DNA of 64,000 nucleotides from an uncultured Ectothiorhodospiraceae bacterium (GTDB lineage: Bacteria; Pseudomonadota; Gammaproteobacteria; Nitrococcales; Nitrococcaceae), in assembly GCA_913056385.1 (NCBI GenBank), contig CAJXND010000003.1, forward strand, positions 18,690 to 82,689. The letters are read 5' to 3'. The notes below the pieces were generated by a model. The model made no database searches, was not told the DNA's origin, and was given only the letters and a program-made list of their open reading frames with translations. This document shows positions 1-64,000 of the stretch, in pieces. Each line of letters opens with the position of its first letter. Position 1 is the first letter of the stretch. A program made the position numbers and the translations under genes.

Positions 1-2
1 TC

Positions 3-164
3 GGCGAGTGGGTCATGGAGGAGCTCCGCGAGCTCGATCAGGTGGCCTACGTGCGCTTCGCCTCGGTCTACCGCAGCTTTCAGGACGTCAGCGCCTTCCG
101 CGAAGTGATCGAGGGACTGGAAGACCCCGATGCACCGCTGATGGGCAACGGTGAGCGCTCTTGA
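3..164 (+). CDS. nrdR: Transcriptional repressor NrdR, C-terminal part (5' end outside window)
   Basis: Frame 3 reads [39 protein letters not shown]..., an NrdR ATP-cone C-terminus; precedes ribD as in many gammaproteobacteria. Confidence 0.9.
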
Positions 165-1276
165 GTGATTTCAGCGCCGCCGACCACGCCTGGATGGCGC
201 GGGCGTTGCAACTGGCTGAACGCGGGCGCTGGACCTGTGACCCCAACCCGCGGGTGGGCTGTGTGCTGGTGCGCGATGGCGAGTGCATCGGCGAGGCCTG
301 GCATACGCGGGCCGGCGAGCCCCACGCCGAGATTCTGGCGCTGCGTGCGGCCGGCGGCGACACCGCCGGTGCCACCGCCTATGTGACCCTCGAGCCCTGC
401 AGCCACTACGGGCGCACGCCGCCCTGTGCCGATGCGCTGATCGAGGCCGGTATCGCCCGGGTGGTGGCCGCGGCCACCGACCCCAATCCGCGGGTGGCCG
501 GTCGCGGGCTGGATCGCCTGCGCGAGGCGGGGGTGGCCGTCACGGCCGGCCTGATGGCCGAACAGAGCGAGCGTCTCAACCCCGGATTCTTCCGCCGCAT
601 GCGCGCCGGGCTGCCCTATGTCCGGGCCAAGCTCGCCGCCAGTCTGGATGGCCGCACGGCGATGGCCTCCGGCGAGAGCCGCTGGATCACCAGCGATGCC
701 GCGCGCCACGATGTCCATCGGTGGCGGGCCGGTAGCGGGGCGATCGTCACCGGGGTCGATACGGTCATCGCCGATGACCCGCAGCTCACCGTGCGCGATG
801 TCCAGGCGGATTTTCTGCCGCCGCGCCGCGTGGTGATTGATACCGATCTGCGCACGCCGCCCGACGCCGGGATGCTCGCCGACGAACGCGGCGTGGTGCT
901 GATTCACGGCGGCACGATGCCCGCCCGGGAGCCCGATCTGGTGCATGCCGGCGCAGAGCTCTGGCATGTCGCCCCGGGCGAGGACAGCCATGTGAGCCCG
1001 ACCGCCGCGCTGGAGGCGCTGGCGGGTGTCGAGATCAACGAGGTATGGATGGAGGCCGGCCCCCGGCTGACGGGGGCGTGGATCCAGGCCGGCGTGGTGG
1101 ATGAGTTGATCATCTACCTGGCGCCGCATCTGATGGGCCATGAGGGGCGTCCGCTGCTGTCCCTGGCCGGGCTCGAGGTCATGGCCGACCGCCTGCCGCT
1201 CAACTGGATGGATCAGCGTCGTGTCGGCGAGGACCTGCGCCTGACGCTGCGTGTGCGCGAACCCGAGGAGGTGTGA
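161..1276 (+). CDS. ribD: Bifunctional diaminohydroxyphosphoribosylaminopyrimidine deaminase / 5-amino-6-(5-phosphoribosylamino)uracil reductase
   Basis: Deaminase HAE and PCxHxGRTPPC motifs, reductase domain; TTG start overlapping nrdR stop. Confidence 0.95.
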
Positions 1277-1933
1277 ATGTTCACCGGGATTATCCAGGCC
1301 ACCGGCACGCTGCGGGAGAGCCGCGAGACGGGGGGTGACCGCCGCATGCGCTTCGAGGCCGGGGGGCTCGATCTGCAGGCGGTGGCCGTGGGGGACAGCA
1401 TTGCCGTGAACGGCTGCTGCCTGACCGCCGTCGAGGTGGAGGCCACCGGCTTCGCCGCGGATGTCTCCCTGGAGAGCCTGGCGCGGACCACCCTCGGTCG
1501 CCTCGCCCCCGGCGACCGGGTCAACCTGGAGCCGGCACTGACCCTGTCGACGCCCCTTGGCGGCCATCTGGTCAGCGGCCACATCGACGGCGTGGGTGAG
1601 GTGGTCTCACGCACACCGGACGGGCGCTCCGAGCGCTGGCGCTTTCGGGCGCCGGATGCCCTCGGCCGGTATATCGCCGAGAAGGGGTCCATCGCCATCG
1701 AAGGGATCAGCCTGACGGTCAACCGCGTCGAGGGGGCCGGGTTCGAGGTCAACATCGTTCCGCACACCTCGGCGGTCACCACGCTGGGGGAATACGGTCC
1801 GGGCCAGTCGGTCAACCTGGAGGTGGATCTGGTGGCCCGTTACCTGGAGCGCCTGATGCAGGGCGGCGAGGGCATCAACCGCGGCGGGGTGAGCGAGGCA
1901 TTGCTGCGGCGTAGCGGATTTCTTGAGGACTAG
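1277..1933 (+). CDS. ribE: Riboflavin synthase alpha chain
   Basis: MFTGIIQATGTL start, duplicated lumazine-binding domains (SVNGCCLT-like / GISLTVNRV). Confidence 0.95.
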   Translation: MFTGIIQATGTLRESRETGGDRRMRFEAGGLDLQAVAVGDSIAVNGCCLTAVEVEATGFAADVSLESLARTTLGRLAPGDRVNLEPALTLSTPLGGHLVSGHIDGVGEVVSRTPDGRSERWRFRAPDALGRYIAEKGSIAIEGISLTVNRVEGAGFEVNIVPHTSAVTTLGEYGPGQSVNLEVDLVARYLERLMQGGEGINRGGVSEALLRRSGFLED

Positions 1934-1935
1934 GC

Positions 1936-3090
1936 ATGGCATTCAACACGATTGAGGAGATCATCGACGAGATCAGCGCGGGGCGCATGGTGCTCATGCT
2001 CGATGACGAGGATCGCGAGAACGAGGGCGATCTGCTCATGGCCGCCTCCATGGTGCGGCCGGATGATGTCAACTTCATGGCCCGCTATGGCCGGGGCCTG
2101 ATCTGCCTGACACTCACCCGCGAGCGCTGCGAACAACTGCGTCTGCCATTGATGGTCTCCGGGGCCGGCGACCACCAGGGCACGCGGTTCACGCTGAGCA
2201 TCGAGGCGGCGCAGGGCGTCACCACGGGCATCTCCGCCGCGGACCGGGCCCGCACCATCCAGGCGGCGGTCTCGCCCCAGGCAATGGCCGAGGACATCAT
2301 CCAGCCAGGCCATGTCTTCCCGCTCATGGCGCAGCCCGGCGGTGTCCTCACCCGCGCGGGGCACACCGAGGCCGGTTGTGATCTGGCCCGGCTTGCCGGC
2401 TTCGAGCCGGCGGCGGTCATCGTCGAGGTCCTTAACGAGGACGGCACCATGGCGCGGCGCGACGATCTGCTCGCCTTCGCCCGGGCGCACGACATCAAGA
2501 TTGGCACCGTGGCCGACCTCATCGCCTATCGCATCCGCAACGAGCGCACCGTCGAGCGCGTCGCGGACTGCGAGCTGCCCACCGAGTACGGTCGTTTCCA
2601 TCTCTATGCCTACCAGGACACGGTGGATGGGGCCCTCCACTTCGCCCTGCTGCGCGGACGCACGGATCCGGAGACGCCGGCACTGGTCCGGGTGCAGATC
2701 GAGAACACGCTCGCGGACCTCTTCGGCGCTACGGCCCCCGACCAGACCTGGTCGCTGCGCGAGTCGCTGGCCGAGATCGGTGGCAGTGACATGGAGCCGG
2801 TCTGTCTGCTGATGCTCCGCCGTGCCGATGACCGTGACGAGGTGCTGACGCGCATGCGCGAGTTCCAGGCGCTCTCCCATAGCGGCGAGATGACCCCGGA
2901 GCCGCGCGACTCCAGCGAGCAGAGCCAGGCCCTGCGGACCTACGGCATCGGCGCGCAGATCCTGACCGATCTGGGCATTCGGCGCATGCGCGTGCTGTCG
3001 ACGCCGAAGATCATGTACGGCCTCTCCGGCTTCGGCATGGAGGTGGTCGATTACGTCCAGACCGCGAGCGGGTCGGCCTCATCGGACTGA
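1936..3090 (+). CDS. ribB: 3,4-dihydroxy-2-butanone-4-phosphate synthase with degenerate GTP cyclohydrolase II-like C-terminal domain (RibBX type)
   Basis: RibB motif DDEDRENEGDL; C-terminal RibA-like domain lacks the Zn-binding Cys motif. Confidence 0.9.
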   Translation: MAFNTIEEIIDEISAGRMVLMLDDEDRENEGDLLMAASMVRPDDVNFMARYGRGLICLTLTRERCEQLRLPLMVSGAGDHQGTRFTLSIEAAQGVTTGISAADRARTIQAAVSPQAMAEDIIQPGHVFPLMAQPGGVLTRAGHTEAGCDLARLAGFEPAAVIVEVLNEDGTMARRDDLLAFARAHDIKIGTVADLIAYRIRNERTVERVADCELPTEYGRFHLYAYQDTVDGALHFALLRGRTDPETPALVRVQIENTLADLFGATAPDQTWSLRESLAEIGGSDMEPVCLLMLRRADDRDEVLTRMREFQALSHSGEMTPEPRDSSEQSQALRTYGIGAQILTDLGIRRMRVLSTPKIMYGLSGFGMEVVDYVQTASGSASSD

Positions 3091-3159
3091 GCGGCGGTTT
3101 CCTCGGGGCGTCCGGCGGTTTAGGCTTGCGTCCGTCCACAGAACGACAACGGTACGAAC

Positions 3160-3621
3160 ATGAAGACCCTCGAAGGTGATTTCACGGCCAATAACGCGCG
3201 GATCGCGCTCGTGGCCACTCGTTTCAACGACTTTATCGTCGATTCGCTGGTCGGCGGCGCCCGGGACGCGCTGGTCCGGCACGGCGTGGCCGACGAGTCG
3301 CTGACCCTGGTCCGGGTGCCTGGCGCCTGGGAGCTGCCGCTCGTCGCCGACCGGCTGGCGGCCTCCGGCGACTATGATGGTATCGTCGCCCTGGGCTGCG
3401 TCATCCGCGGGGGAACCCCGCATTTCGAATACGTCGCCGGTGAATGTGCCAAGGGACTCGGCCAGGTCAGCCATCAGCGCGGTGTGCCGGTGGCCTTTGG
3501 CGTACTCACCACCGACAGCATTGAGCAGGCCATCGAGCGGGCCGGCACCAAGGCGGGCAACAAGGGCGCCGAGGCGGCCATGTCGCTGCTCGAGATGGTC
3601 AGTCTCCTGCGTCGTCTGTGA
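3160..3621 (+). CDS. ribH: 6,7-dimethyl-8-ribityllumazine synthase
   Basis: [10 protein letters not shown] and [14 protein letters not shown] motifs. Confidence 0.95.
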
Positions 3622-4070
3622 ACCGGGGCAAGGCTAACCGGGCCCGGTCCAGAGCCCGTCGGCGCGTGCTCCAGGCGCTCTATCAGTGGCAATTGACGGG
3701 CCAGGAGCCTGCCGACATCCAGCGGCAGTTCCTCGGCGAGCACCGCCTGGGTCACATGGACCTGGACTACTTCTCGGCGGTCTTTCGCGGCATCACCGAT
3801 GACGTCGACAGCCTGGACGTGGCCTTCGATCGCTACCTGGACCGCCCGGCACGCAACCTCGATCCGGTGGAGCTCTCCCTGCTGCGCCTGGGCACCTACG
3901 AGCTGCGCGAGCGCCTGGAGGTGCCCTATCGCGTGTGCATCGACCAGGCGGTGGAACTGGCCAAGGCGTTCGGCGCCGAGCAGAGCCATCGCTATATCAA
4001 CGGCGTGCTCGACCGCGTCGGGCGGGATCAGCCGCTGCGAGCCGCCGAGCTGAAAGCCCGCCGGCGCTGA
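3618..4070 (+). CDS. nusB: Transcription antitermination factor NusB
   Basis: [19 protein letters not shown] ... INGVLDRV; overlaps ribH by 4 bp. Confidence 0.93.
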
Positions 4071-4082
4071 TTGGTGGGCGGC

Positions 4083-5042
4083 ATGGCCGGCTGTTCGGAA
4101 TTCGACCTCATTGACCGCTATCTGGCGCGGCTCGGTGCCGGGCGCGACGACGTGGTGCTGGGTCCGGGCGACGATGCTGCCATTACCCGGGGCGGTGGAA
4201 AGCCACTGCTGATGGCTCTGGATACCCTGGTGGAGGGGGTGCATTTCCCCGTGGACCTGCCGGCGGAGTGGATCGGTTACCGGGCGCTGGCGGTAAACCT
4301 GAGCGATATCGCCGCCATGGGCGGCGAGCCCTGCTGGGCGTTGCTCGGCCTGACACTGCCGGCCCCCGACGAGGCCTGGGTGGCGCCATTCGCCGAGGGC
4401 CTGGGCCGTCTGGCGAGGGCGTTCGGTGTCGCCGTCATCGGCGGTGATGTCACCCGTGGGCCATTGACGGTGAGCCTGCAGATCACCGGCCGGGCAACCG
4501 GCCCCGCACTGCGACGCGACGGGGCCAGTGTCGGGGACAGGGTCTGGATCTCCGGGCGACCGGGTGAGGCCGCCGCGGGTCTCGGGGTCTGGCAGCAGGG
4601 CGACGCGCGGGAGCAGGCACGATGGCAGGGCCTGCGGCAGGCGTTCATCGCCCCCCGCCCCCGGGTTGCCCTGGGTCAGGCGCTGGCCGGCGTGGCCAGT
4701 GCCGCGATCGACCTCTCTGATGGTCTGGCCGCCGACGCCGGTCATATCGCCGCGCGCAGCGGCGTGGCGCTGCATCTCGACCCATCATGCTGCCGACCCT
4801 CGGCGCGGCTGCTGCGCTGGGCGGGAGAAGCCGGGGCGTATCGCCTGCAGCTCGGCGGGGGGGATGACTACGAGCTCTGCTTCACCGCTCCGGCGGAGGC
4901 GGATGCCGCGGTCCGGGCCGCAGCCCGACGCGCCCGATCGCCGGTGCGCTGCATCGGCGAGGTGGGCGACGGCGAGGGGATCTGGTGGGGTGATCACCGC
5001 ATCGGGGAGGCGGCCGCCGGCTACCGGCATTTCTCGGTTTGA
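4083..5042 (+). CDS. thiL: Thiamine-monophosphate kinase
   Basis: SEFDLIDRYLA, GPGDDAAI, AIDLSDGLAADAGHIA motifs; ATG at 4083 preferred over upstream TTG at 4071. Confidence 0.93.
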   Translation: MAGCSEFDLIDRYLARLGAGRDDVVLGPGDDAAITRGGGKPLLMALDTLVEGVHFPVDLPAEWIGYRALAVNLSDIAAMGGEPCWALLGLTLPAPDEAWVAPFAEGLGRLARAFGVAVIGGDVTRGPLTVSLQITGRATGPALRRDGASVGDRVWISGRPGEAAAGLGVWQQGDAREQARWQGLRQAFIAPRPRVALGQALAGVASAAIDLSDGLAADAGHIAARSGVALHLDPSCCRPSARLLRWAGEAGAYRLQLGGGDDYELCFTAPAEADAAVRAAARRARSPVRCIGEVGDGEGIWWGDHRIGEAAAGYRHFSV

Positions 5043-5141
5043 GCGCGCACTGGCAAGGGCAGGGACACCTGGCGTAACATTCAGACAGCATCATCCAACT
5101 CGGGAGGAGGGCCGCGGGCGCGGCCGAAGGCAGGACAGCCA

Positions 5142-5918
5142 ATGAGTGATTCCGATCTCTCGGACTTCCGTATCTCCAGTCTCCGCCAGGCCTGCACCCA
5201 TTGCAGCCTGAATCAGCTCTGTCTTCCCATGTCGCTCAGCGAGGCCGATGTCGAGCAGCTCGACGCCATTGTCGAGCGCAAGCGGCCGCTGCAACGGGGC
5301 GATCACCTGTATCGGGGTGGGGATAACTTTCAGGCGATCTATGCAGTGCGCTCCGGCTCGCTGAAGACCTACACCACCACCGAGGAGGGCGAGGAGCAGG
5401 TCACCGGCTTTCACCTGCCCGGTGAGCTGGTCGGCCTGGATGCGATCAACACATGGGTGCATCCCTGCTCGGCGGCCTCGCTGGAAACCACGAGTATCTG
5501 CGAGCTGCCCTTCGAGCAGCTCGAGCACCTGGCGGCGGATATCCCGGGCCTGCAGCGCCAGTTGCTGCGACTTATGTCCAAGGAGATCTTCGCCGACCAG
5601 GAGATGCTCTTCGCCATGGCCCGGCGCAGTGCCGAAGAACGCCTCGCGATGCTGCTGATGAGCTTCTCCGAACGGTTCGCCCGGCGTGGGCTGTCGGCGA
5701 CGCGCTTCCGCCTGCCCATGGCCCGCAGCGATCTGGGTAACTACCTGGGTCTGGCGCCGGAGACCATGAGCCGGCTGTTCCGGCGCTTCTCCGATCAGGG
5801 CTGGCTGAAGGCCGAGGGCCGGGAGATCCAGCTCATCGAGCCGGCGGCGCTGAGCGAGCTGGCTGGCCGCGGGATGGCCGAGGAACCCGAGGCGCGACGG
5901 GACGACGGGACCGACTGA
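5142..5918 (+). CDS. fnr: Fnr/Anr-type oxygen-sensing Crp family regulator
   Basis: N-terminal CTHCSLNQLC, fourth Cys in TSICELPF, HTH YLGLAPETMSRLFRRF; matches the four-Cys [4Fe-4S] FNR pattern. Confidence 0.93.
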   Translation: MSDSDLSDFRISSLRQACTHCSLNQLCLPMSLSEADVEQLDAIVERKRPLQRGDHLYRGGDNFQAIYAVRSGSLKTYTTTEEGEEQVTGFHLPGELVGLDAINTWVHPCSAASLETTSICELPFEQLEHLAADIPGLQRQLLRLMSKEIFADQEMLFAMARRSAEERLAMLLMSFSERFARRGLSATRFRLPMARSDLGNYLGLAPETMSRLFRRFSDQGWLKAEGREIQLIEPAALSELAGRGMAEEPEARRDDGTD

Positions 5919-5940
5919 CCCGGCCTCCCGCGCCGCTCGG

Positions 5941-6492
5941 CTACATCATGCCGGTCTGGAGCTTGGCCGCCTCCGACATCATCTCGAAGCTCCAGGGCGG
6001 GTCGAAGACGATCTCCACCCTGACGTCCTCGATGGTCTGGATCTGTTTGACCTTCTCGCGTACGTCATACGCCAGAATATCGCCCATACCGCAGCCGGGT
6101 GCGGTGAGTGTCATGTCGATGTCCACCGACCGGCTGCCGTCGTCATTCAGGGTGATGTCGCAGCGGTAGACCAGCCCCAGTTCGACGATGTTGATGGGGA
6201 TCTCCGGGTCGTAGCAGCGACGCATCTGATCCCAGACGAGCTGCTCGACGTCCTCCGCGGAGGCATTTTCCGGAAGCTCCGGCGTCGGCTCCGGCTCCTT
6301 GCCGATGGCATCGGCATCCTTGCCGTCGATCCGGAACAGATTGCCCTGGATATAGACGGTATAGCTCCCGCCCAGCGCCTGGGTGATCATGCCCTCGGCC
6401 CCCTTGGGGATGATGCCGGTGTCTCCGGCCGGGATGAGCGCCGCCTCGCAGTCGCGCTCGAAAATCACCGGCTCGTTGCTTTGCATCGCCAT
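5941..6492 (-). CDS. sufT: Putative Fe-S cluster assembly protein SufT (DUF59/MIP18 domain)
   Basis: DPEIPINIVELGLVY, TLTAPGCGMGDILA motifs. Confidence 0.88.
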   Translation of the reverse strand: MAMQSNEPVIFERDCEAALIPAGDTGIIPKGAEGMITQALGGSYTVYIQGNLFRIDGKDADAIGKEPEPTPELPENASAEDVEQLVWDQMRRCYDPEIPINIVELGLVYRCDITLNDDGSRSVDIDMTLTAPGCGMGDILAYDVREKVKQIQTIEDVRVEIVFDPPWSFEMMSEAAKLQTGMM

Positions 6493-6620
6493 CCTTGAAA
6501 ACCTCTTCGAAATCGGTCCGGCAAGGATAGCAAACGGCGGCTTGTTGTCCGACCCGGGAAGAAATGATCGCGCGCTTCGCGTATGCTAATTGGGGAATTC
6601 TCTAGCCAGGAGGCTATGTC

Positions 6621-7922
6621 ATGAGTGACAACGTCCACCATCTCTCGCCGCTGCTGCGCCAGTCCAGTGACATTCTGGTCGAGCGCGCGCAAGGCATGTA
6701 CGTCTATGCAGAGGATGGCGGCAAGTACATGGACTTCGCGTCGGGGATCGGCGTGCTGAGCACCGGCCATTGCCACCCGCGGGTGGTCGAGGCGGCGAAG
6801 GCGCAGATCGACAGGGTCGTCCATGCGCAGTACGCGATCATGAAGCATCGCCCGATCCTCGAGCTCTCGGATCGGATCGTCGAGCTGCTGCCCGATCATA
6901 TCGACAGCGTATTCTTCTCCAACGCCGGCACCGAGGCGGTGGAGGCGTCCATCCGGCTGGCCCGCCAGGCCACCGGCAAGCCCAATATCATCGCCTTCCG
7001 CGGCTGCTTCCACGGCCGCACCATGGGCTCGCTGTCCACGACCACCTCCAGTGCGGCGGTGCGCCAGGGCGTGCAGCCGATGATGGGTGGCGTGGTGACG
7101 GCGCCCTTCCCGGATACCTACTGGTACGGGATGAGCGAGGACGAGGCGGCGGACTTCGCGCTGCGCGAGCTCGACTACATCCTCCAGGTCCAGAGCACGC
7201 CCATGGAGACCGCGGCGATGCTCATCGAGCCCATCCAGGGCGAGGCGGGGTATATTCCGGCCAATACCAAATACATGCAGGGGCTGCAGGAGCGCTGCGA
7301 GAAGCACGGCATCCTGCTCATCATGGACGAGGTGCAGTCGGGCAACGGCCGGACCGGCCTGATGTGGGGTTACGAGCACTTCGGCGTCGAGCCGGATGTC
7401 GTGGTCTCCGCGAAGGGCGTGGCGAGCGGCTTCCAGCTCTCGTTCATGGCTGCGCCGGCGTCGCTCATGAGCAAGGCGCTGCCGGGCTCCCAGGGCGGGA
7501 CCTACGGCGGTAACGCCGTGGCCTGTGCTGCCGGCCTGGCGACGCTGGATGTCATGCGCGACGAGAAGCTCGTCGACAACGCCGCCGAGCGCGGTGCGCA
7601 GCTCCGGGCCCGGCTCGAGGACATCCAGGCGCGGCACCCGGAGATCGGCAATATCTCGGGCAGGGGGCTGATGATCGGCACGCATCTGGTGGATGCCCAC
7701 GGCAAGCCCGATGGTGACCGGGGGGCGAAGATGCTCAAGGCCTGCGAGCACCGTGGTCTGCTGATGATCCGCTGCGGCCCCTGGGGCGGCAATGTCATTC
7801 GCTGGATCCCGCCGCTGATCGTCACCGCCGAGGAGATCGACTGGGCGGTGGATCAGTTCGAGGCGGCCCTGGTCGAGACCGGGGGCGGCGAGCAGAGCGA
7901 GGCCATGCGCAGCACCGGCTGA
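6621..7922 (+). CDS. Class III (GABA/acetylornithine-like) PLP-dependent aminotransferase
   Basis: NAGTEAVEASIRLAR, PIQGEAGYIP, DEVQSGNGRTG, PLP-Lys in SAKGVASG. Confidence 0.88.
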   Translation: MSDNVHHLSPLLRQSSDILVERAQGMYVYAEDGGKYMDFASGIGVLSTGHCHPRVVEAAKAQIDRVVHAQYAIMKHRPILELSDRIVELLPDHIDSVFFSNAGTEAVEASIRLARQATGKPNIIAFRGCFHGRTMGSLSTTTSSAAVRQGVQPMMGGVVTAPFPDTYWYGMSEDEAADFALRELDYILQVQSTPMETAAMLIEPIQGEAGYIPANTKYMQGLQERCEKHGILLIMDEVQSGNGRTGLMWGYEHFGVEPDVVVSAKGVASGFQLSFMAAPASLMSKALPGSQGGTYGGNAVACAAGLATLDVMRDEKLVDNAAERGAQLRARLEDIQARHPEIGNISGRGLMIGTHLVDAHGKPDGDRGAKMLKACEHRGLLMIRCGPWGGNVIRWIPPLIVTAEEIDWAVDQFEAALVETGGGEQSEAMRSTG

Positions 7923-7974
7923 CCCCATCCCGGCCGCCCGGGGCGCCGCGGCTGCGGTGCCCGGCGCCAACGAC

Positions 7975-8001
7975 AAGGCCCGGTTCCGCCGGGCCTTTTT
8001 C
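7975..8001 (+). terminator. Intrinsic (rho-independent) terminator
   Basis: Perfect 9-bp stem AAGGCCCGG-TTCCG-CCGGGCCTT followed by a short T run. Confidence 0.85.
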
Positions 8002-8020
8002 ATTCAGGATCGACGGATTG

Positions 8021-9280
8021 ATGCGCACTTCCCTGAAGCGCCTGGCGGGCTATCGGTACCTGCTCGGTTTCGGTTTTCTGCTGGCGTTCCTCTCCGGGTC
8101 GGGTCAGACCTATTTCATCTCGCTGTTCGGGGGCGAACTGCGGCAGGCCTTCGATCTGAGCAACGCGGAGTTCGGCGGGCTTTACTCCGCCGCGACCCTG
8201 GGCAGCGGCCTGCTGGTCATCTGGCTCGGTCGCGGCGTTGACCAACTGCCGCTGTCGGTCTTCACCACCGGCGTGATGGCGGGCGCCGCCCTCGGGGCGG
8301 TGGCACTGGCCGTCGCGCCCGGGGCCCTGTGGCTGGTCCCCGCGTTCCTGCTCCTTCGCCTCTGTGGCCAGGGCCTGATGATGCACGTCGCGCAGACCAC
8401 CATCGGGCGACGGGTGACGACGGCACGCGGTACCGCCATCGGTGCGGTCACCCTTGGCATGCCCGCCGGTGAGGCGGTTCTGCCGGCGCTGGCGGTGGCG
8501 CTGATGGCCGCCCTTGGCTGGCGGGGGAGTTGGTGGGTCATTGCGGCGCTGTTGCTGGTGGTGGCGCTCCCGGCCTGTCTGCTCCTGCTGCGATGGCATG
8601 CGCGTCTGCCACCGTCGACATCCGCCGCCGGGGAGGACGGCCGCCACGCTTCAACGCCCGCGGCTGCGCCGGTGCCGGACTGGACGCGAGCGGGCGTGCT
8701 TCGCGACGGGCGTTTCTATCGCATCCTGCCGGCCCTGCTGGCGCCGCCGTTCCTGATTACCGCGCTGTTCTTCCATCAGGTGCCCATCGCCAACGCCAAG
8801 GGCTGGAGTCTCGCCTGGGTGTCCACGGCCTTCGTGGTATTCGCCCTGGCGCATGTGCTGTCGCTGGCGCTGAGCGGGACGCTGGTGGATCGACTGGGGG
8901 CGCCCCGGCTGCTACGCCTCTATCTGCTGCCCATGCTGGCCGCGCTCCTGGTGCTGGGCTTCATGCCCGGGGATGCGGCGGCGATGCTCTATCTGGGGCT
9001 GGCGGGCACCAGTGTCGGGACCGCCGGCACGCTGATGGGGGCGCTCTGGCCCGAGCTCTACGGCGTGCGTCATCTCGGTGCCATTCGGGCCATGGCCCAT
9101 GGCGCCATGGTGCTCAGCACCGCCGCGGCGCCGGTGCTCGTCGGCGTGTTACTGGATGCCGGCGTGGGTGTGCCGGGATTGTCGGTGGCGCTGGCCGCCT
9201 ATGTGGTGGTGGGGATCCTGCTGATCCCGTCCATTCGGGCCCTGACCGCCCGGGATCCGGGCGGCCAGGTATCGGGCTGA
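8021..9280 (+). CDS. MFS transporter
   Basis: About 12 hydrophobic segments; MFS-like N- and C-halves; ATG at 8021. Confidence 0.8.
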   Translation: MRTSLKRLAGYRYLLGFGFLLAFLSGSGQTYFISLFGGELRQAFDLSNAEFGGLYSAATLGSGLLVIWLGRGVDQLPLSVFTTGVMAGAALGAVALAVAPGALWLVPAFLLLRLCGQGLMMHVAQTTIGRRVTTARGTAIGAVTLGMPAGEAVLPALAVALMAALGWRGSWWVIAALLLVVALPACLLLLRWHARLPPSTSAAGEDGRHASTPAAAPVPDWTRAGVLRDGRFYRILPALLAPPFLITALFFHQVPIANAKGWSLAWVSTAFVVFALAHVLSLALSGTLVDRLGAPRLLRLYLLPMLAALLVLGFMPGDAAAMLYLGLAGTSVGTAGTLMGALWPELYGVRHLGAIRAMAHGAMVLSTAAAPVLVGVLLDAGVGVPGLSVALAAYVVVGILLIPSIRALTARDPGGQVSG

Positions 9281-9290
9281 AGGCCGTTGC

Positions 9291-10730
9291 TCAGCCGACC
9301 GGGACGGTCTGCGTCTCGGTGAACTCGAAAAGCCCCTCGAGGCCGCCCTCGCGGCCGAAGCCGGACTGTTTCATGCCACCGAAGGGCGCCTCCGGCGTCG
9401 GACCGCTGCCGGTGTTCAGCGCCGCATGGCCGAAGCGGAGGCGCTCGATGACCCGATGGCCGCGGTCCGGGTCGGCGGTGAAGACGTAGCAGGCGAGGCC
9501 GAAGTCGGTGTCGTTGGCCATGCGCACCACCTCGGGCTCGTCGGCAAAGGTGATGATCGGTACCAGCGGGCCGAAGGTCTCCTCGCGATAGCAGGCCGCC
9601 TCCGCCGGGACGTCGAGCAGGACCGTCGGCGGGTAGAAGGTCCCGGCCAGGCCGCTCGCATCGCCCTGGTAGATCTGCTGTGCGCCGCGGGCCAGGGCAT
9701 CTTCCACGTGCCGCTGCACCTTGGCGACGGCCTTCTCGTCGATCAGCGGACCGAGGCGCGTGCCGTCCTTCATGCCATCGCCCACGGTCAGCGCCTTGAC
9801 CCGCTCGGCCAGTTTGTCGGCGAAGGTGGCCGCGACATCGGCATGCACGAAGATGCGGTTGGCGCAGACGCAGGTCTGGCCGCCGCCCCGGAACTTGTTG
9901 CCGATGAGCTGATCAGCCGCCTGATCGAGATCAGCGTCATCGAAGATGATGTACGGCGCATTGCCACCCAGCTCGAGGGTGAGCCGCTTCACACCGGGTG
10001 CGGACTGGCGGATCAGCTCGCGACCCACCTCGGTGGAGCCGGTGAAGCTGATCACCCGCACCGAGGGCGCCTCGAACAGCGCATCGGTGATCGGCCCTGC
10101 CGAGCCCATGACCAGGTTGGCCTTGCCCGCGGGCAGTCCGGCCTCGCGCTCGAGCAGGGTAAACAGCGCGATCATTGTCAGCGGTGTCTTCGACGAGGGC
10201 TTGATCACGCTGGGGCAGTCGGCGGCGATGGCCGAGGAGAGCTTCTTGGCGATCATGCCGATGGGGAAGTTCCAGGGCGTGATCAGGCCGACGACGCCGG
10301 CGGGCCGATAGTGGACATGCCAGGTGCAGTCGCGCGGATGCTCGTCCAGCGTATGGGGTGCCAGGGCGTCGATGTGCGCGGCGGCATAGCGGAAGAATCC
10401 GGCGGCGTAATCCGCCTCGCCCTGCGCCTCGGCCAGCGGCTTGCCGTGCTCCATGCAGAGAATGCGGCCGATCTCCTCGCGGTTGGCGATCAGCGCATCG
10501 GCGATGGCATCCAGCCAGCGGCGGCGCTGTTCGCGGTCGGCGGGCTGCTCCAGGGCGGCCTCCGCCGCGGCGATGGCCCGCCGGGTCTCGTCACTCCCCA
10601 TGGCGGCGACATCCGCCAGGTGACCGTTGTCGACCGGATTGGTCACTGCGAGCGTGCGGCCACTGTCGGCCATGACCCATTCGCCGTTGATGTAGCCGCC
10701 GAGTGACGGGAGCAGGGGAGAGTCGATCAT
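9291..10730 (-). CDS. gabD: NAD(P)-dependent succinate-semialdehyde dehydrogenase family
   Basis: TPWNFPIGMIAKKL, FTGSTEVGRELI, LELGGNAPYIIFDDADLD, GGGQTCVCANRI motifs. Confidence 0.88.
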   Translation of the reverse strand: MIDSPLLPSLGGYINGEWVMADSGRTLAVTNPVDNGHLADVAAMGSDETRRAIAAAEAALEQPADREQRRRWLDAIADALIANREEIGRILCMEHGKPLAEAQGEADYAAGFFRYAAAHIDALAPHTLDEHPRDCTWHVHYRPAGVVGLITPWNFPIGMIAKKLSSAIAADCPSVIKPSSKTPLTMIALFTLLEREAGLPAGKANLVMGSAGPITDALFEAPSVRVISFTGSTEVGRELIRQSAPGVKRLTLELGGNAPYIIFDDADLDQAADQLIGNKFRGGGQTCVCANRIFVHADVAATFADKLAERVKALTVGDGMKDGTRLGPLIDEKAVAKVQRHVEDALARGAQQIYQGDASGLAGTFYPPTVLLDVPAEAACYREETFGPLVPIITFADEPEVVRMANDTDFGLACYVFTADPDRGHRVIERLRFGHAALNTGSGPTPEAPFGGMKQSGFGREGGLEGLFEFTETQTVPVG

Positions 10731-10760
10731 GAAGCGCCTCGTTCGGTTGGGTTGCGTGAA

Positions 10761-11741
10761 TCAGGTGGAGGGGACGAAGCCGTGGGCCTTGTCCACCGTG
10801 TTGTTCAGCGTCTCGCCCGCACGCCAGCGCTCGAAGTTGTCGATGAACTGCTGGGACAGGGCGGTTTTCCAGCCGATGAAATCACCGGCCATGTGGGACG
10901 AGATGTGCACATTGGGCAGCGCCCAGAGCGGGTGCTCCGGCGGCAGCGGTTCCTGCTCGAAGACATCCAGGGCGGCGCCGTCGATGGCCCCGTCGCGCAG
11001 GGCATCGACCAGCGCATCGGTCTTGACGATGGGCCCGCGGCCGATGTTGATCAGCCGGGCACCGGGCTGCATGGCCCGGAACTCGGCCTCGCCGAACAGC
11101 CCCTCGGTGTCGGCGGTGAGCGGCGCGGCAATGACCACGAAGTCGTAGTCGGGCAACACCGAGATCAGATCGGCCTGGGCATAGATGGCGCCGAAGTCGT
11201 CGTCACCCGGCCGGGCGCGGCGGCCGACGCCGTCGGGGTTCATGCCCACCGCGCCACAGAGGTGGGCGATCTGGCGGCCGATGGAGCCGGCCCCCACCAC
11301 GAGCACGCTGCGCCCGGCCACCGGCTCGGTTTCGCGGTGCTGCCACTGATGGGCCTGCTTGAGTTGCCAGTTGCCGGCAAAGTCCTTGCAGAAGGCAATG
11401 ATCTGGCCGAGGACGTACTCGGCGATGCAGCGGTCGAAGATGCCGCGGGCATTGGTGACCGGGATGTCGCTGTCGCGCACCTCCGGGATGAGCAGTGCAT
11501 CGACGCCGGCACTGGTGGCGTGGATCCACTCCAGTGCGTCGGCCGCCGGCCAGGCCTCGGCCAGGGCCTCGGTGCGAAAGTCGGTGACGCAGAGCACGCG
11601 AGCGCCGGGGAGGGTGGCGCGGAGGCGCTCGGCATCGTCGGCGACCTGCAGCTCGGCCACCGCGTCAAGCGTGTGCATTCCCTCGGGAACCCCCTCGCCG
11701 GGCGCGGTCAGAACAACGATTTTGGGCCGGGCCTCGGTCAT
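10761..11741 (-). CDS. D-2-hydroxyacid dehydrogenase (NAD-binding)
   Basis: VGAGSIGRQIAHL Rossmann motif, INIGRGPIVKTDALVDAL; ATG at 11741 preferred over the longer ORF. Confidence 0.85.
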   Translation of the reverse strand: MTEARPKIVVLTAPGEGVPEGMHTLDAVAELQVADDAERLRATLPGARVLCVTDFRTEALAEAWPAADALEWIHATSAGVDALLIPEVRDSDIPVTNARGIFDRCIAEYVLGQIIAFCKDFAGNWQLKQAHQWQHRETEPVAGRSVLVVGAGSIGRQIAHLCGAVGMNPDGVGRRARPGDDDFGAIYAQADLISVLPDYDFVVIAAPLTADTEGLFGEAEFRAMQPGARLINIGRGPIVKTDALVDALRDGAIDGAALDVFEQEPLPPEHPLWALPNVHISSHMAGDFIGWKTALSQQFIDNFERWRAGETLNNTVDKAHGFVPST

Positions 11742-11913
11742 CGGATGCTTCCTTTTGTGGCGGGTTTGACCGCATGGACGGTAAACACCCCCGATGCACC
11801 GCGTCAACTGCGTCAGAATGCGCTTTCAGGGGGCTTGACCGCTTTCTTCGCGAGGTCTAGCTTCGCGTTGATATCCGACGTTGTTCCGACCCGCAGCAAA
11901 AGGGGATCCGATT

Positions 11914-13119
11914 ATGGTGAATCCGGTGGAGATGGACCAGGGCGATCAGGCCGAGGCGCCGCTGTTCAGCCCCTCCCTTCAGGCCATTCCGATGCCTGGC
12001 ATCCGGCGGATGATCAACACCGCCGCCGGCATGGAGGATGTCATCCATCTGTCCATCGGCCAGCCCGACTTCCCCACGCCGCAACACATCGTCGAGGCGC
12101 ACATCGATGCGCTGCGCGACGGCTATACGGGCTACACCATGGACGCCGGTCTGCCGGAGCTGCTGAGCGAGCTGGCGCGCTACTACAGCAATCGCTACGA
12201 CCGCGAGCTCACCGAGGACAATTTCCTCGTTACCACCGGCGCCACCGAAGCCATGTACCTGGCGCTCACGGCGACGGCCGCGCCCGGTCGGCAGTTCATC
12301 GTCACCGACCCGACCTTCCTGCTCTATGCGCCGCTCATTCGCATGAACGGCGGCGAGGTGAAGATCATCCCGACGCGCCCGGAACATGGCCATCAGATCG
12401 ACCCGCAGGAGGTGATCGACGCCATCGGCATGCGGACCTTCGCGATCGTGCTCAATTCACCGAGCAACCCCAGTGGTGCGGTCTACCCGCGGGAGACCAT
12501 CGAGGCGATCGTCCAGGAGGCCGCCTACCGCGGTGTCTACGTCTTCGCCGACGAGGTTTACGACCACATCCTGCTGGAGGAGGGGATGGAATTCCCCAGC
12601 GTGATCAACTGCACGTCGGACCTCGATCACGTGATGTCGATCTCGAGCTTCTCCAAGACCTTCAGCATGGCGGGCTTCCGCATCGGCTGGATGATCTCCA
12701 GCCAGGGGGCGATCAAGAAGCTGCGGCGCTATCACATGTTCACCACCACGGTCGCGAGTACGCCGGCGCAGTGGGCGGGCGTGGCCGCCCTCCAGGGGGA
12801 CATGCGCTGCGTCGATGACATGAATGCCGAGTACCGGCGCCGCCGCGACCGGGTGGTGGAGCTCGTCAGCGAGACGCCGCATCTGACCGGCTATGTGCCC
12901 CAGGGGGCGTTCTACGTGTTCCCGTCGCTGCCGCCGCGCACCGATGCCACGGACCTCTCGCTGCGCATGCTCGAGGAGACCGGCGTGTGCGTGATCCCCG
13001 GCGATGCCTTCGGCGATACCTGCAGCAATGCCATCCGCATCAGCTTCTCGAACGCCATGGAGAACATCGAGGAGGCGTTCGCGCGGATGCAGCCCTGGCT
13101 GGCGAAGCAGAAGTTCTAG
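11914..13119 (+). CDS. Class I/II PLP-dependent aminotransferase
   Basis: GATEAMYLAL, NSPSNPSGAVY, SISSFSKTFSMAGFRIGW (PLP-Lys); ATG at 11914. Confidence 0.9.
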   Translation: MVNPVEMDQGDQAEAPLFSPSLQAIPMPGIRRMINTAAGMEDVIHLSIGQPDFPTPQHIVEAHIDALRDGYTGYTMDAGLPELLSELARYYSNRYDRELTEDNFLVTTGATEAMYLALTATAAPGRQFIVTDPTFLLYAPLIRMNGGEVKIIPTRPEHGHQIDPQEVIDAIGMRTFAIVLNSPSNPSGAVYPRETIEAIVQEAAYRGVYVFADEVYDHILLEEGMEFPSVINCTSDLDHVMSISSFSKTFSMAGFRIGWMISSQGAIKKLRRYHMFTTTVASTPAQWAGVAALQGDMRCVDDMNAEYRRRRDRVVELVSETPHLTGYVPQGAFYVFPSLPPRTDATDLSLRMLEETGVCVIPGDAFGDTCSNAIRISFSNAMENIEEAFARMQPWLAKQKF

Positions 13120-13146
13120 CAGGGGGGGTGCCGTCGGGTGGCGGCG

Positions 13147-14691
13147 TCAGTCGTCCAGCCAGTGCACGCGGTAGAGGTCCAGGCGCCGGTCCTTGGCGTT
13201 CTGGACCGAGCCCTCGGCGCGGAGCTGCTTCAACTTGTCCATGTCCAGATCCACCACCAGCGTCATCTCGGTGTTCGGTGTCGATTCGCTGACGATCCCG
13301 TCGTGGGGGAAGGCGAAATCCGAGGGTGAGAACACCGCCGCCTGGGCGTACTGGATTTCGATGTTTTCCACCCGCGGCAGGTTGCCCACGCTGCCGGTGA
13401 TGGCCACGTAGCACTCGTTCTCGATGGCCCTCGCCTGGGCACAGCGCCGCACCCGCAGGTAGGCGTTCTTGGTGTCGGTCCAGAACGGCACGAACAGGAT
13501 CCGCATGCCCTGGTCGGCGAGCAGCCGACAGGCCTCCGGGAACTCCACGTCGTAGCAGACCAGAATGCCGATCTTGCCCACGTCGGTATCGAAGGCCTTG
13601 AGCGCATCACCGCCCTGCACACCCCAGTAGAAGCGCTCGTCGGGGGTGGCATGGAGCTTGTAGTGATTGTCGATGGTGCCGTCACGCCGACACAGGTAGG
13701 CGACGTTGTAGAGCGCGTTGTCATCGTAGACCGGCATGGAGCCGGCGATGATGTTGATGTTGTAGGACACGGCCATGCGGCTCATGGCATCGGTGATCTC
13801 GCCGGTGTACTGGGCGAGGCCGCGCATGGCCTCGGCTGGATCCTCCTGGTTGAACTGGGCGAGCAGCGGCGCGTTGAACAGCTCCGGGAAGAGGATGAAG
13901 TCGCAGTTGTAGCCGGCCATGGCATCGACGAAGAACTCGATGTTCGACATCAGGTCCTCGAAGTTGGTCACCCGACGCATCTGCCACTGCACGGTGCCGA
14001 CCCGTACCGTGGACTTGCGCCCGCCGATGAGCGGTGTGCGGTCGCTCTCGTAGAAGATGTTGTCCCACTGCAGCAGCGTGGCGAAGGCGCGGGAGTCCTG
14101 ATCCTCCGGCAGATAGGCGGTGATCACCCGGCGGACGTGGAAGTCGTTGGCGAGCTGGAAGGAGAGGATCGGATCGTAGAGCTCGCGGCGCTTGACCAGA
14201 TCGATATACTCCTCGGGCTTCATCTCGCCGGCGTGCTCGCGGTAGCCGGGCATGCGGCCGCCGGCCACGATGGCGCGCAGGTTGAGGCTGCGGCAGAGCT
14301 CCTTGCGGGCGTCGTAGAGTCGGCGGCCAAGGCGCATGCCGCGGTACTCGGGATCGACAAAGATGTCGACGCCGTAGAGCACGTCGCCGTTGGGGTCGTG
14401 ATTGCTCAGGTAGCCGTTGCTGGTGATCTCGTCGTACTTGTGCCGGTCGCCGTAGCGGTCGTAGTCGACGATCATGGAAATGGTGCCGGCGACCACACGG
14501 CCGTTGTCCTCGATGCAGATCTGGCCCTCGGCGAAGCGACTGACCTGTGCGGCGAACTGCTTGCGGGTCCAGGCGCCTCCCAGATCGGGATAGACCTGGT
14601 CCATGATGTGCTTGACATCGGGGTAGTCCGACAAGCGCAGATGGCGTAGCCGCAGGCGATGTTCCTCGGTGCTGGCGTCCTGTTCACTCAT
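13147..14691 (-). CDS. Bifunctional GNAT acetyltransferase / carbon-nitrogen hydrolase (nitrilase superfamily) fusion
   Basis: N-terminal GNAT fold (DIFVDPEYRGMRLGRRLYDAR), C-terminal nitrilase with catalytic VCYDVEFPE; MSEQDASTEEH start at 14691. Confidence 0.88.
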   Translation of the reverse strand: MSEQDASTEEHRLRLRHLRLSDYPDVKHIMDQVYPDLGGAWTRKQFAAQVSRFAEGQICIEDNGRVVAGTISMIVDYDRYGDRHKYDEITSNGYLSNHDPNGDVLYGVDIFVDPEYRGMRLGRRLYDARKELCRSLNLRAIVAGGRMPGYREHAGEMKPEEYIDLVKRRELYDPILSFQLANDFHVRRVITAYLPEDQDSRAFATLLQWDNIFYESDRTPLIGGRKSTVRVGTVQWQMRRVTNFEDLMSNIEFFVDAMAGYNCDFILFPELFNAPLLAQFNQEDPAEAMRGLAQYTGEITDAMSRMAVSYNINIIAGSMPVYDDNALYNVAYLCRRDGTIDNHYKLHATPDERFYWGVQGGDALKAFDTDVGKIGILVCYDVEFPEACRLLADQGMRILFVPFWTDTKNAYLRVRRCAQARAIENECYVAITGSVGNLPRVENIEIQYAQAAVFSPSDFAFPHDGIVSESTPNTEMTLVVDLDMDKLKQLRAEGSVQNAKDRRLDLYRVHWLDD

Positions 14692-14759
14692 GGAATTGAG
14701 GATATCATGGGGCCCTCTCGGGTCAGAGAGCCGAACACTCAACACGGCAGGAGCTGGAG

Positions 14760-15152
14760 ATGAACGAGAATCTGTCCGCCGAGCAGCGCCAGACACTGCG
14801 AACGGCCCTCGAGAACGAACAGGCCGCCCTGCGAGAGGAGATCCGCAGCGAGGTGCTGGCCGCCGATCTGCATCGCGCCGAGGATATCGCCGACCGTGTC
14901 CGGGACCCGGGTGACGAATCGCTGGTCGATCTGCTGGCGGACATCGAGTACGCGGACATCGACCGCCATATCCAGGAGCTGCGGGCCAACGAGGCGGCCC
15001 TGCGGGCCTGGCATGAAGGCGGCTACGGGATCTGCGTGGATTGCGGCGAGCCCATCCCGTTCGCGCGTCTGCAGGCTTCGCCGTCGGTGTCACGCTGCAT
15101 TGACTGCCAGGAAGCCCGTGAGCGCGCCGGGGGACGGCCACCACGCCTCTGA
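14760..15152 (+). CDS. TraR/DksA family C4 zinc-finger protein
   Basis: GICVDCGEPIPFARLQASPSVSRCIDCQ zinc finger. Confidence 0.88.
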   Translation: MNENLSAEQRQTLRTALENEQAALREEIRSEVLAADLHRAEDIADRVRDPGDESLVDLLADIEYADIDRHIQELRANEAALRAWHEGGYGICVDCGEPIPFARLQASPSVSRCIDCQEARERAGGRPPRL

Positions 15153-15160
15153 AACGGGCC

Positions 15161-16900
15161 GTGGGAGGCATGGGGTGCGGGTTGTATCGATGGCGCCTTG
15201 CACTGGTCGTTGCCGGGATGCTCGTCGGCAACGCCGTGGCCGAGGTACGCCTGACCCTTGCCGGTGTGGAAGGCGAGGCCGCTGAGAACATCCGCGCCTA
15301 TATCGATCCGGCGGTGGAACTCGACTCCGACCTGGCCGCGGATCTGTACCGGGACCGGGTCCGCCGCGATGTGGCCGAGGCACTGGAGGCGCTGGGCTAT
15401 TACCAGGCACAGAGCCGTATCGGTCTCCGCTCGGTGCAGGGTCACTGGATGCTCTCCGTGGACGTCGATCCCGGCCCGCGGGTGACGGTGCGCAGCGTCG
15501 ATGTGCGCATCACGGGGGCGGGCCGGGACGACACCGCCTTCCAGACGCTCATCGGGCGTCTTCCCCTGCGTTCCGGCGAGTCCCTCAACCAGGCCGACTA
15601 CGAGCGCAGCAAGCGGGCCCTGCGCAACCTGGCCCTGCAGCGGGGCTATTTCGATGCGCGTTTCACCACCGCCCGCCTCGCCGTCAATGTCCCCGACGGC
15701 TGGGCGGATGCCACGCTGGTCCTGGCAACGGGGGGGCGATATGCGCTCGGCGAGGTGAGCTTCTCCGCGACGCCCTTCCGGCGCTCTTTCCTGGAGCGGC
15801 TGGTGCCGTTCGATCCCGGCACGCCCTACACCGCCGACGCCGTGGCCGATCTCAACAGCCGGCTGCTCGAGAGCGGTTACTTCAGCGACGCACTGGTCGA
15901 GACCCGCCGCGACGAGGCGGTGGATGGGCGTATTCCGGTGCAGGCCGATGTGGTCACCCGCGACCGCAATACCGTGACCACCGGGATCGGCTATTCCACC
16001 GACGAGGGCCCGCGCACCCGGCTCGGCTTCGAGCGGCACTACATCAATAACCGCGGCCATCGGCTGAACAGCGAGCTGCGTCTGTCGACGGTGCGTCAGA
16101 GCGTCGACGCCCGCTACGAGATCCCGCTTGCCGATCCGCTCAACGACTATCTGTCGCTGGCCACGGGCTGGGCGAATGCCGACATCGAGGACAGCCGCAG
16201 CGAGCGCTATACCGTCTCGCTCAGCCGGCGTCAGGGGTTCACGTCGGGCTGGGTGCGCACGCAGTCGCTGCGCTGGCTCGACGAGCGATTCAGCGCCGGT
16301 CTGGACTCGGGGACGACCCGCCTGCTGATGCCCGGCATCGCCTTCACGCGGACCCGTTCCCGCGGGGGCATCGATCCCTACCGCGGAGACCAGCAGACCT
16401 ACTCGGTGGAGGTGTCGGCCCGTGACTTCCTGTCGGACCTGGATATCGCCCGCCTGAGGCTGAGCAACACCTGGCTGCGCAGCCTCGGCGAGCGCAACCG
16501 CTTCCAGTTGCGGGCCGACGTCGGCGCCATCGCCACCAATGACTTCGATCAGACCCCCACGTCGCTGCGCTTCTTCGCCGGGGGCGACCAGAGCGTGCGC
16601 GGGTTCGCCTACAACAGCCTCGGCCCCCGGGACGCCAGCGGTGACGTGATCGGCGGGCGCTATCTCGCCACCGGCAGTTTCGAGTACAGCTACAAGGTGT
16701 TCGGCAACTGGCGTCTGGCGACTTTCGTGGATGCCGGTAATGCGTACAAGCGTATCGACGACTTCGATCCGGCGGTGGGCACGGGATTCGGGGTGCGCTG
16801 GTCGTCCCCGGTAGGTCCCCTGCGGCTGGACTTTGCCTGGGGGGTGAGCCGCGAGGATATCCCCTTCCGCTTGCATATCTCCGTGGGACCACCGTTCTGA
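15161..16900 (+). CDS. tamA: Autotransporter assembly factor TamA (Omp85 family)
   Basis: POTRA repeats plus Omp85 barrel (FFAGGDQSVRGFAYNSLGP, FVDAGNA, SSPVGPLRLDFAWG). Confidence 0.92.
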   Translation: MGGMGCGLYRWRLALVVAGMLVGNAVAEVRLTLAGVEGEAAENIRAYIDPAVELDSDLAADLYRDRVRRDVAEALEALGYYQAQSRIGLRSVQGHWMLSVDVDPGPRVTVRSVDVRITGAGRDDTAFQTLIGRLPLRSGESLNQADYERSKRALRNLALQRGYFDARFTTARLAVNVPDGWADATLVLATGGRYALGEVSFSATPFRRSFLERLVPFDPGTPYTADAVADLNSRLLESGYFSDALVETRRDEAVDGRIPVQADVVTRDRNTVTTGIGYSTDEGPRTRLGFERHYINNRGHRLNSELRLSTVRQSVDARYEIPLADPLNDYLSLATGWANADIEDSRSERYTVSLSRRQGFTSGWVRTQSLRWLDERFSAGLDSGTTRLLMPGIAFTRTRSRGGIDPYRGDQQTYSVEVSARDFLSDLDIARLRLSNTWLRSLGERNRFQLRADVGAIATNDFDQTPTSLRFFAGGDQSVRGFAYNSLGPRDASGDVIGGRYLATGSFEYSYKVFGNWRLATFVDAGNAYKRIDDFDPAVGTGFGVRWSSPVGPLRLDFAWGVSREDIPFRLHISVGPPF

Positions 16901-19900
16901 TGCCGGGCCTGCGCAGCATTCTCCTGACGCTGATCTTCGGCCTGGCCCTGGGCGTGGCCTGGCTGATCAGTACCACCGACGGCGCACGTTGGCTGGCGGC
17001 GCGGGGCGAGGCCATGGTGCCCGGGCTGGCGGTCTCGGTGGTCTCGGGCAATCTCTGGGACGGGATGGTGCTCGCCGATCTGGTCTGGTCGGCGGATGAC
17101 CGGCGCATGGCCGCCGAGCGGGTGGTGCTCGACTGGCGCCCCGACTGTCTGCTGCGCTGGCGGATCTGTATCGATCGCCTGGATGTTGTCGGTGTCCAGG
17201 TGGACTGGCCGGCGGCGCCGGTGCCGGAGGAGGCCGCCGAACCGTCGCCGAGCGGTCATCCCCTGGATGCCCTCCCGGATCGGATCCGCCTGCCGGACCT
17301 CACCCTGCCGGTGGATGTCATCGTCGAGGCGCTTCAGATCGAGCAGGTGGCGATCCGGCGCGGGGATGATGCAGGGGACCCTCCCACCCTGGCCCTGGAC
17401 TCCATCGATCTGGCCGCTCGCCTTGTCGATAACCGGCTGACCCTCGACCACCTGGCGTTGGCCGGCGGACCGGGCCGGGCCCGCCTGTCCGGAGAGATCG
17501 TGCCGGCGGGGGCCTGGCCCATCGACCTGCGCGGGTCGGTGGAGCCGGCCGGCGCGCTCACCGCTGGCGAATCGGTTCGGGTAGCCGGGCGATTGAACGG
17601 CGAGGCGGGCGATCTCCGGTTCAGCGGCGATCTGTCCGGCGCCCGGACGGCGCGGTTCGACGTCGACCTCCGCCTGCTCGGCCCGTCGCGGCAGGTGACG
17701 GCGAGCATCGAGTCGGGGCAGGGCCGGCTTGCCTTCGATGTCCGTCTGAACGACACGCTGCAACTCGATGGCAACCTCCAGGCACCCTCACTGGCTGCCT
17801 TTTGGCCGGGGCTCTCCGGGCGGCTCGAGGGCCGTTTCGAGGTCAGCGGCAAGCCGCTCCGACCATCGGTGACCGGCACGTTGAGCGCCGAGTCGGTTGC
17901 CTATCAGGGACTGGCCCTGGCGCAGGCGGATTTCGACGCGGACTGGTCGGCGCAGCGCGGTGGCGAGATCGATCTTCGACTGCGCGGGCTGGTGCGGGAG
18001 GACACCCGACTGGGCGACCTGCATCTGTCCCTGCGCGGCGAGCCGGCCCGCCATCGCGTCGTCGTGGAGGCCAGCGACGGACCACTCGCGGCGCGGATGG
18101 TGGCCCATGGCGCCATGGATGCCGCCGCCGGTACCTGGGCCGGGGCGATCACCGAGGCGACGTTCACCGCCGCCAGCCGGCGCTGGCGGATGACGGGCGA
18201 ACCAATGCTGGACGTCAGTCCGGGGCGGGTCAGACTGGCCGGTCACTGCTGGCGCTGGCAGGACGTCCGGGTCTGTGCCGAACCGCTGTTGGCCGATCGC
18301 GATCGGGCGCGTGCACGACTGCGCCTCGCGCGCATGCCGCTGGCCCTGCTCGAGCCCTATCTTCCGGAAGGGTTTGCATTGCCCGGCGATGTGACCGGGA
18401 CGGCGGCCTTCGACTGGCAGCGCGACACCGGGCCCAGTGCCCGGGTGACGCTGGTCAGCGCCGACGGTCGCATCGAGGTGCCGCAGGATGGCGGCGACGG
18501 CACCCTGTCACTGAATTACGACCGTATCGTCGTCGATGCCGATCTGCGCCCCGATCAGGCGAACCTGCGGCTCGGCCTGGCGTCCCCGGCCATCGGCACC
18601 GGGGGCGTTGTTGTGCAGACCGACCCGGCGGATCCCACGCGCCCGCTCGATGGCATCGTCTGGCTTGATGGTGTTCCCCTGGCGCCGCTCGCCGCGACGT
18701 TGCCGCAACTGCGCCGCATCCGGGGTCTGCTGCAGGCCCGGGGCGAGTTGCATGGCACGCTGGCGGATCCGGTTTTCCGTGGGTCGCTGCGCGTTGCCGA
18801 TGGTGAGCTTCTGCCAACGGCGCTGGTCACGCCGTTGGAGGCGATCAACCTGACCGCGCGCATCGACGGTCGGGTGGTGACCCTCGAGGGCGGCTTCCGG
18901 GCCGGTGATGGCGAGGCCAGCGTGGATGGACGGCTTGACTGGCGGCAGGCTGCGCCGCGCGGCCGGATCGATCTGACCGGCGAGGATCTGGCGATTGATG
19001 TCGGTACGCTGGCCGAAATCAAGGTCAGCCCGGATATGGGTCTGGAGATGACGCCGGAGACACTGCGGCTGACCGGCGAAGTGCGCGTGCCGGCGGGCGA
19101 GCTCCGGCTTGATCAGCGGGCACCGGGGGCCGTGCGGGTGTCGGCGGATACCGTGCTGGTGGATACCGCGGGCGAGCCCCTGGCCAGCGCCGAGGCGCAG
19201 GCCGGCGGCCGGACGCTGGAGAGCGACCTGCGGGTGGTGCTGGGGGATGCGGTGACATTCTCCGCCCAGGGGGCGACGGGGCGACTCGGCGGTGAGCTGC
19301 GCCTGCGCCAGATCGGCGCTGAGGGAGCCGAGGGCGAGGGCGTGCTGAATATCCTCGATGCGAGCTACGAGGCCTATGGACAGTCGCTGTCCATCCGCCG
19401 CGGGCGCCTGATCTTTGCCGGGCCGCTGGGCCGGCCACGGCTGGATATCGAGGCCGTCCGGGCGTCGGCGGATATCCTGGCGGGCGTGCGGGTGACCGGC
19501 CCTGCCGATGACCCGCAGGTGCGGCTTTTCTCGAGCCCGACGATGCCCCAGGCAAGCATTCTGTCCTACCTGGTCACTGGCCGGCCGCCCGGCCAGGGCA
19601 CGCCCAGCGAGGAGGCCCTGCTGAGCCGTGCGGCGTTGTCACTGGGTGTGTTCGGCGGTGGACGGCTGGGCTCGGCCATCGCCGAGGAGCTGGGGGTCGA
19701 GGACTTTCAGCTCGAGGCCACCGGTCAGGGCGATGAGGCGCAGGTGGCGGTCAGCGGCTATCTCGCCCCCAACCTGATGGTGCGCTATGGCGTCGGCGTG
19801 TTTCAGCCGCAGAACACGCTCAGCCTGCGCTATTACCTGACCGGCCAGCTCTATCTGGAGGCCGTGAGCGGCGCGGAGAACGCCCTCGACCTCTTCTATT

Positions 19901-19917
19901 CGTTCAACTACGACTGA
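16900..19917 (+). CDS. tamB: Translocation and assembly module subunit TamB (DUF490)
   Basis: N-terminal TM, long beta-rich AsmA-like protein, C-terminal SYLVTGRPPGQ...LMVRYGVGVFQPQNTLSLRYYLT; follows tamA. Confidence 0.92.
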   Translation: MPGLRSILLTLIFGLALGVAWLISTTDGARWLAARGEAMVPGLAVSVVSGNLWDGMVLADLVWSADDRRMAAERVVLDWRPDCLLRWRICIDRLDVVGVQVDWPAAPVPEEAAEPSPSGHPLDALPDRIRLPDLTLPVDVIVEALQIEQVAIRRGDDAGDPPTLALDSIDLAARLVDNRLTLDHLALAGGPGRARLSGEIVPAGAWPIDLRGSVEPAGALTAGESVRVAGRLNGEAGDLRFSGDLSGARTARFDVDLRLLGPSRQVTASIESGQGRLAFDVRLNDTLQLDGNLQAPSLAAFWPGLSGRLEGRFEVSGKPLRPSVTGTLSAESVAYQGLALAQADFDADWSAQRGGEIDLRLRGLVREDTRLGDLHLSLRGEPARHRVVVEASDGPLAARMVAHGAMDAAAGTWAGAITEATFTAASRRWRMTGEPMLDVSPGRVRLAGHCWRWQDVRVCAEPLLADRDRARARLRLARMPLALLEPYLPEGFALPGDVTGTAAFDWQRDTGPSARVTLVSADGRIEVPQDGGDGTLSLNYDRIVVDADLRPDQANLRLGLASPAIGTGGVVVQTDPADPTRPLDGIVWLDGVPLAPLAATLPQLRRIRGLLQARGELHGTLADPVFRGSLRVADGELLPTALVTPLEAINLTARIDGRVVTLEGGFRAGDGEASVDGRLDWRQAAPRGRIDLTGEDLAIDVGTLAEIKVSPDMGLEMTPETLRLTGEVRVPAGELRLDQRAPGAVRVSADTVLVDTAGEPLASAEAQAGGRTLESDLRVVLGDAVTFSAQGATGRLGGELRLRQIGAEGAEGEGVLNILDASYEAYGQSLSIRRGRLIFAGPLGRPRLDIEAVRASADILAGVRVTGPADDPQVRLFSSPTMPQASILSYLVTGRPPGQGTPSEEALLSRAALSLGVFGGGRLGSAIAEELGVEDFQLEATGQGDEAQVAVSGYLAPNLMVRYGVGVFQPQNTLSLRYYLTGQLYLEAVSGAENALDLFYSFNYD

Positions 19918-21215
19918 TCGCCGCGCTGGCCCCCGTTGCCACGACCACCACCACTGCCCCGGCGTCCGCCGCTGCCACCGCTGCGGCTGCGACTGCCGCC
20001 GCCTCCGCTGCTGCGGCGGTTGTCCATGCGGGCCGCCGGCTTGATGTCCTCGGCGATGAGCTCCGGTGGTGCCATCTCCGAGGGGATCTTCTGGTCGATG
20101 TATTGCTCGATGTCGGGCAGCGAGTAGACGTAGCTCTCGCAGGCGAAGCTGATGGCGTCGCCGGTGGCGCCGGCCCGGGCCGTGCGGCCGATGCGGTGGA
20201 CATAGTCCTCGGCATCCTGGGGCAGGTCGTAGTTGATGACGTGGCTGACCTCGGGGATATGCAGCCCGCGGGCGGCGACATCGGTGGCCACGAGGATCGG
20301 CAGTTCGCCGGCCTGGAACCTGGCGAGGAGCTGCTCGCGCTTGTTCTGCGGGATATCCCCGGAGATGACCGCGGCCTTGATGTCGTTGCCCAGCAGATAG
20401 CCGGTGACCTTGTCCGCGTCGCGCTTGGTGTTCACGAAGATGAGCGTGCGCGTGGGCTCCTGCTGGCGGAGGACGCCCAGCAGCAGGCCGATCTTCTGGT
20501 TGTTCTCGACGTGATAGAGCGTCTGCCGGACCCGGTCGGCGGTGATGGTGTCGGACTCGATCTGCACCGACTCCGGGTCGTTCATGTGCTCGTAGGCAAG
20601 CTCCCTGACACGCTCGGACAGGGTCGCCGAGAACAGCATGTTGAGCCGCTCCTCGGGCGGAGGCATGCGCCGCAGCAGATAGCGGATGTCGGCGATGAAC
20701 CCCATGTCGAACATGCGGTCGGCCTCGTCGAGGATGCAGACCTCGATGTTGTCGAGGCTGAAGACGCGCTGCTTGTAGAAATCGATGATGCGCCCGGGGG
20801 TGCCGATGAGGATGTCGGTGCCCCGCTCGAGGGACTTGCGCTGGCTCTCGTAGCCGGTGCCGCCGTAGATGCAGGCGAAGTCCATGCCCGTGAACCAGCC
20901 CAGCCGCTCGGCATCCTTGTGGATCTGGAGGGCGAGCTCCCGGGTGGGCGCGAGCACGATCGCCCACGGCCCGACCTTCTCGGCGGCCACCGGGTGGGTC
21001 ATCAGCCGGTGCATGCAGGCCAGCAGGAAGGCGGCGGATTTGCCGGTGCCGGTCTGGGCCTGACCGGCGACATCGCGGCCTTTCAGGGCAATGGGCAGGG
21101 CGGCCGCCTGGATCGGCGTGCAGTGCTCGAAGCCCGCCTCCTGCAGTCCGGTGATGAGGGATTCGTGGAGCCCCAGGGACTCGAAACGTGTGTCAGACAG
21201 ATGATTTTGTTCCAT
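19908..21215 (-). CDS. rhlB: DEAD-box ATP-dependent RNA helicase (RhlB-like)
   Basis: AQTGTGKSAAFLL, DEADRMFDMGF, SAT, HRIGRTARAG; Gly/Arg/Ser-rich C-terminal tail; ATG MEQNHLSD at 21215. Confidence 0.9.
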   Translation of the reverse strand: MEQNHLSDTRFESLGLHESLITGLQEAGFEHCTPIQAAALPIALKGRDVAGQAQTGTGKSAAFLLACMHRLMTHPVAAEKVGPWAIVLAPTRELALQIHKDAERLGWFTGMDFACIYGGTGYESQRKSLERGTDILIGTPGRIIDFYKQRVFSLDNIEVCILDEADRMFDMGFIADIRYLLRRMPPPEERLNMLFSATLSERVRELAYEHMNDPESVQIESDTITADRVRQTLYHVENNQKIGLLLGVLRQQEPTRTLIFVNTKRDADKVTGYLLGNDIKAAVISGDIPQNKREQLLARFQAGELPILVATDVAARGLHIPEVSHVINYDLPQDAEDYVHRIGRTARAGATGDAISFACESYVYSLPDIEQYIDQKIPSEMAPPELIAEDIKPAARMDNRRSSGGGGSRSRSGGSGGRRGSGGGRGNGGQRGDQS

Positions 21216-21310
21216 GGCCGCGCAGGATACCGTATCCAAAGGGTTTTTGCCCCTCGCCTGACATCAGCCCAATCCGTACACTAGCGGTACGAATTCACAA
21301 AGGAGCCGAA

Positions 21311-21646
21311 ATGAGCGACGTACAGGACAGCATTCGCGAGCAGGTGGAAGGCAACCCGGTGATTCTCTACATGAAGGGCTCGCCCCAGTTCCCGCAGTGC
21401 GGCTTCTCGATGCGCGCCGCGCAGGCGCTGGCCGGCTGCGGTGTGGAGTTCGCCTACGTCAACGTGCTGGAGGACGAGGGCATCCGCCAGGGCATCAAGG
21501 AATACGGCAACTGGCCGACGATTCCGCAGCTCTACGTCAACGGCGAGTTGCTGGGTGGCTGTGACATCATCATGGAGATGTATGAGTCGGGCGAATTGCA
21601 GCCGGCCGTGCAGTCGGCCGCCGGCAGCGAGTCGGACAACGCCTGA
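21311..21646 (+). CDS. grxD: Monothiol glutaredoxin Grx4/GrxD
   Basis: MKGSPQFPQCGFS CGFS motif, NWPTIPQLYVNGELLGGCDI. Confidence 0.95.
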   Translation: MSDVQDSIREQVEGNPVILYMKGSPQFPQCGFSMRAAQALAGCGVEFAYVNVLEDEGIRQGIKEYGNWPTIPQLYVNGELLGGCDIIMEMYESGELQPAVQSAAGSESDNA

Positions 21647-21672
21647 TCCTGCCCGGCGTCGCGGGGCGGGGC

Positions 21673-22305
21673 CTAGAGCCCGGCCCCGTAGTCGGGATGA
21701 TCGCTCAGCTCATCCCAGCGATTGACGATGGTGCAGAAAAGCTCAGCGGTCTTCTCCGCGTCGTAGATCGCCGAGTGCGCCTCCCGCGCATCCCAGCCAA
21801 GGCCGGCCGCCGCCACGCCCCGCGCGAGCACGGTCTGGCCGAATGCCAGCCCCGACAGCGTGGCCGTGTCGAAGCACGAGAAGGGATGAAAGGGGTTGCG
21901 CTTGATGCCGCTGCGGTTCACCGCCGCGTTCAGGAAACCCAGGTCGAACCACGCATTGTGGCCCACCAGCACCGCGCGGCTGCAGCCCGTGGCGCGGATG
22001 GTCTCTCGTATCGGCCGGAAGATCTGACGCAGGGCCTCGTCCTCGGGGATGGCCATGCGCAGCGGATGATCCGGATCGATGCCGTTGAACTCCAGCGACT
22101 TCGGATCGAGATTGGCGCCCTCGAAGGGCTGGACATGGGTGGTGTGGGTCTCGCCGGTGTAGAGCACCCCCGCCTCGTCCATGTGCACCATCACCGCGGC
22201 GATCTGCAGCATGGCGTCGGTGGCGGCATTGACGCCGCCGGTCTCGATGTCCACCACCACAGGCAGAAAGCCGCGGAAGCGCTGGTTGATGGCGCGGGCG
22301 GTCAT
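21673..22305 (-). CDS. rnt: Ribonuclease T
   Basis: [35 protein letters not shown] exonuclease motifs. Confidence 0.95.
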
Positions 22306-23360
22306 GGGGCCTCCGGGGCGGCGGTGTCATCGGTCAGCGACCAGTCCGTCTCGCCGCCGGCGCGCAGCGGCACGATATGGGCGTCGCCGTAGGGGAGCGT
22401 CTCCGGTATGCGGCGTGGCCGGCGGGTGAGCGTGATGCGCGCGGCGTTGCGCGGCAGTCCGTAGAAATCGGCGCCGAAGAGGCTTGCGAAGCCCTCCAGC
22501 CGTTCGAGGGCACCGACCTGATCGAAGGCCTCGGCATAGAGCTCGATGGCGAGCGGGGCGCTGAAAATGCCGGCACAGCCGCAGGCGTTCTCCTTGGCAT
22601 GGCGGGCATGCGGCGCGCTGTCGGTGCCGAGGAAGAACCGCGGATGACCCGAGGTGGCGATGTCGATCAGCGCCTCGCGATCACGCTCGCGCTTGAGGAT
22701 CGGCAGGCAGTAGTGATGGGGCCGGACGCCGCCGGCCAGCAGGTCATTGCGGTTCATCAGCAGATGCTGCGGCGTGATGGTGGCGCCCAGCCGCTCGGGT
22801 CCCTGGTGGACGAAATCCACGGCCGCCGCGGTGGTGAGGTGCTCGAGCACCACGCGCAGGTGGCGGTGACGATCGAGCAGCGGTGCCAGGCGCTCCTCGA
22901 GGAAGATCGCCTCGCGATCGAAGATATCCGTATCGGGCCGGGTGACCTCGCCGTGGATGCAGAGCGTGAGATCCTGCTCGGCGATGGCCGCCAGCGCCTC
23001 GTCGCAGCGGGCGATGTCGGTGACGCCGGAGTCGCTATTGGTGGTGGCGCCGGCAGGGTAGAGCTTGACCGCATGGATAAACCCGCTGGCCGCGGCGCGC
23101 TCGATCTCGACGGCGGGGGTGTTGTCGGTGAGATAAAGCGTCATCAGTGGCTCGAACGCGCTGCCCTCGGGCCGTGCGGCGAGTATCCGCTCCCGGTAGG
23201 CCGCGGCCATTTCGGTGGTGGTCACCGGCGGCACGAGGTTGGGCATGATGATCGCCCGGCCGAAACGGGCCGCGCTCCAGTGCACGACATCCTCGAGCAC
23301 AGCGCCGTCGCGGAGGTGAAGGTGCCAGTCGTCGGGTCGGGTCAGCGTCAGCGTGTCCAT
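22302..23360 (-). CDS. pyrC: Dihydroorotase
   Basis: [28 protein letters not shown]-like, [15 protein letters not shown]. Confidence 0.95.
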
Positions 23361-23469
23361 GCCGCCATTGTATCAGGGCCGGCGCCGCACGCCTTGATTC
23401 TCCCCGCTGGCGCGTCGATCATTGCGGCGCATCAGGATCCCGAAATTCGTCAATCCGAGAGTGCACTTC

Positions 23470-24684
23470 ATGAGCGAGATCAAAAAGGTCGTCCTGGCCT
23501 ACTCCGGCGGACTCGATACCTCCGTCATTCTGCAGTGGCTGCGGGACCACTATCACTGCGAGGTGGTGACCTTCACCGCCGACCTGGGTCAGGGTGAGGA
23601 GCTCGAGCCCGCGCGCGCCAAGGCAAAGGATCTGGGCGTCGAGGAGATCTACATCGATGACCTGCGCGAGGAGTTCGTGCGCGACTTCGTCTTCCCGATG
23701 TTCCGCGCCAACGCCATCTACGAGGGCGAATACCTCCTCGGCACCTCGGTTGCCCGGCCACTGATCGCCAAGCGCCAGATCGAGATCGCCCGGGAGACCG
23801 GCGCCGACGCCGTCTGCCATGGCGCCACCGGCAAGGGCAATGACCAGGTCCGCTTCGAGCTCGGTTACTACGGCCTCGAACCGGGGATTCATGTCATCGC
23901 CCCCTGGCGGGAGTGGGATCTGAACTCCCGCGAGCGTCTGCTCGCCTATGCCGAGGAGCGCGGCATCCCCATCGAGGGCAGGAAGGAGGGCGGCGGCTCG
24001 CCGTACTCCATGGACGCCAACCTGCTGCACATCTCCTACGAGGGCGGGGTCCTGGAAGACACCTGGACGCCGGCGGAGGAGGACATGTGGCGCTGGAGCG
24101 TCTCCCCCGAGGCGGCGCCGGATACGCCCACCGAGATCGACCTCGCGTTCCGTGGCGGTGACGCCGTGGCCCTCAACGGCGAGGCCCTGGCGCCCCACGA
24201 CATGCTCTCGCGGCTCAACCAGCTCGGCGGCGACAACGGCATCGGCCGCATCGATATCGTCGAGAACCGCTACGTGGGCATGAAATCCCGGGGCTGCTAC
24301 GAGACGCCCGGCGGCACCATCCTGCTGCGGGCCCACCGAGCCATCGAGTCGATCACGCTCGACCGGGAGTCTGCGCATCTCAAGGACGAGGTCATGCCGC
24401 GCTATGCCGAACTCATCTATAACGGCTACTGGTGGAGCCCGGAGCGTGAGGCGCTGCAGGCGCTGATCGACACGACGCAGACCCGGGTCAACGGCGTGGT
24501 CCGGCTCAAGCTCTACAAGGGCAACGTCATCGTCGTGGGACGCCGCTCCGAGTCGGACAGCCTGTTCGACGACAGCATCGCCACCTTCGAGGACGATGCC
24601 GGCGCCTACGACCAGAAGGATGCCGAGGGCTTCATCAAGCTGAATGCCCTGCGTCTGCGCGTCGCCGCGCGTCGGGGCGAGTAG
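23470..24684 (+). CDS. argG: Argininosuccinate synthase
   Basis: [36 protein letters not shown] at 23470. Confidence 0.97.
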
Positions 24685-24719
24685 CGGGTCGGCGCGCCCG
24701 CCCGGGGCCGGCGGGGTCG

Positions 24720-24763
24720 TTGACCTGACCGCCGGCAATGGATAAATTGGAATCGTTCCAATT
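24720..24763 (+). promoter_or_regulatory. Predicted sigma70 promoter overlapped by a perfect 19-bp palindrome (putative metalloregulator operator) for the metal ABC transporter
   Basis: TTGACC (24720-24725), 17-bp spacer, TAAATT (24743-24748); palindrome AATTGGAA-TCG-TTCCAATT at 24745-24763. Confidence 0.7.
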
Positions 24764-24791
24764 CGCATTCGCATTCGGATGGAGGGCGCGC

Positions 24792-25793
24792 ATGGGTTTT
24801 CAACGCGGCCGGGCGGTCTGGCTGGCCGCCGCCATGATGCTGGGCATCGGCGCCGGACCGGGACTTTCCATGGCGGCGCCGCCCATGGTGCTCGCCACCA
24901 CCGGCATGATCGGCGATACCGTGGCGAGCCTCGGAGGGGAGTGCATCGATGTCGAGGTGTTGATGGGCCCCGGCGTCGACCCGCATCTGTTCCAGGCCTC
25001 CGCCTCCGACGTGCGTGCCTTTCAGCAGGCGGCGCTGATCGTCTTCAACGGGTATGGGCTGGAGGGGCAGCTCGACAACGTGTTGACCCGCGTCGGTGAG
25101 CGCCGGCCGACGCTGGCACTGGCCGAAGCCGCGTCGGCGGAGGGTCCGCGGGAGCCCATGCGGGGCACGGGCGGCTATTCGGTGGACCCCCATCTGTGGA
25201 TGGATGCAGCCCTCTGGGCCCAGGGGGTGACGCCGCTCGCGGGCATGCTGACCGATATCGCACCGGGCTGTGCGGCGGCCATCAACGACCGGGCCGACAC
25301 ACTGAACCGGCGGCTCCGGGCTCTGGATCAGTGGATCCAGGCGCGCATCGCCAGCATCCCCGAGCCGCAGCGGGTGTTGCTGACTGCCCATGACGCCTTC
25401 CGCTATTACGGCCGCGCCTATGACATCGATGTGCAGGGGATCCAGGGCATCAGCACCAGTGCCGAAGCCAGCGTCGCGGATATCCAGGACACCGCCGCCC
25501 TGATCGCCGAGCGCGGGATCCCGGCCATCTTCGTCGAGACCACCATCAATCCACGCACCGTGCAGGCGGTGGTGGAGGCGGCCCGTGAGCGCTCCGCCGA
25601 GGTATCCATTGGGGGCTCGATCCACGGCGATGCCCTGGGCGAGCCCGGCACGCTGGCGGACAGCCTCATCGGCATGCTGATCCACAACACCGCGGAGATC
25701 ACCCGGGCGCTGGGCGGGACAATGGCACCCCTGCCGGCGGTGCTCGCGCCCTGGCAGGAGTCACTGGATGCGCGGCGGGTGTCTGGCGGTTGA
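24792..25793 (+). CDS. Metal (Mn/Zn/Fe) ABC transporter substrate-binding protein, TroA/ZnuA family
   Basis: Signal peptide, [17 protein letters not shown] metal-ligand His motifs, [17 protein letters not shown] at 24792. Confidence 0.9.
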
Positions 25794-26602
25794 GCCGCAT
25801 GGACCACGAGCTCGGGCAGCCCCATGAGCCGGATCTCGCCCTGCACGTCGAGGATCTGACGGTCAGCTACGGCGATCGCCCCGCGCTCTGGGATATCGAC
25901 CTGAATATCCCGCCCGGCGTGCTGGCCGGTGTCATCGGCCCCAACGGCGCCGGCAAGAGCACGCTGCTGAAGGCCATCCTCGGACTCGTTCCGCTGTCGG
26001 CGGGTCATGTCCGATTGTTCGGCCATACCTATGCGGAGCAGCGCCGGCGGGTGGGCTATGTGCCGCAGCGCTCCAGCGTGGACTGGGACTTCCCCACCAC
26101 GGCGGTGGATGTGGTCACCATGGGGCTCTACGGCCGCATGGGGTGGTTTCGCTGGCCCGGGCGTCGGGAACGGGACCGGGCCCTGCGCGCGCTGGAGGAG
26201 GTCGGCATGGATGCCCTGGCGGACCGGCAGATCAGCGAGCTCTCCGGCGGTCAGCAGCAGCGGGTGTTCATCGCCCGGGCGCTGGTCCAGCAGCCGGACC
26301 TCCTCCTGCTGGATGAGCCCATGGCCGGTGTCGACGCGACCACCGAGCGCAGCATCATCGACATCCTCGGGCGCCTGCGCCGCGAGGGCCGCACGATTAT
26401 CGTCGTCCACCACGATCTGCAGACCGTGCAGCGCTATTTCGACTGGCTGATCTTTCTCAATGTCCGGGTGATCGCCGCCGGGCCCATCGACTCGGTGTAT
26501 ACCGCCCGCAACCTGCGCCGCACCTACGGCGGCCAGGTCGCGCTGCTCGACGAGGGACGGCAGCGCAACGGAGGACCGGAAGATGCCGGGCCTGCTGGCT
26601 GA
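25790..26602 (+). CDS. Metal ABC transporter ATP-binding protein
   Basis: [34 protein letters not shown] motifs. Confidence 0.92.
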
Positions 26603-27722
26603 CTACACGCTGCAGAACGTCATGCTGGGGGCCGCGCTGATCGGTGTGATCAGCGGCGTGCTGGGGGCCTTTGCCGTGCTCCGGCGCCAGAGCCTGTTGG
26701 GCGATGCGCTCGCCCACGCGGCGCTGCCCGGTGTCTGTATCGGTTTCATGATGGCCGGTGCGCGGGAGATGGGCAGCATCATGGGGGGGGCGCTGTTCAC
26801 CGGCGTCGCCGCCGCGCTGCTGATGGTCGCCCTGACGCGCAATACGCGGCTCAAGATGGATGCGGCGCTGGCGGCCATGCTCAGCCTCGGCTTTGCCCTG
26901 GGCGTGGTGCTGCTCACCTGGATCCAGCGCCGGGGTGGCGCCTCGCAGGCGGGGCTGGACAGTTTCCTCTTCGGCCAGGCGGCGGCGACCACACGGGCCG
27001 ATCTCTACCCGATGATGATCCTCGCCGGGATCGCCCTGCTGGGCGTGGCACTGCTCTGGAAGCCGCTCAAGCTCATGACCTTCGACCCGGACTTCGCGGC
27101 GGTGACGGGCCTGCCGGTGCAGTGGCTGGAGCGCCTGCTGACCGCCATGATCGCGCTCGCCGTGGTCACCGGCCTGCAGATGGTGGGGGTGGTGTTGATG
27201 ACGGCCATGATCATCGCCCCCGGCGCGGCGGCCCGCCAGTGGTGCGGGAGCCTGCTCGGCATGGTCGTGCTCTCGGCGGTGCTCGGCGCGCTGGCCGGCG
27301 TGGGCGGCGGCCTGGTCAGTGCCCTCGCGCCGGGGCTCTCCACCGGCCCGGTGGTGGTGCTGCTGGCCACGCTAATCGCGCTGCTGTCGCTGCTGCTGGC
27401 GCCGCGTCGGGGGCTGATTCCCGCCTGGTGGCGGCGTCGCCATCGCCGCTCGCATACCTCCACCGATCGCATCCTGCAGACGCTCTACGAACTCGCCCGG
27501 GAACATGGTGACTGGCGCTATCGGGTGGAGCAGGGCGCGGTGGATGCCTACCACGGCATGATCACCGAGCCGCAGCTCAGCACCCTGGCCGATCGCGGGC
27601 TGGTGGTGCCGGCCCAGCATATGCCGGATGAAGGCCGCCACTGGCAGCTCACCGAGACCGGTGTGGCCCATGCCGCGGAGTACGCGCAACGCCGTCGGCG
27701 GCGTTTCGGGAACGGCGCATGA
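26583..27722 (+). CDS. Metal ABC transporter permease with C-terminal winged-helix-like extension
   Basis: ABC-3 family permease for about 280 aa, then charged region and about 90-aa soluble domain ([22 protein letters not shown]...[19 protein letters not shown]). Confidence 0.88.
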
Positions 27723-28618
27723 CCGGGCTCGCCGATCCCACGGTGGCCATCCTGCTCACCGGCATGCTGGTGGGCGTGAGCGCATCGCTGCTCGGCAGTT
27801 TCCTTGTCCTGCGCGGCAACAGCATGCTGGCCGATGCCATCAGTCACTCGATTCTCTTCGGCATCGCCCTGGCCTGGCTGCTCACCGGGCAGACCAGCGG
27901 GCCGGTGCAGATCGCCGGCGCCGCGCTGAGCGGCGTGCTCGCCGTCTACCTGATCGAGACGCTGACGCGCACCCGACGGCTGCGGGATGATGCGGCCATC
28001 GGGCTGGTCTTCCCGGCGCTGTTCAGTGCCGGGGTCATTCTGATCAATGTCTTCGCCCGGGATGTCCACCTCGACGAACACACGGTGTTGCTCGGCGAGA
28101 TCGGTTTCGTCTGGCTCGACACGGTCACGCTCGGCGGCATCGAGGTGCCCCGCGCCATGCTCGCGATGGCGGTGATGCTGGTGCTGGACGCCGCCTTCGT
28201 ACTGGCCTTCTACAAGGCACTCAAACTGGCCACCTTCGATCCGGATCTGGCGCGGGCCCTCGGCCTCGCCCCCGGGCTCATCTTCTATGTGCATCTCTCG
28301 CTCCTGAGCGGCACCGCGGTGGCGGCGTTCGATGCGGTGGGCGTGGTGCTGTTCATCACCTTCGTGGTGGTCCCCCCGGCCACCGCCTACCTGCTCACCC
28401 GCCGCCTCTCCAGCATGATCGTGCTGGCCATGATCCTCGCGGCGGCGAGTGCGCCGCTGGGTTATGCGGTGGCGTTCTGGCTGGATGTCTCCATCGGGGG
28501 CGCGATGGCGCTCGCCACCGGGCCTTTCCTGTTGCTCGCCTACGGCTGGCGTCGCTGGCGGGCCTGGCAGCAGGCACGCGCCGCGGGCGGGCTTCAGTCG
28601 CCGTCCGCCTCGGCGTAG
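27719..28618 (+). CDS. Metal ABC transporter permease (second subunit)
   Basis: ABC-3 family; ATGA overlap with upstream permease. Confidence 0.9.
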
Positions 28619-29247
28619 CGCGCCTTGTCGGGGAATTCACACAGATCGTAGATCGGGCAGGCACCGCAGCGGGGCTTGCGGGCGGTGCAGATATAGCGTC
28701 CGTGCAGGATCAGCCAGTGGTGGGCGTCCTTGAGAAACGCCTCCGGGATCAGCCGCAGGAGCTTGTCCTCCACGGCGCGTACCGTCTTGCCCCTGGCAAT
28801 CCCGGTGCGGTTGGCGACCCGGAAGATATGCGTGTCCACCGCCATGGTCGGCTCACCGAAGGCGGTGTTGAGGACCACGTTGGCGGTCTTCCGGCCGACC
28901 CCGGGCAGCGCCTCCAGGGCCTTTCGGTCGCGGGGGATCTCGCCGCCGTGCTCCTCCACCAGGGCCCGGCAGGTGGCGATGATGTTCTTCGCCTTGCTGT
29001 TGAAAAGGCCGATGGTGCGGATGTAGTCCCGCAGGCCGTCTTCGCCCAGGGCGAGGATGGCCTCGGGGGTATTGGCGTCGCGGAAGAGCGGGCCGGTGGC
29101 CTTGTTGACGCCGCGGTCGGTGGCCTGGGCGGAGAGGATGACGGCGATCAGCAGTTCGAAGGGTGTCGAGTAGTCGAGCTCGGTGGTGGGATGCGGGTTG
29201 GCCTCGCGCAGCCGCTCGAAGATCGCCTGGCGTTTCTCGCGATTCAT
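28594..29247 (-). CDS. nth: Endonuclease III
   Basis: [40 protein letters not shown]-terminal 4-Cys Fe-S motif [17 protein letters not shown]. Confidence 0.95.
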
Positions 29248-29927
29248 GACGGGCTGTCCGTCCGCCGGCGGCGCCGCGCCCGGGCCCGTTCCAGGGCGGC
29301 GCGGGCCATTGCCCGGCGGGCGTCGCGATCCGGCAGGGTAGGGGATGGGGCCGTGCTCTCGGCGCCGGCGTTGCGCTGGCGGCGGGCGCGGTCGGTGGCA
29401 CGGCGCGCATCCTGCGCCGCCCGGCGGCGGGCCAGGCGCTGGTTGCGCTGCCGGAAGCGCTCGCGGGCGGTGTCGCGGCGCCGCTGCTGCGCATCCTCGG
29501 GCTCCTGCTCGCGGTTGGTGGGCAGCATGTGGATGCAGTCCACCGGACAGGGGGCGAGGCACAGGTCGCAGCCGGTGCACTCCTCGGCGATGACCGTGTG
29601 CATGCGCTTGCGGGCGCCGACGATGGCGTCCACGGGGCAGGCCTGGATGCACTTGGTGCAGCCGATGCAGACCGCCTCGTCGATCCAGGCGACGCGTGGC
29701 GGCCGATATTCTCCGTGGGCAGGGTCAAGGGGCTTGCCAACCCGACCGAGGAGCTGCGCCAGGGCATCGATCCCGGCCTGACCGCCGGGCGGACACTGGT
29801 TGATGTCCGCCTCGTCACGCGCGATGGCCTCGGCATAGGGACGACAGCCGGGATAACCGCATTGCTCGCACTGCGTCTGCGGCAGCAGCGCGTCGATCCG
29901 GTCAACCCGCGTGGCGTAATCACTCAT
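29244..29927 (-). CDS. RnfB-like electron transport protein (stand-alone, no N-terminal membrane anchor; Arg/Ala-rich C-terminal tail)
   Basis: [23 protein letters not shown] cluster motif plus two 4Fe-4S motifs [14 protein letters not shown] and [14 protein letters not shown]. Confidence 0.88.
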
Positions 29928-31576
29928 GCCGGTTTCAGGTTCTCCCGGGAGTCCTCGACCATGGCGTCGATGGCGTCGGGGTCCACCCGGGTCATGAGCG
30001 GCTTGAACGCGGCGATGTCATGATTGAGCAGCGGCTGCCCGGCATCGGACCAGTCCATGGCCCGGATCTGCAGGAAGTCCTCGGCCGCCGCGGTGGTCTG
30101 CGGCAGCACCGGCTTGAGGTAGAGCATGAGCAGGCGGAACAGGTTGAGCCCGGTGGTGTTGATGGCCTGCACGTCCTCGGCCGCATCCGGATCCCTGGCC
30201 AGCACCCAGGGCTTTTTCTCGTCGATGTACTGGTTGGCCTCGTCGGCCAGCGCCATGACCTCGCGTACCACCCGCGAGTACTCGCGATCCTCGTAGAGCC
30301 CGGCGATGGTCTCGGCGCGGGCACTCATGCGCCGGAACAGCTCCGGGGTGTCGAGTCGGGGGCCGAGGCGGCCATCGAAGCGCTTGTTGATAAAGCCGGC
30401 GCAGCGGCTGGCGATATTCACGAGCTTGCCCACCAGGTCGGCATTCACCCGCTGGGTGAAGTCCTCGAGGCTCAGGTCGATGTCGTGGACGCCGGTGCCG
30501 AGTTTGGCGGCGAAGTAGTAGCGCAGGTACTCCGGATTGAGATGCCGCAGATAGGTCTCGGCCATGATGAACGTGCCGCGGGACTTCGACATCTTCTGGC
30601 CGTCGACGGTGAGAAAGCCGTGGGCACAGACCCGGGTCGGCGTGCGAAAGCCCGCCCCATGGAGCATCGCCGGCCAGAACAGGGCGTGGAAATAGACGAT
30701 GTCCTTGCCGATGAAGTGATAGAGCTCGGCCTGCGAGTCGGGCCCCCACCAGGTGTCGAAGTCCATGCCCAGCCGGTTGCAGAGGTCCTGGAAGCTCGCG
30801 ATGTAGCCGATGGGCGCATCCAGCCAGACATAGAAGTACTTCCCCGGGGCATCAGGAATCTCGAAGCCGAAGTAGGGGGCGTCGCGGGAGATGTCCCAGG
30901 CGCGCAGCCCGGCGTCGAACCACTCCTGGAGCTTGTTCGCCACCTCGTCCTGCAGCCCTTCGCTGGCGGCCCACTCGCGCAGCATCGGCTCGAAGTCCTG
31001 CAGCCGGAAGAAGAAATGCTCTGATTCCTTCTGCACCGGGGCCTCGCCGGAGATCACCGAGACCGGATCGCGCAGCTCATCCGGCGAGTAGCTGGCACCG
31101 CAGGCCTCGCAGTTGTCGCCGTACTGATCATTGGCGCCGCAGCGTGGACAGGTGCCCTTGATGTAGCGGTCGGGGAGGAACATGCCCTCCCGGGCGTCGT
31201 AGGCCTGGGTGATGACCTGGCGATCGATCCAGCCGCCATCACGCAGGCGCGTGTAGATCAGCTCGGCGAAATGCCGGTTTTCCTCGGAGTGGGTGCTGTA
31301 GTAGTTGTCAAAACCGATATGGAAGCCGGCGAAATCCCGCCGGTGCTCGGCGCCTACCTGCTCGATGAGCGCCTCCGGGGTGATGCCGCGCTCGCGTGCC
31401 TTGAGCATGATCGGCGTGCCGTGGGCATCGTCGGCGCAGACATACCAGCACTCGTTGCCCTGCAGCTTCTGGAAACGCACCCAGATGTCGGTCTGGATGT
31501 ATTCGACGAGATGGCCCAGGTGGATCGGGCCGTTGGCATAGGGCAGGGCACTGGTCACCAGGATCTTGCGGCTCAT
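29924..31576 (-). CDS. metG: Methionyl-tRNA synthetase (short form without C-terminal tRNA-binding domain)
   Basis: [14 protein letters not shown], zinc-binding [26 protein letters not shown]. Confidence 0.96.
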
Positions 31577-31632
31577 GAACGCTCCGCGCTGACTAACGGT
31601 AAACCGGCATTATGCCAGAGCCGTCGGGCCCG

Positions 31633-32148
31633 TTATGAGACCAGTTTGAAACTGGCGACGACCGCCTCCACGCTGGCTGCCGGATCGCACTGGCTGACAT
31701 CGACGCCGACGTCGGCATGCCGACGGTACAGCGCCTCGCGTTCGTGATACAGCGCGGCGAGGGACTGTCCGGCCTCACGGGCCAGACCGCGGGTCGCGAT
31801 ATCGTTGACCCGGTCGAGGATGACCGGCAGCGCGACGTGCAGATGTACGATGAGGCCGTTGCGTCGCAGATGCGCCATGGCCGGGTCGCTGTAGACGGCG
31901 CTGCCGCCGGTGGCGATAACGTGATGCCGGCAGTCCAGTGCGATCAGCGCGTCTGCCTCGATACGGCGTAAAGCCCGATGGCCATCGGCGTCGACGATGG
32001 CCTGGAGGCTGCGTCCCGCCTGCTGCTCGATGAGCCGATCGGTATCGGTGAAATCCAGTCCCAGTCGCCGGGCGAGCAGAACGCCCACCGTGCTCTTGCC
32101 GGCGCCCGGCATGCCGATGAGCACGATATTCGAGCGGGTGGAGGTCAT
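31633..32148 (-). CDS. aroK: Shikimate kinase family protein
   Basis: VLIGMPGAGKSTVGVLLARRLGLDFTDTDRLIE, ATGGSAVY; ATG at 32148. Confidence 0.85.
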   Translation of the reverse strand: MTSTRSNIVLIGMPGAGKSTVGVLLARRLGLDFTDTDRLIEQQAGRSLQAIVDADGHRALRRIEADALIALDCRHHVIATGGSAVYSDPAMAHLRRNGLIVHLHVALPVILDRVNDIATRGLAREAGQSLAALYHEREALYRRHADVGVDVSQCDPAASVEAVVASFKLVS

Positions 32149-32290
32149 CCCTGCAATCTGCCGCAGCCCTCTCCGCCGGACAAGCCCCCCGGGCGGGCTC
32201 AACCCCGCGGGGAGCGTGTTTAATGCGGCAGGCGGGGGAGGTTAGACTCGCCACCCATCATGCGTTGAAAACCGATGCCGAGGAGCCGCC

Positions 32291-33385
32291 ATGTCTGCAC
32301 TGACCCGCGAGGCCGTCGAAAATGCCCTGTCACACTGGATCGAGCCGAGCCTGGGCACGGATCTGGTCAGCGCCGGTGCGCTGGAGGACGTGCGTATCGA
32401 CGGGGACGCGGTCCATGTCGCGCTCCGGCTGGGGTTTCCCGTCGATCACTACCGCCCGGCGCTCGAGCGCGCGGTGTCCGACTGCGTTCGCGAGGCCGCC
32501 GGTGCCGAGCGGGTCGAGGTGGCGATCGACTGGGCGATCTCCGCGCGTCAGGTGCAGGCGACCCTGAAGCCGCTGGATAATATCCGCAACATCATCGCCG
32601 TGGCCTCGGCCAAGGGCGGTGTGGGCAAGTCCACGACCGCCGCCAACCTTGCCCTGGCCCTGGCGGGCGAGGGTGCCCGCGTGGGGATCCTGGATGCCGA
32701 TATCTACGGCCCAAGCCAGCCGCGGATGATGGGCGTGGCCGGGCGCAAGCCCGACAGCCCCGATGGCAAGACCATGCATCCGCTGGAGAACCACGGTGTT
32801 CAGGTCATGTCCATCGGCTTTCTGATCGAGGAGGATTCGCCCATGGTCTGGCGCGGGCCGATGGTGACCCAGGCACTGACCCAGCTTCTCAACGACACCC
32901 GCTGGGAGGCGCTGGACTACCTGGTCATCGACCTCCCGCCGGGGACCGGCGATATCCAGCTCACGCTGTCGCAGAAGGTGCCGGTGGCCGGCGCGGTGGT
33001 GGTCACCACGCCCCAGGACATCGCCACGCTGGATGCGCGCAAGGGCGTGCGGATGTTCGAGAAGGTGAAGGTACCGGTACTGGGTATACTCGAGAACATG
33101 AGCCTGCATGTCTGCTCGCAGTGCGGGCACGAGGAGCACGTATTCGGTGCCGGGGGCGGCGAGCGGCTGGCCGAGCAGGAGGGGGTCGAGCTGCTCGGCT
33201 CGCTGCCGCTCGAGATCGGCATCCGCGAGCATGCGGACAGTGGCGAACCGACGGTGGTCTCCGAGCCGCAGTCGCCGGCCGCGGAGCGCTACCGGGAGGC
33301 GGCGCGCCGGACGGCGGCGCTGCTCTCGCGGCAGGATCCGGACGGCGCCAGCCGGTTCCCGAACATCGTCGTTGACGACAACTAG
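32291..33385 (+). CDS. apbC: Fe-S cluster carrier ATPase ApbC/Mrp
   Basis: AKGGVGKSTTAANLALAL, LVIDLPPGTGD, NMSLHVCSQCGHEEHVFG. Confidence 0.94.
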   Translation: MSALTREAVENALSHWIEPSLGTDLVSAGALEDVRIDGDAVHVALRLGFPVDHYRPALERAVSDCVREAAGAERVEVAIDWAISARQVQATLKPLDNIRNIIAVASAKGGVGKSTTAANLALALAGEGARVGILDADIYGPSQPRMMGVAGRKPDSPDGKTMHPLENHGVQVMSIGFLIEEDSPMVWRGPMVTQALTQLLNDTRWEALDYLVIDLPPGTGDIQLTLSQKVPVAGAVVVTTPQDIATLDARKGVRMFEKVKVPVLGILENMSLHVCSQCGHEEHVFGAGGGERLAEQEGVELLGSLPLEIGIREHADSGEPTVVSEPQSPAAERYREAARRTAALLSRQDPDGASRFPNIVVDDN

Positions 33386-33400
33386 AACAGGGGCAGGGCA

Positions 33401-33964
33401 ATGAGCATCAAATCCGACCGCTGGATCCGGGAAATGGCCGCGGGGGGCATGATCGAGCCATTTGAACCGGGGCAGGTGCGGGACGCCGGCAGCGGTCGAA
33501 TGATCTCCTACGGCACATCGAGCTATGGCTATGACGTGCGCTGTGCGGATCACTTCAAGATCTTCACCAACATCAACTCGGCGGTGGTCGACCCGAAGCA
33601 TTTCGACGAGTCGAGTTTCGTCGACGTGCGCTCGGATGTCTGCATCATCCCGCCGAACAGTTTTGCCCTGGCGAGCACCGTGGAGTACTTCCGCATTCCG
33701 CGCAACATCCTGACCATCTGCCTGGGCAAGTCCACGTATGCCCGCTGCGGGATCATCGTCAACGTCACGCCGCTCGAGCCGGAGTGGGAAGGGCATGTGA
33801 CGCTGGAGTTCTCCAATACCACCACGCTGCCGGCGAAGATCTACGCCAACGAGGGGGTGGCGCAGATGCTCTTCCTGGAATCCGACGAGGTCTGCGAGGA
33901 GTCCTACAAGGATCGTTCGGGCAAGTACATGGGCCAGCGCGGGGTGACCCTGCCCCGCCCCTAG
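33401..33964 (+). CDS. dcd: dCTP deaminase
   Basis: [47 protein letters not shown]. Confidence 0.96.
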
Positions 33965-34725
33965 TCGGGGAGGCCGTCGACGTCGGCGAGGACCAGCCGG
34001 AAGTTCCGGCTGCCGTCTTCCCACTGCTCAACCTGGACGGCCAGATAGTGCAGCGCCGGCGCGACCCAGAGGACGGTCCGGCGATCGCTGTCGGTATCGC
34101 TGCGGCGGATGCGCAGGGCCTCGAAGCGCCCGGCGGGGGTCTCGACGGTTTCTCGGCCGTCGATAGTGAGCAGGTAGGTCTTGAGCTCACCGCCATCGGC
34201 GATGCGGTAGACGAGCTGCTCGGTGTCGGCCGGGCGGGCGGCGAGATCATGCATGAGCTGCAGCGGGCTGATGACCCGATCGATGGTGTCGCGGGTGATA
34301 TCCATGCGCCATGGCCAGTCGGCGACATCGTTGACCACCTCCAGCGCCGCCCAGTCGAACCGGAGCTCGGCCTCGCGGGCCTTGTCGTCGCCGCTGCGCT
34401 TGTAGCGGTAGACATCCGGGCGGAATCCCGCCGAGCCGACGTGGCCGATGCTCATCTCGCGGACTTCGCTGGCGTAGACCATCCGGGCGATGCCCGTGGG
34501 GCGGGTGTGCAGTCGATAGTAATAGCGGCCCTCCGCCGGTCGGCGGAATTCGAGATCGGCGCGCCCCAGCGTGAACCCGGCCTTGCGTACCTCGTAGATG
34601 GCGGTGAACGGCGGGATGGCCTCGCCGGTCGACTCGTCGGCGTGCGCCCCGGATGCGCTCCATGCCAGTGTGGCGGCCAGAACGAGCCCCGCCAGGGCGG
34701 ATCGCGCGCCAGCGAGCCGGTTCAT
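33961..34725 (-). CDS. DUF3108 domain-containing secreted protein
   Basis: Signal peptide and [21 protein letters not shown] / ...[21 protein letters not shown]; adjacent to purN. Confidence 0.82.
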
Positions 34726-35383
34726 GAGACCGCTTCGGGCTCCAGACAGGGCGGTGAGTTGAGCGGCTCATCGTCAAGCCACACCCTGCCTCCCTTCAGC
34801 GTCACCCGCCCCTCGGCGATCCAGCGCACCACCTCGGGGTAGAGCCGGTGTTCCATGGCCTGGACGCGATCCTGCAGGGTCTCGGCGGTATCGCCGGGGT
34901 GGATGGGGACCGCCGCCTGGGCGATCACCGGTCCGGCGTCGAGTTCCGGAATGACGTAATGCACGCTGCAGCCGTGGCGGGTCTCGCCGGCGTCGATGGC
35001 CCGCTGGTGGGTATGCAGCCCCCGGTAGGCCGGCAGCAGCGAGGGATGGATATTGATCAGGCGGCCCATGAAACGGGTCACGAAGCCGTCGGTGAGGATG
35101 CGCATGAAACCCGCCAGCACCACCAGATCCGGCGACACGGCGTCGAGCCGCCCGGCGAGCGCCTGATCATAGCGTTCGCGGTCGGCGAATGCCCGGTGAT
35201 CGAGCACTTCGGTGTCGATGCCGGCACGCTCGGCACGGGTCAGGCCGGCGGCGTCGGGGCGATTGCAGATCACCCGCTCGACGCGCCCCGGGATGTCGCC
35301 GGCGGCGACCGCGTCGATGATCGCCTGCAGGTTCGTGCCACTGCCGGAGATCAGGACGGCGATGCGAAACGGCTGCTCCCCGC

Positions 35384-35387
<4 letters not shown>
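34722..35387 (-). CDS. purN: Phosphoribosylglycinamide formyltransferase
   Basis: [43 protein letters not shown] start at 35387. Confidence 0.95.
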
Positions 35388-36442
<1,055 letters not shown>

Positions 36443-36532
36443 GGCGTTGCTCCGAGTCTTGCTTTGATCGTTCCGGTCGGCCGCTCATGGTACCGTAAAA
36501 CCCCATTTGCGGACGTTCCGGATACCGAACCG

Positions 36533-37555
36533 ATGAGCTTTGCCCTGCGAGCGATCTGCCTGCTGATCCTGCTCTGCGGCCTGCTGCCGGCGGCGCTGGC
36601 GCAGTCGCCCCCGGAGGCGGTGCTGGTCCCGGTGGCGGATGAATCGGAATCGGTCCGCGATCGTGCGCTCGGCCGGGCCATGGATGACATGCTGGTGCGG
36701 CTCACCGGCGATCCGGCGGTGACCGGTACCGATCTGGCCGAACGGCTCCGCGCCTCCGCCGGGCGCTATCTGGCCGGCTTCTCCTACCGCACCGCCGACG
36801 AAGAGACCGGCATGCGGCTTGCGGTGCGATTCGACCAGACCCTCCTGCGCCGGGCGCTCGGCGAGGCGGCGGTCGCCATCTGGCCGGCGCCACCGCCCAC
36901 CGTGGTCGTCTGGCTCGCCGTCGAGCGGGCGGATGAGCGCTTCCTCGTCGATGGCGAGCAGGGCGTCGCGCTGCGTGACCGTCTGCGGGCCACGGCGGCA
37001 TCGTCCGGTCTGTCTCTGCTCTTCCCGCTGATGGATCTGCGGGATCGCCGCGACCTGGGCTATGCGGATGTGGCCGGGGGTTTCGCCGACCCGATCCGCG
37101 CGGCATCGGCCCGCTATGCCGGTGAGGCGGTCCTGGCCGGCCGGCTGCAGGTCGCCGATGATGGTATGGTCGCGGCGCGCTGGCTGCTCCTGCCCGGCGA
37201 CGGGGAGCCCGTGGAGCGCTGGCAGGCCGAGGCCGATGCCATGGACGCCGCGCTGGCCTCCGCGGTCGGGGTGCTGGCGGGACGCCTGCGGCCGGTTTAT
37301 GCCTATGTCCCGGATCCGGATGCCGGGCGTCGGGTCACGCTGACGGTGGATGGCATTGATTCGCTTGCCGATCATGGTCGTCTGGAGGACTATCTCGAGG
37401 GGCTCGCTGGTGTGGAGCGGGTCTTGACCACCGCCGTTTCCGGCGGGCAGGTGCGGATGCAACTCGCCGTGAGCGTCGATGAGGCCCGTGTCCGGGAGGC
37501 GCTGGCCCGGGACGAGCGACTGGGCGAGGCGGACGGCGGGTACCGCTGGCGCTGA
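36533..37555 (+). CDS. DUF2066 domain-containing secreted protein
   Basis: Signal peptide MSFALRAICLLILLCGLLPAALAQ; between purM and hda as in many gammaproteobacteria. Confidence 0.8.
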   Translation: MSFALRAICLLILLCGLLPAALAQSPPEAVLVPVADESESVRDRALGRAMDDMLVRLTGDPAVTGTDLAERLRASAGRYLAGFSYRTADEETGMRLAVRFDQTLLRRALGEAAVAIWPAPPPTVVVWLAVERADERFLVDGEQGVALRDRLRATAASSGLSLLFPLMDLRDRRDLGYADVAGGFADPIRAASARYAGEAVLAGRLQVADDGMVAARWLLLPGDGEPVERWQAEADAMDAALASAVGVLAGRLRPVYAYVPDPDAGRRVTLTVDGIDSLADHGRLEDYLEGLAGVERVLTTAVSGGQVRMQLAVSVDEARVREALARDERLGEADGGYRWR

Positions 37556-38255
37556 TGGGCAACTCCATTTCGGGCGCGCAATTGGCACTGGATTTCCGCT
37601 GGAGCGTTGCCGCGGATCTGGCATCGTTCGTGCCGCTGGGTAATGAGCAGGCGGTGGCGACGGTGGCGGCGCTGGGCGGCCCGCCCGGGCAATCCCTCTA
37701 TCTGACCGGCCCGCCGGGCAGCGGCAGGAGCCACCTGCTGCAGGCCGCCTGCGGTCGGGTCAGTGAGGTCGGTGGCCCGGCGGTCTACGTCCCCCTCGTT
37801 GAGCATATTCGCGGGCCGGTCGCCCAGCTCGATGGTCTCGAGGGCCTGTCACTGGTCGCTATCGATGACCTGGACTGCCTGGCCGGCCGGGATGACTGGC
37901 AGGAGGGCGTGTTTCACCTCTACAACCGGCTCCGCGACGCCGGGGGGCTGATGGTGGTCTCGGCATCGGCCGCGCCCGCGGCGCTCGGGCTGGCGCTCCC
38001 GGATCTCGTCTCGCGGCTCGAGTCGTTGCTGCGGTTGCGGCTGACGGCGGCGGATGACGACCGGCGCCGGCGGATCCTGGCCGGCGCGGTGGCTCGTCGG
38101 GGACTTGATCTGCCGGAGGCGAGTACCGAGTACCTGCTGCGTCACGAGGCCCGCGATCTGGGGCATCTCATGGCCGTCGTGGAGCGGCTGGATGCCGCTT
38201 CGCTGCAGGCCGGCCGGCGCCTGACCGTGCCGTTCATCAAGTCGGTACTGGGGGA

Positions 38256-38271
<16 letters not shown>
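37555..38271 (+). CDS. hda: DnaA regulatory inactivator Hda (DnaA-like AAA+)
   Basis: LYLTGPPGSGRSHLLQAAC, LVAIDDLDCLAG, FHLYNRLRDAGG. Confidence 0.9.
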
Positions 38272-39620
<1,349 letters not shown>

Positions 39621-39633
39621 GCGTCCGCGCAAA

Positions 39634-39662
39634 TTGACCGATATCAAGTTTCCCGCGATACT
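39634..39662 (+). promoter_or_regulatory. FNR/ANR-like box overlapping the -35 of a predicted sigma70 promoter upstream of cytochrome c genes
   Basis: TTGAC-CGAT-ATCAA at 39634-39647; TTGACC (39634-39639), 17-bp spacer, GATACT (39657-39662). Confidence 0.65.
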
Positions 39663-39695
39663 TACGCCCTGGGATGACCGGCTGAGAGGAGCACA

Positions 39696-40034
39696 ATGAA
39701 CAGCATGCGATGGATGGCGGTGGGGGCGGCTGCGCTCCTGCTCACGCTGCCGGGCGTGAGCGCCGCCCAGGGCAACATCGAAGCAGGCCGCGCCAAGGCC
39801 TATACCTGTCTCGGTTGCCATGCCGTGGAGGGCTACCGCAACGCCTATCCCTCCTACCGCGTGCCCAAACTCGGCGGCCAGCACCAGGAATACCTCGTGT
39901 CCGCGCTCCAGGCCTACAAGAACGGCGACCGGCAGCATGCCACCATGCAGGCGCTGGCGGCCACGCTGAGCGAGCAGGACATGCTGGACATCGCCGCGTA
40001 TTTCGAGGCCGAGGGCCGGGGAGGCGCGGAATGA
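39696..40034 (+). CDS. Periplasmic monoheme class I cytochrome c (c4-like)
   Basis: Signal peptide, CLGCH heme motif, GGQHQEYLVSALQAYKNGDR. Confidence 0.9.
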   Translation: MNSMRWMAVGAAALLLTLPGVSAAQGNIEAGRAKAYTCLGCHAVEGYRNAYPSYRVPKLGGQHQEYLVSALQAYKNGDRQHATMQALAATLSEQDMLDIAAYFEAEGRGGAE

Positions 40035-40381
40035 ATCGCTGGATGTGCATGATCGGCACGGGCCTGCTTGCCGCCGCCGGTATCGCCCAGGCCCAGTCCA
40101 TTGGTAACGTCGAGGCGGGGCGGGCCAAGGCCCAGGCCTGTATCGCCTGCCACGGCGAGACCGGGGCCGCCGACAATCCGGCCTTTCCCATGCTGGCCGG
40201 CCAACACGCCGACTACCTGCTGCACGCCCTTGAGGCCTACAAGAGCGGCGATCGGCAGAACGCCATCATGAACGGTCAGGCCGCCGGGCTGAGCGAGCGG
40301 GACATGCGCGATCTGGCCGCGTTCTACGCCGCCCAGGATCCGGCCGTTCAGACGCTGGAGCGTCGCGCCGCCAACAGGTAG
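40031..40381 (+). CDS. Periplasmic monoheme class I cytochrome c (c4-like)
   Basis: Signal peptide, CIACH heme motif, AGQHADYLLHALEAYKSGDRQNAIM; ATGA overlap with upstream gene. Confidence 0.9.
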   Translation: MNRWMCMIGTGLLAAAGIAQAQSIGNVEAGRAKAQACIACHGETGAADNPAFPMLAGQHADYLLHALEAYKSGDRQNAIMNGQAAGLSERDMRDLAAFYAAQDPAVQTLERRAANR

Positions 40382-41190
40382 CGGTAGCCCGTCCGGTAAT
40401 CCGGATAGCGCAGGCAATAGCCGTCGGCGAGCAGCCGCTGGTTGCTGCAGCGCCGTCCGCGGCCGGTGCCCGCCTCGCGGGGTGGCGGCGGCATTCCCAT
40501 CCCGGCGGCCAGCCAGTCCATGATCTCGCACTGCGTGCAGGGTGCGTCATCAACGCCGATGTAGACCGGTGCCGGCGCCTCCAGGGCCCCGACATGGGCC
40601 AGAGCGCCGGCACAGTCCACCTCGTGGATTCGGTTGGTGTAGCGGGGCGGATCGCCCTGGCAGGGTGCGTTGCGCTCCACCCGGCGAATCAGCGCCTCCC
40701 GCCCGGGACCGTAGATGCCGGCGAATCGCACGATCACGGCGCCCCCGGGGTGGGTGTCGGCGACCGCCTCGGCCTCAAGCAGCCGTCGGCCCGAGAACCG
40801 GGTCGGTTCCGTGGGGCTGGCTTCATCCACCCAGCGGCCGTCGTCCTCACCATAGACGCCGGTACTCGAGACAAAGACCAGCCGGGCCGAATGATTGCCG
40901 CTCTCCTGCAGCGCCCGGCAGAGTCGCTGCATTCCGCCGACGAAGGTCCGCTGGTAACCCGCGTCGTCATAGCGGTCCGGGGTGAGAATCGCATAGACCC
41001 GGTCGAGTCCGGTGGGCAGGCGCGTGGCGAGGTCGTCATCGAACAGGTCCGCCCGGCAGGGGGTAATCTCGGGTGGTAACGCCTCGGGGTTGCGCCGCAG
41101 GCCCGTGACGTGATGCCCCGCGGCGGCGAGTTCCCGTCCCAGTCGGGTGCCGAGCCGGCCGCAGCCGGCGATGAGAATGCGCTTGGCCAT
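40348..41190 (-). CDS. NAD(P)-dependent epimerase/SDR family protein (YeeZ-like)
   Basis: RILIAGCGRLGTRLGRELAAAGHHV Rossmann motif, VSSTGVYGEDDGRWVDE. Confidence 0.82.
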   Translation of the reverse strand: MAKRILIAGCGRLGTRLGRELAAAGHHVTGLRRNPEALPPEITPCRADLFDDDLATRLPTGLDRVYAILTPDRYDDAGYQRTFVGGMQRLCRALQESGNHSARLVFVSSTGVYGEDDGRWVDEASPTEPTRFSGRRLLEAEAVADTHPGGAVIVRFAGIYGPGREALIRRVERNAPCQGDPPRYTNRIHEVDCAGALAHVGALEAPAPVYIGVDDAPCTQCEIMDWLAAGMGMPPPPREAGTGRGRRCSNQRLLADGYCLRYPDYRTGYRYLLAARRSSV

Positions 41191-41232
41191 GATCGCCTAG
41201 AATAGCGTCAATACCGCCAGGGAGGACAAGCC

Positions 41233-41901
41233 TTGAGTGCCAATCGCCTGGCCCGCCTGCGGGCCACGCTGGACCGCCGCCAGCCCGATCTGCGGGTGCT
41301 GCTGGATGGCGTCCACAAACCCCACAACGTGAGTGCGATTCTGCGCACCTGCGATGCGGTTGGGGTCTATCAGGCCCACACCGTCGTCGGCGGCGGTCGG
41401 CTGGATATCCATCGTCACTGCGCGGCCGGCGCCGGCCAGTGGATCAGAACGTGCACCCACGATCACGTCATCGAGGCCATCGCCGCGGCCCGCGGTGACG
41501 GATTGCGGGTCTACGCCGCGCATGCCTCGGACCGGGCCGTGGACTTCCGGGCGGTGGATTATACCGCCCCCTGTGCCGTCCTGATGGGCGCCGAGCTATG
41601 GGGCGTGAGCCGGGTGGCGGCGGACCAGGCCGACGGCCATATCGTCGTGCCCATGGCCGGGCTGGTGGAATCGCTGAACGTCTCGGTGGCCGCGGCGGTG
41701 ATCCTGTTCGAGGCGCAGCGCCAGCGCCAGGCGGCGGGTTGCTACGACGCCCCGCGGCTCGATCCGGACTGCTACCGACGCACGCTCTTCGAATGGCTGC
41801 ACCCGCGAATCGCCGAGCACTGCCGGGCGCAGGGCGTGGATTACCCCGCGCTCGACGACGACGGCGACCCGATCCGCCCGCGCAGCACCGATACCACCTG
41901 A
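41233..41901 (+). CDS. trmH: tRNA (guanosine(18)-2'-O)-methyltransferase
   Basis: SPOUT motifs LMGAELWGVS, IVVPMAGLVESLNVSVAAAVILFEAQRQR; TTG start. Confidence 0.9.
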   Translation: MSANRLARLRATLDRRQPDLRVLLDGVHKPHNVSAILRTCDAVGVYQAHTVVGGGRLDIHRHCAAGAGQWIRTCTHDHVIEAIAAARGDGLRVYAAHASDRAVDFRAVDYTAPCAVLMGAELWGVSRVAADQADGHIVVPMAGLVESLNVSVAAAVILFEAQRQRQAAGCYDAPRLDPDCYRRTLFEWLHPRIAEHCRAQGVDYPALDDDGDPIRPRSTDTT

Positions 41902-43571
41902 TCGACGGGGATTTCCTCGGCCTCGTCCGCGGTCCGGGCGCGGTATTCCAGCGTGCCGGCCTTGAGGCCGCGATCGCCGACGACGATGCGATGGGGGATG
42001 CCGATGAGCTCCATGTCGGCGAATTTCACCCCCGGGCGAGCATCCCGGTCATCCCAGAGCGGATCCAGCCCCGCGGCGCGGAGTTCGTTGTAGAGCTGCT
42101 CCGCGGCCTCGGCCACCGCCGGTGAACGGTCGGCTCCGATGCTCACGATGGCGACGTCGAAGGGGGCCAACGGCGCCGGCCAGATGATGCCCCGGTCATC
42201 GTGGTTCTGCTCGATGGCGGCGGCCACCACCCGCGAGACGCCGATGCCGTAGCAGCCCATGATCAGCGGCTGCAGATCGCCGTCCTCGTCGAGGACGCGG
42301 GCGTCCATGGACTCACTGTACTTGGTGCCGAGCTGGAAGATGTGGCCGACCTCGATGCCGCGATGGATCTCGAGCTGCCCCTCATTGCAGCGGGGGCAGC
42401 CCTCGCCCGCGTTGACCGTGCGCAGGTCTGCGGTCTCCGGCAGTGGCGCATCGCGCTCCCAGTTCAGGTTGATCCAGTGCCAGTCCGCGCGGCCGGCGCC
42501 GCTCGAGAAATTGGCAAGCCCGGCGGCGCGGTGGTCGACCACCCGGCGCAGGCCGTCGGGCAGTCCCTTCGGCCCGATGAACCCGCGGGGCACACCGGTG
42601 GCGGCGAGGGCCTCGTCGGGTTCGGCGAGTCGGACCGCTTCGGCCTCCAGGGCATGCGCGGCCTTGACCAGGTTCAGTTCGTCGTCACCGGCGACGAACA
42701 GCACGGCGGGGGCGCCGTCGGCCATGACCACGACACTCTTGACCACCTGCTCCGGACTCAGTCCGAGGGCCTCGCACTGCTCGGCAACGCTGTGAATCCC
42801 GGGGGTGGCACGCTCCTCGGCGGGGAGTGCTCCGGCCGCGGACGGCACCGCCGGTCGACTCGCCGCCAGTTCGGTATTGGCGGCATAGTCGCAGGCGTTG
42901 CAGCTCGCGATCTCATCCTCGCCGGATTCGGCGAGCACCATGAACTCCTCGGAGACGCTGCCGCCGATGGCGCCACTGTCCGCGCCCACCGAGCGGAAGC
43001 GCAGGTCGAGGCGCTCGAATACGCGGCTGTAGGCGCCGTGCATGTCGCGATACGTCGCCTCCAGCGACGCCTGGTCGAGGTGGAATGAGTAGGCGTCCTT
43101 CATGACGAACTCGCGGGCGCGCATCACGCCGAAGCGCGGCCGGATCTCGTCACGGAACTTGGTCTGGATCTGGTAGTAGGTCAGCGGCAACTGCCGGTAG
43201 CTGCGCAGCTCCCGGCGCAGGTAGTCGGTGATGACCTCCTCGTGGGTCGGGCCGATGCAGAAATCCCGCTCGTGGCGATCCTGGAGCCGGAGCAGCTCCG
43301 GGCCGTAGAGGGACCAGCGCCCGGATTGCTGCCAGAGCTCGGCGGGCTGCACGGCGGGCATGAGTACCTCAAGGCCACCGATGCCGTCCATTTCCTCGCG
43401 CACGATCTGTTCGACCCGACGCATGACCCGAAGGCCCAGGGGCTGCCAGGTGTAGAGCCCGGCACCGATCTTCTCGATCAGCCCGGCCCGCAGCATCAAG
43501 CGGTGGCTGACGATCTCGGCGTCCGCCGGAGTCTCCTTGCTCGTGAACAGTGGAAAACGGCTTGTGCGCAT
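41841..43571 (-). CDS. proS: Prolyl-tRNA synthetase
   Basis: MRTSRFPLFTSKETPADAEIVSHRLMLRAGLIEKIGAGLYTWQPLGLRVM; class II motifs and YbaK-like insertion; ATG at 43571. Confidence 0.96.
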   Translation of the reverse strand: MRTSRFPLFTSKETPADAEIVSHRLMLRAGLIEKIGAGLYTWQPLGLRVMRRVEQIVREEMDGIGGLEVLMPAVQPAELWQQSGRWSLYGPELLRLQDRHERDFCIGPTHEEVITDYLRRELRSYRQLPLTYYQIQTKFRDEIRPRFGVMRAREFVMKDAYSFHLDQASLEATYRDMHGAYSRVFERLDLRFRSVGADSGAIGGSVSEEFMVLAESGEDEIASCNACDYAANTELAASRPAVPSAAGALPAEERATPGIHSVAEQCEALGLSPEQVVKSVVVMADGAPAVLFVAGDDELNLVKAAHALEAEAVRLAEPDEALAATGVPRGFIGPKGLPDGLRRVVDHRAAGLANFSSGAGRADWHWINLNWERDAPLPETADLRTVNAGEGCPRCNEGQLEIHRGIEVGHIFQLGTKYSESMDARVLDEDGDLQPLIMGCYGIGVSRVVAAAIEQNHDDRGIIWPAPLAPFDVAIVSIGADRSPAVAEAAEQLYNELRAAGLDPLWDDRDARPGVKFADMELIGIPHRIVVGDRGLKAGTLEYRARTADEAEEIPVDQVVSVLRGRIGSPSSSSAG

Positions 43572-43643
43572 GAATCCGTGCCCTGTGGTGAATGCCAGGC
43601 TGCACAGGTTATCCGACCGGGGGCGGAGCGCCCACCCCCGCGC

Positions 43644-43672
43644 TTGACGCCCAATGGCGGGCGCCGTAAGTT
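43644..43672 (+). promoter_or_regulatory. Predicted sigma70 promoter upstream of ilvN
   Basis: TTGACG (43644-43649), 17-bp spacer, TAAGTT (43667-43672). Confidence 0.5.
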
Positions 43673-43725
43673 GGGCGGCTTTCATCGGACAAAAGTTGGG
43701 ACCATCCGGCGCCGGTCACAGGGCT

Positions 43726-44220
43726 ATGCGACACATTATCTCCATTCTTGTCGAGAACGAGTTCGGTGCGCTGGGTCGCATCGCCGGGCTTTTTACCGCC
43801 CGCGGCTACAACATCGACTCGCTGACCGTCGCGCCCACGGATGATCCCACCCTCTCGCGCATGACGCTGGTCACCCAGGGCGACGAGCGCATCGTCGAGC
43901 AGATCCTCAAGCAGCTCAACAAGCTGCTGGACGTGGTCAAGGTGATGGACATCACCGACTCGGCGCACATCGAGCGCGAGCTCATGCTGGTCAAGGTGCA
44001 GGCCACCTCCAGCGAGGCGCGGGAGGAGTTCAAGCGACTGGCGGAAATCTTTGACGCCCGTGTCGTCGATGTCACCGACAAGACCTACACCATCGAGGTG
44101 ATTGGCCGCAGCAGCAAGCTGGATGCTTTTCTGGCGCTGCTCGAGCACAAGACCCCGATGGAGGTGGTGCGCTCCGGTGTTATCGGCATAGCGCGCGGCG
44201 ACAAGCAAATGCGTGTCTGA
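43726..44220 (+). CDS. ilvN: Acetolactate synthase small subunit
   Basis: MRHIISILVENEFGALGRIAGLFTARGYNIDSLTVAPT ACT domain. Confidence 0.96.
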   Translation: MRHIISILVENEFGALGRIAGLFTARGYNIDSLTVAPTDDPTLSRMTLVTQGDERIVEQILKQLNKLLDVVKVMDITDSAHIERELMLVKVQATSSEAREEFKRLAEIFDARVVDVTDKTYTIEVIGRSSKLDAFLALLEHKTPMEVVRSGVIGIARGDKQMRV

Positions 44221-45258
<1,038 letters not shown>

Positions 45259-45324
45259 GGAGCGGACACCGCTGCCATCCGGGGGCCCCGGCACATTGCC
45301 CGGGGCCGCCGCGTCGAGGTCGGC

Positions 45325-46095
45325 ATGACCGAGAAACTCCCGGAGCCGCGTCGATCCCGACGCGGCATTTATCTCCTGCCCAATCTGATCACCACGCTGG
45401 CTCTGTTTTTCGGGTTCTATGCGGTGGTGGCGGCGCAGTCGGGCGCCTACGAGGCGGCGGCGGTGGCCGTGTTCCTGGCCATGGTCATGGACGGGCTGGA
45501 CGGGCGCGTCGCCCGCATCACCAATACCCAGAGCGATTTCGGCGTTCAGTACGACAGCATCGCCGACATGGTCTCGTTCGGCATTGCCCCGGCACTGGTC
45601 GTCTACCTCTGGGCGCTGGAGGATCTCGGCGAGCTCGGCCCGGTTTGGGACAAGCTCGGCTGGCTGGGCGCTTTTATCTACACCGCCTGCGCGGGGCTGC
45701 GCCTGGCGCGCTTCAACACCCAGGTGGGCGTGGCGGACAAGCGCTATTTCCAGGGGCTGCCGAGCCCGGCGGCGGCGGCGACGCTGGCGGGTCTGGTCTG
45801 GGCCGGCGACCGCCTCGATTTCGGTGGCTGGCCGGCCGGTATTCCGGCACTGATCATCACCGTCCTGGCCGGGTTGCTGATGGTCAGCAACGTCCGCTAC
45901 GACAGTTTCAAGGAGATCGACTTCCGCTACCGCGTACCCTTTGTGGTCATGGTCCTCGGGGTCATGGGCGTGGCGTTGATGTCGGTGCACCCGCCCACGG
46001 TGCTGTTTGCACTCGCACTCACCTACCTCGGCTCGGGGCCGGTGCTCACGGTGCTGCGCCGCCGTCGCCGTCGCAAACGGCGGCATGCGGGTTAG
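45325..46095 (+). CDS. pssA: CDP-diacylglycerol--serine O-phosphatidyltransferase
   Basis: CDP-alcohol phosphatidyltransferase motif DGLDGRVARITNTQSDFGVQYDSIADMVSFGIAPA. Confidence 0.94.
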   Translation: MTEKLPEPRRSRRGIYLLPNLITTLALFFGFYAVVAAQSGAYEAAAVAVFLAMVMDGLDGRVARITNTQSDFGVQYDSIADMVSFGIAPALVVYLWALEDLGELGPVWDKLGWLGAFIYTACAGLRLARFNTQVGVADKRYFQGLPSPAAAATLAGLVWAGDRLDFGGWPAGIPALIITVLAGLLMVSNVRYDSFKEIDFRYRVPFVVMVLGVMGVALMSVHPPTVLFALALTYLGSGPVLTVLRRRRRRKRRHAG

Positions 46096-46131
46096 AATGC
46101 CGCTAAAGGAACATCGCGAGGACGGGGAACG

Positions 46132-47685
46132 ATGAGCAAAGCCGATCGCCTGATCATTTTCGACACCACGCTGCGTGACGGCGAGCAGTCGCCGGGTGCG
46201 TCCATGACGCGTGAGGAGAAGGTCCGCATCGCCCGGGCGCTGGAGCGGCTGCAGGTGGATGTGATCGAGGCTGGATTTCCGGCGGCGAGCCAGGGCGATT
46301 TCGAATCCGTTCGGGCGGTGGCGGAGACCATCACCGAGGCCCGTGTCTGTGGCCTGGCGCGGGCCAACGGTCAGGATATCGACCGCGCCGGCGAGGCCAT
46401 CGCACCGGCACCCGCGGGCCGGATTCACACCTTCATCGCCACCTCGCCGGTGCACATGGAGAAAAAGCTCCAGTTGACGCCCGACGAAGTGGTGGAGCGC
46501 GCGGTAGCGGCGGTGGGTCAGGCCCGCAACCTCTGCGATGACGTCGAGTTCTCGCCGGAGGATGCCGGCCGCTCGGATCCCGAGTTCCTCTGTCGGATCA
46601 TCGAGGCGGCCATCGATGCCGGCGCCAGCACCATCAACATCCCGGACACCGTGGGCTACAACCTGCCGACGCAGTTCGCCGGCCTGATTCGCGGACTGCG
46701 CGAGCGTGTGCCGAATTCCGATCGCGCCGTGTGGTCGGTGCACTGCCACAATGACCTCGGTCTGGCGGTGGCCAACTCCCTCGCCGCGGTGCGCGAGGGG
46801 GCGCGGCAGATCGAGTGCACCATCAACGGCCTGGGCGAGCGGGCCGGCAATGCCGCGCTGGAGGAGGTGGTCATGGCGCTGCGCACCCGGCGTGACGACT
46901 TCCCCTGCGACACCCGCATCGAGAGCCGCGAGATCGTGCCGACCTCCAAGCTGGTGGCCAACATCACGGGCTTCCAGGTGCAGCCCAACAAGGCCATCGT
47001 CGGCATCAACGCCTTTGCCCATGAGTCGGGCATTCATCAGGACGGCGTGCTCAAGCACCGCGAGACCTACGAGATCATGCGTGCGGAGGATGTCGGCTGG
47101 GGCACGAATCGCATGGTGCTCGGCAAGCACTCCGGGCGCAACGCCTTCCGTAGTCGCTGCGAGGAGCTGGGCATCCGCTTCGAGACGGCCGCGCAACTCA
47201 ACGAGGCGTTCCAGCGCTTCAAGGATCTGGCCGACAAGAAGCACGAGATCTTCGATGAAGACCTGCAGGCCGTTGCCACCGAGGCCGTTGCGGCCCTGGA
47301 GGAGGACCAGGGCGTCACGCTGGTGGCCTTTCGCTGCTGCTCGGAGACCGGTGAGATACCGGTGGCGGATGTGACCCTGAGTGTCGATGGCGAGGAGCGG
47401 CAGAGCTCGGCGGCCGGTGACGGACCGGTGGATGCCGCCTTCAAGGCCATTGACGAGATCCTCGGCGTGGAAGCCGAGCTGCTGCTCTACTCGGTGAATA
47501 ACATCACCACGGGGACGGACGCCCAGGGCGAGGTGACGGTACGGCTCGAGCGGGGCGGCCGGGCGGTCAACGGCCAGGGGTCGGATACGGATATCGTCAT
47601 CGCCTCGGCGAACGCCTATCTCAATGCCCTGAACCGCCTGCGTTCGCGCGGCCAGCGCACCCATCCCCAGACCGAGGGCGTCTGA
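46132..47685 (+). CDS. leuA: 2-isopropylmalate synthase
   Basis: [36 protein letters not shown]. Confidence 0.97.
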
Positions 47686-47701
47686 GCGGCGGCCGGCTGT
47701 C

Positions 47702-48373
47702 ATGGGCGTGCTCGATTCCCGTCGCCGCCGGCTGCTCGATGAGATGGGCGTCCCCGTCTGGCGTCTGCGCGGGCAGTCGCAGGGACCGCCTGCGGCCAGG
47801 GAACCGGCCATGGACTGGGCGGCATTGCTGGCGGGCATCGGCGACTGCGACCGCTGCCCCTTGCACGCGACCCGCCAACGGGCAGTGCCCGGCGTCGGCG
47901 ATCACGATGCCCGGCTACTGATCATTGGTGAGGCCCCCGGGGCCGAGGAGGATCGCCGCGGCGAGCCCTTCGTGGGGCGGGCCGGCAAGCTGCTGGACGC
48001 CATGCTCGCGGCCATCGGGCTGGATCGGCAGCAGGGCGTGTACATCACCAACGTGGTGAAGTCGCATCCGCCGCAGAACCGTGATCCCAGCGCCGGCGAA
48101 ATCGCGGCCTGCCGGCCCTGGCTCGAGGCCCAGGTCGCGCTGATCCGCCCGGCGGTGATCCTCGCGGTGGGGCGGGTGGCCGCGCAGTCGCTTACCGGGA
48201 CGAACGCCCGCATGGGGGCGTTGCGCGGGCGCTGGCATGCCTACGGGGAGTCGGCGATCCCGTTGATCGCGACCTATCACCCGGCCTATCTGCTGCGCAA
48301 GCCGCCCGCCAAGGCCAAGGTCTGGGAGGATCTGCTCCTGCTCAAGCGCTTTCTGCGCGAGGCGGCCGGGTAA
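47702..48373 (+). CDS. Family 4/5-like uracil-DNA glycosylase
   Basis: LLIIGEAPGAEEDRRGEPFVGRAGKLLDAML, VYITNVVKSHPPQNR, ATYHPAYLLR; CxxC Fe-S ligands. Confidence 0.9.
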   Translation: MGVLDSRRRRLLDEMGVPVWRLRGQSQGPPAAREPAMDWAALLAGIGDCDRCPLHATRQRAVPGVGDHDARLLIIGEAPGAEEDRRGEPFVGRAGKLLDAMLAAIGLDRQQGVYITNVVKSHPPQNRDPSAGEIAACRPWLEAQVALIRPAVILAVGRVAAQSLTGTNARMGALRGRWHAYGESAIPLIATYHPAYLLRKPPAKAKVWEDLLLLKRFLREAAG

Positions 48374-48861
48374 TGGCCGCGTCGGCGGATTTCCTGCCGG
48401 TGATCCGGCCCATGCGCCCGCGGGATGTCGGCGCGGTCCACGAGGTGGAATCGAGCGCCTATGACTATCCCTGGACCCTGAATATCTTCCGCGACTGCCT
48501 TCGCATGGGCTACGAATGCTGGGTCCAGTTGGCCACGGATCGTATCGTCGGTCATCTCATTCTGGCCATGGGGCCGGGCGAGGCGCATGTGCTCAACCTG
48601 GCGGTCCATCCCGGCTGGCATAACCACGGCCTGGGCGGGGCGCTGCTGGAGCGGGCGCTGGAGCGGGCCGAGCGCCTCGGCGCCGAATCGGTGTTCCTCG
48701 AGGTCCGGCCGAGCAATTCGCCGGCGGTGCACCTGTACATGAGGAGCGGCTTTCGCCGCGTCGGCCGGCGGCGTGATTACTATCCCTCGGAAGCCGGTCG
48801 GGAGGATGCACTGGTCATGCGCCATGACCTGCGGGAGGTTGCGCCGGCGGGGCGCCGATGA
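48373..48861 (+). CDS. rimI: Ribosomal protein S18-alanine N-acetyltransferase
   Basis: GNAT motif LAVHPGWHNHGLGGALLERALERAE, FLEVRPSNSPAVHLY. Confidence 0.9.
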   Translation: MAASADFLPVIRPMRPRDVGAVHEVESSAYDYPWTLNIFRDCLRMGYECWVQLATDRIVGHLILAMGPGEAHVLNLAVHPGWHNHGLGGALLERALERAERLGAESVFLEVRPSNSPAVHLYMRSGFRRVGRRRDYYPSEAGREDALVMRHDLREVAPAGRR

Positions 48862-50117
48862 GCGGGCCTTCGGAGCCGCGTCGGGTCGTCCGGGCCTGGG
48901 CGCTCTACGACTGGGCCAATTCGGGCTTCGCCACGGTGGTGCTGGCGGGGTTCTTCCCGATTGTCTTCCAGGACTACTGGAGTGGTGCGGCGGAGCCATC
49001 GGTGGCCAATCTGCGGCTGGGCTGGGCCAACGGGCTGGCCAGCCTGGTGATCGTGCTCATCGCGCCGCTGGCCGGTGCGATGGCCGACCGGGCGGGTCGG
49101 CGCAAGCGGGCACTGCTCCTGTTCGCCTTCCCCGCGGCGGCCCTCACGGCGCTGTTCGCGCTGGTGCCGGCGGGCATGTGGTGGCTGGCGGCCGGGCTTT
49201 TCGTGCTGGCCACGGTCGGCTTCATGGCCGCTAATCTCTTCTATGACGCCCTGCTGGTGGCGATTGCGCCACGCCGGCGCTGGCATGCGGTGTCCGGTTT
49301 CGGGTTCGGACTCGGTTACCTGGGCGGTGGCCTGCTCTATCTCGGGTGCGTGGTGGCCGTGCTGCGGCCTGGCTGGTTCGGTCTCGGCTCGGCACTGGAG
49401 GCCGCCCTGGCCGCCTTCATCGCCACCGGGCTATGGTGGGCGGTGTTCAGCCTGCCCCTGGCATTCCGTGTCCCGGAACCCCCGGGCACTGCCCCCCGCA
49501 CGGCGGCGCTGCCGGGTGGGCTGCGGCAGCTCCGCGCGACCCTTGGCCATCTGCGTGCCCATCGGCCGGTGTGGATTTTCCTGCTCGCCTACTGGCTCTA
49601 CATTGATGGCGTCGGCACCACCATCCGCATGGCGGTGGCCTACGGCCGGTCGCTCGGCTTCGAGCAGAACGATCTGATCGTGGCGTTGCTGATCACCCAG
49701 TTCGTGGGCTTTCCGGCCGCCATCGCCATGGGGGCGCTGGGTGAGCGCATCGGCGCCCGGCGCGGTATCCTGCTCGGCCTCGCGCTGTATATCGTCATCG
49801 CCGTCTGGGGGGCCTTCATCCGGGCACCCTGGGAGTTCTATACCATCGCGGCGCTGGTGGGACTGGTGCAGGGCGGTGTGCAGGCCCTCAGCCGATCATT
49901 CTACGCGGGGCTCATTCCGCCGGAGCGGGCTGGCGAGTTCTTTGGCTTCTATAATCTGCTGGGCAAGTTCGCCGCACTCATCGGACCGCCGCTGTTCGGC
50001 CTGCTCGGGGTGTGGTTCGGTGATGTGCGCTACTCGATGCTGGCGCTGATCGTATTGTTCATGGCCGGCGCGCTGCTGCTGACGCGCGTCGATACAGACG
50101 AAGGGGAGAGACGATGA
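48858..50117 (+). CDS. MFS transporter, UMF1/Atg22-like
   Basis: WALYDWANSGFATVV start, multiple TM segments, GGVQALSRSFYAGLIP. Confidence 0.88.
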   Translation: MSGPSEPRRVVRAWALYDWANSGFATVVLAGFFPIVFQDYWSGAAEPSVANLRLGWANGLASLVIVLIAPLAGAMADRAGRRKRALLLFAFPAAALTALFALVPAGMWWLAAGLFVLATVGFMAANLFYDALLVAIAPRRRWHAVSGFGFGLGYLGGGLLYLGCVVAVLRPGWFGLGSALEAALAAFIATGLWWAVFSLPLAFRVPEPPGTAPRTAALPGGLRQLRATLGHLRAHRPVWIFLLAYWLYIDGVGTTIRMAVAYGRSLGFEQNDLIVALLITQFVGFPAAIAMGALGERIGARRGILLGLALYIVIAVWGAFIRAPWEFYTIAALVGLVQGGVQALSRSFYAGLIPPERAGEFFGFYNLLGKFAALIGPPLFGLLGVWFGDVRYSMLALIVLFMAGALLLTRVDTDEGERR

Positions 50118-50341
50118 CGGATAACGGTGAGCCGGACAACGGGCAGCGTCGGCTGTCGGTCTGGCAGGTGATCAAGAGCACTGCGGCGGCGGCCTTCGGC
50201 GTGCAGACCGAAAACGCGCGACGCCGCGATTTCACCCAGGGCAGCGCGGCGAGTTTCATCATCGCCGGGCTGCTGTTCACCGTGGCCTTCGTGGTGGGCC
50301 TGCTGGTCGTGGTTAACCTGGTACTGAGCCAGGCCGGCTAG
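50114..50341 (+). CDS. DUF2970 small membrane protein
   Basis: LSVWQVIKSTAAAAFGVQTENARRRDFTQGS + one TM. Confidence 0.85.
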   Translation: MTDNGEPDNGQRRLSVWQVIKSTAAAAFGVQTENARRRDFTQGSAASFIIAGLLFTVAFVVGLLVVVNLVLSQAG

Positions 50342-51704
50342 CGGGCGCCAGGCGCGCCACCAGCCAGGTCATCGCGGCCGAACCCAGCAAGGCACCCAGG
50401 AACGGACCCAGCGTCGGGGTCGCGTCGGGGAAGCTGGCGCCCAGCAGGCCGGCGGCGATCGAGCCATCCGCGACGCTGCCTGGCACCACCGCGCCGACCA
50501 GCCCGGCCAGCGCGCCGGCAATGGCTGCTCTGGGCGGGACCCGGTCGGACAGGCCGCTCAGCAGCGGGACCACGGCGGTGGCGCAGAGCAAATCCGCGAT
50601 CAGGAAGAGTCGCAGCACGGAGATTTCCTGCAGGGCGAGCCCGACCACCGGCAGCATCAGGAGTGCCGAGAGCCAGCGGGCGCCGCTCAGTCCCAGTCGG
50701 CCGCTCTCGGTCACGCCGAGCGAGACCAGCGCGTTCTGCAGCGTATCCACGGACGAGGCCACCAGCGTGATCGCCAGGATCAGCGCCGGCAGCGTGAGCC
50801 AACCGGGCGCATCGCCGAGGAGGGCGAAGAAGGGAATCGGCGGCGTCCCGAGGTCGAGTCCGCGCACCGCCGCGAGCACACCGGCACCACCGAGTATCGC
50901 CACGACGACAATGGTGGCCGCGCCGCCCAGCAGGGCACCGCGCCGCAGCGACCGATCGTCCCGGGCCGCCCAGACCCGCTGCCAGTAGCCTTGGTGAAAG
51001 AGGTTGGCGGCGGTGACAGCGATGATCAGCGTCGCGGCCACCGACAGCCCGGTGCCCGGCCCGGGCGAGGGGAAGCGGCCCGCCATCGGATCGGTCGACG
51101 CCGGGACCAGACCGAGGGCCCCGTAGCCCACCACGCCGATCAGTGCGATCAGCAGCCAGGCCTGCCAGCGATCGGTGATGAGGCTGGCGCGCAGGCCGCC
51201 GATCGCGGTGTAGAGCAGGGTGGCCATCGCCACGGCAACGATCACGTACTGCCCGTCGACCCCGGAGAGCAGGCTCGTAATGGCGCCGATGGCCGTGAGC
51301 TCCGCGGCGAGGAAACAGAGCATATAGAGCACTGACAGGGCGGCCACCCAGTACCGGAACCCCGTGCCGAAGCGGCTGGCCGTGAACTCCGTCAGGCTCC
51401 GGCCGCCGGGCAGGCGCCGGCGGATGGCCGGCCCCAGCAGACCGAGGATGATGAACGGCAGCGCCGAGCCCAGGGCATAGCCGGCGACCGCGACCGGACC
51501 GACGAACGCGCCGACCTCGGGCGGTGCGAACAGGATCCAGGCGCCCATGCCCGAGGCAAGGAAGGACAGCCCCACGGTGGTGCCGCTCTGCGAGCGTCGG
51601 GCGGTGAGATAGTCGTCGAGTCCCGCCGTATGACGGGCACGCAGTCCGAGGCCGATGAAAACAAGCAGTGCAGCGGCAATCGCCGCCAGGGTCAGGGCAG
51701 GCAT
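50313..51704 (-). CDS. Sodium:solute symporter family transporter (predicted thiamine or thiamine-precursor uptake)
   Basis: SSS-type multi-TM protein (SFLASGMGAWILFAPPEVG, LLYTAIGGLRASLITD); preceded by TPP riboswitch. Confidence 0.85.
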   Translation of the reverse strand: MPALTLAAIAAALLVFIGLGLRARHTAGLDDYLTARRSQSGTTVGLSFLASGMGAWILFAPPEVGAFVGPVAVAGYALGSALPFIILGLLGPAIRRRLPGGRSLTEFTASRFGTGFRYWVAALSVLYMLCFLAAELTAIGAITSLLSGVDGQYVIVAVAMATLLYTAIGGLRASLITDRWQAWLLIALIGVVGYGALGLVPASTDPMAGRFPSPGPGTGLSVAATLIIAVTAANLFHQGYWQRVWAARDDRSLRRGALLGGAATIVVVAILGGAGVLAAVRGLDLGTPPIPFFALLGDAPGWLTLPALILAITLVASSVDTLQNALVSLGVTESGRLGLSGARWLSALLMLPVVGLALQEISVLRLFLIADLLCATAVVPLLSGLSDRVPPRAAIAGALAGLVGAVVPGSVADGSIAAGLLGASFPDATPTLGPFLGALLGSAAMTWLVARLAPASRPGSVPG

Positions 51705-51790
51705 GTCGCACTTCCTCCGCCGGTATGATCCGGTTCAGGTTCCAGGGTCAGCGCGATGCGCACTCTCAGTCCGAAGACTCCCCTGGCGAC
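51705..51790 (-). ncRNA. TPP (THI-box) riboswitch
   Basis: Reverse complement GTCGCCAGGGGAGTCTTCGGACTGAGAGTGCGCATCGCGCTGACCCTGGAACCTGAACCGGATCATACCGGCGGAGGAAGTGCGAC has CUGAGA, ACCCu-GAACCUGA-CCGGAUnAUACCGGCG cores; P1 GTCGC/GCGAC, P2 CCAGGG/CCCTGG, P3 AGTC-TTCG-GACT. Confidence 0.95.
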
Positions 51791-51874
51791 GTGATTTCAG
51801 ATTGTTGATCGGGCCAGAGTATGCCGGTGGGCGGTCGGCGGTGCAAACCGGCCGCCGCCGGACCGCAGTCGTGG

Positions 51875-52600
51875 TCAGCCGGCGCTGAAACCACCGTCCA
51901 CGGGCAGGCTGATGCCGTGGATCATGCTGGCGGCGGGTCCCATGAGAAAGGCCACTGCCCCGGCGATCTCCTCCGGCTCGGCAAACCGGCCGAGCGGGAT
52001 GCGTGATTTCATCCGCCCGGCCTTCTCCGGATCGCTCCAGGCCTGTTCGGCCATCGGGGTCCGCGTGACGACGGGGTCGACGCTGTTGACCCGGATCCCC
52101 TGACTGCCCCACTCGACGGCCAGCACCCGGGTGATGGCATCGAGCCCCGCCTTGGATGCGCAGTAGGCGGCGTGTCCCGGCGTCCCGACCCAGGCGGCGA
52201 TGCTCGAGACGTTGACGATGGCCCCCGGACAGTCCCTTGCAATGAGACTCCGGGCGACCTGCTGGGCGAGGATCAGTGGTGCCGTCGTATTCACGGCCAG
52301 CGTCTCGTTCATCTGATCCACGCTGACGTTCAGCGCATCCTCCACCACGACCATGCCGGCGCAGTTGACCAGGCCGTCCAGTGGCATGATCGGGGCAACG
52401 GCCTGCTCAATGCGCCCGCTGTCGGCAAGGTCGCAGCGCAGGGTCCGGCAGCCCGTGGCGGCGGAGAGGGCCTCAAGATCGGCCGCGCTGCGGGCCAGGC
52501 CGATCACCTCGGCGCCCTCGGCCTGCAGCCGGGGGACGATGGCGGCACCGATGCCCTTGCCGGCGCCGGTGACCAGAATGCGCTGTCCGGCCAGTGACAT
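51875..52600 (-). CDS. SDR family oxidoreductase (possible L-xylulose reductase-like / polyol dehydrogenase)
   Basis: ILVTGAGKGIGAAIVPRL, NCAGMV, YCASKAGLD; ATG at 52600. Confidence 0.88.
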   Translation of the reverse strand: MSLAGQRILVTGAGKGIGAAIVPRLQAEGAEVIGLARSAADLEALSAATGCRTLRCDLADSGRIEQAVAPIMPLDGLVNCAGMVVVEDALNVSVDQMNETLAVNTTAPLILAQQVARSLIARDCPGAIVNVSSIAAWVGTPGHAAYCASKAGLDAITRVLAVEWGSQGIRVNSVDPVVTRTPMAEQAWSDPEKAGRMKSRIPLGRFAEPEEIAGAVAFLMGPAASMIHGISLPVDGGFSAG

Positions 52601-52604
52601 TCCG

Positions 52605-53165
52605 CTACTCCAGGTTGGTGTGACGGGCACGCATCCCGCCCTCTTCCGTACCCAGTCGCTCGCGCAACTGCCGCACCAGCAGTTCGCCGACGATGAAGAG
52701 CGCGCCCTCGTAGGCGCTGCCCATGGGCAGGATGGCCCCGTCGTTGCCGCCCCCGGCCATGGTGCGCGCCGGGAGCTGCAGCACGATATCGGCATGACCG
52801 CCGAGGGCGGCGCGGGGCTGTGCGGTCAGTAACACCACCCGCGCGCCGGCATCCCGGGCGACCGTCATGAGTGCGGACACGGTGGCGAAGTGGCCGGGCC
52901 CGGCACTGACCAGCAACAGATCCCCCCGGGCGATCGGCGGCGCGGTCATGTCACCGACCACGGCGGTCTCCAGGCCGAGGTGGTAGAGCCGCATGGTAAG
53001 GGCCCGGATCATCAGGCCCTCGCGGCCGACCCCATAGCAGGCAACGCGTCGGGCGGTGGCGATGGCCTCCATCACCGCCGTGAGGTTGTCCGGGTCGACG
53101 GCATCGAATACCCCGGCGATTTCATCGCAGGCCCGTCGGGCATTCAGCGCCAGTGTGCCCGTCAT
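52605..53165 (-). CDS. SIS-domain sugar isomerase (6-phospho-3-hexuloisomerase-like)
   Basis: RRVACYGVGREGLMIRALTMRLYHLGLETAVVGDMTAPPIARGDLLLVSAGPG. Confidence 0.85.
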   Translation of the reverse strand: MTGTLALNARRACDEIAGVFDAVDPDNLTAVMEAIATARRVACYGVGREGLMIRALTMRLYHLGLETAVVGDMTAPPIARGDLLLVSAGPGHFATVSALMTVARDAGARVVLLTAQPRAALGGHADIVLQLPARTMAGGGNDGAILPMGSAYEGALFIVGELLVRQLRERLGTEEGGMRARHTNLE

Positions 53166-54142
53166 GATGCCGTCTCCGTGGTGAGCGCGATGGCGGTGTC
53201 CTCATCGGTGACGAACACATCGGCATAGCCGCCCCGCAGGACGGCGAGATTGGCGGCGCGCTTGTGCTCGCCCCCGGAAATCACCACGGTCCACGGGTTT
53301 TCACGCAGGGCCTCCAGGTCGATGGCCACGGTGCGGCGGTTGAGGGAATGGTCGATCAGCTCGCCGTTGGCATCGATGAAGTGCCCGAGCAGATCGCCCA
53401 CCGCGCCGGCGGCCAGCAGTTCGTCGAGATCGCCGTCATCACTCAGCCCGTACTGGACAATCAGTGACTGCGTGATGTCGCCCACCGTGACGATGCTGAT
53501 GTCGCTCGCCAGCGCCTTGTCGTGCGTCTCGCGAATGGCCCCCTGGCGCAGGATGATGTCGCGGTCGGCCTCGCTGCCCGCGTAGATGGGTGCGGCATAG
53601 AAGTGGCGGTCGGCACCGTAGCGATCGGCGAAATCCGAGATGATCTCGAAGGTGTTGATGTGAGAGCAGTGGGCGAGCCCACCCTGCAGGGAGATCACCG
53701 AGACATCCTGCCGGTTGCGCGCGGGCAGGGCCCGGATGACCGAGCGCAGGGTCTGCCCCCAGCCGATGCCTACGTTCATGCCGTCCTCGATGCGCTCATC
53801 GAGGTACTCGGCGCCACCGACGCCCAGGGTCTCCCGGATCATGGACGGATCCGCCGGGTTGGGGATGACCACCGCCTCGCGCAGGCGGAAGCGCTGGATG
53901 AGCGCCTCCTCCAGCGCGATGCAGGGTGTCAGTCGTCCGTTGATGGTGATCTGCACGAGTCCGCTCTCGCGGCAGGCCGCGAGGAGCCGATTGATCCGCA
54001 CCCGGCTCATGCCCAGGCGATTGGCGATCTGCTGCTGGGTCAGGTTGCCGACGAAGTAGTACCAGGCCACCCGGGTCTGCAGTTGTTCCTCCGGATCCAC
54101 GCCGCCACGAAGCGGTTCGGCGTCAGGCTGAGGCAGATTCAT
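53162..54142 (-). CDS. SorC/DeoR-type sugar-binding transcriptional regulator
   Basis: HTH LTQQQIANRLGMSRVRINRLLAACRESGLVQI and SorC sugar-binding domain. Confidence 0.9.
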   Translation of the reverse strand: MNLPQPDAEPLRGGVDPEEQLQTRVAWYYFVGNLTQQQIANRLGMSRVRINRLLAACRESGLVQITINGRLTPCIALEEALIQRFRLREAVVIPNPADPSMIRETLGVGGAEYLDERIEDGMNVGIGWGQTLRSVIRALPARNRQDVSVISLQGGLAHCSHINTFEIISDFADRYGADRHFYAAPIYAGSEADRDIILRQGAIRETHDKALASDISIVTVGDITQSLIVQYGLSDDGDLDELLAAGAVGDLLGHFIDANGELIDHSLNRRTVAIDLEALRENPWTVVISGGEHKRAANLAVLRGGYADVFVTDEDTAIALTTETAS

Positions 54143-54179
54143 CGTTGTTACTCCCCGGTCGACGGTGATAGGCCGTTGC

Positions 54180-55019
54180 TTACTTGACCGCGCCCATGGT
54201 CAGACCCTGGACCAGTCGCCCGGAGACGAGCATGGCAAAAATCACCATCGGTAGCACGATCATCGTACCCGTGGCCATGATCACGCCCCAGGGCAGCTCG
54301 TAGCCGCTCATGAAGCTGGTCGCGGCCAGCGGCGCCGTCCGTGCCTGGGTGCGCGTGAGCACCAGGGCGTAGAGCAGATCGTTCCAGGCGAAGATGAATG
54401 ACAGGATCGCCGAGACCACCACGCCGGGCATGGCCAGCGGCAGATTGATGCGCCAGAAGATGGTCCAGGCGCGGGCCCCCTCCAGCCGTGCCGCCTCGTC
54501 CAGCGCCACCGGGACACCGCGGAACTGATCGGTGCAGATCCAGACCACGATGGGCAGGGTGAAGGTCAGGTAGATCAGGATCAGCACCAGGTGGGTGTCG
54601 ATGAGGTCGAGCGAGTTGGCGATCAGGAATACCGGAACGGCCAGCACGATGGGGCTGACCATGCGGTTGGTGATGTACCAGAACCACAGTTCGCGCTTGC
54701 CCCGGAACTCGTAGCGCGCCAGCGCGTAGGCGGCCGGCGTACCCAGCACCACCGCCAGCAGGGTTGTGCAGGAGGCCACGATGGTGGAGTTCAGCAGCGC
54801 ATGGGCGACGCCGGAGTCGAACAGCGCCTCGCGGTAGTTGGCGAGCGTGGGCGAGAAGAACCACACCGGATCGCGGGCGACGGCGTCGGCGCGGGTCTTC
54901 AGGCTGGTGGTGACCATCCAGTAGAACGGGAAAATGGAGGTGAGGACCACCACGGCCAGACCGAGGAAGTGACCGACGGGCGCGATGCGGCGCCGGGTCG
55001 CGGCGGCTTCGGCGCTCAT
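54180..55019 (-). CDS. Carbohydrate ABC transporter permease (MalG type)
   Basis: Binding-protein-dependent permease EAA motif EAARLEGARAWTIFWRINLPLAMPG; ATG at 55019. Confidence 0.92.
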   Translation of the reverse strand: MSAEAAATRRRIAPVGHFLGLAVVVLTSIFPFYWMVTTSLKTRADAVARDPVWFFSPTLANYREALFDSGVAHALLNSTIVASCTTLLAVVLGTPAAYALARYEFRGKRELWFWYITNRMVSPIVLAVPVFLIANSLDLIDTHLVLILIYLTFTLPIVVWICTDQFRGVPVALDEAARLEGARAWTIFWRINLPLAMPGVVVSAILSFIFAWNDLLYALVLTRTQARTAPLAATSFMSGYELPWGVIMATGTMIVLPMVIFAMLVSGRLVQGLTMGAVK

Positions 55020-55897
55020 AGCTCGGCCTCCTTGTAGACATAGCGGATGTAGAGTCGCGAGAGCACGATGCAGAAGACCAGCAGGACCACGGCCTGGGCC
55101 GAGGCGAGGCCGAGGTCGAAGACCCGGAATCCGACCCGCTGGATGTAGACACTGATGAGCTCGGTGGCGGCGCCGGGGCCACCTCGCGTCATGGTGAAGA
55201 TTTTGTCGAACTCCTTGAGCACGTCCGCCGTGCGAAGGATCAGGATGGCGGTGAGCCCCGGCAGCAGAAACGGCATCTGGACATGACGGAGGATACGCAG
55301 GGCGCTCGGCGTCTCGAGCCTTGCCGCCTCCTCGGTCTCCTTCGGCACCATGCTCAGGCCGGCGAGCAGGATGAGTGTGCAGAACGGGGTCCACTGCCAG
55401 ACGTCCATGATGATCAGGGCGACGAAGGCCATGGTGGGGTCACCCAGCCAGTCGGTCACCGGAATGCCGACCCAGCCGAGCATGTCGTTGGCCACGCCGA
55501 ATTCACGGTTGAAGATGAGTCGGCCGATCAGACCGACCACGGCATAGGTGGTCGCCAGCGGGATCACCAGCGAAACCCTCGCCACGGAGCGCATGAAACT
55601 CAGCCCCGGCCGGTGGAGCAGCAGCGCGGCCCACAAGCCGATGGCGATCTGTATCGGAACGGCGGTCACCAGGAAGGTGACGGTGCGCCCCAGGGATGAC
55701 CAGAACGTGCCGTCGGTGAGCACCGTCAGGTAATTCTCGAGACCGACGAATGGTTTGCCCGCGGCAGGTCGCGCCAGATTGTACTCGTGCAGCGAGTTGA
55801 ACACGGCGAACAGGATCGGTGCCAGGCCGATGGCCAGCAGGGCAATCACCGATGGCGCGATGAACCAGAAGGCCGGAGTGTTGGATCGGCTCGACAT
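55016..55897 (-). CDS. Carbohydrate ABC transporter permease (MalF type)
   Basis: EAA-like motif EAARLETPSALRILRHVQMPFLLPG. Confidence 0.92.
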   Translation of the reverse strand: MSSRSNTPAFWFIAPSVIALLAIGLAPILFAVFNSLHEYNLARPAAGKPFVGLENYLTVLTDGTFWSSLGRTVTFLVTAVPIQIAIGLWAALLLHRPGLSFMRSVARVSLVIPLATTYAVVGLIGRLIFNREFGVANDMLGWVGIPVTDWLGDPTMAFVALIIMDVWQWTPFCTLILLAGLSMVPKETEEAARLETPSALRILRHVQMPFLLPGLTAILILRTADVLKEFDKIFTMTRGGPGAATELISVYIQRVGFRVFDLGLASAQAVVLLVFCIVLSRLYIRYVYKEAEL

Positions 55898-55958
55898 GGG
55901 ATTCTCTCTTCTCGGGAAGACGGCGCCCGGGCATCCCCGGGCGCCGGTCGGTTGCCGA

Positions 55959-57299
55959 TTACTTCAGGAGCGGCTTGTCGCCGTCGTAATAGCCGGCGTC
56001 GTCGAGGACCTCCTCGACCTTGTCACCGAGGTCGGCCGCGCCTTCCTCGACATCCACCTCACCGAGCATCATGCGGGTGCCATCCAGGGCGATGATTTCG
56101 GAGAGCTCCGGCCATTCCGGGAAGCGTGGCCGGAAAGAGGCCACTGCAGTGTCAGCCTCCCAGGACTGGACCATGGGCGGGATATAGCTGTACGCCTCGA
56201 GCAGTGCCTCATCCTCGTACACGCCCATACGGCCGCTGACGCCACCGGCCTCGACGAAGTCACGGGCCATCTCCTGGCCGGTAATCCACTGGATGAACAG
56301 CCATGAAGCGATCTGCTCGTCGGTGCTGCTTCCCGAGTTCACCGCCAGCGAGAAACCACCCAGCGCCGGCTTGAGGCCGGCCGGGCCTTCCGGCTCGGTG
56401 GTCACGCCCAGGCAGTCGACGATGGTCGACTGGTCCGCGTCGGCCAGCGTGGGATAGAAGGCGGACCATTCGGTGATCATCGCCACCTGGCCCTGAGCGA
56501 GGGCATCCACGGCCTCGGCATGGTCATAGTCGACGATGCCCGGGGGCATGTACTCCATCAGGTCCTGGCGGAACTGCAGGCCGCGGAGCGACTCCTCGGA
56601 GGTCAGGTTGGAGCGGAAGTCCTCGTCCAGCAGCGAGCCGCCGAAGGGCCAGAGCACCCGCATGAAGCTATCCGCGGACTGCGTCTCACCACGCCGCGAC
56701 TGCAGGGCGAAGGCGTACTGGTTGGCGTCGGCATCGGTGAGTGCCGGGCCGTACTCGGTCATCAGTTCGGTCCAGGTCTCCGGCGGGCCGTCGAAGCCGG
56801 CCTCCTCGAGCATGCACTGGTTGTAGAACATCAGCCCCGAGTAGTTATCGAAGGGCAGGCCGTAGACCACGCCATCCCAGGTGCCGAAGGAATCGAGCAG
56901 GACCGGGAAGAAATCATCCAGGGCGAGGTCGGGGTCGGCCAGGGCGGGATCGTCGTAGAACTCCGACAGCGGCGTCAGCCAGCCGTTGGCGGCAAACTCG
57001 CCGATCCACACCACGTCCACCAGGGCGACATCGATGTCACCCCCGCCGACGAAGTTCAGGACCTGACGCTCGCGGGAATTCTCGTAGGGCAGTGTCTCCC
57101 AGGTGACGTCGATACCGGTTCGCTCCTCGAACTCCGGCACGAGCTCGGCGGCGGCCTTGTAGCCCGGACGATCCAGGAACACGGCCTTGATGCTGGTGCC
57201 CTCATAGGGGGCGGCGGCTTCTTCCAGCGACCAGGCCAGGGCCTGCCCGCTGACAGTCATGGCCGCGGCTGCGGCCAGTGCGGTTGCGTATGCACGCAT
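55959..57299 (-). CDS. Carbohydrate ABC transporter extracellular substrate-binding protein (family 1)
   Basis: Signal peptide; [42 protein letters not shown]; strongly acidic. Confidence 0.9.
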
Positions 57300-57359
57300 T
57301 GCTACTCCTCCTCGTTAAAATCAGGGTTTTTCACCCCGCTTACGGTGATCGTTTCCGGT

Positions 57360-58391
57360 TCATGGCTCGAAGCATTCCCGAGGCACGATCAGGCTCTTGA
57401 TCACGCCATCGCGCCGCTCGGTCTGCAGCCGGAAGGCCTCGTCGGCCTGCTCCAGCGGGAAGCGATGGGTCACGATGGCGTCCACATCCACCTCGCCGGC
57501 GGCCACCAGGCGGATCGCCCGCGGATAGACATGACCCATGCGCCGGATGAATTTGATGACCAGCCCCTTGCGCCGGGCCTGGGCGGCGTCCAGGGCGTAG
57601 CGATTGCCGTCCGGGATGCCGACGATCATGGCGCGGCCGCCGATGGCCGCGGCATCCACGGCAAGCTGCAGGCCGGCCGGGTCATTGGTGGCCTCGAGCA
57701 CCAGATCGCAGCCGCGCCCATCGGTGCCCGCCTCGATGCAGGTCAGATCCTGGCCTGCCGTGTCGGCCCCCAGCGAGAGGGCCTTCTCGAGCCGTTCGGC
57801 GCAGGGATCCACGGCGTAGATATGCTCGGCCCCGGCGCGGCGAGCGAGCTGCAGAAGGCACAGCCCGATGGTGCCGCAGCCAATCACCGCCACCGACTCC
57901 AGGACCCGCTGATGAGCGAGATCCATGGCCTGGATGGCCACGCCCAGCGGCTCGAGCATCATGGCCTGGGCCGGGGTGAAGTGATCCGGTACCGGATGGA
58001 TCTGCGCGGCATCCACCGCGATCAGCTCGGTCATTGCGCCGTTGAACGGGGGGGCACCGGTGAACTCGACATTGGGGCAGAGATTGACGTCACCCCGCTC
58101 ACACCATTCGCAGTGGCCGCATGGACGGGCGGGGTCGACGGCGACGAGCTGACCCCGGCGAAGTCCCAGCGCGGGATGGTCGTGAACGATCCAGCCGGCG
58201 AACTCGTGGCCGGGGATGAACGGGGCATGGATGTGGGCGCTGCCGATGCCGCCCTCCAGGTAATAGTGCAGATCGCTGCCGCAGACACCGATGCCGGCAA
58301 CCTGCACCAGAACCTCGCCGGCAGCGGGTTCCGGTGCCGTCTCCTCGCCCGTTCTGACATCCCGAACGCCGTGTATATACGTGGCCCGCAC
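57360..58391 (-). CDS. Zinc-type medium-chain alcohol (polyol) dehydrogenase
   Basis: GVCGSDLHYYLEGGIG, GHEFAG, CGHCEWCERGDVNLC; GTG at 58391 (SD GGGGGAG, MRATYIHGVRD) favoured over ATG at 58418. Confidence 0.88.
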   Translation of the reverse strand: MRATYIHGVRDVRTGEETAPEPAAGEVLVQVAGIGVCGSDLHYYLEGGIGSAHIHAPFIPGHEFAGWIVHDHPALGLRRGQLVAVDPARPCGHCEWCERGDVNLCPNVEFTGAPPFNGAMTELIAVDAAQIHPVPDHFTPAQAMMLEPLGVAIQAMDLAHQRVLESVAVIGCGTIGLCLLQLARRAGAEHIYAVDPCAERLEKALSLGADTAGQDLTCIEAGTDGRGCDLVLEATNDPAGLQLAVDAAAIGGRAMIVGIPDGNRYALDAAQARRKGLVIKFIRRMGHVYPRAIRLVAAGEVDVDAIVTHRFPLEQADEAFRLQTERRDGVIKSLIVPRECFEP

Positions 58392-58414
58392 CGGCTGCTC
58401 TCCCCCTGGATTGA

Positions 58415-58468
58415 ACATTTGTCTTGCTTAGGTCACAAATGTAATATCCGATGACATCGGCTTGTCAA
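58415..58468. promoter_or_regulatory. Overlapping divergent promoters with two palindromes (putative SorC-family operator region)
   Basis: Plus: TTGTCT (58419-58424), N17, TAATAT (58442-58447). Minus: TTGACA (58468-58463), N16, TATTAC (58446-58441). Inverted repeats ACATTTGT-N12-ACAAATGT (58415-58442) and CCGATG-A-CATCGG (58448-58460). Confidence 0.7.
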
Positions 58469-58501
58469 GCCGGCACGAAAAACGAGCAGGGAGGAGAGTC
58501 G

Positions 58502-59611
58502 ATGACGGCGGTGAGCCTGTCGCATATCGAGAAGCGCTACGGTGATACACCGGTGCTCAAGGACATCAACATCGATGTCGAGGAGCGGGAATTCATGGTC
58601 TTTGTCGGCCCATCCGGGTGCGGCAAGTCAACGCTACTGCGCAGCATTGCCGGGCTGGAATCGGTCGAGGGCGGGCAGATCCGCATCGGTGGCGATGACA
58701 TGACGCATGTCGATCCCTCCCGGCGGGGCGTGGCCATGGTCTTTCAGTCCTACGCGCTCTTCCCGCACATGAGCGTGTTCGAGAACATCGCCTTCGGGCT
58801 GCGGATGGCCAAACGGCCGGCATCGGAGATCCGGCAGCGCGTGAACGACGCGGCGGCGGTCCTGCAGATCGAGGCACTGCTCGATCGCAAGCCGAGGGCC
58901 CTATCCGGCGGGCAACGACAGCGCGTGGCCGTCGGCCGGGCGATCGTTCGCGATCCGCGGGTTTTTCTGTTCGATGAGCCCCTGTCCAACCTCGATGCGG
59001 CGCTACGCGTACAGATGCGGCTCGAGATCATCCGGCTGCATCAGCGCCTGGATGCGACCATGATCTACGTCACCCATGATCAGACCGAGGCCATGACCAT
59101 GGCCGATCGCATCGTCGTGCTGCGTGACGGGCGCGTCGAGCAGATCGGTAGCCCCCTGGAACTCTACCGGCGGCCGGCCAATCGCTTCGTGGCGAGCTTC
59201 ATCGGCTCGCCGCGCATGAATTTCCTCGAGGTCGGTCTGGACGGCCTGGCGGAGAACCACCAGCCGAGGGTGATCCTCCCCGGCGGCGGCAAGCTGACAC
59301 TCCCCGTCGACGGAGAAGGCCTCGTTGATCAGAGGGTCAGCCTGGGGATCCGGCCGGAGCATATCGTCGAGCCCGGTCAGACCGGAGACAGCGATCTGCA
59401 TCTGACCGGCGAAGCGCAGGTGGTCGAGCATCTGGGCGGCGAGACACTCATCCACGTGCGGCTCACCGACGACAGGCAGATCGAGGTGAAGGCCTCCGGT
59501 GATACCACGGTCAAGCCGGGCGACCACATCGAGGTGGGCGTCTCCGCCCACCGCTGCCATCTGTTCGATGGCGCGGAGAAGGCCTGCGCGCCACTGACCG
59601 CCGTGCAGTAG
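58502..59611 (+). CDS. Carbohydrate ABC transporter ATP-binding protein (UgpC/MalK type)
   Basis: GPSGCGKSTLLRSIAGLE, LSGGQRQRVAVGRAIVRDPRVFLFDEPLSNLDA, C-terminal TOBE domain; ATG at 58502. Confidence 0.93.
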   Translation: MTAVSLSHIEKRYGDTPVLKDINIDVEEREFMVFVGPSGCGKSTLLRSIAGLESVEGGQIRIGGDDMTHVDPSRRGVAMVFQSYALFPHMSVFENIAFGLRMAKRPASEIRQRVNDAAAVLQIEALLDRKPRALSGGQRQRVAVGRAIVRDPRVFLFDEPLSNLDAALRVQMRLEIIRLHQRLDATMIYVTHDQTEAMTMADRIVVLRDGRVEQIGSPLELYRRPANRFVASFIGSPRMNFLEVGLDGLAENHQPRVILPGGGKLTLPVDGEGLVDQRVSLGIRPEHIVEPGQTGDSDLHLTGEAQVVEHLGGETLIHVRLTDDRQIEVKASGDTTVKPGDHIEVGVSAHRCHLFDGAEKACAPLTAVQ

Positions 59612-59624
59612 CCGGAACGAGTTG

Positions 59625-61160
59625 ATGACCGCCCCACTCATCGGCATCGACGTCAGCACCACGGGGGTCAAGGCCTGCGCCTGGCACCCGGACGGTCATT
59701 GCATCGACGAGGCGCGGGCGTCGCTGGCGCTGCAGCGACCGGGCCCGCACCGCTACGAGCAAGACCCGGAGGATTGGTGGGTTGCGGTCTGCAGGGTGCT
59801 CCGGGCACTGGGCGAACGCCTGCCCGTGGCGCCGGCGGCCCTTGCCATCGCCCATCAGCGGGAGACCTTCGTGGCATCCGGTGATGACGGCTCGCCACTG
59901 CATCCGGCCCTGCTGTGGCTGGACCGCCGCGGTGAGCCCTGGGTCAAGCGGCTTCATGAAGGCTTCCCCGCCGAGGCGATGCGAGCGTGCAGTGGCAAGA
60001 GCCCCAATTACGGGCCGGCGTTCTACAAACTCGCCTGGCTGGCCGAGGCCCGGCCGGGCATTTTCGGCTCCCTTGCCATGGTCTGCGATGTTCAGGCCTG
60101 GCTTGCGCGTCGGCTCACCGGGCGCGCGGTGACGAGCTGGACCGGTGCCGACCCCCTGGGGCTGTTCGATATCCGCCACATGGAATGGTCCGCCGAGCTG
60201 TGTGAGCGGGTCGGCCTGCGTACGGATCAGTTGCCAGGCGTGGTTGCGCCGGGCACGCGCATTGGCGGGCTGTCGAGAGATGCCGCCAGCGCCACCGGCA
60301 TGCCGGCGGGGACACCGCTGGTTGCCGCCGGCGGTGACGGGCAGATGGGTGGCCTGGCGGTGGACGCCCTGGATAACGGCCGGCTCTACCTCAACCTCGG
60401 CACAGCCGTGGTGGCCGGCGCGTGGTCGTCGGCGCCCGCCGTATCGCCCGCCTGGCGTACCCTCACCGCCGGGGCCGGTGAGGGTTACTACCTGGAGAGC
60501 AGCCTGCGCAGTGGTGCATTGCTCTCGGACTGGCTTCTCAAGCGGGTGGTGGGGCTCGATCCCGTGGCCGACGCGGCGGTTCTCGAGCGACTCGAGGCCG
60601 AGGCGGCGGCGCTTCCGCCCGGCGGATACGGCGCGTTACTGCTTCCCTACTGGGAGGGGGTGATGAACCCGCACTGGGATGATGCCGCCCGCGGCGCGAT
60701 TCTGGGGCTCTCCGATGCCGACGGCCGGGCCAGCCTCTACCGGGCGCTGATCGAGGGGGTGGCGCTGGAGCAGGCGGGATTCGTCAGTGCATTGCGGGTA
60801 GAGGCAGGGGTTGTCGCCCACGAGGCGGTGGCCACCGGCGGGCCGGCGGGCAGTGATCTGTGGTGCCGCATTCACGCTGATGCCATCGGCGTACCGGTGC
60901 GCCGACAGCCCGGGTTGGAGGCGGCGGCACTGGGAGCCGCCATCTGCGCTGCCTGCGGTGTCGGCATCTATCCGGATCTGGCCAGTGCGGCCCGGGCGAT
61001 GGCCCCGGCCGGGGGCGATGTATTTACGCCGGATCCCGACAACCAGGCGTTCTATGCGCGACTGCGCGGCATCCATGGCCGGATACATGAGCGCATGGCG
61101 CCACTGATGCATGAGCTGGAGGCGGCCCTCGCTGGGCAAAACCCCCTACACCGGGCATGA
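59625..61160 (+). CDS. FGGY-family carbohydrate kinase (xylulokinase-like)
   Basis: IGIDVSTTGVKA, LWLDRRGEPW, GGDGQMGGLAVDAL, EGVALEQAGFVSAL, ATGGPAGSDLWCRIHADAIGVPV. Confidence 0.9.
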   Translation: MTAPLIGIDVSTTGVKACAWHPDGHCIDEARASLALQRPGPHRYEQDPEDWWVAVCRVLRALGERLPVAPAALAIAHQRETFVASGDDGSPLHPALLWLDRRGEPWVKRLHEGFPAEAMRACSGKSPNYGPAFYKLAWLAEARPGIFGSLAMVCDVQAWLARRLTGRAVTSWTGADPLGLFDIRHMEWSAELCERVGLRTDQLPGVVAPGTRIGGLSRDAASATGMPAGTPLVAAGGDGQMGGLAVDALDNGRLYLNLGTAVVAGAWSSAPAVSPAWRTLTAGAGEGYYLESSLRSGALLSDWLLKRVVGLDPVADAAVLERLEAEAAALPPGGYGALLLPYWEGVMNPHWDDAARGAILGLSDADGRASLYRALIEGVALEQAGFVSALRVEAGVVAHEAVATGGPAGSDLWCRIHADAIGVPVRRQPGLEAAALGAAICAACGVGIYPDLASAARAMAPAGGDVFTPDPDNQAFYARLRGIHGRIHERMAPLMHELEAALAGQNPLHRA

Positions 61161-61196
61161 TGCGCCCGTGATCCATGGCCGGTTGCAGGGGCATCG

Positions 61197-62348
61197 ATGA
61201 GCAGAAAATCGTTCAGATGGGTGGCGGTTGCGGTGATCGCCCTCGGAGTGGCGGCCGCCACGGTTCCGGTCCTGATGGGATGGCAGGCCGAGCGGACCTG
61301 GCATGACCAGGTCGCGGCGCTGGATGCCCGGCTCGCGGACTCCCGGGAAGGCGCCGGTGCACGCATCGTCGACTATGAACGCGGGCTTTTCAGTGCCCGC
61401 GTCCGCACCATGCTCGAGCTGCCGCCCTCCGCCCTGGCGCCGCCCGTCCGGGCGACCCTCGGGCTGGCGGATGGCCCGGTCGAACTGCGACTCACCCAGT
61501 CGGTCCAGCACGGCTGGAGCAGTGCGGCATTTGATGGCTATCTGCAACCGGTCGGCGCGCTGGCCGGGCTCTTTGCCCGCCTCGGCGGGACCGACCGGAG
61601 CCTGCGCATCAGTGGCCGTATCGGGATCGGTCGGCAGTCGGTTGTGGTGCGGGCTGAATCACTCGCGGGGCCGCTGGATCGGCAGGGCCAGCTTCAACTG
61701 CGGTCTGATCCGATGCGGTTCGAGGCGGTACATGCCTCCCGCGATGGCCGGCTGACCGCGGAGCTCCTCTGGCAGGGGGTCGGGCTGGACGATGCGAATA
61801 ACGCCGCCGAGCTGCAGATCGATGGCCTGCAGGGCCGGACCAAGGCCCGGCGCATGGCCGGACTGATGGATCTTGATTTCGAGCTCGACTGGGAGCGGCT
61901 CTACCTGACCGACCAGCCGGTGCTGCGCGGCGGTCTCGGCCTGGAGATCGAACGCCTGGCACCGGCCGGCCTGGAGTCGGACTCGCGGTATGCCCTGGCC
62001 CTGCTCGCCGAGCCCGGGCCTCGGGCGGCGCTCACGCGGTTTCGCATGCAGGATGATGCCGGGGCGGGTCTGAGCGCGCGTGCCAATCTCGAGATCAAGC
62101 CCCGGATGGCGGAGTTGCTGCTGACGGGACAGAGCGGCATGGCACTGTGGTCGGCTCTGCACCTTGATGCGGAGCTCGGCATTGATGACGCGCTGATCGC
62201 CGCCATCCCCGCCGGGCAGGCGGACTGGGTCCGGCAGGCCCAGGCCTTCGGTATCCTCCGGCGGCAGGATGGCCAGTGGCGGCTCGAGGTGTCGATGGAT
62301 GAGGGCCGCCTGAGCGTCCATGGCCAGCCGTGGTGGAGTGGTGGCTAG
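61197..62348 (+). CDS. DUF945 (YdgA-like) family protein
   Basis: N-terminal TM and DYERGLFSARVRTMLELP, typical of DUF945. Confidence 0.78.
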   Translation: MSRKSFRWVAVAVIALGVAAATVPVLMGWQAERTWHDQVAALDARLADSREGAGARIVDYERGLFSARVRTMLELPPSALAPPVRATLGLADGPVELRLTQSVQHGWSSAAFDGYLQPVGALAGLFARLGGTDRSLRISGRIGIGRQSVVVRAESLAGPLDRQGQLQLRSDPMRFEAVHASRDGRLTAELLWQGVGLDDANNAAELQIDGLQGRTKARRMAGLMDLDFELDWERLYLTDQPVLRGGLGLEIERLAPAGLESDSRYALALLAEPGPRAALTRFRMQDDAGAGLSARANLEIKPRMAELLLTGQSGMALWSALHLDAELGIDDALIAAIPAGQADWVRQAQAFGILRRQDGQWRLEVSMDEGRLSVHGQPWWSGG

Positions 62349-62363
62349 TCACCGGAGTGCTGG

Positions 62364-63023
62364 ATGAATCTTGCCGCGGACAGTCTGCCGTCATGGATGG
62401 CCTGGGGGCTCACGGCGGTTTTCATGCTGGTTATCGGCCGCGCGGCGTGGCGGTCGCCCTGGCGCGCATTGCGGGCCAACGGGCTGGTGACGGTCTTCAT
62501 CGCGGCGACGGCACTGGCGGGGCTGCTCTGGAGCATGCAGGTGGGCGTGCGCGAAGGGCTGACGCTGCATCTGCTCGGCACGGCGAGCCTGGTGCTGGTC
62601 TTCGGACCCGCGCTTGCCATGATGGCCGGCGCCGGCGCGCTGCTGCTCACCATGGCCGCCGGCCAGACCGATGCCCTGATGGCGGGTTATCAGGGACTGC
62701 TGCTGGCGGTGCTGCCGGTCTGGGTGGCCGACGGGTCGCACCGGCTGCTACGCCGCCTGCTGCCGCCCAACCCGTTCATCTTCTTCCTCGGTAGCGGTTT
62801 TGTGGGCGGCATGCTGGCCCTGGCCGCCCCCATTCTCGTCTCCGCCGCGCTCATGGCCATTCTCGGCCTGCAGCCCGGCTGGGCCATCCAGCGCGACTAC
62901 CTCGCGCTGTTGCCGCTGGTGCTGTTCCCGGAGGGCTTCATCAACGGCGCGGTGATGACGGCGCTCGCCGTCTATCAGCCCGATTGGGTCCGAAGCTTCG
63001 ACGACGAGACCTATCTGCGCTAG
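62364..63023 (+). CDS. Energy-coupling-factor/CbiM-like integral membrane permease
   Basis: Six or so TM segments, LPPNPFIFFLGSGFVGGMLALAA, LLPLVLFPEGFINGAVMTALAVYQPDWV. Confidence 0.75.
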   Translation: MNLAADSLPSWMAWGLTAVFMLVIGRAAWRSPWRALRANGLVTVFIAATALAGLLWSMQVGVREGLTLHLLGTASLVLVFGPALAMMAGAGALLLTMAAGQTDALMAGYQGLLLAVLPVWVADGSHRLLRRLLPPNPFIFFLGSGFVGGMLALAAPILVSAALMAILGLQPGWAIQRDYLALLPLVLFPEGFINGAVMTALAVYQPDWVRSFDDETYLR

Positions 63024-64000
63024 AGCCGCTCGATCCGGGCCACCTGCTCGTCGATGCGCGCCAGCGCCGAACGACCCTCGGCGAGCTTGTCGCGCTCGCG
63101 CTGGACGACATCGGCAGGGGCCCGACTGACGAAGGCCTCGTTGGCGAGCTTGCCCTCGGTGCGCGCCAGATCGTCGGCGAGGCGCCGGCGTTCCTTGTCG
63201 AGCCTGGCCCGTTCGGCCGCCTTGTCGATGAGGCCGGCCATGGGGACGCGGACTTCGAGTTCGTCGACCAGGGCCAGGGCCGATTCCGGCGCCTCTTCGC
63301 CGGTTTCCAGCACAGTCACCGACGCCAGGCGGGCGAGGAAATCGAGCGCGGCGCGATGTCGGGCGAGCCACTGGCGGTCGAGATCGGCGGCGTTGCCGAG
63401 CAGCACCGGCAGAGGTTTGCCTGGCGGGATGTCCATCTCGCCACGGATGCGCCGGATGCCGAGAATGAAGCGCTGCAGCCAGTCGATCTCCGCCTCCGCG
63501 GCCGGGTCTTCGCGGCCGGCCTCGGCGATGGGGAAGGGCTGGGTCATGAGCGTCTCGCCATCCGCCCCGGCGAGTGGCGCCACCCGCTGCCAGATTTCTT
63601 CGGTGATGAACGGCATGATCGGATGCGCCAGACGCAGCAGCGTCTCGAGCACCCGCACCAGCGTCTGACGTGTGCCGCGCACGCGGGCGGGGTCGGCATC
63701 GCCCTGCAGGGTCGGTTTGCTGAGCTCGAGGTACCAGTCGCAGTACTCGTCCCAGGTGAACTCGTAGATCGCCTGCGCAGCCTGGTCCATGCGGTAGCCC
63801 TCGAGGGCCTCGATGACGGTGCGCTCGGTGTGCTGGAGTCGAGAGATGATCCAGCGCTCGGCGATGCCGAGTTCCGCCTCGTCATCCCCCTGCCCGCAGT
63901 CCTCGCCCTCGGTGTTCATCAGTGCGTAGCGCGCGGCATTCCAGAGCTTATTGCAGAGGTTGCCATAGCCATCGACGCGGCCCATGTCGAAGACGACATC
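63020..64000 (-). CDS. valS: Valyl-tRNA synthetase, C-terminal part (5' end outside window)
   Basis: DVVFDMGRVDGYGNLCNKLWNAARYALMN, PIMPFITEEIWQRVAP, C-terminal coiled-coil. Confidence 0.95.
   Translation of the reverse strand, partial: DVVFDMGRVDGYGNLCNKLWNAARYALMNTEGEDCGQGDDEAELGIAERWIISRLQHTERTVIEALEGYRMDQAAQAIYEFTWDEYCDWYLELSKPTLQGDADPARVRGTRQTLVRVLETLLRLAHPIMPFITEEIWQRVAPLAGADGETLMTQPFPIAEAGREDPAAEAEIDWLQRFILGIRRIRGEMDIPPGKPLPVLLGNAADLDRQWLARHRAALDFLARLASVTVLETGEEAPESALALVDELEVRVPMAGLIDKAAERARLDKERRRLADDLARTEGKLANEAFVSRAPADVVQRERDKLAEGRSALARIDEQVARIERL

Follow-up and report, generated by a model that had tools for sequence, protein, structure and literature searches.

A conserved two-arm operator within overlapping divergent promoters of a polyol locus, and its probable SorC/DeoR-type repressor

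Can a single short intergenic gap control both arms of a divergent polyol locus, and does one regulator act on both? We examined this question in a 64,000-nucleotide stretch of DNA (referred to as the window). On the minus strand, the gap is followed by a zinc-dependent polyol dehydrogenase-like gene (ADH, 57360-58391; Pfam ADH_N/ADH_zinc_N), an ABC sugar-binding protein (SBP, 55959-57299; SBP_bac_1), two ABC permeases (55016-55897 and 54180-55022; both BPD_transp_1), a SorC-family regulator (53162-54142), a 6-phospho-3-hexuloisomerase-like SIS-domain protein (52605-53165; TIGR03127 at 148.8 bits, under the cut-off of 160), a short-chain dehydrogenase (SDR, 51875-52600; adh_short_C2) and then a sodium:solute symporter (50313-51704). 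The plus arm consists of a MalK/UgpC-type ABC transporter ATPase (58502-59611; ABC_tran and TOBE_2, PRK11650 above cut-off), preceded by the Shine-Dalgarno sequence GGAGGAG at 58490-58496, and an FGGY-family, xylulokinase-like sugar kinase (59622-61160; FGGY_N and FGGY_C, XylB at 240 bits, below cut-off).

The extent of the gap depends on where ADH begins. The ATG at 58418 chosen by the ORF caller was dropped: it falls inside an operator arm, and at this position the ortholog is without an in-frame ATG. GTG 58391 and the upstream AGGGGGAG (58400-58407) align with GTG starts in the nearest ortholog, genome G017 (locus L013, SorC 76% identical), and in Arenibaculum (L037). Going by this alignment, ADH most likely begins at GTG 58391, which places the operator outside the coding region, sets the gap to the ATPase ATG 58502 at 110 bp (58392-58501) and leaves a minus leader of about 43 nt.

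The preliminary description had proposed two promoters facing away from each other in this gap, and all of their hexamers were found where it had placed them. The plus promoter has TTGTCT at 58419-58424, overlapping an operator arm, and, after N17, TAATAT at 58442-58447, with a predicted start near 58454. The minus promoter has TTGACA (TGTCAA on the plus strand, 58463-58468) and, after N16, TATTAC (GTAATA on the plus strand, 58441-58446), with a predicted start near 58434. The pseudo-symmetric -10 elements of the two strands therefore overlap, as had been described and as they also do in relatives, which is the arrangement that defines a bidirectional promoter. Judged from the hexamer positions the starts are about 20 bp apart; in E. 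coli bidirectional promoters the commonest start spacing is 18 bp, and spacings of 10 or 23 bp also occur (PMC12825309). The match to the sigma-70 consensus is moderate (6/6 and 4/6 for the minus promoter, 4/6 and 4/6 for the plus), and a consensus sigma-70 scan of 52000-64000 called no promoter, because the plus pair matches at 8/12 positions and the last T is missing from the minus -10.

Conservation of the two promoters was examined in 50 related loci, most of them from Burkholderiaceae and not fully independent of one another. In 48 of these, TTGACA begins precisely 26 bp ahead of the operator core and is absent from every other position within 60 bp, and 31 different spacers occur; the offset is the same in G017 and Arenibaculum. 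The spacing of 16 between TTGACA and the minus -10 is retained in the G017 locus, and the register of this -10 is uncertain, possibly off by 1-3 bp. The plus element reads TTGTAA-N17-TATATT in 46/50 loci and has TAATAT in the G017 locus. The TTGT of the plus -35 is present in 49/50 loci, a count that is confounded since these letters are part of the operator. One could argue that the minus promoter alone is real, that the operator sequence accounts for the plus hexamers and that the ATPase arm starts elsewhere; the plus hexamers do match only 8/12 consensus positions, and their TTGT belongs to the operator. We consider this rather unlikely: part of the plus -10 extends beyond the operator core, TATATT is kept at N17 in 46 loci as given above, and there is little space for another promoter before ATG 58502.

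The operator itself is a perfect ACATTTGT-N12-ACAAATGT repeat, and it lies across the plus -35/-10 at 58415-58442, exactly as the preliminary description had it. The arm ACATTTGT (58415-58422) is the one far from the minus promoter and holds the TTGT of the plus -35, while ACAAATGT (58435-58442) adjoins both -10 hexamers. Each arm is conserved as ACANNTGT and is itself palindromic (ACA-NN-TGT); in aligned copies the arms are 20 bp apart, or about two helical turns. In its extended form, read on the minus strand, the composite operator is TTACATTTGT-N12-ACAAATGTTC (58413-58444). One ACATTTGT/ACAAATGT pair is present in the 64-kb window and none in shuffles, and the 20-base extended operator has one site at ≤3 mismatches in the whole 1.95-Mb genome. 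The window holds 73 perfect 8-bp inverted repeats whose gap is 0-20, vs 46-73 in shuffles. On these sequence comparisons, the first palindrome is not significant by itself; it is conservation that makes it so.

Related loci were collected from genome contigs with an alignment query, which gave 64 loci; a query with the single SorC protein gave none. The divergent arrangement is shared by G017, which carries the motif in the corresponding gap. A second G017 copy, a perfect TTACATTTGT-N12-ACAAATGTAA, lies upstream of SIS-SDR, which is split from the main operon there, and a third heads a four-gene run (L094:6363-11219) encoding a fructose-6-phosphate aldolase, a ribulokinase-like protein, a xylulokinase and a D-psicose 3-epimerase-like protein, genes that are lacking in the window's locus. 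G018, another family member, has one copy upstream of a lone sorC and another in the divergent ATPase/SBP gap. Gene maps place the motif between ATPase and SBP/ADH in almost every one of about 45 Burkholderiaceae loci and in Arenibaculum; three Methylobacterium loci carry a weaker motif directly upstream of ADH, and several alphaproteobacterial relatives have no clear operator. Altogether 49 matches at ≤4 mismatches were counted in 1.18 Mb of related loci vs 0.3 in shuffles, where the related set includes two G018 contigs fetched again (L070, L071) as well as the Burkholderiaceae loci, which are not independent. The gap between the arms was 12 bp in eleven representative loci, among which no motif match was obtained at gaps of 6-11 or 13-18. 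A literature search, mostly outside subscription papers and RegPrecise, found no description of this operator.

As a side observation at L095:1484-4384 and 4421-4452, the perfect G017 copy before SIS-SDR closely precedes a divergent FAD/iron-sulfur oxidase-like gene as well, and this gene may belong to the same regulon.

The second palindrome fared differently. The perfect 13-bp CCGATGACATCGG (6+1+6) is present in the minus spacer at 58448-58460, and its symmetry is centred at the predicted plus start; it could be read as a second operator, for another regulator or for SorC acting at two sites. Such 6+1+6 palindromes occur at chance frequency, however, with 48 in the window vs 31-55 in shuffles. 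The G017 spacer is ACTGCCTGGAACCCGA: TTGACA, GATATT and the operator are retained there and the palindrome is lost. No comparable palindrome was found at this position in 50 other loci, where the longest is mostly 4-5 bp. For these reasons we rejected CCGATGACATCGG as a second operator; a function of this kind is extremely unlikely. Of the two palindromes proposed earlier for a search at orthologous loci, the ACATTTGT-N12-ACAAATGT repeat is thus conserved and CCGATGACATCGG is not; the regulatory role given to the latter was not borne out.

Next, we asked which protein might bind the operator. The product of 53162-54142 has a C-terminal effector domain of the SorC type, about 250 residues long (PF04198 Sugar-bind, residues 71-320, E 4.7e-61, 206.7 bits vs a cut-off of 27). 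Members of the DeoR subfamily have an HTH of only 50-60 residues and not the winged type of about 100, and the window protein has a short homeodomain-like HTH at about residues 23-70, with the effector domain from 71. Its nearest solved structures are LsrR, DeoR and SorC, which align over the full length from about residue 14-20; CggR aligns in the effector domain only. The protein scores below the named NCBIfam equivalogs (210/420 bits for the DeoR model and 173/486 bits for the LsrR model), and from these scores we place it in the same family as DeoR and LsrR, not as their ortholog. Its R47 aligns with DeoR R39, a residue that contacts bases (PMC11229326), and is kept in 6/6 aligned proteins from operator-bearing loci.

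The distribution of the operator points to the same protein. A SorC at least 49% identical is present in 3/95 relatives, all 3 of which carry operator copies at or beside their SorC loci. The other 92 relatives gave 4 scattered hits, each with 3 mismatches; a reversed control pattern gave 12 hits overall. On the SorC tree 3 changes suffice to explain the operator label vs 10.5 for shuffled labels, a score aided by near-copies. The motif is missing from the paralogous SorC genes L017-L022, which come from this genome and its genus. The additional G017 copies before SIS-SDR and before the aldolase-kinase-epimerase cluster indicate that the site goes along with the SorC regulon. The earlier suggestion that one regulator could switch both arms, with this SorC protein as the candidate, is therefore strengthened: the motif tracks the SorC subclade and, in relatives, precedes the transcription units that make up the locus. 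It is conceivable that the motif serves another regulator, encoded elsewhere, and merely accompanies the locus; binding by SorC is predicted, and ACANNTGT-type arms also occur in unrelated operators, e.g., CopY TACANNTGTA (PMC7253601). This we regard as very improbable, given that the operator is single-copy in the genome, that the ten locus proteins scanned include no regulator other than SorC, and that the site occurs with close SorC orthologs and upstream of sorC in G018.

G018 also has an orphan SorC that is 53% identical (L014:480-1400) and lies near a contig end. Although it is a member of the clade, no recognisable operator and no polyol genes were found beside it. No more close SorC proteins (E ≤1e-60) were detected in 369 genomes sampled from the class, and the distribution of the locus is accordingly patchy.

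We propose, with a probability of roughly 0.8, that a SorC/DeoR-type tetramer on the two arms represses the overlapping bidirectional promoter. The tetramer, made from the minus operon, would bind both ACANNTGT dimer sites and thereby cover the minus -10/start region (for ADH-SBP-permease-sorC-SIS-SDR) as well as the plus promoter from -35 to -10 (for ATPase-kinase). Both arms and sorC itself would be repressed together, the latter by negative autoregulation; since the bound protein would cover both promoter cores, shared repression with sorC autoregulation is the most likely outcome. A metabolite of the pathway would bring about release, and the probable candidate is a phosphorylated ketose made by the kinase. 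A free polyol is also a possible inducer by analogy, because EryD has been described as erythritol-binding. Computation gave the motif with its fixed gap, its conservation and the way it tracks the SorC clade; binding, the tetramer, repression, the inducer and the exact starts are what we infer. The preliminary description had expected the two promoters to compete for polymerase. The geometry makes this plausible. Basal competition was small, though, at the five E. coli bidirectional promoters put to the test (PMC12825309), so that shared repression is better supported than competition.

SorC might instead bind the operator and activate one or both arms, or activate one and repress the other. 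A S. meliloti eryD mutant failed on erythritol, with expression that fitted both positive and negative action, according to a secondary account (cited in PMC10433430). Activation is nevertheless improbable at this site, which overlaps both promoter cores, where a bound protein usually blocks polymerase; moreover, SmoC and EryD are repressors in reporter tests (PMC10433430, PMC10190533).

The proposed repression by a SorC tetramer resembles several known systems. DeoR and CggR bind as a dimer of dimers to two half-operators (PMC11229326), and the palindromic arms 20 bp apart would suit the same assembly, the tetramer here being proposed by analogy. The DeoR operator of Bacillus subtilis dra-nupC-pdp likewise serves a protein of the SorC/DeoR subfamily and has half-operators about two turns apart (PMC11229326). 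Its right half TTTACATATGTTCAA contains ACATATGT, which is an arm also in G017 and G018 and is close to the window's ACAAATGTTCAAT (PMC11229326), whereas its left half is another palindrome, ATTGAACAAAATTTCAAT; the DeoR operator is asymmetric and controls one promoter rather than two. The EryD/eryO system of Ochrobactrum is also a sugar-alcohol ABC-transporter locus, in which EryD acts as a repressor on a 29-bp operator within a promoter in the eryE-eryA gap (PMC10190533). This likeness rests on layout and not on operator sequence, and the stated ligand of EryD is erythritol, not a hexitol or pentitol. In the smo locus of Sinorhizobium meliloti, SmoC is an EryD-like regulator encoded beside a polyol ABC transporter and dehydrogenases, and mutant and reporter data identified it as a negative regulator (PMC10433430); unlike the window's sorC, smoC was reported to be transcribed separately, and the smo operator was not described (PMC10433430). 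E. coli bidirectional promoters such as PacrA/acrR share the overlapping pseudo-symmetric -10 elements, and AcrR represses both RNAs (PMC12825309). The present locus differs from PacrA/acrR in that its starts are predicted, its regulator is of the SorC type and the regulator's site is built into the promoter core. We regard the locus as a well-supported new instance of a type of switch that is already known.

More tentatively, and as a reading that is less likely than not, we suggest that operator and promoters form one fused element, in which an arm's TTGT serves as the plus -35, the outer flank as the shared -10 and the minus TTGACA is phase-locked to them; such an element would be kept in alpha-, beta- and gammaproteobacteria, with one tetramer controlling the transporter-ATPase arm and the transporter/enzyme arm. 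For a SorC clade of alpha-, beta- and gammaproteobacteria that is uncharacterised, the analysis provides a defined operator sequence, TTACANTTGT-N12-ACAANTGTAA, and predicts the local regulon. The locus is also a natural test case for repressor action on a bidirectional promoter, the rules of which are only now emerging (PMC12825309).

Two minor observations concern the pathway. The 6-phospho-3-hexuloisomerase-like SIS protein (52605-53165) shares the polyol locus with the FGGY kinase (59622-61160) and is not accompanied by a hexulose-phosphate synthase; the pair could hint at a route via a 3-ketohexose 6-phosphate to fructose 6-phosphate. A symporter 55% identical to that of the window (50313-51704) lies near the G018 SorC locus (L016:14174-15487), which suggests that the symporter is a second transporter tied to the pathway.
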